Below are positions 1-64,000 of a stretch of DNA of 64,000 nt, piece by piece. Every line of letters starts with the position of its first letter. Position 1 is the stretch's first letter. The stretch is taken from contig CM034549.1 in the NCBI GenBank assembly GCA_020055645.1, positions 14,157,930-14,221,929 of the forward strand, read 5' to 3'. Source of the DNA: Tomocerus qinae. Lineage: Eukaryota > Arthropoda > Collembola > Entomobryomorpha > Tomoceridae. Below the pieces are notes generated by a model, which saw nothing but the letters and a program-made list of their open reading frames with translations, did not search any database and was not told where the DNA came from. The translations under genes and the position numbers were made by a program.

Positions 1-3000
1 AGGAAGAGAAACACAACGGTATACTATGTACACTTGAGTTATAAATGGCTATATGCACTGCAAACACAGTAATTTCATTAATTACTTTTCCTTTTCAGGA
101 CAGAGAGAGTTAATTGGTTGTTATTTTAGTTGGAAGAGGTGAGATTCTTAATGGTAGTGTTATTTTTGCACACCTGAATGGTTGAGTAATCGCAGGTTAA
201 ATGATTTTATTTATGTTTTCCCATTAGCAGTAAAGATGTTTGATTTTATACGGGAAGTGAGTGTAGGCGAAACAGTGAGTGAGATGTCGACCTCTTCTCT
301 CAATTGAATTACTTGAGAGTGAAATGTACTTGAGAGTTTTGGAATGAAGGGAGAATTCCACAAGGGATAGGTAATAAAATAGAAAACCAGTATTTTCTCA
401 TTTCATTACCATCAACCCATGCGCATCTAAAGGGGACCTAAAGTAGGAATAAAAACCTTTTGACTCGACTACCACTGGAATAGTAAAAGAAAATGAGCCG
501 AAACAGTAAAACGGAGCATTGAAAGAAGTTCACTTCACAGAACAGTAAACGTAGAATGACAACCACAAGGAGTAGCCGGGTTGAAACGTAGACAGAGACC
601 AGTCACAACTACTACTCTCTACCAAAAACACTTACATTACGATACGAAATACGAAGCAGTTACACGAAATTACAGTACTACACATCCACTCATTCATTCG
701 CTCGAGTAAACAATCCGAGACTCAAATAGGGCTACATTGCGCCATAAAATACTAAAATCCTTCACACCACAGTCCACCAAACAAGAGTGAAATAAACTTT
801 TTAATTTTACTTTACCTCACCTTTTCCGGGAAAAATAATTCTGTTAAACAGGGGAAAGTTAACTTAATTTAAGCTTTTGTAGGTTTCTGTTTCATTAACA
901 AAGCTTTCTTCCATTTAGGACGTTGGAGTAGCTACTACAGTTAGAATGATGATACTGAAGGATATTTGCATCTTACTTATACTGAATAGGCATAAAGAGT
1001 CTACTAAGAATTATTTGAGCGTAAGAAGTTGCCTCGTTGCCTTGTCTGAGTTAGTAAATTTGCTCAGATTGCTCTACTACAGCAAGTAACACAAATTCAA
1101 ATCAAAGATCGAAATTCTTACACAGCCTTAAAAAATTCAGTAAAGCTAGCCAGCAATTTATGAGAAAACGGATGGATTTTTCCTTATATTTTAGAGCCAG
1201 CCAGCTACTTTACTTTCTGCTTCAGTTACTCGGCCTGGTTGGTTAAACTGGGTTGGTGAAGCCGACGGAGTACACAGCAGCACTACTATGATTACTTTAC
1301 ACACATAATACGAACCATTACCATTTCTACATCAATTGCCTCGGTACTGTAGCTTTGGTCGGCCTAGTGAAAAAATAACACCATAAATCTCTTATCTAGC
1401 CCATTATAATGGAAATATCCTAGAGAGTTGTGGGCTTCGCCTTTTCCTCTCCTTACACCACATCACCACAAACTACCAACCAATTTTCAACGAAAACCAA
1501 ACCAAAGCAAACTAGAAAATATAGACAGAATAGAAAAAGGACATGATAACTTTCTGAAGGAAGATTCTTCCTCACTCACACCAGTTATAAGTATTACCCT
1601 ATCCACTATTTCCATTCTCCTTCAAAAGTCGTACCAAAAGGTTTAATCTCCGCTTTTTCGGGTTCATTGCTTAGCCTTAACTGCTGAACTGAGACTGACT
1701 TAACTTCACTTTACGAGTACAAAAAGTTTTACTCATTCTCAGATTTCTAACTTTTATTATAATACATACTATCTCAATTGAATTCACAATATACATACTG
1801 CCACCTTCACTTATACGTATATAATATGAATTTTCGATAGCCTACTATTTACTTCTATAATTCGGCAATACATCAAAATACTTTTCATATCTTGCTTCGT
1901 TTGGAAAATAATTGTATAAACAGTACCTATCTAAATTATGGCAGAAATGCAATTGTTGTTATTTTCCTAATTGTAGGGCAGTGATATTATCTGAACCTAA
2001 TTTCATAGGTTCGTGTATAAAGTGGATCTAAGTGCAAAAAAATTAAGACAAATATTAATTTTGTAGTAATAGTGAATTTACACTGATGATATGTTCATCG
2101 CCATAACCTAAAATGTCTCAGTGACATAATTTAAACTAAATTACTTGAATACTCAGACACATCTTTTCTCCGTAGGATTGAACGGATAAAATGCAAACCA
2201 TTTCTCATTACACAGCAACAATGATAAAATATATCAAAAATGGGTATTTGACTTATAATGCCCATTTTTTGATGGATGTAGTCAATTTTTTGGATTATGG
2301 ATGAGTCCCTTGGCTGAAAAGAGGACTGTACGAATTATTTTCATTTAAGTGTTGAGTATTGTAAGTATGTACATTATACAAATAGTATGGAGTTTAGTAA
2401 ATATAGCAATCTTCCCAACAAGTCTTAGTCAGCAAAATTGAAGTGCAACAGTAGTGGGTTAGATTTAGTATATGAATGTGCCTAGATTTGAGTTTCTCTT
2501 AGCCCTGCTCTGACATTCATACAGATTTTGATGGAATTCTCAGCAATTCTCCAGCAAGTTGGTTGAAATCGGCATGTCAAAACTGTCATGTTGAACAATG
2601 ACCAAGCGTGAGAATGTGAGAAAAGTGCTTTAGCCAGTTGGAATAGGAGATCAGTATGGTAGTAGTGTGTGGACGCGTATGAATCTCTACATAGTCAATA
2701 TCAGAATCAGTTGTATGGGTGAGTATGTATGTATAAATGTAGCATTTGCATAGAGAGTTTGGAAAGAATGAAGAAATCTTATTTTACAGTTCTTGTACAT
2801 ATATACTGCAGTACAGTTATGTTGAAATATTTCAACAACTTAATATCTGGAGAGGGACTCGACTGGATAGAGCTCAATTCGGCATGCCATACCGTAGCGT
2901 TCCACTTAAGTTTAGTAGAGTGCATGCCAAACCTTGTCAAAAACCTTTTCGTTTCTTGCAGAAAATTTTGTTCCACTATAAAGTATAACATTAGTGCAAA

Positions 3001-6000
3001 ACCCATAAAGATTTAGTTTGAAATATGACATCCTTATTATAATACGGAAGTTTTGCTATTTGCCAGGGCAATTTTCATTTCTCAGGAAAGAAACTATTGC
3101 AACACGTACTCTTAGCAATTTAGCCCCGTGAATAGTACACACTTCGTTTCTTCCACATTCTACTACTACGTACTAATAATAACCGCTCTTCTCTTAGTCC
3201 GTCGCTATTACACCATTCTTTCTTCTTCACTTCAGTCTTTCAGTTTTGAATAACTTGTTTAGGCCAAAGCACCAAATTAAAGACATGTACTTCTACTTTA
3301 TACTTTCCCATGACCTGAACCTTAAAGATGCACTTACAACTACCTCTTTCCACTTATAAGCGGAAACATTACATCCTACAATTTCTATACGATTATAGAC
3401 TTCCAATTTTCTACCATGCACAGCAAAAATCGCAAGACAATAAAATTGCAAATGATGTAAGCTGCATAATTGCTTAATAAATTCAACTGACATGTCTATA
3501 AGTATGTTTCTAAATTACGAGAGCCACAAAATAATTCTTAAAATTAATTACCGTCTCACCAAATCATCTCTAAAGCACGATATCATATAGGATTTAGTGG
3601 AATAATAAATTCACAAGTAAAAAATACACCATCTTCTAATTATAAGGATGCATTAACAAAGATTTTTGCAAAGATGAGTAATTGCATGAACACGTAAGTG
3701 GAGCAGTAATGAATTCGTGGTAACTCATTTAAAAATGAACTACAAAGAAATACAAAAGTGTTTTCATGTTCTCTATGAATACTACTAATAGTAGGTTATA
3801 ATGCATGAATATAACGTGTTTGTCTTCATAATAATATAAGATAAGAAAAGCATTTAGGTTTATTTGAATGAGGGCAGAGAGACTGATACTCTGATACGTA
3901 ATAGAAGCCTCGGCAGGGCAAGCCATTCATTCAGAGCTTAATACCACTAGACAGCAGACGACAAACTGAAACCTTATTTGGAATTAATTCCCTAATAAAT
4001 TTTTATTACAGGCAAAGACTTGACAAGACAAGAGGCGCTCTCCTCCGTACAGAATACAACGCTATAATATACAGGGGCTACGGAAGAAAATACTACTACA
4101 GTCAACTCTATATATACAGCATCATACGAAAACATTCTCTACAGAATTCTTCAGAAAAAGATACAGTGGGGAGGTACTACTAGGGCACGTTAATTCCACA
4201 TTCTACATACAAAAGTTATACTTTGTCTATTCTGAAGTAACTAGACTTTTAAATGCAACTGTGTCTATATGTATTTGGCGAATGAAGAAAACAGTTGGAG
4301 AAAGAAAACGAAATTACATTTGCTTGGAAATGTCCATGCCTACATAACAACTGTAACTGAAGAGATAAAAGGCCACTGCACTGTTCTCCCTTCTATTGTC
4401 CACTATATGTAAATGTAGCACTTGTCTAACAATCAGTTGAAAACAGTATACACAATACGCAGGCAGAGAGTAAGTATACAAAGACGAGTACAGTGTTAAC
4501 TTGAGATACATCTGCTACTCTATATAAGGGGTATGTGGCATACATTTATATTCACAAGAACTGACTATGAGACTGATGTGATGTGGCAGCCATAAAAACG
4601 GATCAAGATCAAGGAAAGTTTAGTAAGAAAGAGTCTGGAAAGTTCACTTGAGACTTCAAACAAAGTTAAGCCGTTGGCTTTCAGGCGGTTTTCCACTTCG
4701 CCATCAGGCTAAACCAAGGCAGCCAGCAGGAGCAGAGAAATACGAGACGTCGGTTAAATTTTCATTGCAATACAAGACATAGTGCAGAAAAGAGAGAGTA
4801 CAATACTCCCTGAACATAAAACAAGTCAAACTAACAGTCGAGAGAAAAGGAACCCGTGCGAGGCAGCGCTATGACAAAAACCGCCCCATGAGATGAGACA
4901 ATGCGAAAGATGCCTAATTTCTTATCCGTCATCCGAAGCAAAATTCCTCGCCACTTCACACAGGTTAGTTTTACATTATTTATATACCTACTCCCTTCTA
5001 TAAACTATATTTAGTGCCTATATAGATCATAGTATTGAAGATACCGTAACTTTCACATTATTGTATTCTGTCTGTCGTTACTGAACCGTTACGTTGCACT
5101 GTATTGCTTAGCTGCACATCTTTAGGATCACTATTCCTCCCTCTATAAAACAGAGTATAACATCTACCAGTTTGAGACAGAGATGAGAAATGTTTGTCGT
5201 ACGGAAGAGTTGAAGCACAGATCCGTTCATGTGTGAAATTCATTTGGATCGATATTTTAAATAAGTTGAAACTGAACTGAATTCAACGGAAGGTCAGGTA
5301 GTTAACTTTTGACTTGAGGAACTTTCCCAGTCCAGTCAGCCAAATAAGCCAAGCCACAGACAGTATGAAGATAGATATCACACAGATACTTAACCTTTGA
5401 TCTTTACTGGAGGAAAAAGCAAACACTGAAGACCAGTTGGGACGCACTGCTCAATATAATAGGACAGGGAGGAATACCTGTCTCATCTCATTATTTCCCC
5501 CTCCATCATTACAATTCATTATCTATAAAAGTTCGTAGAGAAGGGAGCTTTATTAGTTTTCCTCAGATCCTCCAGGCTCCTTCGCTTCATAATAATTTCC
5601 TTTCCTACAGATACTCTATCACTATCTGTCTGTCTCTACTTTAACAAGCAAGAGACCTAAATACACCGAGATACTCTTCCCACCATTATCACATCACGTA
5701 TTATTCGACACAAAATTCTTCGGCTTGACTCAGGAATTTATCTACTATTTCCCCATTTACGCATAGCCACACCGTCATAGATAGACAATACGTCAGAATA
5801 ATGTGACTCAAGATTAGTTTTCCTCTCACACTAAACTACGATAAGTAGAATGAATAGCGCAGAATGAAAGCTTTATGCCTACAGAGAATCTGCTTTATTA
5901 CCCAGTCCAAATTATTAGAAACAAACAGATGAATTTTGTGAAACCACGACTCATTCTATATACACTGACAAAGACCCCAGCCTCACGTTTATAATTTTCA

Positions 6001-9000
6001 TTCCCATTCAAATGCACTTTACCTTACTCCCCCTAATCTTCATTTTCCGTAACTAAATACACATTTAAACATTTAAATTCAATATGCTAGTGTAACACCA
6101 TAGGTTGAACTCCCCAGTAGTCACTATCCTACACAAGTGTCACAAATTCCAATTGAAACTTGTCTGTGGTAGCTAACCCAAAGTGTTAACTAAAGAATTG
6201 ACGACCCATTCCAATCTGCTCTTTCTCCTATTTATCCCTAAAAGAGAAACGCTCGAGTACTGAAAACAAATAAAGGTTTATGTTAACTGCCCACCATATC
6301 TTAATGCCATTGCTATAGCTATGATCATTCCCACTTCCAACCTCCTACTTACGGTTGGATTTCGGTTAGAATGAAGTGCATCTGTTGCAATCAAACAAGA
6401 CACTAGTTTTAACTGCGTCTACTTCACGATTACTTTTTAATTAGATATGTTTATATAGGTATGTTATTTACTATTTACACTATTTCCCATTTACTTCAGT
6501 ACACAATAAGCACTACCGTATCATTGCAAATTCTATCTCCTACAAAAAGGAGTCCACCTACTCTTTCAACATAACCTTTGCCAGCTCACAACGGCATCAT
6601 CTATAAGATAGATAGGACAGCATTGTATAAGTACACATTGCAGATTTACTAGATACAAGGTTCTCCAATGTATTTATGTGTCACTCGGATCATTGGATTT
6701 AGGAATTTATTTCATGATCCCGAATGGCAAACAGGAAAACAGTCCTATCTTTCGATTCTAATGATTTTACAATTTCTGTGCATGTTTTCCGCAAAATTTT
6801 AGAGATTACTTTACACTGTACATACATACTATTGCTTTTACTCTCCCAGCCCTTATCCAACATTTCAATCACAATAGTACTATTTGCATGTTTGTAAGTA
6901 TCAGTCGGAAGACGCCAAACGTCCTACTAGACAGACAGCCAAAGCAAACATCATGTACCAATGCTACACAAAATTAGCGAGCATATCACGTTTCTATTTA
7001 AATATATCAACACATTCCACAGTTTTAGAATTAGAATCACTGAAGTATGTTGCTGCCAATGGATATTGACATTTTACATTAGAATACGCTATTTGAACAT
7101 ACAATGTACGGACTTTGGCTATCGAGTTAATTAAAGGTAAAGGAATGTATACAATTTATAGGTGATCTGATATGCAAAGATTTTCTTTATACTTTACACG
7201 TCCAAATAATTACCGCACACAAAAATCTGGTAGTAGTATTTAATAGTTACGTAGCTTTATTATTAGGTTAGGTATAGACCAGGCTGTGGTGGAGTATACT
7301 AACTACACAGAATATACAGTACATCGTCTATATTATGGCCATATCACAAATGGCCTTAATTGTAGTATATTTTTCATTTGCAATTGATTACTAGCACAGC
7401 AGCAGCGGAGTGTGAGTGAACATTTAAAGTTTAGTTTAGAGTATGTAGGCTAATTTCCATAGTTTTGCGAGTCGAGCCATGTCGTGTCATTCTTGTTCTC
7501 TCATTGCTATTACCACTGCAGCACGAAGAATATATTTTAGTGTCATAAATACTGCCTACTCCGCTCGGTTCTACTCACCCATCTCCTATTTCACTCACAT
7601 CCATTTACATCGGTTAGCTCTTCTCTTGCTATCCTACATTGTTATGGTTAGCTTACTTTACGTCACGTTATTACCGATCTGAACTGTTGTGAACCTTTCT
7701 GTCTCTACGGAACTATTAGACATCCACCATACTAACTGTGATACAGAAAGAGATCGAAGGACTATAATGTTTAGCTTCCTCCCTTATTGTTATTACACAC
7801 ACTAGTCATATGTTCCCTACTCTCCATACACGAGAGTACTTGACTAACTTCACTATGTGAGTTCGTGCATTTTACCATGTACATACACTGCATAGAGTTC
7901 AGCTCGGTTCAGTCTACTGTAAAAGCTTATCTGTATTGAATGAACCGAAGAAGCTTTCAGCTTCAAACTTTAGCCGACAAGAAAACTACAAAAGTTTCGT
8001 CACCCATGTCGTGTGTGTCTTTTTAATAGTATGCTATGCTATGCAGTACAGCACTCAAGTCAATCCGCAGCATGTGAAATCCGCAATCCGGTTGTCCGAC
8101 CCAATCCAGTCAGACTGACTTCCCAACTACTCCCGAATTCTATTCCTGACTACAGAAACAGAAAAATCAAAGAAGGAGAGAGACATGACCTAACCTCCCA
8201 AATTCGGGTTCACTTAGGATAGGACTTACTAAGATCTACTTCTTTATCACTATACTAACGACATGAATTATACATACATTCATGTACAGATACAAGTCTC
8301 GGGTAGGTATACTATATATTTACAAAATAGAAAAGTTTACAGTATCCTGATCACAAGTCAGGAAGAAAAACCCATTCAAAACAAACAATCATAAATACAT
8401 GAACACCACCCGAATAAACACTAAGCGCCAAGAGACACATCTGGGCTGTGGACAGCTATCCCGCGATATTGACAGTTGTCTTGAGTAACATCATAACAAA
8501 TGTCAGAAACCTCTTCCTCGCCACAACGCAAAAAATCTATTTCGGAATTAGAATGCACTTACACAGAATACCACTTTAATTTATACTTTATCACACTAAA
8601 ACTTAATGCAACTCTCACTGTCCTATACTTTTAACCTATTATGATGCCGGCTTTGAACCCGTTTAAGAGAAAGCCTACAGTTTCCTACAGAATTTAATAT
8701 CTATGTGGTGCATTATATAGTAGAGCATACCATGCATCAATCCTCACTATTTATATTTATGTTCAACATGCATAAATACACCACAAATACAAATAGCATC
8801 TTTGTACTAGCAGAACATTATTACTGTAAGATTGTAGCAGAAAAGGATTTTCTTTGTTACCTAACCATTACTACTAGGCTCAAACTTAGGTCAATAATTG
8901 CTGCAGTAATAATTTGTGGTGCAATAAGATCAATGTGACTATTTATCTCTATACTAAAGCTAAAGTAGCCTTCCACATACGTTTGCCTCGTACTTTTCCA

Positions 9001-12000
9001 AGTACCCCAATAAAACTCTAGTACTTCTATGTACTCCTCCACACAATAATAGAAGATAACAAGAAAATCCATTTGCACTTCCACTTAAGAACAGATTTAA
9101 CAGAAAACATTCGTCACCTGAATACTTATGCTTACAGTTACAGATGACATTGCTGTATAATTTACGAATACGAAATCCTATCTCGAACAAACAATTTTCA
9201 TTATGTAAACTAGCTTTTGTAAATACTGCCATACTATCTTATCTTTCAATGAGCTATTACCACTTTCCACATGCATAATATGCTTATCAATCAAGAACAA
9301 TGAAATTGTAAATATAAATTAGTTCTAATACCACGCAAAGCCCACATCAAAACTGCGTATTTCAATTTTCTATAGATACTTATGGTTAATTGCATTACTA
9401 TTGCATAATAGGATACTTAAACGAGTTGAGTAGTCGCATTAGTGTAAGAATACGTGAAAATTCTCCATGCTTTTAAAATAGTGCCAAATTTTCGGGAAGA
9501 CACTTACTTAATGCTTATATCGAAGATTATATAAAGTATATAAATACAGTAAACAGAGGAGGCAGACTTCCTACCCCACACTATACAAACAAGAGGTTAT
9601 AAATCCTTTTTTCTATTCCAAGCCACGTATCTAATCCTGATCCATTATCGGTTGAGTACCTCCACCTCCTAGTTGTCGAAAGAGTAGCAAAAAGTTTCTT
9701 TTGCCGTCTTTTAAGCATCTTCATTTTGAGTAGCGGTGTTTCAAGTGCTAGGAACCACTGAGAGCGTAGTCTATAAGTTTCCACACAGATGAGTTTGTGA
9801 TATATACTAGCTCATTGCTTTAAAAGGGTACGGAGATGCGAAGACAAAAGGATGAGAGTCAAAGCGGCAGGTGGCAGGTACTCTTAAGTGTTAGGTACAT
9901 CAAGTCAGACGTAAGATCACTAAAGTCTTCTGTACACATAATCTGTAATCTGTGCATATACTGTTTTAAGTAACGGCCATTCGGCCTACATGGAAAAAGG
10001 CAAACATGAATCACTATCTTTCTCTGCCTCTCTCCTATTTATCTCTCCCAATTCCTATATAATAGCCATGAAAAAGAAGACAAAAATGGTTTTACGAATT
10101 ACATTGCATTACCTCCTGCTAAGCTACTAATACAAACAACATAACATTACACATAACATAGTAAGTAGTTATTATTATCACATAAAAGGCACCCAACAGA
10201 AAGCCTTTCCTTTTTACACTTCAATCATCCTTGTCTTGTCTTTACTTTGGGCTTCTTTCCTCTCCTCATCTCTTCCTTCTCCGTAAAAAATAAAACACAA
10301 GCAGACTAAATACACACATTATCTGACTCAACGAGAGAAAAACTTTTAAAAATCCATTTTCGTCGCTCAACTTACTTCGGTTCACTTCCCTCTCGCCTCT
10401 CTCTCTCTCCTAGTATTTAACTCCATAGCTCTTAGCTATATAGGGACAGGACGACAGACTTTTTTTTATATTTTTCCTATATTTACCACTTTTCCCAAAG
10501 TATACAACTATGTACTTACCAGCAAACTTTGTTCGTACAGTACTTATAAAACAATGCCACATACAAATTACAAACCTATATAAACATACTATATAGGATA
10601 CCTATATAAGCAATAACAACGGTTCACCGTTATAAGTGCTACTATCATCGTAAAGAATATAATAGAAAAAAATCCCGATATTTTGATTTCTTCCCAAAAC
10701 TGTTTCTAAATAACTACAAGGTCCTTTTTCGGCACTAAGTCGATCTAATGTAACGAATGTGAAGAAACTAAAAGCATACCATGTGTGGCAAACATTCCAC
10801 ATGTACTTTACATTACAGTCAAATTGTACACAAGTTACATTGGGAGTAACTATATCAGTAAAGTTTATATTATAGTTTATATAGAATACAAATTAGATAT
10901 TGTCGCTCTCGCCTACAACATATACAATAGATATCGACCCGAAAGTTTGAAAAGATCAGAGACAGTATGAGTTTTGTAAAAATGGGAAACAAGATTTGAC
11001 TTTTTATGACATTGTATAGCAACTTTAGACGGATGACGGATCTGCATATGCAAAATAAACAGTTCTCACTCAGTGCATGGTCGTGGTAATAGGAGGTAGC
11101 ACACGTGCATGGTATATGAGATCCGTTTAAAAATTGAGCTTAAATTGAAAAGGAAAAGAGTAAATTAAAGATGTGGAAAGAGGAAACGAGTTGAGTTCTC
11201 ATGTATCCTGATATGTAAAGGTAATATGCAAAAGACCTGGGATCTCATAAACAGGGTATTTTATGGCATGTGTAATATTTTAGGAAAAGAGATGGGCCAG
11301 CCCACCAGAATGAACTAACATCAACTTTCTCCATTTATGTTCATGCATTTTCTTCTGTATACACACAAACAAGACAATAATCTGTCCGATGGTGGTTTGC
11401 TTTTGGCATGGCAAGGCTAAAACTGAATGAATGAGCAGAGAACCAAGGCTGTCCTCTCCCATTCTGCTTTGCCTTATCTACACAGACATATTATATACAA
11501 CAGACAGATAGGAGGACTAGCTTTATACAGGAACCAAGTAAATCTCAATACACCAGAGATGCAGAAATATTCTTATCTCAGTGTTGTGGTTTAGGAGATG
11601 TGAGCTAAGCCCTTGAGCCCCAGACGACACGAGTGTAGCTTTCATTGCATTCCTCCTCTGTAGTAAAACTGTAGTACCAGTTTGATAGTTGCTACCTAGT
11701 AGTAGTTTGTAGTAAACGAAGTAATCGCCATAATATTACGTACTTTCTTGCGTATACCTTTCGGGCCCTAAAGTACGTCCTACTTATGAAGTATGAATGG
11801 ATCGGCACGAGAAGGCAAGGCATGTCCACCTATATACAACTCTAGAGTAAAAGTCCCGACTCGACATCATTCATAATACATCAGGATTCTGATTTCATGC
11901 AGCGCACAGCTACAGATGAAAGAAAATTGAGATGATGAGAGAACAGGAAGTTTAGTGCTTCAGGCTTCTCTCGTATATCATACACTCTACTGCATCATAA

Positions 12001-14662
12001 TAATAGTATTTCCCTATATTCCTACTAACTATAACAGTTTAGACATCTACAAAGCATACTATTAAAAGTGCCCTCATCATCATCTTTTAAGTCATGCACC
12101 ATAGCAAGACTTACACTTTCCATGCTGTTTGTTTGTCTGTTAAGAAAAGCACTGTCTCCTCCTAAATACGTCCATACAGAAACTGAATGTCTTTCATTAG
12201 GACATTTGTATATATTTACGTCAGGACCTCCGATTTCTGTTTTCCAAAGATGCCCTCCAGCTCTCGGAACCTTTAGGGATGAGAATCAAAAACAAAAAAA
12301 AGAACTTCCGGACGAGTCGGAGTTCTAAATTTCTTCCTGATAGGGCAACTGCCCTTTTACCCGGAAATCTAGATCTTAGAAGGAATTTGGCCTTCCTTCC
12401 TAGTTCTATGTCCCCGAAGAAATCCGAGGTCCGTATACGTGATAGTGCCTGGCTCGTTCTCTGAACCACGGTGGCATCGCACTACCAAATGATAAATCTT
12501 AATGGAAATTTGACATTTTGTTTACATTATTTACTAAAGAGCATACGATTGCACATTCTCCTTTCAAATTTAAGTATGACTTCCACTACAGATGTCTACT
12601 CATATAACTTTAACTTTCGTCTTCACTGCATTATTCACAAAAAGCCCACGAGGGAGAATAAAGTTGCTTAAAGACAAAAGTCTTCGTCCGCTCGCCGACT
12701 CTACACACAGGACGCCCATCCTAAGTACAAGCGTCTCAATTCCCGTGTATTAAAAACTCTCATATTTCAACAGAGTCTATTTAGTTAGACTCTAGAACTA
12801 GAAGTTACTATGTCAAGCATAATATAGAAGATTTATAGCAAACCTAAATGAATCATGAATAATTACTACCTTTTTATTCATGATCCAATTATCCCGTACA
12901 GATTGCCTTATTTCTACTAAGTTTACACACATGATTACTGTAAAAGTCCTTACAGCTCGTATGATTGTACAGTTCACTCACCTAAATAAGGTTACTAAAC
13001 CACATTAAATCTAACTTACCATTGCTCTATATCATCAACTAATTAATTACGTTCTGACATTTGTTCATTTCGGGGCTATTAATTTTGTTCATCATAATAA
13101 CATGCCATATTTTAAATCCAAGTATGTAAGCACCTACTTAATCTAGCTATTTACGTCACTGCGACATTGTGAGTCATAACATTTTGTGATTGTGACAGTG
13201 ACAATGTAAAACGTAATAAGATTGGCATTGGCAGGTCATAAAGAGAAGCCTTTTTTAGTTTCATTCATTGCATTAGCGCAAAAGTCAAAGCTAAATGTAC
13301 TTAATTTAACCAAACAAAAGTCTGGGCTGCGTGAAAATGAGTTTAGTGTTTTGTATAACTATTAACTGTCTGACTCCATCAAATTCATCATGCAATGAAT
13401 ACATTTACCTACACCTATTTACTATTTACAGATTTTAACAATCTTTATTTAGGAACTTTAATAGAGTCCCAGTTAAAAGTTCGTCATAATTTGCATACAG
13501 TGATGTATTCTGACCTTTCCAGGAGAATTAGGGAGTTTTAAAATGACTTGTGAATGAGATGAAGTAATAAAACCTAGAGATAATAGATTATTCTTCTACC
13601 ACCGTCCTTCACCATTTATAAAATTCGTTTAAGTTTAACCATATTTAGACTTATACATAGCTAGCTATATCATACGATTATAAATTACAAATATACGCTT
13701 TTCTTTTTCTGGGTTTATAAATTAAAACTTTAAACGTGACATAATACATTCTGTTGAAGCTTTTCTAGAGACTAGTACATTCTGCATAAATAGAATATAA
13801 AACGTAACTCTTTACCTGCATCACAGTTGTCAAAAAAGTGTGACGTAAATTTACGCTAGAGGACAATTTCTAAAAGATTATGTTACAGTTACTACGTGAC
13901 ATGTCAGCTAATTTTAGAGGGAAAGAGAATGTTTGACGGAATAATTTGCATTTCAGAGCAACTTTGTTGAAATTGGAAGCATACACATGCATAATAAAAC
14001 ACAAGTAGCATAAACTATGTACATTTGGTAGTAGGCAGGGCAAGGTAGGAACAAAGTTTGTTTTTAATTGCACGATATTCTCAGATTTGTATTGTACATT
14101 GTAGCTAATCTACTTAACTACAAGGAGAAAAGCCCAGGGGACAATGATAGTCCGAAATGCAATGCCATACATTTTATGAATACAGATATTTAGGCAGAAG
14201 AGATCTGCCGTGAGATTTGTTTAATTTTAACTTTTAACCTGCACGAGAGTACATAAGTAATAAATAGTACTAAAGCCACCCACGCATTTGGCGTTTACAC
14301 TAAAATCTTTTATCAGCTAAACAATTAGTTAGTGAAGTGTGTGATAACCTGATAAATGTAGGGGAATGTATTTTAATACAAATATTCACGGCAACCTCAA
14401 AGCTAGTTTCAAGAATAAAACTTCTTGAATAGCTCAACATGCCATACATTTTTATTAACAATAGGCCTACATGCTAAAAATATTACTTTTCTTGATGTTT
14501 AGAAGTCAGGAGCGCGACCTTTTATTTCCTCATACCGGAATTGGGAGTGAAAAGCTCCGAAAACTTTCTGCTTTAGTAGTAATTTAGAAAAGTCACAGAC
14601 AGAGTATTCTATTACATAAACTTAACTTGGATGATTATACGTTCCTACTTTATATGTTATAG
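1..14662. other. Long non-coding stretch upstream of the sugar transporter
   Basis: No coding exon, tRNA or rRNA could be supported on either strand. The open frames are short (up to about 90 codons) and of biased, unfamiliar composition. I saw no long inverted repeats or transposase-like frames, unlike 48-64 kb. It may hold the first exon(s) and first intron of the transporter, because the first recognisable exon at 14663 starts inside the first membrane segment. A short GC-richer patch with small hairpins lies at about 12220-12470. Confidence 0.5.
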
Positions 14663-17600
14663 GTTTTGGCTACGTTGGCAGTCAGTTTGGGTCCATTCGC
14701 TGCCGGATTGGGTAAAGGATACAGTAGTCCAGCATTGGCGTCACTCCAGGAGTCTAAGACCAGCACTTTCCACGTATCTCCACAAGTAAGCAACCCAAAC
14801 GAATTTTCCTACTCAATATTTATGATCATGCATAATTTTATTTTGCTGTACAGAGACAAACTAACTACCCTACTAAATACAAATAATGGATATTGTATTA
14901 CTACATTCATGTGACTTTATAAAATATCTTACCAATGATGGTTACTATGTTGCATTCATGTCACTTATGCACCTATAGCATCTAAAAAATATGTTTACAG
15001 TAATGTCCTTACACAAAAAAGGCAATAAAGTAAATTCTGCTTCGTATTTGTAAAGTTAGTCATAATACTCCGTGTTCCTAAACACACAAGCACTAAAGCT
15101 AAACCGATGTTTATGACTGCAGCTTCTAAGAAAATCTACCAAACAAAACAGCACTGCAAAGAAAAAAAATGTTTGCTCATAATAAATAGTCAAAGTGTCA
15201 TTACTTTGTTTTACAATAGTGTCAATACTTTTATCTTTGCATTGTTGAATGATCACAAATCCCAAGTGTCAAGGCAAAGAAAAAAAACGCGTAGCAAATG
15301 ACATTTTCGTTGGTGCCAACTCTCCTTGTTGAAATTTTTTTACTTGAGAAAATTCGATATTTATTACTTGTGCATATTAAATAAAATATTGTTTTTGTCA
15401 TTTGACAGGAAGGATCATGGATCGCCAGCTTATCGTTCCTGGGTGCCCTATTTGGCTGCCTCTTTGGCGGTTTGATGCTTCAATTAGGAAGGAAAATGTC
15501 TTTACTGATAGTAGCACTCCCTTTCTCAGGCTCGTGGCTTCTTACTGTCTTTGCCCAAAGAGTAGAAATGATGTACAGCACTTCTTTCATAGGAGGATTT
15601 TTCTCTGCCATAACGCTTCTAGCAACTCAAGTAAGTATAGTCATATCTATCTATTACCAACCGTCGGCTATATAATACTGCAAGACTTGTTCGATAAAAC
15701 TCTGATTAAACCAACACAAATGAAGATACAGTGTTCACACTAACGTAATGATAAAAAGAACACAGATGTATATAGCTACTACGAAAACGAGTCTCTTCAT
15801 AGTTCCTTCTTTTGCAATCAAATTAGACAATGACTATCATCGTCACACCCACCTAACATTAGACCAAGACTACAAAATAGCCAACTTTATGAAGTAACCA
15901 GGGCCAGACAACTCCAATCAGCCAAAATCGGGCCAACGAATATAAATATTCTTCACACTAAAGTAATATGTAGTCCAATAGCATAAGCTATGAACAGAAA
16001 GCATAAAAAATGGATGCATCTATATAGTATTTAGATACATATTATATCAATAATAATATAGCACGAGAAGGAGCCACAAGAAATGATAAAATAGGGAACG
16101 CACAGGAACTGTTGCCAAAACATAGACAAACTGGAGTTCTAGGTCTTGCTACAACATACCTCACTGATGCAATATCGTCATTTGTAACTTTTTCTTGCTT
16201 TTACTTACATCTTTACTCTTGTCTTTCTCTTTCTCTCAAGTTATCGTCTTTTTTCATTTACACAAAAAGCGTCTATTATTAAAAGTAAAAGACAAACCAC
16301 ATTCACGCACCCGGCTCGACTGTTTATATCCTAAAAACTTTCCAACCCAAAATAAAGCTGATCACAAAACTTTGAACTCACGATTTCAATTTACCAAGAA
16401 ACTCCAGAAAGTAAAACTTTTTTACTACGAATAGAATTTCTATCTTAAATAAAAATGTCTCTATATTTGCCTCTGATGACTGTTGCGTAAAAGTATAACC
16501 TTCCCCCTTCATCATCACAACTTTTATTACACGCTCATACAATTACAATGTCGTCTGCTCCACTAAAGATAAGGGAAATAATGTATTCGAAACAACATTA
16601 TTCAAAAGATTACTAGAATAAAATCAAGTATAAGTTTAGATTTTCAGTTTAAATTGGTTTTGTTTGCTTACTGCAGACCCAGGAAACTTATGGCAGAAAA
16701 TGTCAGATTCGCTTTGCAGTGATTCTGATTATTCCAGCATTCAATGCATGCCATTTTTAGCATAAGCTACCTTACTAAATTAGTAACAGTTTTCCTACGC
16801 TATGTTATAATTAATATTTCTCGGATACTACTATACGGTATGTGAATACGAACAGGGCCGTTTTGCACACATACAGGGTGTTACTAATTGTAAATTAATG
16901 TAGGTATTATCTTTTTAAAGTTTTACTAGTTACAGCACTCGGAAACGATAAAGTTGTAAAAGTTGCTAACGGAAGACCTATGTCATTAGAAGATACAAGC
17001 TGAACATTTGGTGTTCTGTTCCCATTTGGAATTCTCGCTCACAAATAGTTTGTTAGTGCACAAGCTAAAAACGCAGGGCAGATGGTTATATATGTACAAT
17101 TATAGTCATAACGTCGAAACATATGCAAATGCATTACTATATGAGAATCGTCATCTTCAACGCAATACTATTATTATTCTAACAAACCAAACACTAACAA
17201 TGCTTATTCTAGTAGTGATAGTATCCTATAAGGCAGCATACTCAATAACATTGTCATATCTGGATAAAAGCATTAGCTCCTTCTATAATACACTATGTCT
17301 GATAAGTTAAGAAATGAGACCTAAAGAACTAATTGTGTTTAGTTTTTGTTGGTTTCTTACGCACCATTTCCACCAGCCTCCAGTGAGGGCTGTATTCATC
17401 AATTATAATAATGTGACACTGTAAAATGGAAGAAAGTAGTTAAGTAAACACCAAGGGAGATAGAAAGAATCTTTATGATGTCTAATGTACCTGAATAGTA
17501 TATCTTTGGTCTTTGCCAATAAATCTTATTGTTACTCAGCTATACAGTGAATTCCGCTTTGACTATTGCAGGTGTACGTGAGCGAGATATCACATCCCGA

Positions 17601-20365
17601 AATAAGGGGATGTCTCAGTGCCGTTCTGAAAATGGCAGGTCATCTGGGGACGCTTTCTTCATTTGCTCTGGGAGCGTTTCTTGACTGGAGACAATTGGCA
17701 ACTGTCGCAGCAGGAGCTCCCATCCTCTTTTTTCTGGCCATTCTTCCCATCCCTGAAACACCAAGTTTCCTTCTGTACCATGGCAGAGAGGAAGAAGCGT
17801 GCAAGTCAATGGCTTGGCTTCGGTCAAGAGGAGAAGATGTCGCCTCAGAAATAGAAACACTCCGTAGCAATATCATGACAAAACAAAAGAGTTTCTTGCC
17901 CAGGTGTTCTAGTCAATTCCCTTTAAGGCAACTTTTCATTACATGTGGATTGATGTTTTTCCAGAAATTCTCCGGTGTAACTGTCTTTTTTCACTATGCT
18001 GTTCCAATCTTCAGACAGGTGAGTTACCAAACATCACAAAAAATATCATCATCTTCTTAGATCAACATTTGCATTTATTGATGGAGTTGTAGTGGCTTTT
18101 CTCTTTTGTTTATTCTTCTCTATTGTTTGTTTATTTATGCTTCATTGTTGTTATTCCGGTACATTTACAGATCTATGGACGAGACACTTGCGGAGAAATT
18201 ATGGTACATTTATGAGCTTCATATCAGTTTGTTATTTTTGCTGACTTTGCTTTAATTATAATTATCTTTGAGCAGATATAACAACCTTCATTAGGGTAAT
18301 AATTCTTTTCGTTAGACCAGACAACAGATACTTATTTTCGTGTGTATTTCTAACAGGTATTCGGAAGATCATTAAATCCTCACGGAGCAGCAATCGTAGT
18401 GGTATTCCTCCAACTATTGGGCTCAATGACATCAGGACTGTTAATTGACACTGCGGGTCGCCTCCCATTGCTCACACTTTCAAATCTTTTCATATCTGGT
18501 AGTTTCTTTGGATTTGGTTTATACAACTGGATGGAGGAATCACTACCGCCGTCACATCCAGGATTCGGCCCTTCCTTGGACTGGATCCCTCTTACTTGTG
18601 TTCTCTTCTTCACACTCTTCTTTTCTATAGGCATCGGGCCTATTTCATGGCTTATGGTAAATTATAATCCCATTGCATTATCACTAGTTTACGTTAGCTC
18701 ATTTTGAGATTTTTCCTTTGAGTGACAGATGCAATATAATTAAATTTTCCAATTACACGCTTAATATACATTCAATGGGATTTTGTATGAAAAGACTAAC
18801 TTGCATTCGTTGACTTTTAGGTTGGCGAGCTTTTCCCTCTTGAATACAGGTACGTATGAACTCTTACCCTTTCTTATAATGCTAAGGAAATGATTATTCA
18901 GTCAGATTAGAGAGCAAGGAGCACTGCTAAATCGCTAACTATATAACTAGGTACTTATTTTCTAGTATAAAGTCGGTACTCATACTAACAAACAGACCAT
19001 TGTATAGGTATCCTTTTAAGGATGCAAGATACTCTATCTTAAAACATAGCAATTTCAAGTAGAGGTAGCTTCTATTATTAAGAGCAATAAAGTATAGTAC
19101 TTAGGAGATTATATAAGACAAGATTAGAGAAGACGAATTCTGTAGCAGGGATGAAAAATGGAATCAAAGCCAAGCTGCTTGATGTGAAGGAATCATCCTT
19201 GGCGTAGTGTGAGATAAAAGAGAATATAATGAATTATTATTACAGTTGAGTAATCGTAGCTGAGTTGACTTGATTTTGTCAGAGTAAGAGTGGATGGAGA
19301 TAGTTAGTGAAATTGGAAGAAGGAGTCTGAAGACTTTAGTCCTTGTTTGGAAGAAAAATGAATCTAATTTCAGTGTGATGTGTTCTTTAGCATTATCTTG
19401 TCTAATGTGTTGGTGTATGATTATATTTCAGAGGATTCGGCGGTGCAGTTTCCACCTCCTTCAGTTACGCTTGTGCTTTCGCAGCTGTCAAGACATACGT
19501 GGATATTCACGCACATGTCGGCTTATACGGAGCCTTTTGGATCTACTCTGGCGTTTCGATAGCAGGACTATTTTTCGTCTGTTGTGTAGTGCCCGAAACA
19601 AAAGGTGTGGAGCTTGAGGAAATGGAGCATCATACTGGATGTAGTAGCGCTACGACGAATTTGAACCCTTCGTCAGCTCACACAAATATGCCTAGTAGTA
19701 ACCCTGTAACCCTACCGGCCCCTGTCACTTCTGCAACAAATTTACTGAACACGTCGTCACATCATTCGCACACAAACCCTGGCTTGAGTAATGCAATGCC
19801 AGCGAATATCCCTTCTTCCTCTCCTATTGAGAACCACTATCCTCGGAAAACACCTCCAATGGTCCACCACCCTTTACAGCCTCATTCATATCCTCAATAT
19901 CAACAGAATTATCATCACCAATATCAAGATTACCCTTCTCATGTCTCTTACTCACATAATCACCCGGATATCTCTCCTCCTTCGAACGCCCCTACCTTCC
20001 TTGGTATGAATAGGATAAGTAACAATCCAATCGCACAACAACAACACTATCATGAACAAGATTTGCACGATCCAGGAATTCACTATCATCGTGATGTCAT
20101 ATCCCAACCGTCGCATCAGCGTAGTCATAGTCAGAATTTACCTAATATCCCTCAACACCATAATCACTATCATCAGCACAATCTCACAAGTAGTCATCCT
20201 CTCAGTCACCATCAACATCATCACCCACATCATCCGCTAATGTCTCATCTTGAGACTCTTCCACATCGAAGGCTCCCAATGCCTCCGATTAATTACAACT
20301 CTACTAACATTGCCTACAAAACAAGCGGGGGATCATTTCGGCCCAAAAAAGGCACCGCCGTATGA
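14663..20365 (+). CDS. MFS sugar transporter (Tret1/SLC2-like) with His-rich C-terminal tail; 5' exon(s) missing
   Basis: Predicted plasma-membrane sugar carrier of the major facilitator superfamily, closest in style to insect facilitated trehalose transporters (Tret1). Exons with GT-AG borders and compatible phases: 14663-14785, 15409-15630, 17572-18018, 18357-18656, 18821-18849, 19432-20365. Visible motifs in order: first membrane segment (ATLAVSLGPFAAGLG), GRK loop after the second, VYVSEISHPEIRG, the IPETPSFL version of PESPRFL, QKFSGVTVF, GRLP, GPISWLMVGELFP split across two exons, and PETKGVELEEME closing the last helix. All hallmarks of family MFS_1/Sugar_tr are present. The start codon is not located; one or more upstream exons must encode the N-terminus. 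After PETKG the same exon continues for about 245 residues of His/Ser/Pro/Asn/Gln-rich sequence, far longer than the usual short tail. Substrate cannot be told from sequence. Stop at 20363-20365. Confidence 0.88.
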
Positions 20366-22399
20366 CCCGAAAGAACAGCCTATTACTTAAGAGAAACAAT
20401 TGTAGACTAGTGGAGCATGATGTACACTTACTAAATATAAGACTTAACATTAATTAACATTGTAGATATACACATAAAAATGCATACTAAATGCTAAACT
20501 ACACAATACACACAACACATGCAAAAATATATTATGTGAAACACTTCAACAAAGATCTTAATAATTATAAATAGCTACAATATACATAATATTTCAATAA
20601 CAGAACAGCCATTGAGTGAGACTCGAGTGATCTAGATGATGCATTCATATCATCATCAATCAGTACTTTTAAGTATATGTACTTTTAGTATTTCACGTTG
20701 AGATTGAAATAATATATTGTACTCATGTTCATATTTCAATAGATACATTATAATATCTGTAAAATCAAGCTTATTGTGTCACAATATCAATATTACTACC
20801 AATTAAAGATGAAACAATACATTTCAAAAGTATATCATACAGAGAAAAGTCAAACTATAGCAATCGTTTCTGTACTGCCATGTACTACTAACTATCTACT
20901 ATATGTAATAGTTCGTTATTGTATAAATAATTTTTTCATTTCTCCTATGTATGTATCACGTGAATGGAAACTCTCATCATCATCACCGTATCAAAAATCC
21001 TGAACAACTTCATACAACAATATTGAATACGTAGGCAAAAATACAGCCTCCATCGTAAGAATATTTCTTCCTGTTCCGATATCCATTTTACAGATTCAGG
21101 ATTTGTATGTAAGCAATACTAAACGCGGGTTACACAATAGGGCTATGTAGTCCGTACCTGATAAGCTGCAACTTTCTCCCTGACTTTACTTTAATAACAC
21201 CTGATGTTGTAATGTAATTATATACTACCAGTAGGAAAACAATATCAACTCACTCTGAATCATTGAGATTGTTTTGAAAACTGTAATTATCCCTAATATA
21301 ACATTTAATAATCCAATAATATAGCAATACTTAGTCAATAGTACTATTATATGAGAGATAATAATCCAATCAACATGTCTGAGTCTGACAATAATCACAT
21401 ACACATACTCAAAGAAATGATTGATAAGATTACCTCTGAAATACAAGCCTTGTAACTTGATTCTTTCTTAGAGTCAATCGGTTCGTGAAAAACTTTCATT
21501 TTATTGTAAATACTAAACAATAGTCCTCATAATTCAAAAATAATAGCTTCGCTACTATGATGAAGGACATTTGTTGCAGTCAGTTCATACATTTGATTTG
21601 AGAAGTGTATTAAATTTACCAGTCAATTCAGTTTATAGGCCAAAATAATTCTTGAACTTCGATTTATAAAGCATCCATACTAGTTTTTATGATTATTATT
21701 TTGAATTTTGATTACTTCCACAGTAATTTGTGTTTGAAAAAAGTTATTAATTTTCTCCTCAGAACATTTTCAAAATATATTTCATAAAAGTGATGCTTAA
21801 TCCTATGTAAGCTATGTGAAGCCGTAGTTTAAATTGACTATTCGATTTATATATGCTTCTCCAATGTATGAACTCTACCTGCAGCAGTAGCAAACCAAAC
21901 ATGACACGAATAATATTCCACAATGTTATTCACTATGATATTCTATACTTATTCTATATCAAATCTTATGTAATTGTCAACATTAAGACACATTACATAG
22001 CAGTAGAAATCTTTCCTTGTCTCCTGGTATGTCTCTACCGTTATAGTACTAATTGGAAAGGTGAATACTTATGATATATATAATAATAATATTACATAAA
22101 TCTGTATTAAGCGAGTTACATCACACAACTTGTTCACAATTGTTGCATGTGTGATTAAGCCAAGGTACTTAAATACTTATTGCTAGGTTATGTAGGAGAT
22201 ACTAACAATTTAATTGGTTAAGGACGCTGTTTACGTTGGTTGCTAACGAAAAAAATATAATTTCCAAAATTTAACCCGTCAATTGTCACATCCGAAACCC
22301 CATAGTTAACCTACCCGGCCATTCCACTACCTCAAGGGGAAGTTTTGGCAGTGCAATATTGATAAACAAGATGCTATCAAGTCAATAACAAAATGAATT
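20366..22399. other. Intergenic, 3' side of the transporter
   Basis: AT-rich sequence with no supported gene. It should contain the transporter's 3' UTR. The remaining exons of MED20, which reads toward this region on the minus strand, were searched for by eye here and not found. Confidence 0.5.
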
Positions 22400-22527
22400 C
22401 CATGCGACATAAACGGCCGTCTTATGGTATAATATTTGTAAATCTATTGGTTAGTACTTTGGTTAGTACTAAATCACTATGACTACGGCGTCAATGCTTG
22501 TACTTGATGGCCGTTTATGTCACATGG
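22400..22527. repeat. 128-bp terminal-inverted-repeat element (MITE-like)
   Basis: The ends are 19-bp inverted repeats with one mismatch: CCATGCGACATAAACGGCC at 22400-22418 and its near-complement at 22509-22527. The interior holds a direct repeat of TTGGTTAGTAC around 22448-22472. No convincing target-site duplication flanks it, so superfamily is unassigned. Confidence 0.6.
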
Positions 22528-22796
22528 ACAATAGACATCCTTGATAGTAGTTATAACAACCATGGTTATAACTTAAACTTACAAGTATGAATGCATTGAA
22601 GCAAGATGCAAACAAAAAAGATTTTTGTACTAAAGTAATAACATTGCCAATGACGACAGGTGGAAATGCTACTATACAAGTCAGTATAGAAATCTTTATA
22701 ATATAATACACTTCCCCGTTTCCTAGAAACTAATTTTTGGAATTGCATTGACTTATGCCCTCGGTATTCCATCATCAGCAATTCGGGTCAACCTCC

Positions 22797-23165
22797 ATGC
22801 ATTTAAAATTCATCATAATATCTTTACATCGACTGTTATAACTTCCGGAGGATCAGTCTGATTTTTATGGGACCTACATTTTGGAACCGTGGACTATCAA
22901 GGAACAAAAGTTATTCGGAATTTTGATATAGTTGTTTTAAATGCATTTAAAAAAATCAAATTCCCAAAAAAATGAGTCATTTTTAGTTTTTTATAAAACG
23001 TTGATGTTTTTGGTCCATTTAAAGCAACTATATCAAAATTCCGAATGCTAACTTTTGTTCCTTGATAGTCCACGGTTCCAAAAATGTAGGTCCCATAAAA
23101 ATCAGACTGATCCTCCGGAAGTTATAATAGTCGATGTAAAAGATTTTTTAACATGCATTTTGATA
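22797..23165. repeat. Foldback MITE, about 370 bp
   Basis: Two arms of about 112-117 bp (22823-22934 and 23025-23141) are near-perfect reverse complements and share blocks such as CTTCCGGAGGATCAGTCTGA and GGACTATCAAGGAACAAAAG. They are separated by an AT-rich spacer of about 90 bp, and ATGCAT-containing ends extend the symmetry outward. A diverged relative of the right arm lies at about 54650-54850. No coding capacity. A foldback MITE is the simplest reading; its superfamily is unknown. Confidence 0.78.
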
Positions 23166-26100
23166 GTCCCCTGTGGTTGCTATGCAGGGCCAAAGTGTAA
23201 CCTTAAGCAATCTAAACAATGCTAGGAAAAAGGAAAACTGCTTTTTAAACAAGTTTCACTAACATTAGATTTTATTGATAGAGACAGGATCGATAGACTA
23301 AACTTGCAAAAGATAAAGCGGTTTTCGACAGATTGGAAGGAATGACTGCTGACATTACTTACTACACATAAGTACAAGTAGCTCAGCAATACTGAAAATG
23401 TAATTCAGACGTAGAAAAACATCTAAACTAGACTGTACTCTCCTGATGCATAAAATGTAATGCAACTGTTAAAAAAAGTAATACGCGCTTCCAGGAAACA
23501 AATAAGACAATAATAAAGACAATATCGTTATCCCTGATAAAAATATATCCATATTAGTACTAATACTAAACTATTACGAACATTTGGCAGTGTGCAGAAA
23601 CCTTCTAATTATGCAAAATAGATATATACTATCTGATTACAACTAAATAAGCCTAGAATTAGTAAATATCACATGAATGATTGCCATAATATTATCCCAT
23701 ATACTCCTTCGATGAAAATAAAACACCAATTATTTGTGTTCATGTCTTCTACTTATATTTACATTGACATTTCACAAAGTAACTGTGACAGACTTCTACC
23801 TAAGCCCACCTAAATGGGAAAAGGAGAGCAATTGATTGGACCTGTGTTTACGTTACAAAGATTTGTCACAAAAGAAGGTCATAATCCAACATAAATGCAC
23901 ATGTAAATTATGTAATAATCAAAATCAATGTATTTAAATTAAATACTAAGGAACAATTTTACTTTCATAAGTGTTCTACTAGTCTACTAACCACAAGATT
24001 CAGAATACATAATGAAAGTGTTAAAAGTCTTGTTGCCCTCTGCGGACTTATTTCATCATTTGTCTAATCTAAAATATAATTCAGATTTTTCAGATGTATT
24101 GTTAACAATATTCTGGCTGAAGGTGTATGTAAAGCGTTTTAGACAATGCTACATGATAAGCCTTCTTAGAGATTTCCACAAGAGAAATTTTATTTCATTA
24201 TGTAGCCATCACTTACATACGAACCGAAGAACGTATTAAAAATCCATATGTAAAGGAAACATAAGTTTCTGTTAAAACCGACTTAAACATTTAAATAGAG
24301 TTAAGAATTGTAAGCTCAATTGTACACATTGATGTGTCGATGTTGGTATTATTGGTAGAGACAAAATCTTGTACTGTATTTCGTCATCGGTCTTATTAAA
24401 TTCTCAAATGAGAATTGCTAGTAATAAAATATTGGCAAATTTGACAATGGTATAATTAATTGTGTCACACACAAGGAAAGGAAGCTGTGAAAGCATTTCT
24501 AATCTCACTTAAAAATACACTGGGAGCTTTAATTATTATAATATTAACCTGTATATTACTTAACTCGATAAATGCATATTATACAATTAGTATTCAACTT
24601 TTAGATATAGAAAATAAGAAAGGCAATTGTACACTTGTAAACAAGCATTATAAAATTGTCTCTTCCCTGACACACTTAAGAAAATATAAATATTTAATCA
24701 AAAGTTATGTTCAGCCATTTGAATAAGTTGTCACATAATATGTAATATGATCCATGCCTGAAATAGCTATTACAATCTTGATACATTAATTGACCATACT
24801 ATGAAGAGTAATAACATATTTACTCCAATATTTTTTTGGTTTTTGACAAGTTAATGTCATGAGCAATGAATGACTCTTTACTGATTACTGAACTGATTAC
24901 TGAACAGTAAGTAAAAAACTTGGATTATTACTTAATGTCCCTTCTAATTTACATGGGTGGTTGTGCAATGAGCAATTAAGTTGTACTTATTCTCTGTAAA
25001 AATGAAATATCTACTTGACTTCGCCAAAACCAAGTGCAAGTCATCGGAACATATCTTAAATGATTTTAACTTTAATTATCTCATGTTTGAATGTATCCTA
25101 AATCCTGTTAAACCTGTAGATTTATTATTTTGTCTTTAAGATACAATTCCATTCTAAAGATTGCTTCATACACTTAAGCTTAGAAATAACGAATACCATT
25201 GCCTATTAAATAGTACCTACAACCTGTACAGTATGGAAAAGGCTAACACTAACAATCTATAAAATTCTAAGTTATAGTGTTATTATAAATAATTATAAGT
25301 ACATTATAAGCATATAATATCATATAACTATTACTACTATTAAACATATTAATTACGCAAATTGTACTTTATGTTGACTTATGTACTTACTACTTACATT
25401 ATAGTACACAACAATGATATATTTAAATATATCGATAAGGATTAAAATATCATTCATGCTATGAAGTGATATACGAAGAAATGAAAAAATGTGTATGTCA
25501 AAAAAGAAAGCAGAGCAATAAACTTTTATAAAAGAAGTGTACAATTCAATATACACAAGACACACTGACATAAATATGAAAATCGCAAATCCTTTACAAC
25601 CTTACACGATGCATTAATATCAAGAATTTTGGGCACCCATTTTCATGTAAATTATAAAAAATATTGATAATTTGGAGACTTTTTACAAAAACAAATTAAT
25701 TTCGAACGCAAATAAACTTTTAAGCAATATGTATATGCAGCTCATGATCATTTGTATGTAAGTCAAGGTCAAACTTACTTATGAAAAATTATTTTCTAAA
25801 CTCGATCTAATTACATGGGATACTATTAGATATCACACAATATTACCTCAGCTCTCATGCAGCTCTCAAAAACACACAAAGGCCATAAAATTACCATTTG
25901 CTGAAAGTTATTTTGATCTAGAAATGATATTGGCCCAAATCATGCAAGAGTAATCTTCCGACGAATGTTAGTAATGTGCCTTTTGACATGCCAATTTTAT
26001 ATTATATAGATACTATGCAATAAAGCGAAGATAAGTTGACCAGTACAGGAAATGTAATAACATTATCATATAGCATGTACGAAGTACTGATGACTAAAAG

Positions 26101-26328
26101 AGGTGAATACCCACACTCTTAATGCTCTATCCTACAAAGTATAGGTTTACGATGATGTTTATACTGTATTTAAAACACCTGTGAATTATAAGTCACAGTT
26201 GCCCTATTACTATTACTGACCCCGAAACTAATAAAAATTGCCTCTATCTTTATGCAATGCATAGCTTTCGTTAACTTACAATTTAATAACACAATGCAAA
26301 GCTGAAAAAATGATAAATTATTATTTAC
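23166..26328. other. Intergenic / possible MED20 intron
   Basis: AT-rich, no supported exon. If MED20 is intact, its remaining exons should lie here or further left on the minus strand. I looked for its conserved HNSE-like and VEVEY-like segments and did not find them. A short tandem of the 12-mer ACTGATTACTGA occurs near 24881-24906. Confidence 0.45.
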
Positions 26329-26825
26329 TTAGCATTGCATTTGCGTATGTATCGCAGTCGATAAGAAATTGTCCAGTTTGAACTCCCCCAAGTGTGATAA
26401 CTCGGTTGATGAGAAGGTCAATGGTTTGTGCCCCAGTAAGACCGTCTTTTACAGGATACGGTTGTAATCTGTACAAATAAAATAAAATTATAAACCACAT
26501 AAACTCATACAAAGTTCGTATCATATCACATTCCTAAATGTATTTCAATCTAAAGAGTATTAATACACAATACGAAACCGAATACTTTCTTTCTTATCTC
26601 ATATACTACTAATATACTACTATAGCTCCATGTGTAACTTTCACCGAACTTTCACCAAGAGACTTTCACCAGAATTTTTACCAGTGCAACTGGAAATGTT
26701 GATTTAGTACAAAAACGGAAATATATTATGAAAGTGTTGGGAGTGACGAGTTGCGTATTATGACTATGACATTATCATTATAAAATTAAATTAAGTTGTA
26801 TCTTTACTTACACTGAAACTCCCAT
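26329..26825 (-). CDS. MED20: Mediator subunit MED20, N-terminal exons only
   Basis: MED20 is a head-module subunit of the Mediator complex linking transcription factors to RNA polymerase II. Coding exon 1 is 26812-26825 (ATG at 26825-26823, encoding MGVS plus two bases, then a GTAAGT donor). Exon 2 is 26329-26468 after a TTTGTACAG acceptor. The joined reading gives MGVSVLQPYPVKDG, then GAQTID, GQFLIDCDTYANAM. The start MGV, LQPYP, the GAQTI helix and the GQF-DC-TY segment are the recognised N-terminal signature of MED20. Exon 2 ends at A|GTAAAT in phase 1; read through, it would stop two codons later. The remaining roughly 150-160 residues expected for the family were not found downstream, so the gene is incomplete here: distant exons, strong divergence or truncation are all possible. 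It is divergent from mL64, with start codons 1.1 kb apart. Confidence 0.8.
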
Positions 26826-27924
26826 GATGCTTTTTTGTTTTAGACTTGCAATGCAATGCAATTAGTGGAAAAATGAAGAAAAAACACAAAAGTATCTGTG
26901 AAGTCAAACGCTAGCTGCTGGAGAAGTCTTTGAAACAACAGCAAATAGCAGTTGATAATTGCTGGGAATTTTAACACAACACGTTATGGAAAATGAATTA
27001 TTAAATGCTCTAATGGTAATATTGTGGAACCAGCATTTAAATAGTGAACAAATGTAGAAGAGTACATAACATTAGAATAAACAATGACAGTACTATTAAA
27101 ATTACTAAGCTATACAATACACATAAACTCCAATCCAATTTCTACTCAGTACAATAAGCCACCTGATGAATCCATTAAAAGGAAACCTTTATTTTCGTAA
27201 TTTTCTGTACTTGTAAATTACACCTTGAGATACAATACTAACCGTCGTGATCAAAAAATTGGACGTATTACATTAATTGATTTTTGACAAGCTTTATTGT
27301 AAATGTAATTCACTCATCACTGCCCTTGTAGTTGTATAAAAGTCTATGTGAAGTTTTGAATATGCGGCCCTAGTATATAAATGTTTACCGGCGCGGGTAA
27401 GCAAGGATGGAAGTTGATGTTCATAAAACGCACGAAAATGTAATCTTGGTCAATCAACCAGCTAGCTGCAGCTGCAATACTGCAAGGGTGAAGGATCAAG
27501 GACTATTTTTTATTTACCTTCTTCATTCTTATGTCTTACTTTTACTTTTGAAGAAAGTTCAGAAAGAAAGACCATAAATATAACATTGAATTTGAATACT
27601 CTGAAACCCTGAATTGCTTATCCAACATCCAGATCCACTGAATCTTTTCTTTTTCTCGGCCATTGGCCAAAAGTTTCTAAAGCCTCTAAAACAGGTATTC
27701 GTTTTTTTGTACTTTTTAAATAATCTCCCTAATGGTAACACTAGATTAGGTATAAATGAGCTAACCTCGTATATTATCATTTAATATCTTTGTTTGTCGT
27801 ATAATTTATGCATTTATTTGGAAAACCAAATGCTCCACACGTATTTTGAGATTTTAACATGTCTAATCAACCGATTTCCTTTTATTTTTGTACAGAAATC
27901 CTTTGTATCACATTTATATAAACT
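26826..27924. promoter_or_regulatory. Divergent intergenic region between MED20 and mL64
   Basis: 1.1 kb separates the start codons of two housekeeping genes pointing away from each other, so both promoters must lie here or in untranslated exons. A polypyrimidine stretch ending in TGTACAG at about 27886-27895 could be the acceptor of a 5' UTR intron of mL64. No core promoter element could be assigned with confidence. Confidence 0.4.
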
Positions 27925-29028
27925 ATGTCAAGAATTGTACCGGTAGGATACTCTCTACCCAAAGCTGCGTTCCTGTGTTTCAGATACTTGTCACTGCCAC
28001 TGCAAAAAGTTCCTTGCAAGTTGTACGCGCGATCAGCCTTCCACAGTAGCCTTCGTCGTGTTGATTTGCTGAAAAAGCATGACTGTAGGAATATATCATT
28101 CTTTTCCAGAAAGAAATTCAAAGAAGATGCAGAGGAGGTTTTGAAAGGAAAAGGTGAAGATGAGAATGAAGGTAGTGTCACAATGTTTGCAGAGGAAGAA
28201 GCTGCTGAGAAAGCATTAACAGAAGAAGAAATCGAAAAGAAACGAAACAAATCCAGATTAAGATCACAACATTATCGGCTACTACATGGTGAAGTGCCCT
28301 ATCCTGAACCGAAATTATGGACTCATCAAACCGTGGCATACAAGCGACGGATGTTCGGAATTTACGGCGAGAAAAGTGGAGTTAATCCGGGCATAATGTG
28401 GCCAACCAAGGAAGAATTAGCTGAGCGATTGGAATATGAACAAATTGCATTTCCCTTTAGTATTCAAGAAATGCGGGATGTAATAACAAAGCGTCGTCAA
28501 TTGGAAAAAGAAGAATACGAAAGGAGGTATGGGAATTTATTATTAAAGAAATAATTAAAATCAAGTCTCATTTTTTAAAACTTTGTTTTACAGAGCCAAA
28601 GAGGTAGAAAAGAATATGTCTTTAGTAGATGGCATAAAAGCCCAAATATTTGCTAAGCAAAAGGCCAAAGAGATGGAATTACGGGCAGCACAGGTAAATC
28701 TATTCCATTATGCAGCAATATATATATATATGTACATAAGTTAAGTGTAAATAAAATTTCAATAATCTTTTAAATTTTAAAGGAGAGAAAGGAAAAACTG
28801 ATGGAGGAAGTGAGACGTCACTTCGGATACACTGTAGATCCCAAAGATGAAAGATTTCAACAAATGCTGCAAAAGAAGGAAAAAGAGCAACGGAAGGCTA
28901 TGAAAGAGGCTAGAAAATTAGCAAAACAGAGCAAACAATTAGAAAAGATAGCTCAAGAAACCGAAAATGCGAGTAAAATGAAAATAGAAAAACTTAAAAA
29001 GAAAGGTGAAGAAGACGATGATGATTAA
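27925..29028 (+). CDS. GADD45GIP1: Mitochondrial ribosomal protein mL64 (CRIF1 / GADD45GIP1)
   Basis: Protein of the mitochondrial large ribosomal subunit near the exit tunnel, needed for making and inserting inner-membrane respiratory proteins; the vertebrate protein is also called CRIF1. Exons 27925-28526, 28594-28693 and 28783-29028 join in phase to 315 residues. The N-terminus is basic and hydrophobic with few acids (MSRIVPVGYSLPKAAFLCFR), fitting a mitochondrial presequence. Family landmarks are the KRRMFGIYGEKSGVNPGIMWP segment region (about residues 140-160; compare FARYGAASGV in the human protein), then a long charged coiled-coil helix, then HFGYTVDPKDERFQ near residue 240. The C-terminus is Lys/Glu-rich and ends in a run of four Asp. 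It is longer than human (222 aa) mainly through an acidic insert at about residues 65-110. The start is the first ATG giving the presequence. Confidence 0.93.
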
Positions 29029-29755
29029 TATGTATGAATAATTTATTTTACATATGTCTTCTAAAATTGTGTATTGTAAGTTTAAAGACGCCTTTGCATT
29101 TCTGAATAATATTATAAGTACTAATTATTATTGACTATCATTACAACTTGCTCAAAACTTCATTCTCAGTTTGAATCATTCCTGCATAACAAAATGAAGA
29201 AATCTTTGACCATTCGACTAGAAAGTAATAATTGTTCGCGTGCCTATATAATTTCCGTTAAAAATTATGAAAATGATTTAATACAGCAGAATCAATGTTT
29301 ACAAAATTTTAATAAGTATAGTATAAGGCAATCTCAAAGGCAGCATATAATGAGCCGTTAGTTAAATCCTGCGTTTGCTAACAATATTATTTTTTCACTC
29401 ACGTTTATTTAAAGATTTAATTCATAAAAGTTTATATCATAGGCATTTTAAGTATGTTTATGTATGGTAAACATATCGAAACGTACAAATATACAGTTTA
29501 ATATTTAAATTAGCATATGTGACAAAATGCATAAAAGAAGCCACACTTTCTCTTTAACTGATAAATTGACAATGTTTTATATTATATTTCTATTTAAGCA
29601 TTATATAATTCATATTCGTAAAAGATGATCTTGAAGAATTTATTAACAGGTGTATAAGAGAAATAGATAGTAGTTGGTATTAGTTGTCAGTTTCTCTATC
29701 ACTTCTTGAAATATAATAACTTGGCATTTTAATCTAAAACTGGTTTAAAAACTAT
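29029..29755. other. Convergent 3' intergenic region
   Basis: 727 bp between the stop codons of mL64 (+) and RagC/D (-). It should hold both 3' UTRs and poly(A) sites. The open frame at 29131-29361 has no family resemblance and looks spurious. Confidence 0.5.
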
Positions 29756-32700
29756 TTACGGAGACTCTGTATGCTGATGGCTGCTTTCTCTATTATTAAG
29801 ATCATTTCTAAAGGAAGTTGATGTCAATCTTCTAATCTGATTTTTCCTGATGTCGAAAACTTTTTGGATTCCCCCTCGAAACATGGCGAAATTGTAGTCG
29901 ATCATTCCTAAAATATAACGAAAATTGAATGTTAATGTTTAAATAGTTTGTATTTGTAGTTTTGTAGAATTAAAATTACCCTGTTTTTCCATCGCATCGT
30001 CTCTTAATATGCACACAAGGGCCAGGAAACGATTAACTTCCCTTAAATGGAGCACGGTCCCATTGTTCAATCGTATTGTAGCTTGACTATGACGATCAAA
30101 TGCAGGAGTCAGTTCGTCTCCAGATGTTAAGCCATATATGCAAGATACGTCTATAACGACGTCAATCATGTCGCAACATAATTCGTAGCTTTGCATATCC
30201 ACAGGGGAAGAGTCTGTGGCTATGTAAATCTTACCTGTAAAGATAATAAATCTTATAGTATATAAAAATCAAAATCACCAATACAAATGATTCTTAAAAC
30301 TTACTGACAACATCAAACAAAAAGGCTTTCTCGATGGAGGAGTTGGAAATAAAAATGTTAAGCAAATTCTCCAGCGTCGGAAGTTGAGGAATCAATTTTT
30401 GGACAACTTTTGAAAAAGCTTCAAAGATTGAATGATCATAAATTGATGTTAGGTGAAAGCTAAGATGTACTTGCTCGAAACCTAAATCATTCAAATTATA
30501 AGTAAATTGTCAAATTGGAAACATATGGAGCAATTTATAAGTATTTCAAAGTGTTAGTTTACCCTACTAAGATAGGTAGGATCTTAAAGATAAGACAGTT
30601 CTATCACTGTAATGTATGTACAGGTATGTTTATTAACTAACCAGAATCAAGAAGATCGTCAGTTGCTCGTTGGTGAATATCACGTTGTGTATCCATTTTG
30701 TAGTCCTCCGAAAGGCCATCCACCTTTATAATAAAAACATATTACTAACTACATAGGTAATAAATTTAATTAGGTAATAGTTAATTAACGCATAATTGCG
30801 TCCTTTATACCTAAAAACTATAACATTTACTATATTGACACATAACACACCTTATGAATGAACACTTCAAAATTTATTTTAGAGTTAACTTTGTAGGCCC
30901 TCGTTACAGTTGTGTGAAGTCGTTCCAAAGCTTCCATGTAGTCGTCCTAAAAACAAATGGTTACATTTTTTACGTAAATATTTCAGTATGGATACTTAGT
31001 AATTAGAAATGTAATTTAGTGTTTTGGAATAAGCTAATAATAAAATGCAGTAATTAAACTTTTAGTAAAAAAATAATTTAAACCATGAAACAAAGACATT
31101 ATTGCTACTTTAAAACGTAATTTCGTAACACAATTTAATATAGGTAATTTAATTTCAACATGAAAACTGTAGACATACGAATGGTCTATAGTTCTGAATT
31201 ATGAAAACATACCTGAGCATCAATCACAAATATAAGAGCTCCGCAACCTCCAAAAATCATATCAGAATCAAAGGCAGGATCAAAAAAATCAATTTGTCCA
31301 GGAAAATCCCAAATGTGAAATTGGACGAAAGAGGAATTTGCAATATCTTCTTTGACTACTTTATTGGTAGATTCAAGGAACAGCGTTTCATTGGGAGACA
31401 TTTTATGAAAAACGACTTTTTGTATCGAACTTTTCCCACTCCTGTGAAAAATCATATTATAGATCATAAAAGTTTCTTTCACCCCTTTTTCCCAATAACA
31501 TTGATAAAGGTATGTCTATATGTTGTTAATATATCTTTTTACTATTTAAACTTACCGTCTTAACCCCATTAACAATATGCGCGGCTTGTTTTCACTTCCT
31601 CCGATAAGATTTGCCCCTGCATCCATTGTTGGGTCACAATCATAAACTCCGTAATCAAAATCTTTGGTAAAAGACCCAGCAACTTCGGTCAAATCAGTTG
31701 CGTTCACGTTATTGTGATGAGTCAGGTCTAATTCGTCGTCGTTTTCTGACTGCTGTTGAAACGAAATTGGACAAAATAACATAAATTATAATGATCCTTA
31801 TAACTAAGATTTTCTATTTTCCAATGTGTTATGATGAGAGGTAATAGAAAAGTATTGCAGTTAGGCACCTGGGATTGGGACACTTAATTATAAAATAAAA
31901 TTATTTGAATAATTCAGCTTCAACTAATGGTCCTTAATATTATTAATGGATGTATCCCACTGATAGGAAATCTTCAATGTACACTAGAACTTTGAAGACC
32001 AGATGGGCTACGTATTTAGGTATAATGTATAATATCATAACTGGTAAAACTACATGCAATACTTATATTATACATACATAACTACCTGAGCCAGTCAGAC
32101 TGGCTAAGAGAAATAGAGTGAATAATATTCGTTGTGCTTTTCAGGTTCTGTTTTCAACGTAAATCAATGACCTCTGTCATTCTATGTTTCATATAGTGGT
32201 TGGATCATACGTGTAATTAGCTTTATGTAGGTATATAATTAAACTATATACCGAGTACCTGATAAATATGTATGTAAATGTAATATGTCTACAAAAGCCA
32301 TAAAAATGTCCAGTTGCAGAGTTGTATTAAATGGTTTTACTTTCCTACTAAGTTTCACCACCATACATACATTTAGTTGCCAGTCGTCACTCGCCACACT
32401 CGCCAAGTCGCTAGTAAAGTTATACCACTTGCTATACATTTAATATACTGTACATAATTTTATTTTACATAAAACCTACTTTAAATGCAATATTTACATA
32501 ACCTTACAATTACAGTCAGGATACAGTGGATTATTCAATCAAATCATTCATAATTATAATAATTTTGTGTTTATGTAAATGTGTTGTTACATGAACTCTA
32601 CGTTCTACATACACATATACCTAAATACAGGGAAAACATTCTATAAAATAAACTTCTTCCTGAGGAGTAACTATCTATATTTAACTGTGGGGATGGTTTG

Positions 32701-32870
32701 ATAGGAATGGAACCTGAATTGTAACTTCATTTATTTATTATATGGATTTTATTATATTATCCCTCCCTCTCTCCTTGTTTTTATGTAAACGATTCTCGCT
32801 TCCTTAATTTTAGATAATATCACAGTAATATGATAGTACTGGTAATTAATTGGTAGAGTTTACTAACCAT
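29756..32870 (-). CDS. RagC-D: Ras-related GTP-binding protein C/D (Rag GTPase)
   Basis: Small GTPase that pairs with RagA/B at the lysosome and recruits TORC1 in response to amino acids. Minus-strand exons: 31556-31752, 31213-31441, 30851-30946, 30642-30723, 30305-30481, 29980-30234, 29756-29907, all with GT-AG borders and matching phases. The likely start is an ATG at 32870-32868 followed at once by a GTTAGT donor, so exon 1 codes for Met only; this start is less certain than the rest. The total is 396 residues, close to human RagC (399). Motifs: P-loop GLRRSGKSS (about 64-72), switch II WDFPGQ (111-116), and HKVD (174-177), the RagC/D form of NKxD. The C-terminal half (about 240-370) is the roadblock-fold dimerisation region with [15 protein letters not shown] and [10 protein letters not shown]. 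All motifs look intact. Exon 2 has a NAGNAG acceptor that can add or drop one Gln. Confidence 0.94.
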
Positions 32871-35473
32871 TTTGTCTTCAGTTTAAATTTTCAGGGATAT
32901 TCTTCTTGTGTGTCATAGACGTGTAAACGTGTGTAAGTAGGTAACTATATTGAGCTGAATTCCCCGCCCGCCAGGAGTATCGGATTTCTATTTTATTGCA
33001 GAGTTGCTTTGCAGTTTGCAGCTGTCTTCTATAAGTTCTGAAATTTAAAAAAAAGGTTAATTTAAATTGATTTGATTTTTTAAATATCCTAATTTAGCTG
33101 AGTATTCTAACAATATGCTCAAGTCCAGTAAGTTTTCTATTTTCTTTCGTTCCTACTTGAAAAGTTACAACAAAATGTAATCAAAACTAAGTGTATTGAT
33201 CAAGATTAAAAGATACAAATCGGAAAGGAAATAAACAAGTGAAATAGACAAGTCATCCTTCAGAAGGAAATTAGGAAAAATTCGAAATGTAACTCGATTA
33301 CGTAGTAGAACTCAATCAAAAGGCTTCAGTTTTCAAAAACGCCTTCTTTTAGCACAAAAGCTGGAAAATGTGATGGTGGTGGTAGGTATGTGTAAAAGCG
33401 TGGTGTGAATGACAAAGTGACTGTGTCCTTCTGAACACATGAAAATCTAGATAGGTAATTGTATTTAACTTGTCAAGTGATATTATTTACATTTACAAGA
33501 TTAAAGATAACTAATTGATTTGATATTGATGCTGGTTTAGTGGATTCAGAGCAATTTCTACAAGAGTGTACAAATTCTATTTATAATACCCAATAATACC
33601 CGCCCTAGATAATTCTTTAGTGGTCTGATTTTTGTTTCATAAATCGTAATTAGGTCACCGATGCGGTCACCTTCCTCTGATAACAAATAACTTACCATAT
33701 TATATCAATAATTTCTGAGCGAAATATCACAATTTCTGAATGTAAATTGGGCGTGAGAAAGAGTTGTGCTTTACAGTGCAGGAACTTTTCTGAAGAACCT
33801 TAATCTATAAATTGTAGCTTTTAATTCACTTTTTCAGTCAAAGTCAAATGTAGTTCATTATAAATGTTATTTACGAAAACCACTCAACTCATTATAATTA
33901 ATCGTACAATTACTATTTAATTAGGCCAGTTTTCAATCACAAAAATATGCTATTTCTGTTATATAGTATAAGCATAACTGACGAATTCCTTGATTAAGTT
34001 TTACCTTTCTAAGCTGCTTTCTGTGATTTAAAGTGTTTGTGGTGATGTTTGTAAAATTCCACAATATTTCGGAATTCTAAGTGTGGATTAATTGCAATGC
34101 ATTTTGATTGTATTTGTTCCTTAAGAAAATGACCAATGTGGCCCGTGGTTCTGTTTTGTATCAATATACTAATAAATGGGCAATGGTTAAGATCCTACAT
34201 AGCGAAATATTTTGATCTTGTGACTCAAGTCGATTCAATGCGTAGCGTAAAAATGAATGAATGAGTTAGATATGCGGACTTAGAGTACTACGAACGAGTA
34301 ACTATACTATAGGTCACTATATGCCATTGCCTTATCTCACCTACATGTCTGTACATACTTCCACACTATATATATATGACTGTATAACCTATTTACTACA
34401 ATACACCATAATATACACCTCCCACTTGGATTTATAGAAATACAGTGAGAGTTGAGGTTGAGATAGACGCAGTGAAACAAACCAAGAAAAACAAGACTTG
34501 TAATGTGGACTCAAACCTCAAATAATATACACAGCTTCAGCTTACTCTTGCTTTGCTTCTCCTTTTACTTTAACTCGTATTCACACAATTACACATATTC
34601 AACTTCCCTATTGGCATTTATATTGTATGAACATGCTTTAAAATTTCGCATAATATACCCTCATAGCAAAATGAACGATTTGCAAGAAAATGCAAATGTT
34701 GAATGCAACAGACAACGTAACATAATATTAATTACTTCATGTCTTAAGATCAATATCAATTGCCCATTCCTCTCCAGTTGCTGAAAAATTGCTTTATTTC
34801 AAATTCATTTCTGTTAGCATGTATATGAAAATTGAAATACTACAGTATATGTAAAGGGCGCTAATACTGCCATAAATGATGTCACTTACTCTGTGACTGT
34901 GCTTCGTTTCATACTGTTTCTTCTGTGTAACCAGTACTAGCGTTAATAAGTACTTGTATTGCAGTTCAGTGAAATGTTTACATTAAGAAAATATAGTACA
35001 TAAATGTTACACTGTACTCTTGTACCAATAGGTCAAACAAAGTATTGACCAACCAAACCAAACTGCGAGTGGAAAAAGTGGAAATAAACATTAATATTAT
35101 GAAGTATAATCATTCATTTCTTAAAATGTCTTACCCCGAATGATAACATTTTAACCCCTTCTGACTTCTTAGTGTATAAAGCAGGCTAAGAATGATTGAT
35201 TACATCAAGTACAAAGAATACAGGCTATCCTAACCATACGAATTCATTGAATATTATATTTGATAGCATAAGTATTTGGTATTGACTGTTAATTTTATGC
35301 ACTGGAAACTGAAACTGATTCATCTCGTTTGATGTATTTGATATATGTACCTTGCTTATGTAAATCAAAAGATCGTAGTGTTAATCCTTGAGACACATAC
35401 TTTACAATAAAATCAAAAATTTTGTGCTGCGAAATACAAACTAGGAAATGTAAAAGGAACAGTTTTAAGAGAA
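32871..35473. other. Intergenic between RagC/D promoter side and esterase A 3' end
   Basis: 2.6 kb, AT-rich. RagC/D transcription should start in its left part. No other exon, repeat or RNA gene could be supported; the 93-codon frame at 34503-34784 has no recognisable features. Confidence 0.45.
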
Positions 35474-38400
35474 TTATGCGTAGCACAAATCTTCTGGAGA
35501 AAATTGGTTCCAAAATTTCATCCTTGGAAGAATAACGTCAGTGATCTCTAAATCATTATCCACACGAAGCCATTTGATTCTGTTGTCTGTAGGACTTATA
35601 GGATCCCAAGAATTCACTCCTGGTGCAGAAACATTCCTATTGATACACATAATATACAAAGTATTTCGAAGAGTAGAATTGGTAAGTTTATTAGCAGTAT
35701 AGAATTATTAATTACTTGTATGTAGGTAATGTTTTGTAATATTTAAACCGTACCCTGTTTCAGCAAATTCAACCCACATCTTAATAAACTTCTTTGAAAA
35801 GTTGTAATTTTCGGATTCCTTTGTAATAATTGGAAATCTGTCATCTAAGTAGTGATACATAAACTGAAAAAGGAAACGACAGGGAAAATAACAATAATGC
35901 ATGATAACATTGATAACACATAGCACCAAAAACTTGTAGTCTACATTTACATTTTACATACAATTATATGTAAGTATCAGAAATTATCTCTTCACCTGGA
36001 GTTCGTCCCCATGAGAGGGTCCTGGAAAAAATTCAAATGCAAACTAAAGTCTTAGAATTCAGAGTTTAGGTTCTATTAAACACAAAAAATGTTGATTCTC
36101 TACCGTAATCCCAATTTGGAAACCCTTCTTTTTTAGAATCTGCATAACTCTTTGTGACTTTTTTAGTGAAGTAGTAGAGATAAATATCTTCTAAACTGTG
36201 AATAGCATGCCAACTTGCAGCAATATAAGTAGGGTGAATGTAAATGTGATCTGATATTAAATTAGTCAGGTTTCTCCAAGTATCATTTCCTACACTTTTG
36301 TCACCGAAATAAAAATCCCAAATTTTATTAGAAATTGCATCTGGGTTTATGGCCGAACTGTTCCATACAAATTGGGATGGTGCTAATTGGGTCCAGTTTT
36401 GGTTTAGCATTTCCACCACTTCTGGATCCTTTAAGATGTCTGAAGAGTAATAGTAATCAAAATATTCCTATTCATTGTACTATTTAATTATACTGCAATA
36501 AGTAATTGGTAAAGTAATTTACTTCAATATACTTCACTGAGTTTACCTAATGCTCCTTTTAACTGTTCGGATTCAGTGTTCCCCAAGATATAAGGTACTT
36601 TGATAACATTTCCAGCTTTGAGACGATTGTAAGGTGTATCTGGCATGAAAATCTCACTAAGGTCATTCGGATCTTTAATAAATTCAACGGTTGTTCCAAA
36701 CGCTGTAGGAAACTCTTCTTTAGGAGGATTTATTGCTACTAGGGCGTCTGCATCGGCATCCCGAAGGCATCTTGCTAAACGTCTTGTTGTTTTAGTGGAA
36801 CAATTTAATTGTTCTCCTATGTATTGGACTACTCTGAGGGGATTCTTTACGAGAATGCTTGGAACAATTGAAACACCACTGAGACCCAAAGCCCGGGCAA
36901 ATAATCCTAATTAAAATGAGTAAGAATTTCTTAGCATAATATTTCTCCCTTTCTTTTCAACTGTAGTCAAGATTCTAAAAGTTTCTTTCCGTTTGACGAG
37001 ACATAAAAGGTTTTATATTTAAAGATGAAAAAATACCTTCACTCATAGGAGATATCATGTGATTGCTTACAGAAATTGATCCTGAGCTGGATCCAAAAAG
37101 AGTCACCTATAAACATATTGAATAATGCCACGATAGCAGAATTGAAGCACAAGCACAGTGGACTGTATATTTTAAGATAAATTTATTGAAACTATCTGGA
37201 AAAGCAACTATTTTCTAGCAATTTAGGAGAAAGTGGAGAGGACCGAAATGTCGTCCGACTTTCATGGACAAATCAAGTAGAATGAAATAATTTACGTTTT
37301 ACAATACAACTTTAGGATAATAACGATTATTTGTAGCAAACATTTAGTAACCTAGTTAACACATGCATAATTTAGGCTGACATTTTACACACATTACATC
37401 ATCACACTATTCAGAATCCAATATATTCCCCGCGTAGAAAGACTATCTTTCTAATAAATGTAATGTAAGCAATTAACAATGGAACATACAATTATTTAAA
37501 ACTAATCAAATGGTAATACACATATTTTCACAACAGGTCTCTTGATAATTCCAGTTTGGGTCTTAGCAGTCACCACACGAACTAGATTATCCTTTCCACG
37601 ATGAACATCGACGATACGTCCCATGTTCCATTTTTGAGGGGGTAATTGGTCATCCTTTATCAGCACCATGTCACCAGTCTTCAGATTGGGTTTTTCTTCT
37701 GTCCACTTCGTTCGTTGCTGCAAATTGCTGAGATATTCCACTTGCCAGCGTTTCCAGAAATCTTGAGTGATTCGCTGTAAGAGTTGCCATCTTGAAAGTG
37801 TGTTCATTTTCAAATGACATAGATCAGGCTCAGGAATTGCTGTTAATGCGTCTCCAATTAGAAAGTGTCCAGGTGTAAGCACAGAAAGATCTTCTGGTGA
37901 GCTTGACAATGGACATAGTGGACGTGAATTTAGGCAGGCCTCCACTTGACACAACACAGTTGTAAATTCTTCAAAGGTAAGTAGGGCATTCCCAATGACA
38001 CGACGAAGATGATGTTTACACGATTTGACTCCTGCTTCGCAAATCCCGGCGAAGTGAGGGGAGGAGGCAGGAACGCGATGAAAATTAGTTCCGTCGTTAG
38101 CCAAGTAATTCTTGAGAGTTTCATCCGATTTTATTGACAAGTTGTATAGTTTTTCCAATTCAGATTTTGCTCCAACAAAAGTAGTGCCATTATCTGAAAA
38201 GATATCTGAGCATATCCCACGACGAGAGATGAATCTCTTCAAGGCTGCTAGAAAAGCATCTGTAGTAAGATCACTTACTAATTCCAAATGTACAGCCTTG
38301 GTTGACAAGCAAACGAAAATGGCAATGTATCCTTTCGTCATTTGTCTTCGTCCACGACCACTTGCTACACGTAATGTGACTGGACCGGCGTAGTCGACTC

Positions 38401-41400
38401 CAGTCTTGAGAAACGGCCGAGCGGATTCCACACGGGGTTTCGGTAAATCTCCCATCAGCTGTTGTGCTGTAACTGCTCGCTGCCGAAAACAAATAACACA
38501 TTTATGCACAAATCTTCGAACAACATCTCGGCCACAAATGATCCAAAATCTTCGTTGTAGGGTAGAAAACAGCAACCGAGGTCCAGCATGCAACATCCTT
38601 TTATGTTCATAGTCAACAATTAGATTGGTGAGAGAGTGACGGCGAGGTAGAAGTATTGGATGTTTTTGGTTAAATGGTAAGGATGAGTGACGTAATCTTC
38701 CTCCAACTCTGAGAAGTCCCTCGTCGTCCAGAAATGGCCGTAAAGACAGAAGGGGACTTTTACTTGAAAGCTCCGTATTACTTTTACATGCCTTAATTTC
38801 TTCAGAAAATTCCTCTAACTGCACACATTTGATTATAACATGAAGTGATTCTTGTAATTCATTTGTTGACAATCCTCCAGTCAGTTTTATCACATTTTTC
38901 TTGATATTGTTTATATAACGTAAACAATATGACGTTTGACGTACCAAAGTTGTAAGTGATGAGTACCGAGATAATAATTCAAATTCTTGTTTAGTTGTAA
39001 CTGCACAAATTGCTTCTTTCTTTTGCTCCAGGAGACACAAATCCGTAGAGACTTTTATACTTGACTTTGGCCATTGTTCTGACTCACTTGCTAGCCAGGT
39101 CGGTCCATTCCACCACAAGGGGTGAGTTTTCAGCTCACTAGGCAGGATACCACGTGAGGCTACATCAGCTGGATTGTCTTCCGAAGACACATGATTCCAC
39201 TGACCTGGAGGTACCAAATCCTGTATTTCAGACACTCTATTTGCAACAAACGTCTTCCATCTATTTGGATGTCCACTGAGCCACGACAAGACAATTGTAG
39301 AGTCCGTCCAACAGTAAATATTTTCATAATCCAAATTCAATGAATTCTTCACAGCCGTGACTAGTCTTGCAAGCAGCAAAGCACCACACAGTTCCAGACG
39401 GGGCAGTGATATTTGCTTGATCGGAGATACTTTTGTTTTTGCACACCCAAGGCTAATCTTCACATTTTTATTATTATCAATAGTACGAAAGTATACTACT
39501 GCACTATAAGCTGAATTGGATGCATCGGAGAATCCATGAAGCTGATAGCTCCCACTCCGCCCCCGGGAATGAATCCACCGATTTATTTTTATATCTTCTA
39601 AGGTAGAGAGTTCACTTCTGAATTTTAGCCATGATTCTGTTACTTCACTTGGTAGTTGGTCGTCCCAGTTGAGTCCCAAAAGCCACAATTTTTGAAATGT
39701 AATTTTTGCTAAAATTACCGCAGGAGCCAACCATCCAAGAGGATCAAAGATCTGAGCCACATCTGAAAGAAGTCCACGTTTAGTTAGTCTGCCTTTAACA
39801 TCGGGTAAACAAACTTTGAATGTAAATTCGTCTGTTGCAGGATGCCACATGATTCCCAATGTTTTCACTGAATTTTCTAAGTTGAATTCCAATGGGGTTT
39901 TGGTTTCACGATATTCCACAGGTAGAGAATCCAATAATTCGTTGCAATTTGATGACCACTTCCTTAATTGTAGGCCTCCACGATTTAACATTTCTATTAG
40001 CTGTGATTGGAGTTCCAATGCTGTATGAATGTCACTAGCCCCCGAGAGTAAGTCATCCATGTAAAAATCTCGTCGCAAAACTTCGGCTGCCATAGGAAGA
40101 TCCTTTTCTTCGTCATGTGACAACTGCTGCAGACACTTTGTAGCTATATATGGAGCAGAAGATGTTCCATATGTCACGGTTAGCAGTCGATAATCTTGAA
40201 TTGGTAGATCTGGTGAATCTCTCCAAACGATGCGTTGAAAATCCGTGTCTGATTTATTCACCCAGATCTGACGATACATTTTGGCTATATCCGCTGTCAC
40301 TGCAACCTTGTGAGTCCGAAAGCGTAGCACTAACTCGAACAAATCTTGCTGTAACTTTGGGCCAACTAATTGTTTGTCATTCAATGACACTTGAGTGGTC
40401 GTCTTCTTGGAGGCGTCGAAAACCACTCGAAGCTTAGTAGTAGTACTATTGTCATTGACCACAAAATGATGAGGTAAGTAATAACTTTCACTTACTGGCT
40501 TGCTAATTTCTGCAGTTGGTACTAATTCCATATGTCCAAGATCCAGATACTCCTTCATAAATGCACGATATTGAATTTTTCGGTGTGGGTTTTGTTCCAA
40601 TCTTCGTTCAATTTGCTTTAAACGGATGACTGCACTGCTTCTTGAGTCGCCAAGATGCAAATTATCTTCTTTCTTGAAAGGTAAACAAACTACAAATTTA
40701 CCGCTGCTGTCTCGAGTGTGTGTCGCTGTAAAATGAGCTTCGCATTGTTTTTCTTCCTGAGATAAAGCTGGAACAGCTGACTGTACTTCCTCCACTTTCC
40801 AAAACATTTGTAATTGTTTATCAACATCAACATCCAAAGAGACATGACTCACCACCAAATCTTCTGTTTGATTAACACTGCCAAAGAGGATCCAACCCAA
40901 AACGGTTTTCTGTGCCGTCGGTGCTCCAGTTGTACCTTTAATGAGTCCATTCAACATAAGATCAGAGTAAATATCCATACCCAACATTATGTCAATGTCA
41001 CTGCTCCTGTAGTAGTGAGGGCCTGCCAGAGTTAGATTTTTGATATGGTCCCAGTTATGATTTTGAATATCGTAATTTGGTAACTTTTTTGTTATTTTTG
41101 GAAGTATCAGCAATTCCAAATCCATCTTGAATGGTGAGTTAGTCGATTCCAACTCCACGCATACTGCACCAGTAGCTGCACATGACGATAGAGCTACTCC
41201 ATGAAAGTTTACATTAACCTTTGATCTCTTCAGTCCGAGTCGCTGAATGCAGGCTTCCGAAATAAAGCTGCCTTGAGATCCACTATCCAGAAAGGCTCGA
41301 CACTTTTGTAGTTGTCCACACTTGTCCTTTATCATAATAATTGCTGTTGATAGTAAAACTTGACTAAAACTTGTTTGCATATGATTAGTTGCAAGCTTCG

Positions 41401-44400
41401 GCTCCTTGCTTTCACTTGCCTTCACATTCTTATTTTCTTGCTTTGATTGAGGTTTCGAATTTGTAAAATGTAGTAGGGTGTGATGTTTCTTCTCACACTC
41501 CCGGCAAACATTGACACTATTGCACTGATATAAACTATGTCCACTGCGTAAGCAATTGAAGCATAATTTCTTCTGTCTTGCGATTTCTGTACGCTCTTTC
41601 ACATTAGCTTTCAGAAAATCTGGGCATTTCGTAATGATGACATGTAAACTTGAAGTACATCCAGGGCATGACTTGCTGTTTGTTGATACATGAAATGAGT
41701 TGGTAGATTTGTCCTCTACGCTTCTTTCTTCACTATATTTGTTTGTTGATTTTTGCTTCGGAGTCTGAATGATCTCCAAAGCCCCGCACCTCCTTTTCAG
41801 AAAGTCTGAAAATACTTTCATCGTTGGAACATCCGTGTTGACCAACGACAATTCCCACTGCCTCCTAGACTCAGGATCCAACTTTCCTGAGAGGAGAAAT
41901 ACAACCAGGGAGTCCCACTGATCCACAGGCTGTCCAAGCACTTTAAGTGCACGAATATTTTGAATAGTGGTGTCTAGTAGTTTACGTAGACCACCAGCAC
42001 TTTCACTTTGAAGATTGGTTTGATTGCACAATGACTTCAAATGCGAATACACAATGTTTCTTTTGTTTTCATACCGATCCTTGAGAATTGTCCAAGCTTC
42101 TCCGTAGTTGGCATCGGTGATTGACACTGAACGAAGTAAATCCTTAGCAGATCCTTCCAGTGACGATTTTAAGTAGTTTAATTTCTGTGATCCAGATAAA
42201 GTTTTGTTATTATGGACAGAAGCATGAAATTGGTCGTAGAAAGACGTCCAATCTTGATAATCTCCAGAGAATTTAGGCAATTCAATGCGAGGTAGCTTCA
42301 CATCTGGAGGGTGCACATATGATGACTGAGGCTGAGAGGTTGATGGTACTGCAGAAGATGACTGACCTGTTACTTGATGACGAGTTAGCTTGAGCAATTT
42401 CGTTCTCAAGGTTACGTACCTGTTTTCAAAGTCTTCACTTTCAGTCTCATGGGCTTGAATTTCCTCCTCATCCGCGGCCAACAAAACAATCTCCGTATGA
42501 ATTTCTTGGAAGGTTTTCCAAGCTTCTTCCAAAATTACCAGTTTTGTCTCGATATCTTCGACATTGTAGGCGTTGACATCGAGAGCTTCCACGAAGGTAT
42601 TCGTCCTAGTCAACTTTCCCTTGAGGATTCCACGTTTCTTAATAAGATGATCCATACTTGATAGTAGAAAATAGCTTGATCCAAACTAGTAGTAGTTTTC
42701 ACAGTTTTCCAGGTAGCTGATCCAAATTTCTTGACGGGCGAAGGACCATGAATAATGCCACGATAGCAGAATTGAAGCACAAGCACAGTGGACTGTATAT
42801 TTTAAGATAAATTTATTGAAACTATCTGGAAAAGCAACTATTTTCTAGCAATTTAGGAGAAAGTGGAGAGGACCGAAATGTCGTCCGACTTTCATGGACA
42901 AATCAAGTAGAATGAAATAATTTACGTTTTACAATACAACTTTAGGATAATAACGATTATTTGTAGCAAACATTTAGTAACCTAGTTAACACATGCATAA
43001 TTTAGGCTGACATTTTACACACATTACATCATCACACTATTCAGAATCCAACACATATATCTATTAAAAATCAAATTAAATCAAATTGACTACATCCTAA
43101 ATTGCAGGAGTGTCAGAATATTACCTATACTCCAAAATCTAACCATATTTGTTTCTAAATCCAAAGTAAATATAAATATGCGTAAATAATGTTGACCTTA
43201 GTTGGATCTCCCCCAAATGCCTCGACATTTTCCTGAACCCATTTCAGAACCATAACTTGATCTGTCAAGGTATAAAATTAAATACTATCAACATTTATTT
43301 TTTAGAATTATTAAGCTTACTGTTGCAAATATTTCATGTTTTCTATCTACCATAACATAAACTAACCTTTGAATCCCAAATTTCCAGGAATTTCTCCATC
43401 TTCTGTGTTTAAGAAGCCTTAAAAACAAATGTATACGACATGCAATTATATGCCAGCAAGTTTCAACCGTATATAAATGAGCATGCAGATTGAATGTTTA
43501 AATTCAATGAGTTAAATTGAGATTCGAAGCAAACTGCATTATATAGTTTATAAATGTATTACCAAAGGGTCCGACTCTATGCTGGAAAACGACAAAAATT
43601 ACATCTTCATCCATTAAATACTCAGGAGAATATACATTACAATCCTAGAGTTGGGATAAGATATTAGTGATAATGTACATATATGTAATGCTAATAGTGT
43701 TAATAATATTTATTTGCGAATTAGAATAATATTCTAACAAAATTGTAATTACCCCTGAAAAAAATGCTCCTCCAAAAATGTATACCATTACTGGTAGCAA
43801 AGTTTGGTTAGTGCCATCTTTTTTAGGAAGCTGTATGAAAAATGTACAACTAGTTTATTTGAAAATTACAAAAATTTCTATTAATGAATAAATTTTTAAT
43901 TCTCTAATTTTTTAATAATTTAATTTAATTTTGAAATTCGTCAATTTCACCTTAGGTGTATGCAGATTTAAGTAGAGACAATCCTCTGACCCTCGAGGCA
44001 ATCCTGTTTTTACGTCTATTGGTTGTTTACAGGGAGGAGGCCCTTGCGAGTTGCTTAAAATTCCATTCCATTTCTCTGCAGGTCTTGGATTCTAAACAAA
44101 CAATTTAATCGAACCTTGTGTTGTGTTAACATAATTAAATATATCCTAAATATTCATTTCTCATAATTTAATGTTCGCATGGCATGATTTGTTCGCTTTG
44201 CACCTTAAAACGTAATCGACCTATTGGTGGCTGAGCAAAAGGAATTTTGTAGAAAACGTAATAATTTCTACCATCCCGTGAGACTAGTGTTCTTCCTTCA
44301 ACTTTTCCCAAATTAGTTTCTACAATTAAATCATTAGCAACAGTCTCTCCAACATTCGATTGCTTCAGCAATGACCTTTGATCCTGATATGCTACATTTG

Positions 44401-44593
44401 AGGGCGGAGGCATAACCTCAATTAGGACTACGATGACAATAATCGCTGACAGAATGCTAATGGCTGATAAATAGTTAGTTCCCAACCAAGAAACAAAGTC
44501 AGTCAATTTCTGAATGTAAGGTTGTCTTCGAGTTTCATATTTGGGAAGAAGATGAGTGCTTTCATTATTTAAATTTACTTCTGTAAACGACAT
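35474..44593 (-). CDS. Membrane-anchored carboxylesterase (esterase A), intron carries a BEL/Pao element
   Basis: Alpha/beta-hydrolase of the type-B carboxylesterase family. Exons (minus strand, joined in phase, 623 residues): 44204-44593, 43951-44091, 43753-43830, 43563-43644, 43367-43417, 43197-43261, 37037-37106, 36547-36906, 36104-36439, 35996-36021, 35754-35863, 35474-35636. The N-terminus lacks a signal peptide but has one hydrophobic helix at about residues 42-61 ([18 protein letters not shown]) after a basic segment, suggesting a type II anchor with the catalytic domain outside. Landmarks: [30 protein letters not shown], nucleophile elbow GSSSG, acid in NTESE, and His in PSHGDEL, so the Ser-Glu-His triad is present, unlike catalytically dead neurotactin-type adhesion proteins. 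The DQV-GGDPTK and VTLFGSSSG exons are split by a 6.1-kb intron, almost all retrotransposon. Its substrate is unknown. It is 1.4 kb from paralogue B on the same strand. Confidence 0.9.
37119..37423 (-). repeat. 3' LTR of the BEL/Pao element
   Basis: 305 bp. Its outer end is only 12 bp from the 3' splice site of the host intron (AG at 37108-37107). The inner terminal dinucleotide is TA rather than the TG seen in the 5' LTR. Confidence 0.95.
37502..42655 (-). CDS. BEL/Pao gag-pol polyprotein, intact
   Basis: A single 1,717-residue frame without stop or frameshift. Order of domains: DUF1759-type gag (about 125-270, [10 protein letters not shown]); a zinc-knuckle region with CFNC-H-C at 365-378; aspartic protease with DSG at 457-459 (peptidase A17/DUF1758); reverse transcriptase about 740-880 with active site YMDD at 865-868; RNase H about 1040-1170 with D1043, D1117 and NPAD at 1161-1164; integrase zinc-binding HHCC about 1340-1390; DDE core with D1421, D1488 and E1540; and a C-terminal DUF5641-type domain about 1630-1715 ([16 protein letters not shown]). 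This gag-PR-RT-RH-IN order, with DUF1759 and A17, is diagnostic of BEL/Pao. No env-like frame follows: only 78 bp lie between the stop and the 3' LTR. All visible catalytic residues are present, so the element may be autonomous. Confidence 0.96.
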   Translation of the reverse strand: MDHLIKKRGILKGKLTRTNTFVEALDVNAYNVEDIETKLVILEEAWKTFQEIHTEIVLLAADEEEIQAHETESEDFENRYVTLRTKLLKLTRHQVTGQSSSAVPSTSQPQSSYVHPPDVKLPRIELPKFSGDYQDWTSFYDQFHASVHNNKTLSGSQKLNYLKSSLEGSAKDLLRSVSITDANYGEAWTILKDRYENKRNIVYSHLKSLCNQTNLQSESAGGLRKLLDTTIQNIRALKVLGQPVDQWDSLVVFLLSGKLDPESRRQWELSLVNTDVPTMKVFSDFLKRRCGALEIIQTPKQKSTNKYSEERSVEDKSTNSFHVSTNSKSCPGCTSSLHVIITKCPDFLKANVKERTEIARQKKLCFNCLRSGHSLYQCNSVNVCRECEKKHHTLLHFTNSKPQSKQENKNVKASESKEPKLATNHMQTSFSQVLLSTAIIMIKDKCGQLQKCRAFLDSGSQGSFISEACIQRLGLKRSKVNVNFHGVALSSCAATGAVCVELESTNSPFKMDLELLILPKITKKLPNYDIQNHNWDHIKNLTLAGPHYYRSSDIDIMLGMDIYSDLMLNGLIKGTTGAPTAQKTVLGWILFGSVNQTEDLVVSHVSLDVDVDKQLQMFWKVEEVQSAVPALSQEEKQCEAHFTATHTRDSSGKFVVCLPFKKEDNLHLGDSRSSAVIRLKQIERRLEQNPHRKIQYRAFMKEYLDLGHMELVPTAEISKPVSESYYLPHHFVVNDNSTTTKLRVVFDASKKTTTQVSLNDKQLVGPKLQQDLFELVLRFRTHKVAVTADIAKMYRQIWVNKSDTDFQRIVWRDSPDLPIQDYRLLTVTYGTSSAPYIATKCLQQLSHDEEKDLPMAAEVLRRDFYMDDLLSGASDIHTALELQSQLIEMLNRGGLQLRKWSSNCNELLDSLPVEYRETKTPLEFNLENSVKTLGIMWHPATDEFTFKVCLPDVKGRLTKRGLLSDVAQIFDPLGWLAPAVILAKITFQKLWLLGLNWDDQLPSEVTESWLKFRSELSTLEDIKINRWIHSRGRSGSYQLHGFSDASNSAYSAVVYFRTIDNNKNVKISLGCAKTKVSPIKQISLPRLELCGALLLARLVTAVKNSLNLDYENIYCWTDSTIVLSWLSGHPNRWKTFVANRVSEIQDLVPPGQWNHVSSEDNPADVASRGILPSELKTHPLWWNGPTWLASESEQWPKSSIKVSTDLCLLEQKKEAICAVTTKQEFELLSRYSSLTTLVRQTSYCLRYINNIKKNVIKLTGGLSTNELQESLHVIIKCVQLEEFSEEIKACKSNTELSSKSPLLSLRPFLDDEGLLRVGGRLRHSSLPFNQKHPILLPRRHSLTNLIVDYEHKRMLHAGPRLLFSTLQRRFWIICGRDVVRRFVHKCVICFRQRAVTAQQLMGDLPKPRVESARPFLKTGVDYAGPVTLRVASGRGRRQMTKGYIAIFVCLSTKAVHLELVSDLTTDAFLAALKRFISRRGICSDIFSDNGTTFVGAKSELEKLYNLSIKSDETLKNYLANDGTNFHRVPASSPHFAGICEAGVKSCKHHLRRVIGNALLTFEEFTTVLCQVEACLNSRPLCPLSSSPEDLSVLTPGHFLIGDALTAIPEPDLCHLKMNTLSRWQLLQRITQDFWKRWQVEYLSNLQQRTKWTEEKPNLKTGDMVLIKDDQLPPQKWNMGRIVDVHRGKDNLVRVVTAKTQTGIIKRPVVKICVLPFD
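42749..43053 (-). repeat. 5' LTR of the BEL/Pao element
   Basis: 305 bp, identical to the copy at 37119-37423 except at the second base in element orientation (TG here, TA in the 3' LTR). It directly adjoins the primer binding site at 42748 and the CATAT duplication at 43054. Confidence 0.95.
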
Positions 44594-46021
44594 TGTATGG
44601 AATAAATCTTCTAAGATTAGGACAAAAAAATATACATTTACTATAAGGCCCGATTTACAGAGTCGATCTGTATTCCCTAAAACTAGAACTACATTAGTAG
44701 AGGTGAGTTGAAACAGGAAGTCGGTGTGCAGCTCTTTTACTTGTCAAACGGAGCACAAGTTAATTGATCGAGTTGAGATAATTTCTAACTCATTTTATGT
44801 TCAAAGTATCACTAACGCTTAATTCTTCCAGAAAAAAATTGTACGACCGTTTTATCCATTTGTTTAAACTGTTTACTTATATGCACACTGCACACCTATG
44901 TTTTAAACTTAGCAAAGCTGGGTTAATTAAAGGTCTGCAATAGTGAAGTTAACACAGGAGACTAACAAGACAGGTAATAATAATAATATAAGCGCACCTG
45001 GATATGTTTGTGATTTAAAGTTTTACTGATAAAGCAAACCATCCCATAGCTCGACAACTGAACTGGTTGTATTATTGTACTGATTATGATTATAGTGACA
45101 TTTTAATCAGTAAAATTCGGTTCTGCTCTTGATAAGATAACATTAAGCAACAAAGAAGAATCTTATAAGTGTTATATGTTAATAAATAACTTGTAATTTA
45201 AAGCAGTTTTTCGAAACCCGTTATGTACTATGTAGCCTTCATGTATCATTTTAAATTTCGTATCAGACAAGACAGAACAGAAGTATTAATAATGGAATAG
45301 ATAAAAATAATTGCACAATACTTTCCATATTTTTTGTAATTACTGTGCAGGTGAGCGACTGCTGCACGACGATAATACGATAAGATGTGACGGTAGAATG
45401 TATCGGGGAATGATTATTTCCTCCTAAATGTAATTGTGCACTTCAGTATCGAGTACACTTATATTATAAGTATAATATTGTCAATAAGGTTATTATAATC
45501 GCAGGTACTATTTAATTTATTTACACACCAATGAACTACAAAACTATAATCCATGTTCGTAGTTACTTACTGCCTAAGACTAAGAAATAGGTGACTTGAA
45601 CGTATTTAATGGAATAATGGTGGTGGTATAATTTATTACTTCATAATTAATACACGATATTAAATATCACATAAATATAATATTATAACGATATAAATAT
45701 TTATTAATAAGTACACTTAAAAATCAAAAAAAAATCATAATTGCTTTTTAAACACAAACAACAATAGACAATAGACATTTAAAACACTCGATTCGGCGAT
45801 GAATGTGACCATCTACCACGGCGTATAATATATTATAGACTTCATTATGATAACAAAAACATTTAACAATGTTAAATTAATTCAATTTAATTGTGTGCGA
45901 GATGTGAGACTGTCTATATAGGATGTGTATTCAGTAGCTGTATACAATACTACTACGTATGTTTTTATAGACTTTGTGATAATGATAAGTAGTGTTTATG
46001 TTCTCGGGTTATAAGTTTCTG
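44594..46021. other. Intergenic between the two esterases
   Basis: 1.43 kb, AT-rich. It contains the promoter side of esterase A (minus strand) and the 3' UTR of esterase B. No other gene or clear repeat was seen. Confidence 0.5.
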
Positions 46022-49000
46022 CTAAACGTAATTCATTTCAGACGCTGAAAACTGATCCCAAAATTTCATTCGGGGCTCTAACGCATTCCCCATTTCCGAT
46101 TGGTCATCCAGCATGTACCATTCCAAAAAATTTTCATCAGGTTTGATGGGTTTCCAGTCTTGCCATGGTGTATACGGTTTACTGTGGAAAAAATCATTAC
46201 ATTGAAAGACAATTTTAGAAATAGACATTAAGAATTAGCGCTTGCTTAGCTTGCTAGTTTTATTACCCTGTTGCAGCAAACCGTGACCAAGTTTTCACTA
46301 GAATTTTAGAGAAATTGTAATACTTTGAGTCCTGCTTCCCAATGTATGGATAATCATTGTACGGAAACTGAAAATATATGAATTAATTATACTTTTGTAA
46401 ATTAAGTAGTATGGCATATTATCAAACTAATCAAACATTTTAATTAAAAAAATACCAAAAATTGAACTTCATCCGCATGCGAGGGCCTATAATTGCAAAA
46501 AATATCGGTAATGTTAATTGTATTATTTTGCATTACATTATAGCAATAACTTAATCAGTACCACCGTTATAAGCCAACAATTCGTTTAGTATTAATTGGG
46601 CATTTGAGCCATAATGGAATTGTGCTTGGCTACCCGTAATAAATAGAGGGAAACCCTTCCTTAATCTTGTCCACATAGCTTTCGGGGGATTCTTTTTTCA
46701 GCAAATATAAATATACAGAATTTACAGCGGCATTACAAACAGCCTCTACTTTAGCTCTGTGGATAAAACTTCTATCTGAGAATAAGTTAGTTAAATTGGT
46801 TGTAGTTTCATTTCCAATATTATCTTCCCGGAAATAAAACGATTTTATTTTTAGAGACATGTCATCAGAGTCAATTGCTGAACTTTCATAATCAAGCAGT
46901 GTCGGAGCTAGTTCGGTCCAGTTTTCGTTTAGAGTATGGGTCAATTCAGGATATTTCAATGTAACTAGAAAATTATACACACATTTTTTGAAAAATAAAT
47001 CGCTTGGTGTAATATATATATATATTACAAATAAAATATGCATTTCCCTCCACGGTGAAACTAAAATATCTACCCAAAGATTGTCCCAGCCCTTCTGCAG
47101 AATTGGCCCCAATAATCACCGAAGCTCGGTTGATCTTTCCACTTTGTAAAATATTCCAGGGGTAGTCTGAAATGAATGCATCTTCCCTATTCTTCTCTAG
47201 TGTTACCGCATATGTAATATTTTTTCCTTTGAGAAGAACCAACTCGCTGGCATCTATATTCCGCAAGCAGTGAAGGAATTCGATTTTGGAATCTGGAAGA
47301 CACCCTGTTGCCTCTCCAATAGATTCAACGGTTATTTCAGGCTTCGAGTCCACCATCCCCGCTAACAATGCTCCGCCCGATTGCAAAATGGCTCGTTGGA
47401 ATAGACCTGCAATATAAAAATTATCCAAAATCTAGTATAATGGGTTTTATAATGTACGCTTAAATAGAGAATAAGTAAAATTTAAACCTATGTATTTATT
47501 ATTCAACCTTCACTCATTGGCGATAAAAGGTGAAAGCCGACACTGCTTCCTCCGGAGCTGTTTCCAAATATTAAAACTTTCGTCTGGTCTCCTCCAAAGT
47601 ACTTAATATAGGTTTGTATCCACTTAAGTGCCATAACCTGGTCCTTGTGTCCCATATTGCCAGTTATCCCATCACCAATGTTGAGAAATCCTAAAGTAGT
47701 TCGTTATTGAAGTTTAATATTTTTAGGATTATTACTTTTTATTCTACATAGTTGCTTTCAGTTGATTTAACAATTAGGTACTAAGTTACTTGTTACCAAA
47801 TATTCCCAAACGGAACTGAAAGGTGACCAACACAACATCCTCATCCATAAAGTATTCAGCTCCATAACGGCTTCCGTTACCATTGAGGTACCCACCTCCA
47901 TGGATATATACTAGTGTTGGCAACAGGTCGGTATTATTTTCATTGGTTTTCGGTGACTATATGATGTTATAAACAACAATTTATATATTAAGGGCCCATA
48001 ATAAAGAGAAATGGTACTTTACTATTTAATCGGTAAAAACATGAAAATCTTCAAGCAAGTCTAAAAAGAGCATCCATATGAGGTTTTGGGTATAGATGTG
48101 CGTGGGACTACGTTAAAGTTCTTAAAGGTTCTGTTTTGGAAAGCCATTCCAGAACTTTTTTCACTGCATTTGGGGGTCATTTTTCTAATTAGCTGGGTTA
48201 GATAAGTTGGATTGCAGTTAACGGACAGCAAAGCCCTCCGCGGGGGTCGGGGGCAAAATGATATTCGACCTGGAAGCTACCTCAACTATAAATAAATTTC
48301 TATAGAATTTGCCGAAAACCCATCACTATTTTTGCTACATTATTGACTAAACCTATTAAAAATAATCTTAACAAGGCCACAGGGGGGCACCGGCGCACGT
48401 GTCCCCCCGAAATCAAGAAAAATAAATAAATATTTTTCCAAAACCGTTTTCGCATGCTTTTTCACGGTGCACACCCCCCCCCCCGAAATTTTTTTCTGGC
48501 TGCGTAACTTGTTTTTATTAGGTCAAAATGGAGGCGTCTAATAAACATTAATCTAACCTAACTATACCTAATATTAAAGTCAACCAAATCTAACTCTAAC
48601 TTAATTTAAACAACCTAAAAATAGAAATTCTGAACTTCTGTTCTGGACGATACCGTCAACATATTCCGTCGAGGGGGTGGGAGGGTGGAATGTGGCCTCC
48701 AGGCACACATCCGATGAAACACTGGAGGGAAAGTCATGTCTAAAAATTCCTTTGCAGCGATTCTAAGAAAAAAGCTTTCTACAAAAATAAAAAATTTTAA
48801 ACTAGAAAGTTAAAAAACGCTTGGGAGAAGAAATACAAGTTTTTCCAGAGATTTAGAGCAAAGAATTAGCTTTTTGATTTCCATCCTTAATAATTCTGGA
48901 AAAGGTAATGACAATACAACAAGAATACCAACATCTTTAAGTTTCTTAGAGCATATGCGTTTCTTGGTCAGATTCGAAATTTTGAGTCCCATGCTAGGAC

Positions 49001-51105
49001 TGGAACTGCATAAGGTGGAATGAGAAACAAATAGAAACGAAAATTTAATTGGACTTGACCTTTCATTTTTTGAACTGAAACTTGGAAAACCAAGCAGGAA
49101 GTAGAAAGTGTCCACAGTGCACTCGTACGGCTTCTAGCCACATTCATTCTAAATTCAAAAGTTCAACTGTCATTTGAAAGTTTAAATTCGTTCAATTGTT
49201 CGAACAATTTCTTTGGTTATTTTTAATTGGCCATCGATGTTATTTAATTCCTGTAACTGTAATGGGTCCGGACTGTAAAGTTCAGGGCCGCAGAGAGCAC
49301 TGCCCACCACGAATTGAGAAAAATAAAGAATTTTTTGTCTAAAAATGCAAAAAATCTCTAAATTTTTCTCTGTGCCCCCCTTCCCTCGAAATCATATTTT
49401 TTCTGGTAGGAATTGCCTAAAACCAAAATGCGCATGGCCATGCACTTTCTCTAAACCATATTGGATAACACAACAAATTCCACTGTGGGTTAGTATTAAA
49501 TAAATAGTATACTTCGAAACTAAATCAAAATGTTGAAATATTTTGTGATCTTTTGTGTAGACTATGCTGATGGCCTAATCTCCATAATATTAATTATAAT
49601 ATCGTAGACTTGACAAAGCAATTTTACAAATATTGACATGGAAATCTTTTGGAATTTAATAGCAGTACTGGGTGGCCTATATTTTATTTCCATATTTATA
49701 CGGAGACTAAAAAGCCCCAGCCTAGGGTGGGGCGCCCAACTCGCCCCATCCGTAGATTAATTTGGATTACTAGCCTTTCCCTGGCCTTTTCCATAGTCCA
49801 AATAGCAATCGGCATACGCGCATTTTAACAAAAAGCAGCAAATGGCACAGAACATGCATAGAGACTTTAGAGACATACTTACATGCGACATAGAGCCTTT
49901 GATAAATTAGGTTCGGTTTTAAGGGTGGGTGATGCGGGTGGGGCGCCTCATCCTAAGATGGGGCTAATTAGTTTGGCCGGTAAATAATGGAAGAACTCCC
50001 TGTCTCCGAAAACTTAGCCCAATGCCAAAAACAAAACGAGATGGTAAGGCTCAATAATAATGTTAATCTCTGGGCGGTAGGCATAGTAAGGGAAGTCGGC
50101 AGATTGAATTGCTGGCATTCCTAGTATTTCAATTTTTTTCACGGAGTGTCTTTGTTTAAGGAAGACGCCCGCCAGGCTAGGTTATCCTAGCTAAACAAGT
50201 TTAAATGTTAGTGCCATCATAAAATATTATGTAAATGTGTAAGTACATGAGGTGTGTAAATATTCATGTAAAGGCAATCCACTTCTCCGGCAGTTTCATT
50301 TAGAACAGAATATTTGACTTTTTGGATACATTGAGGAGCTACTTCCTTTTCATTTCGTACTCCATCCCATTTATCGACTGGTTGTGGGGACTATTTTAAA
50401 AGACAGAATTAAAGCCTCAATTTTACCTATTTACTATATACATACATACATAATATTATGTCACTCACATACGTAAATCACTTGAGGAAATAATTATTTG
50501 AGAAAAATAACCTGAAACATTAAATCTCCTACTGGAGGCTTAGCATATGGAACTTTATGATAAGCAAAAAACTTTCTTGAATGTCGGGAAGTTTTATGAA
50601 CTGGTACTAACTTTCCCAGGGGCGTCTCCAACATTGATTCCTCATGAGCTGTGTGATCTGCGTCTGCTTTGTAATTATCAAATTTCTGTATTAATTTTTT
50701 TTAAATATTGGTCAATCGATACCAATCACAACAATGAAAGAGTTTTCAACTACCTTGATTTTCTTTCTCCGAAATATTGAATGTAGATGTAACGTTTACG
50801 CTTTCATTTTCGACCGACGGAGATTCTTCTAATGGGAGTTTTAGTTGAAACAAGTTACCTGATCTAGGATTCACTTCAGTTTCAGCGGGAACTACACGAG
50901 AAAATATTACTATAGCGGATAACGAAATCAGCACTACAAATCCTCCTGCCATTAAAAAGGATTTCGTCCAATATTTATTATTATAACTTTTCATTTTGAT
51001 TTTTTCTCTTATTTGCCATGTTGAAGGATCATTTATACGACCATTGGGGAATGGACCGTTTAGGTTCAATAAAAGACAAGAATTTTCGTTTACAGTTATT
51101 GACAT
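46022..51105 (-). CDS. Membrane-anchored carboxylesterase (esterase B), tandem paralogue
   Basis: Second type-B carboxylesterase, 649 residues from ten exons on the minus strand: 50754-51105, 50512-50666, 50247-50390, 47797-47956, 47508-47690, 47074-47406, 46634-46964, 46456-46486, 46267-46367, 46022-46181. All junctions are GT-AG and in phase. Like esterase A it has a long N-terminal segment with a basic stretch, then a hydrophobic helix at about residues 50-69 (FLMAGGFVVLISLSAIVIF), so a type II anchor is likely; an Asn/Ser-rich stalk with NxS/T sites follows. Landmarks: KVPYAKPPVGDL, GEVDCLYMN, YIHGGGYLNG oxyanion region, nucleophile elbow GNSSG, acid in NSAEG, and His in PSHADE. The triad is therefore complete. 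It contains a 2.3-kb repeat-bearing intron (47957-50246). Its C-terminal exons closely mirror those of esterase A, including MKFWDQFS near the end. Substrate unknown. Confidence 0.9.
47957..50246 (-). other. Repeat-bearing intron 3 of esterase B
   Basis: 2.29 kb of intron, unusually long for this locus. It contains a 12-base C homopolymer near 48475, several GC-rich patches (around 48230 and 48400) and an inverted-repeat element at 49712-49964. The 101-codon minus frame at 48810-49115 has no recognisable similarity. Confidence 0.6.
49712..49964. repeat. Short inverted-repeat element in esterase B intron
   Basis: Ends are imperfect inverted repeats of about 25 bp: AGCCCCAGCCTAGGGTGGGG at 49713 against the reverse complement of 49941-49964, both G+C-rich in AT-rich surroundings. 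Size is 253 bp with no coding capacity. No clear target duplication was seen, so this is MITE-like but unclassified. Confidence 0.55.
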
Positions 51106-51442
51106 TGTTTAACTACGTGATATTTTGTGAGTGAACTGTATTAATGTGTACACTTTACTAATTCACTATCTAACCCAATGCAATTTGTTATGAAGTTTAA
51201 TATTTCTTCTAATATTTTTTATCTTTTTCATGATAATATATTATCTAATCGGCTTGAATGGAATTTCTGATATGGCAAAAAATGGCTGCCTCGATGATGC
51301 TCAACGAGCAGCAATGAGTAATTTTTAAAATGGGATGGTGCATGTTTCAAAAGACTCAGATTGTTTTTGCCACAAATGGGGATGTTGCTGGGCAACCAAC
51401 AAAAATTATCATAGAGGGTAAATGGGAATCGGAAAAATTCGT
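51106..51442. other. Upstream region of esterase B
   Basis: About 340 bp between the esterase B start codon and the next foldback repeat. It presumably includes the esterase B promoter. No specific motif could be assigned. Confidence 0.4.
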
Positions 51443-51772
51443 ACTTTTTTTGGAAATCCCCTAAGGATCTGAGACCACTGGTCCTACAGCCGTACAATAA
51501 TTTTTTTTAAATTCTTTGTTACTTATTCTATGGTAGTTATATTGAAAATTCAACATTTTGGTCTTCGACTAGAAGATAGCATCGTTTGAAACCGAAAAAT
51601 GTGTGTTTTTTTGTGAATTATATATTGCGAATTTATATCTTCAAGTCAAAGCCCAAAATGTGGAATTTTCAATATAACTACCATAGAATAAGTATCGAAG
51701 AATTTTTTAAAAATTAATGTACGGCTGTAGGACTAGTGGTCTCAGATCCTTAGGGAATTTCCAAAAAAAAGT
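51443..51772. repeat. Foldback element, family 1 (copy a)
   Basis: Inverted arms 51443-51572 and 51641-51772 are near-complementary and carry blocks such as CTAAGGATCTGAGACCACT and CTATGGTAGTTATATTG, around a spacer of about 70 bp. A diverged relative with the same arm motif lies at 62767-63262. No coding capacity. Confidence 0.75.
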
Positions 51773-51960
51773 TACTGGCAAATATGATAGTCGAGAAATT
51801 ATTTTCGTTTCCATGCACCTGGGCTTTAATATCACATTAACGCCCTTCCTCCCCTCCCCGTACTAAAAATTGGTACAGCCTAGGGTTACCGCATAGACTA
51901 AAGCTATCTTCTTTGGGGTTACCGTAAGGAAAGGTATAGGAAAAACCCAGAACATTGATG

Positions 51961-52296
51961 ATTACATGGAACGACTCCTACGAGGGAATCACTCCTAAAA
52001 GACTTTACTCCTAAAGGACTCCTACAGCCAGCTAATACTATGTCCAGTGCAGCTTCATCATGCAATAACAGCTTAAGATTGTCTTAACAGTTAATTAACA
52101 CTAAAGTTACTGAAAATTAAACTGATTTGTAAACCAATCGAATAGTCGTGATTAGATGTAGTATAAAGGGCAACTCTAATATAATTAAAAACAATCAGTT
52201 AATAAATTGCATTGGAGGAAGAAGTACTTTTTAGGAATCCTTTAGGAGTAAAGTCTTTTAGGAGTGATTCCCTCGTAGGAATCGGTCCCTGACAGC
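51961..52296. mobile_element. 336-bp MITE with 9-bp target duplication
   Basis: Flanked by the direct repeat AACATTGAT (51952-51960 and 52297-52305). The ends are inverted repeats of about 60 bp sharing TCCTACGAGGGAATCACTCC and AAAGACTTTACTCCTAAAGG (left arm 51961-52027, right arm about 52233-52296), weaker at the outermost bases. A 9-bp duplication is typical of Mutator-like elements, so a MULE-derived MITE is suggested. No frame of note. Confidence 0.72.
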
Positions 52297-53046
52297 AACA
52301 TTGATAACCCTAATCAAGATAATCTGTATTCTATTTTTATCACTTCGTAAGAGAATCAAGAGTCGGAGTCAAATTTTTAGGAAACCACCTTAGTTACTAT
52401 TGTTCTCGTGAACTAACATCGGTTGTACAGAAAAGATACGAACCCTATCCCTTCAATACTAAATCAGTTTCCATAGGGTTAGATTTGTCGCCCGTCCGGT
52501 GTGTGTTAAAATGGGTTTTAACCTGTGAAAGCTATGTCACGCCCTACTGCCCTGTACGAAAGTCATTTTGGATATGATCGCTAGGCTGTTTCCAGTTTCG
52601 GGGCAGGAATGTGAAAAACATTTAAAATTGGGTAATGGTTATTTTCAGTCTGCCCTCTGTACATGTTCAAAAAATTTGCTTTTTTATTAACCTTAATTGT
52701 AATTATCAATTATTGAAACGTAACTCCTTACAAATTAATGATAAAAACATGAAGCTATGGATGATGGATAATTATTGTTAGAAGAAATCAATGAAACATT
52801 TACATTTTACGTATTTAAATGAGAATACAGAATATAGCACTGCACTTTGAAATAGTTGTGGAGGTCATTGTTGCGTCTCATTGGATGTTGTAGTCAGTAA
52901 GTCCAGGAAATAAATAGCAAAAGACAGGGGACGAAAGCTGTAAGAAGGCCGAGTTAAATCGCAATAAGATACCACATATTTAGGGTTGATCTACATATTG
53001 CGTAATCAAAAAATTTAGCGGTTTTTAGAACCACCTTTTTCCTCTG

Positions 53047-54451
53047 TCATTAAATGTCAACATTTCAGTCATTAAATGTCAACATTTCAGTCATTAAATG
53101 TCAACATTTCAGTCATTAAATGTCAACATTTCAGTCATTAAATGTCAACATTTCAGTCATTAAATGTCAACATTTCAGTCATTAAATGTCAACATTTCAG
53201 TCATTAAATGTCAACATTTCAGTCATTAAATGTCAACATTTCAGTCATTAAATGTCAACATTTCAGTCATTAAATGTCAACATTTCAGTCATTAAATGTC
53301 AACATTTCAGTCATTAAATGTCAACATTTCAGTCATTAAATGTCAACATTTCAGTCATTAAATGTCAACATTTCAGTCATTAAATGTCAACATTTCAGTC
53401 ATTAAATGTCAACATTTCAGTCATTAAATGTCAACATTTCAGTCATTAAATGTCAACATTTCAGTCATTAAATGTCAACATTTCAGTCATTAAATGTCAA
53501 CATTTCAGTCATTAAATGTCAACATTTCAGTCATTAAATGTCAACATTTCAGTCATTAAATGTCAACATTTCAGTCATTAAATGTCAACATTTCAGTCAT
53601 TAAATGTCAACATTTCAGTCATTAAATGTCAACATTTCAGTCATTAAATGTCAACATTTCAGTCATTAAATGTCAACATTTCAGTCATTAAATGTCAACA
53701 TTTCAGTCATTAAATGTCAACATTTCAGTCATTAAATGTCAACATTTCAGTCATTAAATGTCAACATTTCAGTCATTAAATGTCAACATTTCAGTCATTA
53801 AATGTCAACATTTCAGTCATTAAATTTCAACATTTCAGTCATTAAATGTCAACATTTCAGTCATTAAATGTCAACATTTCAGTCATTAAATGTCAACATT
53901 TCAGTCATTAAATGTCAACATTTCAGTCATTAAATGTCAACATTTCAGTCATTAAATGTCAACATTTCAGTCATTAAATGTCAACATTTCAGTCATTAAA
54001 TGTCAACATTTCAGTCATTAAATGTCAACATTTCAGTCATTAAATGTCAACATTTCAGTCATTAAATGTCAACATTTCAGTCATTAAATGTCAACATTTC
54101 AGTCATTAAATGTCAACATTTCAGTCATTAAATGTCAACATTTCAGTCATTAAATGTCAACATTTCAGTCATTAAATGTCAACATTTCAGTCATTAAATG
54201 TCAACATTTCAGTCATTAAATGTCAACATTTCAGTCATTAAATGTCAACATTTCAGTCATTAAATGTCAACATTTCAGTCATTAAATGTCAACATTTCAG
54301 TCATTAAATGTCAACATTTCAGTCATTAAATGTCAACATTTCAGTCATTAAATGTCAACATTTCAGTCATTAAATGTCAACATTTCAGTCATTAAATGTC
54401 AACATTTCAGTCATTAAATGTCAACATTTCAGTCATTAAATGTCAACATTT
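53047..54451. repeat. 22-bp minisatellite, 63 full units plus a partial 64th
   Basis: The unit is 22 bp, starts TCATTAAATGTCAACATTT and ends CAG. Units follow without gaps from 53047; the last, at 54433-54451, is cut after 19 bp and runs into AATGA. By eye only one base differs in the whole array (G to T at 53826, in the 36th unit). Each unit contains AAATGT-CA-ACATTT, a 6-bp inverted pair. The array begins exactly at the inner end of the left foldback arm. Confidence 0.97.
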
Positions 54452-54649
54452 AATGAATTAATTTGAATCAAAAATGTTTATTTTCATTTTTTGGTCTATT
54501 TATTACCCGATTCTATTTAGAACTTTTTTTAATGAGAATATGGCACTGCACTATGCACTATCTGTAATATAATAAGATATAGTACAGTGCCGTTTCGGTA
54601 TATCGGACGGAATATATAGGTAATGATGTTTTATTGTCACTTCAACCTT

Positions 54650-54850
54650 AAATAGCATTTAGAGAATTTGATAGATTTTTTAAAGCATTTAGAGCAACGA
54701 TATCAAAAATCCATCCTCCCTAATCCATTCCTCGATAGTCCAGGATTCCAAAAATGTAAGTCCCAAAAAAATCGGTCTTATCCTTCGGGAGTAATTAAGC
54801 CAGAAGTAAAACATTTTTTAACATGCATTTAGATAGGCCCGGTTGCTATG
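54650..54850. repeat. Remnant related to the 22.8-kb foldback MITE
   Basis: Collinear with 23013-23165: both read gatagtcca, then GATTCCAAAAATGTA or a near match, then a TCCTTCGG/TCCTCCGG block, then TTTTTTAACATGCATTT and the CGGTTGCTATG-like end. Only one arm is present, so this is a half element inside the large foldback. Confidence 0.6.
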
Positions 54851-55486
54851 AAGGCTTCCGTGGAGAGCCTCCTTAATAAATTAAATTTTAAGCATTCGAA
54901 CTGAATTTTTGATTCGAACTTATTATGATGACATATCATAGGGGAGTCCGGCAAATGTTGACATTTGATGACAGAGGGAAAAGATGATTCTAAAAACCGC
55001 TAAATTTTTTGATTACGTAATATGTGGATCAACTATAAATACGTGGTACTTTATTGCGACTTAACTCGGCCTTTCGTCCCCTGTCTTTGCTATTTATTTC
55101 CTGGACTTATTGGCTACAACATCCAATGAGACGCAACAATGACCTACATACAACCATTTCAAAGTGCAGTGCTATATTCTGTATTCTCATTTAAATACGT
55201 AAAACGTAAATGTTTCATTGATTTCTTCTATAACAACAATTATCCAAGCTTCATGTTTTTATCATTAATTTGTAAGGAGTTACGTTTCAATAATTGATAA
55301 TTACAATTGAGGTTAATAAAAAGGCAATTTTTTTGAACATGTACAGAGTGCAAACTGAAAAAAACCATTACCCAATTTTATATGTTTTTCACATTCCTGC
55401 CCCGAAACTGGAAACAGCCTAGCGATCATATCCAAATGACTTTCGTACAGGGCAGTAGGGCGTGGGCGTGACATAGCTTCCACAGG

Positions 55487-55972
55487 TTAAGGTTCAGGGT
55501 TTTTCAAAATACGGGGGAATTCAATAAATAAAGGTGAAATAAATTTGATGGGGAAGTATCTATGACTACGATTTAAAATCGCATAGAGGCATAGAAATTT
55601 ACTCTATGACAAGGTTGAAAAAAACTTTTTTGGCAAACTGGAAACTCCTCCGAGAATACTGGTCGTAGAAAGACAAGATTGGTCTCTAAATTCACAGAAA
55701 AACCTGGTTGAGGTCTGGTAATCAAATCTAATTCATATTCATCTCCAATTTCGAGATATTGCGAATTTAAAATTAAAACCTTAATATCTCAAAATTGGAG
55801 ATGAATGAATTAGATTTGATTACCAGACCTCAACCAGGTTTTTCTGTGAATTTAGAGACCAATCTTGTCTTTCTACGACCAGTATTCTCGGAGGAGTTTC
55901 CAATTTGGCAAAAAAAGTTTAGGGCTAATTTGATAGTCGAGGTCATGTCCCGTAACTTGGTAACCCTTCCTC
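55487..55972. mobile_element. TTAA-flanked MITE (piggyBac-type), copy 1
   Basis: The body 55491-55972 (482 bp) is bounded by TTAA at 55487-55490 and 55973-55976. The left foldback arm still has the unfilled site, a single TTAA in the same context (about 52517-52520, ACAGG-TTAA-AACC read on the minus strand), proving insertion at TTAA with duplication. The interior is a near-perfect hairpin: arms 55622-55761 and 55781-55920. The ends read GGTTCAGGG and CCCTTCCTC. TTAA duplication is the hallmark of piggyBac-type transposition. Non-coding. Confidence 0.88.
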
Positions 55973-56103
55973 TTAAAACCAATTTTAACACACACTGACT
56001 TGGCGACAAATCTAACTCTATGCTAAGTTTGTTGTCATAGAAAAGTATGTATCCATACCTTTCTGTACAACAGAAGTTTCGATGGGAGTACAATAACTAA
56101 TTA

Positions 56104-58435
56104 CGAGATATTTTTGTTTAAAATCCCACCCCTTCTTTTCCGAATAAATTGGCACAAAAGCATACTATATAAAATGGTAGTACATGGTAGTAATACTTCC
56201 GTGTACCAACTTATGCCAAATGAAATTAGAGGGGAAAAAAGAGCACGGTGGAGCAAAAAGTACTCAGACTCCTGACTATGATAACCCCAATTTGCGACAA
56301 CTGATTTCAAAATGTATTAGCTAAAAAAAGCATAAAATTCTACAGGGGCATCGTGGCCCAATTTCTTTTATCTTTTAATACAATACAACAGAGAACGAAA
56401 CGAGTCTGTCAAATTCCCATGCATTTCTTCCACTCCAAAAACTATTTAATTTTGAAAAGTGCAGAGACTTTTTGGGGATAAATGGCCACGATGAAAAAAA
56501 AAATAAACGCAAACATATACTATATTCGCGCGAAAAATTTTTGGCTTTTAAGGCAAAAATTCCTTTTCTTCGATTTCGCTGGCCGCGCCGGGGCCCTGCC
56601 ACGATGCCCCCGAGTTGCCCCCGAGTTAAAACCCTAGAGATGAACAAAGTCTGGAACACTTTATTTCGGAAGGTTATGAGACTTCAGAAATCGTTTATTG
56701 GTAGACCTCATAGTTTCAGAAAGGACAAATTTGGACGCTATTATTTTTGCAAAATTGTCAACTCTAACTGACCCGACCAACTTAGTGAGAAAGTTCCCGC
56801 CCTGCCCATCACCATATTATTGCATGTTAAGAGCAAGGTATGGTTTCTAATGACGATTGGGCTCGACTATCATATTCGCCTTTAACTTTTTTTGGGAAAC
56901 TTGGATCTAGTCCGAGCTCGTGGGAAGATGACAGCAAATTCTTTTTTTGCAGCCAATATGTTTCTTACAGTATGCACAATAATTAGCTTAAAATAGTTTT
57001 TATAAATAGACGATAACAAAGGTACAAAGTTTTGCTTAAAATTACTTCCATTCAACTACATAACTCAATGACATATATTAAAATTTATAATTTGATAGAC
57101 ACTATTTCTTTTAATTTACATAATTTTATAAAATAATGCGAATTGTGGACACATTTTCATTAATTTACATAATTTTAAAGTAGATAAATAGTTTTTCCAT
57201 TAGATTTTTAAGTTAATAAAACCAACATATTATTATCTCAAAGTCAAATTGAGAGGTTGAGTATTGAAAGGGCACTGGATCTTTGTAAACAAAAATTTGG
57301 TTGGTAGGAAAGCAGATGTTACCCATCTATGACCAGAAAATATTAATTTTAATGTTTAGTTTCCAAGGATATATATTACACGAAATGTACTGTAACGCTG
57401 CCGTTACCTGGGCTATTGGAGACCGTTTGGAAGTTTCCAATTGTTCCAATAGCAGTGAGAGGTGGGTGGAGGAAAATCGTATATAAATGGCTGATTTTGG
57501 GCCATTTTCCTCCAATTGTCACTTCACTTCTCCCTGACAGATTTGTCTTGTTTCCCTCTCCCTGAGATCTTCTCCTTCACGGAGTTCTATCTCAAAGAGT
57601 CTTACGTCAATTTCTTATTACACCATCAATGCATATATTGCATATATTTATCATCAGTTGGCAGTTGCCGTAACAAGGAACCCGGGGGTAACCCCTTTGT
57701 GTTACAGTATTTATATGTATGATATTAGCATAGGTTTTCTACTTTAAAGTCCTTTAGAATCATAACTTTCGAAGATTTAATTTAAGTTAAATCATTGTGT
57801 GCATCAAAATTTCAGTTATAAAATTAAGTTTAGTTTTATTTACAAAAATTTAAATTTATACAAATATCGTTAATATATGCTATATGTTTTGCTTATGTCC
57901 CGCTTTCACTCAACCTTTGTAGGCAATGGTAACCGCCTCTAATTGGGTAGGTGGTGTTATGTCCACCATTGGAGCACAGGAACAATTTATCACGCCATCT
58001 AAATCTGCTAACCATAAAAATATATTCAAAACTATTTTATTTTGTTTTTCTAATCTTAGTTATTAAGGCATGCAATTCGGTTGTATTTGTTATTGCCGTT
58101 GCTTACTATTGGAATAATCTACTATCAGTTACATGTTAAAGCAGTGTACAAAATTTACCACTTTTTGGTTTTGTGTTGTGTACTGTTCACTCAGCTTTCG
58201 TATAATTTTTCAAATCAAAAACTGAGCACTGAATATATCAATCCTTATATTATTACGGGCCGGCAAATACTTACTAGCGTGAATGAATGGTATAACAATA
58301 AATCACATTACATACAATTACAGGCTAAAAGCTAAAATCCTTTGTTATAATTGTATCAATCGTAGCTGTCTCAATCATTTCTCCTTGTTGCAGTCTATTT
58401 ATAAATTTTTAGTTCGAAAGTTGGTCCACTAACTT
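56104..58435. other. Intergenic, repeat-derived sequence
   Basis: No gene supported. Around 56342-56611 the motif GGGGCATCGTGGC occurs at both ends in inverted orientation with a GC-rich right end, possibly a small unclassified element. The open frames at 56472-56771 and 57301-57722 resemble nothing known to me and lack conserved features. Confidence 0.45.
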
Positions 58436-59373
58436 CAAGGTATCGAAAAACCCGGGTTTTTTAGGAAAAAACCCTCGACTCCGGGTTTTTTGGGTTTTTT
58501 GGGTTTAAGGGTTTTTTATATAACTATAGGTATAAATACAAGCCTATACTATACCATATATGACATATGAAAACTACAGCTGACAACAACAACAACCGTG
58601 TCAACTACTATTACTTACGTCAATGAAAAGAAAAATTAAAGCATAAAAGTTTAATTTTATTATGTTGTAACGTAGCAAATGCATTATTTTTTGTGAACAC
58701 CTATATCATTATTACTGTTTCCTAGTGAAATATTAAGCATTATAATATTTTACTGATTATATTGACTTTATGAAATTATTCCTTCGTTAATTTGAAGCCT
58801 TAATTGCAAAGCAGTACAGTAATGAATATGTAAGTGATAAATTGAAATTGAGCATAAGTGTCCAACAATATTATAAACATAATCTTTATTATGGTTCCGC
58901 TGCCACAGTTCTCTCTTTGTATTCGAAAGACAATGGGTCATATGTTGCAATACAAAGACTTAACTTCAGCGCAAACTTCGAGTCGAGCAAATCAACGTGG
59001 GAGGTCCATTGTAATGCAACATATGATCCATTGTCTTTCGAATACAAAGAGAGAACTGTGGCAGCGGAACCATAATACAATGCAATGACTAAAGAATACA
59101 TAAAACTAATATTATTATAGTCCTCACATTACGATACATTAATTACGCGTAGAAGTGTAGAAGCTATATTTGTTTCCACCTGATTATGCATTTGTTTACA
59201 TTTTTGAATAGAAATTAGTATGTATTGAGTATCTAGATGGAGCTGTAGTGCACATTTTTGTATGTTTTGTAAAAAACCCAAAAAACCCAATAAACCCGGG
59301 GTTTTTTAAGTAAAGCGGGGTGGGTTTTTTGCCAAAAAACCCCAACCCATAAAAAACCCGACCCAAAACCCTG
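58436..59373. mobile_element. 938-bp hAT-like non-autonomous element
   Basis: Flanked by the 8-bp duplication ACTAACTT (58428-58435 and 59374-59381). The termini are CAAGG and CCCTG (CAGGG on the other strand), matching the CAGGG ends common in hAT elements. Both subterminal regions are packed with GGGTTTT/AAAACCC motifs (58446-58516 and 59272-59370), as expected for transposase-binding repeats. No transposase frame is present. A separate hairpin lies inside at 58886-59079. Confidence 0.8.
58886..59079. repeat. Hairpin nested in the hAT-like element
   Basis: Inverted arms of about 70 bp (58886-58955 and 59009-59079) share GGTTCCGCTGCCACAGTTCT and TTTGTATTCGAAAGACAATG, around a loop of about 53 bp. 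The symmetry produces matching open frames on both strands, which are not genes. It is likely a MITE inserted in the hAT-like element. Confidence 0.8.
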
Positions 59374-59381
59374 ACTAACTT

Positions 59382-59697
59382 GCTATTTTCAAGATGTAAA
59401 CTTGCATATGAATAGTATTTAATATTAATATTAGTATTTACGCAGCTAATTATGTAAAAGTTGGCTTTGTGTATGTATCAATATTAATTTAGTGACGAAA
59501 TGCTACAATTCTAAAATGTAAACAAGTATACTATGTATGTAGTTCGAGTACACTACACCTGCAAGTACTTGCCCGCCCGTAATAATATAAGGATTGATAT
59601 ATTCAGTGTTCTCTGTTTAAAGTATAATAAAACACTTTGTTGCTTTAAATTATACTCTTCCGATACTCGGTTCTCTGTCACTCTGTCTACGAATATG
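59382..59697. other. Spacer between the hAT-like and P-like elements
   Basis: About 316 bp of AT-rich sequence with no supported feature. Confidence 0.5.
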
Positions 59698-60032
59698 ATT
59701 TCAACCAAGGAGCTTTTACGTTGTTATAGTATCATCGTTTAATAAGGAGGGCCAAGTAGAGAATTCCCCATAAAGGATTTTGAAGATCTATAAGGGACGT
59801 TTTCTATTTCAAATTGGGGTAAAAAATCCCTTATGATTATGATCATAATAACAAGTTCATTTCCCAATGACGTTGTGGAATGATGTAAGATATGATATCA
59901 CATCATTAATAATGAACTAGGCTAGAGACATTGGATTGCAATTTCATAGGAAGAAATTAATTACACTATCCGATTTTTCTACGGACTGCTTCCTTTCCAT
60001 GAATTGGCAACAGCTATAAAAAGCTTGTTATT

Positions 60033-60356
60033 ATGGGGAAGAAATGTGCTATTTGCGGTAGCAAGGCTAATGGGTTCACAACAATCCACGAGTTCCCCAA
60101 GAAATGTCCAGATATTAGATCAAAATGGATTAAAATCACCACATTGTGCAGAAGCAAGCCTTTCAATCCAGACAACTTCGGAATATGTGGAGCGCATTTT
60201 GATACCAATTCATACAAAAGAGAATACGAGGGGAAGCGAAAGTTACGGGATTGTGCTATTCCAAGTCTTTTCTTGCAAGGAACTGTTAATCAGAGTAACT
60301 CTAATTATTATTTAGTTATACTGTGTTTTAAAATTTGCATTATCTGCTCATCCTAA
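60033..60356 (+). pseudogene. THAP-domain N-terminus of a P-like transposase
   Basis: The frame starts MGKKCAICGS and shows the C2CH zinc module of THAP domains: CAIC near residues 5-8, a conserved W (about 32), CGAHF (about 52-56), and a CAIPSLF box at about 74-80 equivalent to the AVPS-F motif that closes the domain. This DNA-binding domain heads P-element transposases and domesticated THAP proteins. The frame soon runs out after the domain, with no continuation into the RNase-H-like catalytic core. With the C-terminal piece at 60450 it forms the residue of one deleted transposase gene. Confidence 0.85.
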
Positions 60357-60449
60357 TAATATTCTGTTCAAATTATCTTATCAAATTGCATTGTCTGTGT
60401 AGGCAATTCATTATTGCAACTGCAACCAGAACTTTAAACTGTAGAACCG

Positions 60450-60905
60450 ATGTATACTTTAGAAAAGTGTATTGAAGGAGGACTCGAATATGTAGCTGGG
60501 TACATTGCAAAGCGTGTGGGAGATAAGTATCCAGAGCTGACCCGTAAAGCATGGGAAAAGAACGATCAAAATGGTGGTTGGGTAAGGTTTCTTTCTAGAG
60601 GAGGTTTGATAGAACCTTCAAATATCTGGATGGCAGTTTTTAAAAAATTCGAGGAATACTTTATTGAGTACCATCGTGGGATAGGTCAGCACACATTTAA
60701 TCGGAGCTTTGCCGTAGTGGAAAATTTGAACGTTCTTCTTTCTGATTTATATCCTGAAGTTCCCAAAGGAGTAATACAATTATACGTGCGTACTAGAACT
60801 ATTATCCGAATTGATTCAATCAACAGAGCAATACGCCAAGAAAAATTGGAAAAACAGCAAAGGTTACAGAAACGAAGGCAAAATATTTTCCTTTCTCAAA
60901 TGTAA
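60450..60905 (+). pseudogene. C-terminal fragment of the P-like transposase
   Basis: A 151-codon frame containing GGLEYVAGYIAKRV and, 35 residues later, SRGGLIEPS, both typical of the C-terminal region of P-element/THAP9-type transposases. It ends in a Lys/Arg/Gln-rich helix. An in-frame stop lies a few codons upstream of the ATG, and a possible acceptor (TGTAG) at 60444, so it was probably a downstream exon. The GTPase-like and catalytic portions that should precede it are absent: only about 94 bp separate the two fragments. It cannot encode an active enzyme. Confidence 0.8.
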
Positions 60906-61527
60906 GCTACCATTGATATAGAAAACCAATTCATATAGCTGATGTGTCTGGTGTGTATTGAAAAGTGTAAATGCATACAGCCAGAACGTGTGTAATCTTT
61001 ATTGTTAAAGTTGTTATTTATCGTTATGTATTTAATAAATCTTTTAAAATCCTCTATTACTGCTATTTACCGTTACTGGTCCTAGAACCGGAAAGACTAA
61101 AATACCCCAATTTAGTAGTCTCTACATTTTACTTCTGCAATTTCTATTGCCCTGTTTAATTGTTTCCTCAATGCCTCAATTGGTTTCATTTCTACGAGCC
61201 ATTTTTTTATTGAGTCTGTCATTCTCTTTTCTCACACTTGCTAGTTCAACTTTTCTGATACGTTAAAACTTTAACTCTGCATCATAAACTGTACAGCTAA
61301 CTGTTAAATGTGTTGAGACAGTCATACATAATACATTGTGTGTCATATGGATACAAATGGGATTTATAAGTGGAAGTGCAACAACATGCTACGAAACTGT
61401 GTAAAATGATAAAAACAGTCCACAAGGGTTTGAATTCAAGGAATTACAACTTATTTGTAATAATCGGATAGTGTAATTAATTTCCTCCTATGAAATTGCA
61501 ATCCAATGTCTCTAGCCTAGTTCATTA

Positions 61528-62017
61528 TTAAGGTTCAGGTATTTTCAAAATACGGGGAAATTCATTAAAAAAGGTCAAGTAAAGGTTACGGGGAAGTATC
61601 TATGGCTACGTTTTAAAAGTACATGGAGGCATAGAAATTTACTCTATGATAATACTGAAAAATACTTTTTTGGAAAACTTGTAACTCCTCCGAGAATACT
61701 GCTCGTAGAAAGACAAGATTGGACTCTAAAATTCCAGAAAAGGTTGTTTTAACCAACTACGTTGGAAAATTTTAAAATTTTACCTATGGTTGCGAGATAT
61801 TACCTCTTTTTCCACAAAAGCATTAATATCTCAAAATCGGAAGTAAAAATGTTGAATATTCCAACGTACTTGGTTAACACAACCTTTTCTGGAATTTTAG
61901 GGTCCAAACTTGTCTTTCTACCAGCAGTATTCTCGGAGGAGTTACAAGTTTCCAAAAAAAAGTTTAGAGCTATTTTGATAGTCGAGTTCAAGTCACGTGA
62001 CTTGGTAACCGGGAATC
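61528..62017. mobile_element. TTAA-flanked MITE (piggyBac-type), copy 2
   Basis: The body 61532-62017 (486 bp) is bounded by TTAA at 61528-61531 and 62018-62021 and inserted in the right inverted repeat of the P-like element. The left inverted repeat keeps the empty site with one TTAA at 59906-59909. The same family as copy 1: both begin GGTTCAGG, share the CTCCGAGAATACTG block, contain a long central hairpin, and carry GATAGTCGA near the right end. Non-coding. Confidence 0.88.
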
Positions 62018-62229
62018 TTAATGATGTGATATCATATCTTACATCATTCCACAACGTCATTGGGAAATGAACTTGTTATTATGATCATAATCATAAGGGA
62101 TTTTTTACCCCAATTTGAAATAGAAAACGTCCCTTATAGATCTTCAAAATCCTTTATGGGGAATTCTCTACTTGGCCCTCCTTATTAAACGATGATACTA
62201 TAACAACGTAAAAGCTCCTTGATTTCAAC

Positions 62230-62766
62230 GTAAAATGAGTTTCCGATAATGTAAAACTCTTAGTTTGCATTATCTTACCATAATTGCACAGCTATTCACC
62301 ATTGAGAGACTTGTTACATGAAATGTTACCCCTTGGGGTAGTAACTAGGGAGCATATGTAATGCTAACGGGGACAAGGGGGAATCTCGATTTAGTATTTC
62401 CATATAATTACAATTTGACGAATAAACAAAACTATAGGTTTCAGGGAATGTTCATGAATTACGTACTCTTCGATTTTTTGCTCGCGAAATGGATATGATA
62501 ACTATACTGAGTAAGTTGCATAAGTAACCAGGACTGAGACAGGGCTTATACATTGCAGTGTTGAAAAATACTTTTGAATGCAATCCAAAAAGTATTATAG
62601 TCGGATTCAAAAACCTAGTCAGAAAAAATGTTAAGGGAGGGGTACGTTCAATTTTAAAAGCTTGAAATTTTGAACTAGAACCATTGTATCCTTCAAAAGT
62701 TTCTTTAAATGTTGCAGTTACGGACAGATTAATCCGACAACCTTATACCCTAGTAATATTTTTATG
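62230..62766. other. Repeat-derived sequence right of the P-like element
   Basis: No gene. A short palindrome, TTACCCCTTGGGGTAGTAA, lies near 62328. The left end of a long inverted pair lies at 62374-62389. Confidence 0.4.
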
Positions 62767-63920
62767 AAATTAACTAAGGATCTGAGACCACTAGCCACGC
62801 AGTATTTTTTTAAAATCATCGAACTATCTATTTTCATTTGTTACATTGAACTATGACACTAAGGTTATATTCCGGGTCCTTGCTTGACTTTAATATAATA
62901 ATAATAAATATCCCTATTTATGCTTATGCACTATGTATTAATAAATAGAGTCGGTATTTTAGTAGTAGTACTGTCGGATCTATTCTTTAAGAAAGAATTT
63001 TTGATCACTTTGAGTCAGAGAGCTGAATCGCTTCTGAGGCTATCTGGCTAATGGTGGTTTCCTTTTAAACCAAAATTTGGGAGGGGTTGAGCCAATTAGC
63101 GACCATGGAGCACTCCAATTATTCCTTGGAATGTTTGGAATGTTCCAAACAGTCAGAAAATACACAGACAAAATGTGAAATTTTCAGTGCAACTACCTAA
63201 GAGAAGGGTTTGATGAATTTTTTTATGGATGTAGGACTAGCGGTCTTAGATCCTTAGGGAATTACCTAAGAAAAACGAATTTTGTGATTCAAATTTACCT
63301 TCTATGACAATTTTTCTGATTACTTAGCACCACTATCATTAGTGGCAAAACAATCTTTTAAAGCAATCCCTTAATGAAGCAATCCGACTACTATTTTGAA
63401 TTAGACTACATAGCATTATGGAAAGAATAGCTTTAAAATGTAGACATTAAGTGAAGGGACCACAAAGGGCTTAGTATAGTTATAAGGAAGACATTTTTAA
63501 CAAAAATACTTTAAATAGAATTTTTAAATATTTTTGAAATGCCACCAAAAGAATTTTCAGCTTTTAGAAATGTTTCAACTATTATTAAAATAGAGTCCAA
63601 GAACAAAAGATTAGAGATATGGACTATAATAGCGAAATAAAAATTATAATGAATGTAATTTCTGTACCTAAACACTATACTATCTATTGTTTATCTTTAA
63701 ATTTTTTGCCACTATTTTGTGTAGTTATCAATGATTTTCTAGTGCAGATGCACGATTATATGGGATGGGAAAATATCAGTACGTTTGGGTGGTCACATGT
63801 GGTTGGTAAAACTTTTACATTTGTTTATGGAAAGTCCCTAGATGTGGAAAATTTTGATTTGCAAACTTAGTTGCTATTGGAATTAATGTTATATTTGTAA
63901 CTATTCGAGATTCCCCCTTG
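62374..63920. repeat. Pair of 16-bp inverted repeats bracketing 1.5 kb
   Basis: CAAGGGGGAATCTCGA at 62374-62389 recurs as its exact complement at 63905-63920, with weaker similarity outside. Such a pair may be the ends of another DNA transposon, into which the foldback at 62767-63262 inserted. No transposase frame or target duplication was recognised; the 83-codon frame at 63619-63870 is unfamiliar. Confidence 0.5.
62767..63262. repeat. Foldback element, family 1 (copy b, diverged)
   Basis: The left end CTAAGGATCTGAGACCACT (62774-62792) and right end near 63230-63260 (GGTCTTAGATCCTTAG) form an inverted pair matching the arms of the copy at 51443-51772. The arms are partly decayed and the spacer is longer. 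Confidence 0.6.
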
Positions 63921-64000
63921 TATCCGGGAGGTGTTCATGTAGAATTTGATTATGTATCTCTGCAATTTCATTGGCTAATCGAAAAAAAAATTCGAACAAT

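Follow-up and report, generated by a model that had tools for sequence, protein, structure and literature searches.

The element at positions 59706–62221 of the window (the whole 64,000 nucleotide stretch of Tomocerus qinae DNA analyzed) is very probably an internal-deletion derivative, unable to move by itself, from a cut-and-paste family of the P superfamily with long terminal inverted repeats (TIRs), one that was mobilized in trans and had its left arm overwritten. A sequence-only reading of this DNA had been correct in its choice of superfamily, in seeing a deletion and in predicting a fuller relative. New here are a nested insert, a deletion history shared with other copies, conversion between the arms and, in one sister subfamily, TIR growth by exon capture.

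The element is bounded by the exact 8-bp target-site duplication (TSD) that had been claimed for it (Table 1). The chance of an 8/8 match is 3e-5 for one fixed 8-mer pair at this base composition. A G precedes each TSD copy, so that 9 bp is formally possible; the TIRs pair best at 8. The repeats had also been described as 270 bp long and equal in length. This holds once a 486-bp insert, which divides the right TIR after its outer 204 bp, is skipped: the arms are then 273 bp long and identical at 271/273 positions, the two exceptions being TIR positions 247 and 271. As it stands, however, the right arm is split. The right-arm pieces, 62221–62018 and 61531–61459, have the TTAA at the insert in common. 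TIRs in the P superfamily are usually short, 30–50 bp, which is a usual and not a defining property, and those of the window copy are beyond this length.

Table 1. Features of the window copy (positions in the window) and TIR lengths of related copies
Feature	Positions	Strand	Remarks
Left copy of the 8-bp TSD, ATTTCAAC	59698..59705	.	exact 8/8 match to right copy
Left TIR, 273 bp, 3′-arm sequence type	59706..59978	+	outer 204 bp the same as right end
TIR core TGAAGATCTATAAGGGACGTTTT, TIR positions 76–98	59781..59803	+	candidate THAP binding site
THAP exon, open frame from ATG	60033..60294	+	C2CH signature, CAIPSLF box
Predicted intron 1, GT..AG	60295..60402	+	L017 has the THAP frame and next frame in the same order
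Exon 2 start, then internal-deletion junction (element 730/741)	60403..60446	+	
P transposase C-terminal piece, open frame (MYTLEKCIEGGLEYVAGYIAKRV...)	60450..60902	+	PF12596, E-value = 3e-5
AATAAA polyadenylation-like signal	61034..61039	+	
Antisense ~78% copy of coiled-coil exon	61117..61271	-	element 1412–1566 vs L017 element 896–724
Right TIR, inner part	61459..61531	-	from arm comparison
Nested 486-bp foldback MITE	61532..62017	.	TTAA both sides (61528–61531, 62018–62021)
Right TIR, outer part, 204 bp	62018..62221	-	100% identical to left end
Right copy of the TSD, ATTTCAAC	62222..62229	.	
TIR of L033, L044			157–174 bp
TIR of L034, L035			507–550 bp
TIR of L037/L038/L039/L043			238 bp
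TIR of L045			182–187 bp
TIR of L047/L048			159–166 bp
TIR of L049			93–105 bp
TIR of L056			87–98 bp

The insert has a second copy at 55487–55976, with an identity of about 76% and likewise with TTAA on both sides. The MITE family, i.e. TTAA-flanked foldbacks of about 490 bp, has two copies in the window, and these interrupt the right arms of two different inverted-repeat elements. The other such element, at 52472–56022, displays arms of about 550 bp (pieces 90%–98% alike) with a 22-bp satellite between them, present 64 times at 99% (53046–54451). Here too the MITE with its TTAA flanks interrupts the right arm (55491–55972), and no clear target duplication was found for this element. The window further contains a BEL/Pao retrotransposon on the minus strand at 37119–43051, whose 303-bp LTRs are identical to each other and whose one open frame encodes 1727 aa, and near-palindromic foldbacks of 190–330 bp at 22823–23140, 51445–51769 and 58887–59077.

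The window copy retains an N-terminal THAP exon and a P-type C-terminal domain. These pieces, together with the P-superfamily transposase encoded by L017, a copy with the same ends, support the P assignment that had been claimed. The THAP exon matches PF05485 (Pfam, E-values 5.3e-10 to 6.6e-10) and PDB THAP1 2ko0 (E-value = 9.2e-7). The C-terminal match sits in an open 155-codon frame and extends to PDB 6p5a_B, the Drosophila P transposase (E-value = 3.5e-6). An in-frame TAA at 60435–60437 lies between the two coding pieces. The RNase H domain with D, D, E and its GTP-binding insertion occurs in L017 but not in the window copy, i.e. the catalytic middle is lost from the latter, just as the sequence-only reading had it. 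A Pfam scan of six further internal frames of the window copy gave no family at cut-off. Protein searches with the window THAP and C-terminal fragments gave no match, and no relative came to light when phage records were searched at the DNA level or when contigs of viruses and prokaryotes were scanned. AlphaFold models made without an alignment have a pLDDT of 49 for the C-terminal piece and 35 for the THAP, which is too poor for use of the fold.

A genome search with the 273-bp arm gave at least 42 matches (40/234 candidates scored), and 20 stretches were taken from the matches for copy analysis; L027–L030, which display one end only, are left out of the copy count. The 8-bp TSDs are perfect and mutually different in 15/15 copies with both complete outer ends (window copy included). 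In L024 the duplication adjoins one changed end base and so none is at the scored place; L026 is truncated at its right end and displays no duplication. The TIR starts with 5′-CA, and CAAGGAGC is found at the left end of 14/14 listed fetched copies as well as of the window copy. A DNA probe of the C-terminal region (30/30 candidates scored) gave 31 matches in the genome. Among the loci, 19 (that of the window is one of them) reach at least 90% identity and 10 lie at 68%–72%; two loci match in two pieces.

L017 is the longest complete copy among those fetched. It is 3754 bp long, has ends as in the window copy and carries the THAP exon and a 647 aa frame. The frame displays PF21787 (TNP-like RNase H N-terminal half, 6e-15), PF21788 (GTP-binding insertion, 7e-12) and PF12596, all above cut-off, and PF21789 (RNase H C-terminal half) below cut-off. 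It aligns with 6p5a_A over 475 residues (E-value = 5.3e-70), and D230, D303 and E531 align to D, D, E, as is also the case in L033, L034, L037 and L047. A protein search with the frame matched 11 unnamed proteins. The suggested search with the repeat has therefore recovered a longer copy with the same ends, and the transposase between them is of the P type and not of another superfamily. The predicted relative is thus found in the same genome, however its frame is broken in the C-terminal part. Three near-complete copies of the window subfamily were judged (L017, L026 and L032) and none of the three is coding-complete: L026 has an internal deletion besides its truncated end and the coding sequence of L032 is interrupted by stops.

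Compared with L017, the window copy is without element positions 730–2434; 729 is joined to 2435 across about 10 filler bases. This junction is common to the window copy, L011, L012, L013, L016 and L024, whereas a different junction (272 to 2641) is common to L018–L023 and L025. The simplest reading is that each deletion arose once and its product was then copied to new sites. The junction common to the window copy and five others indicates that the deleted form spread, presumably in trans, as copying of a deleted product to new sites would need transposase supplied in this way. Outside the arms the window copy has 15/1479, 9/1474 and 11/1471 mismatches to L011, L012 and L013, respectively. 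The mean difference among L018–L023 is 0.3%, and sister copies L037, L038, L039 and L043 differ by 0.06%–0.09%. Such low divergence counts in favor of a probably recent movement.

At positions 1600–1917 of L019, the right-end duplication is followed by a short element with the CAAGGAGC left end and then by the same 8 bases again. The right flank of L022 starts with CAAGGAGC as well. One and the same duplicated target may receive several insertions.

Two arm types, 5′ and 3′, differ by about 5% in L017, which has arms of 272/273 bp together with the full coding middle. The left arm is of the 3′ type up to near the inner edge in the window copy, L011–L013 and L016. The left arm of L024 stays 5′-type despite the same deletion as in the window copy, and that of L014 is chimeric. 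The right arms of L016, L024, L025 and L026 are incomplete and are excluded from this comparison. The pattern of arm types indicates that the arms overwrite one another, in the window copy apparently after the deletion. The near-perfect match of the window arms goes back to replacement of a 5′-type arm by a 3′-type arm, and arm identity is therefore no clock for such insertions. A young age based on the 99% identity of the arms is rejected, the left arm being a converted 3′-type arm.

A search with the L017 frame gave at least 76 matches in the genome (68/394 candidates scored). Inverted repeats were examined in 27 loci, 4 of the window subfamily (L031, L032, L036 and L057) and 23 of other P groups. 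Exact ends were sought in 17/23 of the latter (19 repeat pairs) and found for 13, with TSDs of 8/8 in 11/13 and of 7/8 in L048 and L056; this search is biased because TSD matches of at least 7/8 were demanded. Under the same demand, nine sister copies of the window clade have TSDs of 8/8. The sister subfamilies have a transposase about 66%–71% identical, similar termini, a common TIR core and TIRs of 157–550 bp. Termini in three subfamilies are CAAGGAGC or CAAGAAGC, and one L037 end is CAAAGAGC.

In a tree of 26 rows the window clade forms a 100/100 group, Drosophila P is placed elsewhere and L051–L054 form a separate clade. The tree contains no Galileo, 1360 or THAP9 protein and was made without P0009, L032, L035, L039, L043, L044, L055 and L056 (except for P0009, these are fragmentary or duplicate rows). 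L033, L034, L037 and L038 belong to the window clade by the tree, L035, L039, L043 and L044 as copies at least 99% identical over most of their length, and L045 by its ends only. L047 and L048 belong to a P group further removed, with about 36% identity to L017. Their TIRs seem to start with CCGTAG, not CA, and the THAP, middle and C-terminal matches of L047 are all stop-free. Several loci count against long TIRs as a general rule for P copies here. L046, L050 (a 165-bp repeat) and L051 gave no confirmed ends; L052, L054 and L055 displayed no convincing long TIR, and L040–L042 are cut by the locus edge or displayed nothing. In L053 the repeat is about 55 bp long, and a 9-base repeat in its flanks was noted by eye.

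Alignment of one TIR each from the window copy, L038 and L033 shows 66/273 window TIR positions to be invariant across the three subfamilies. Beyond TIR position ~125 there is hardly any shared position, which is partly built in because the L033 TIR was entered as 174 bp and that of L038 as 238 bp. The TIR core is the best-conserved 23-base stretch of the same alignment, invariant at 20/23 positions, and 0/5000 shuffles reach 20/23. Two sites are found in 6/6 TIRs examined, ATAAGGAG starting at 37–56 and ATAAGGGA starting at 85–95. In Galileo the THAP footprint covers +63 to +80, counted from the element end (PMC3688188), compared with 76–98 for the conserved core here, and on this account the core is a likely transposase site. 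The functional part looks to be the outer ~110 bp with the two conserved ATAAGG sites. The THAP consensus is TxxGGGx(A/T). There are 3 such sequences in the TIR compared with 0.54 by base shuffling (1.6% of 2000 shuffles reach 3), however 7/217 host segments of equal length also reach 3, and thus the binding-site case rests on the conservation across subfamilies instead.

When the 15 target sites are aligned in the direction of the coding strand, they tend towards a TT-(G/A)GTT-TAAC-TAAG-like sequence. With each site in one orientation, unsymmetrised, 72/180 mirrored pairs are complementary compared with a shuffled mean of 54, a count reached in 5/2000 shuffles. A palindromic motif around the TSD has been described for P and Galileo (PMC4168063).

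In the 1.39-kb derivative group the repeat is about 40 bp longer. The 3′ regions of L017 and the window copy display an antisense copy, 77%–78% identical, of the transposase coiled-coil exon. The spacer between the TIR and this antisense copy scored 35.0 against the 5′ end (null mean 38.5), i.e. no similarity, and derivation of the 3′ end from one inverted duplication of the entire 5′ end is therefore unsupported. The TIRs of L034 and L035, two copies of one sister subfamily, include the whole THAP exon at both ends, inverted and facing inwards; in both elements a stop interrupts the THAP copy at the 5′ end, and that at the 3′ end is open. L033 is 95.5% identical to L034/L035 over the first 2.7 kb, has 168–174-bp TIRs and is without a THAP exon at its 3′ end. 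In a third locus, L046, a 506-bp repeat is cut by the locus edge. TIR extension by recruitment of internal sequence is described in Galileo (PMC3573991).

The proposed course of events is as follows. Transposase from a full-length relative would act in trans, binding sites in the TIRs of the element, excising it and joining it to an 8-bp staggered target. A single deletion in an ancestor probably removed the coiled coil, both RNase H halves, the GTP-binding insertion and all three catalytic acids, and the deleted form would then have spread as a unit. The TIRs were probably lengthened by repeated copying of subterminal and 5′ coding sequence from one end to the other. In the window copy, right-arm sequence appears to have overwritten the left arm, with gap repair or conversion as the putative copying process.

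Membership in another superfamily with 8-bp TSDs or THAP domains has a negligible probability. TSDs of hAT are also 8 bp, and THAP domains are carried by Kolobok transposases. The Kolobok target is TTAA, however, and the target sites of these copies are not TTAA. The L017 match to P transposase (E-value 5e-70, 475 residues), along with the two P-type domains in its frame, the TNP-like RNase H and the GTP-binding insertion, rules out both hAT and Kolobok. It is somewhat less improbable, but still very unlikely, that long TIRs are found only in deleted derivatives, i.e. that autonomous members are short-TIR elements and the 273-bp arms arose with the derivative. In its favor, the longest TIRs of D. 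mojavensis Galileo are in non-autonomous copies (PMC3573991), and the 1.39-kb derivatives here have the repeat that is about 40 bp longer. The arm lengths of L017 with its full coding middle argue against this, and nearly complete sister copies (L033, L034 and L037) with arms of 157–550 bp contradict a short-TIR origin.

The window copy could also be a gene under selection, domesticated or regulatory, whose product is a KP-like repressor: either the THAP exon alone (98 aa) or the THAP exon spliced in frame to the C-terminal piece (240 aa). KP is a repressor from a deleted Drosophila P copy (PMC7776569). In the window copy the THAP and C-terminal pieces are both open and an in-frame GT-AG join is present, and the THAP is open (stop-free frame of at least 100 aa) in 8/11 THAP-bearing copies examined, the window's included. 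However the THAP fails the same test in 3/11 copies, and seven copies (L018–L023 and L025) have spread though they are without THAP. In addition, the coiled-coil region is gone from the window copy and a stronger-looking acceptor (by eye) leads to a stop. The copies are closely similar and therefore open frames need no selection. A role of this type is improbable, and the deleted, trans-mobilized P element is the preferred reading.

The ends of the P element itself are CA...TG. The window family resembles Drosophila melanogaster P in these termini, the 8-bp TSD, the THAP, coiled coil and C-terminal domain, the presence of internally deleted non-autonomous copies and, at the family level (via L017), RNase H with D, D, E and the GTP-binding insertion. 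The Drosophila transposase is 32% identical over 481 residues and is outside the window clade in the tree, and its TIRs are 31 bp (PMC7776569) as compared with 273 here. Zebrafish Pdre2/THAP9 shares the 8-bp TSD, THAP and internally deleted relatives (Pdre), and Anopheles AgaP the 8-bp TSD, THAP and MITEs, however the TIRs are 13 bp in Pdre2 (PMC10983969) and 27–31 bp in AgaP (PMC1562414). The P-MITEs of Anopheles gambiae are likewise non-autonomous, with 8-bp TSDs and ends in common with a P family, but their middles are unrelated to P (PMC1562414), while the window copy retains transposase exons.

Galileo is the known exception to short P-superfamily TIRs (PMC3688188). Like the family described here, it combines a THAP-bearing P-type transposase with long TIRs of variable length into which internal sequence is recruited (PMC3573991), and conservation between its subfamilies is limited to the outer TIR (PMC3688188). 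Its TSDs are mostly 7 bp, consensus GTANTAC, as compared with 8 bp in 15/15 copies here, and three D. willistoni Galileo copies have an 8-bp TSD (PMC4168063). Galileo TIRs are about 0.3–1.2 kb, with tandem repeats in some subfamilies, and those of the window clade are 157–550 bp. L034/L035 have an entire coding exon within the TIR, of which no mention was found in the accessible accounts of Galileo. Long TIRs are known from Galileo in Drosophila. The suggestion of a little-described P lineage fits the sister subfamilies, but as regards the long TIRs there is the precedent of Galileo (PMC3688188; PMC3573991). In the open-access literature searched, including the accessible parts of PMC4079207 and PMC8504770, no description was found of long-TIR P elements outside Drosophila or of a TIR that includes a THAP exon.

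In this one genome, TIRs of 87–550 bp are found in several P subfamilies, in a superfamily where long TIRs are otherwise a Galileo speciality in the literature available. The presence of relatives with 168–174-bp and 507–550-bp ends, and of 5′-, 3′- and chimeric arms, makes end growth and conversion traceable stepwise. The 23-bp core within otherwise divergent TIRs is a concrete candidate binding site. A further proposal, which we regard as improbable, is that a radiation of P elements here grows its ends by copying the 5′ part, THAP exon included, into the opposite end, and that TIR growth is a self-made repressor system. If true, the TIR would encode the DNA-binding domain twice, facing inwards, and deletion derivatives with both such ends would keep a source of THAP protein that could bind at the TIR core and so restrain the family. 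TIR growth would then be more than a mere by-product.
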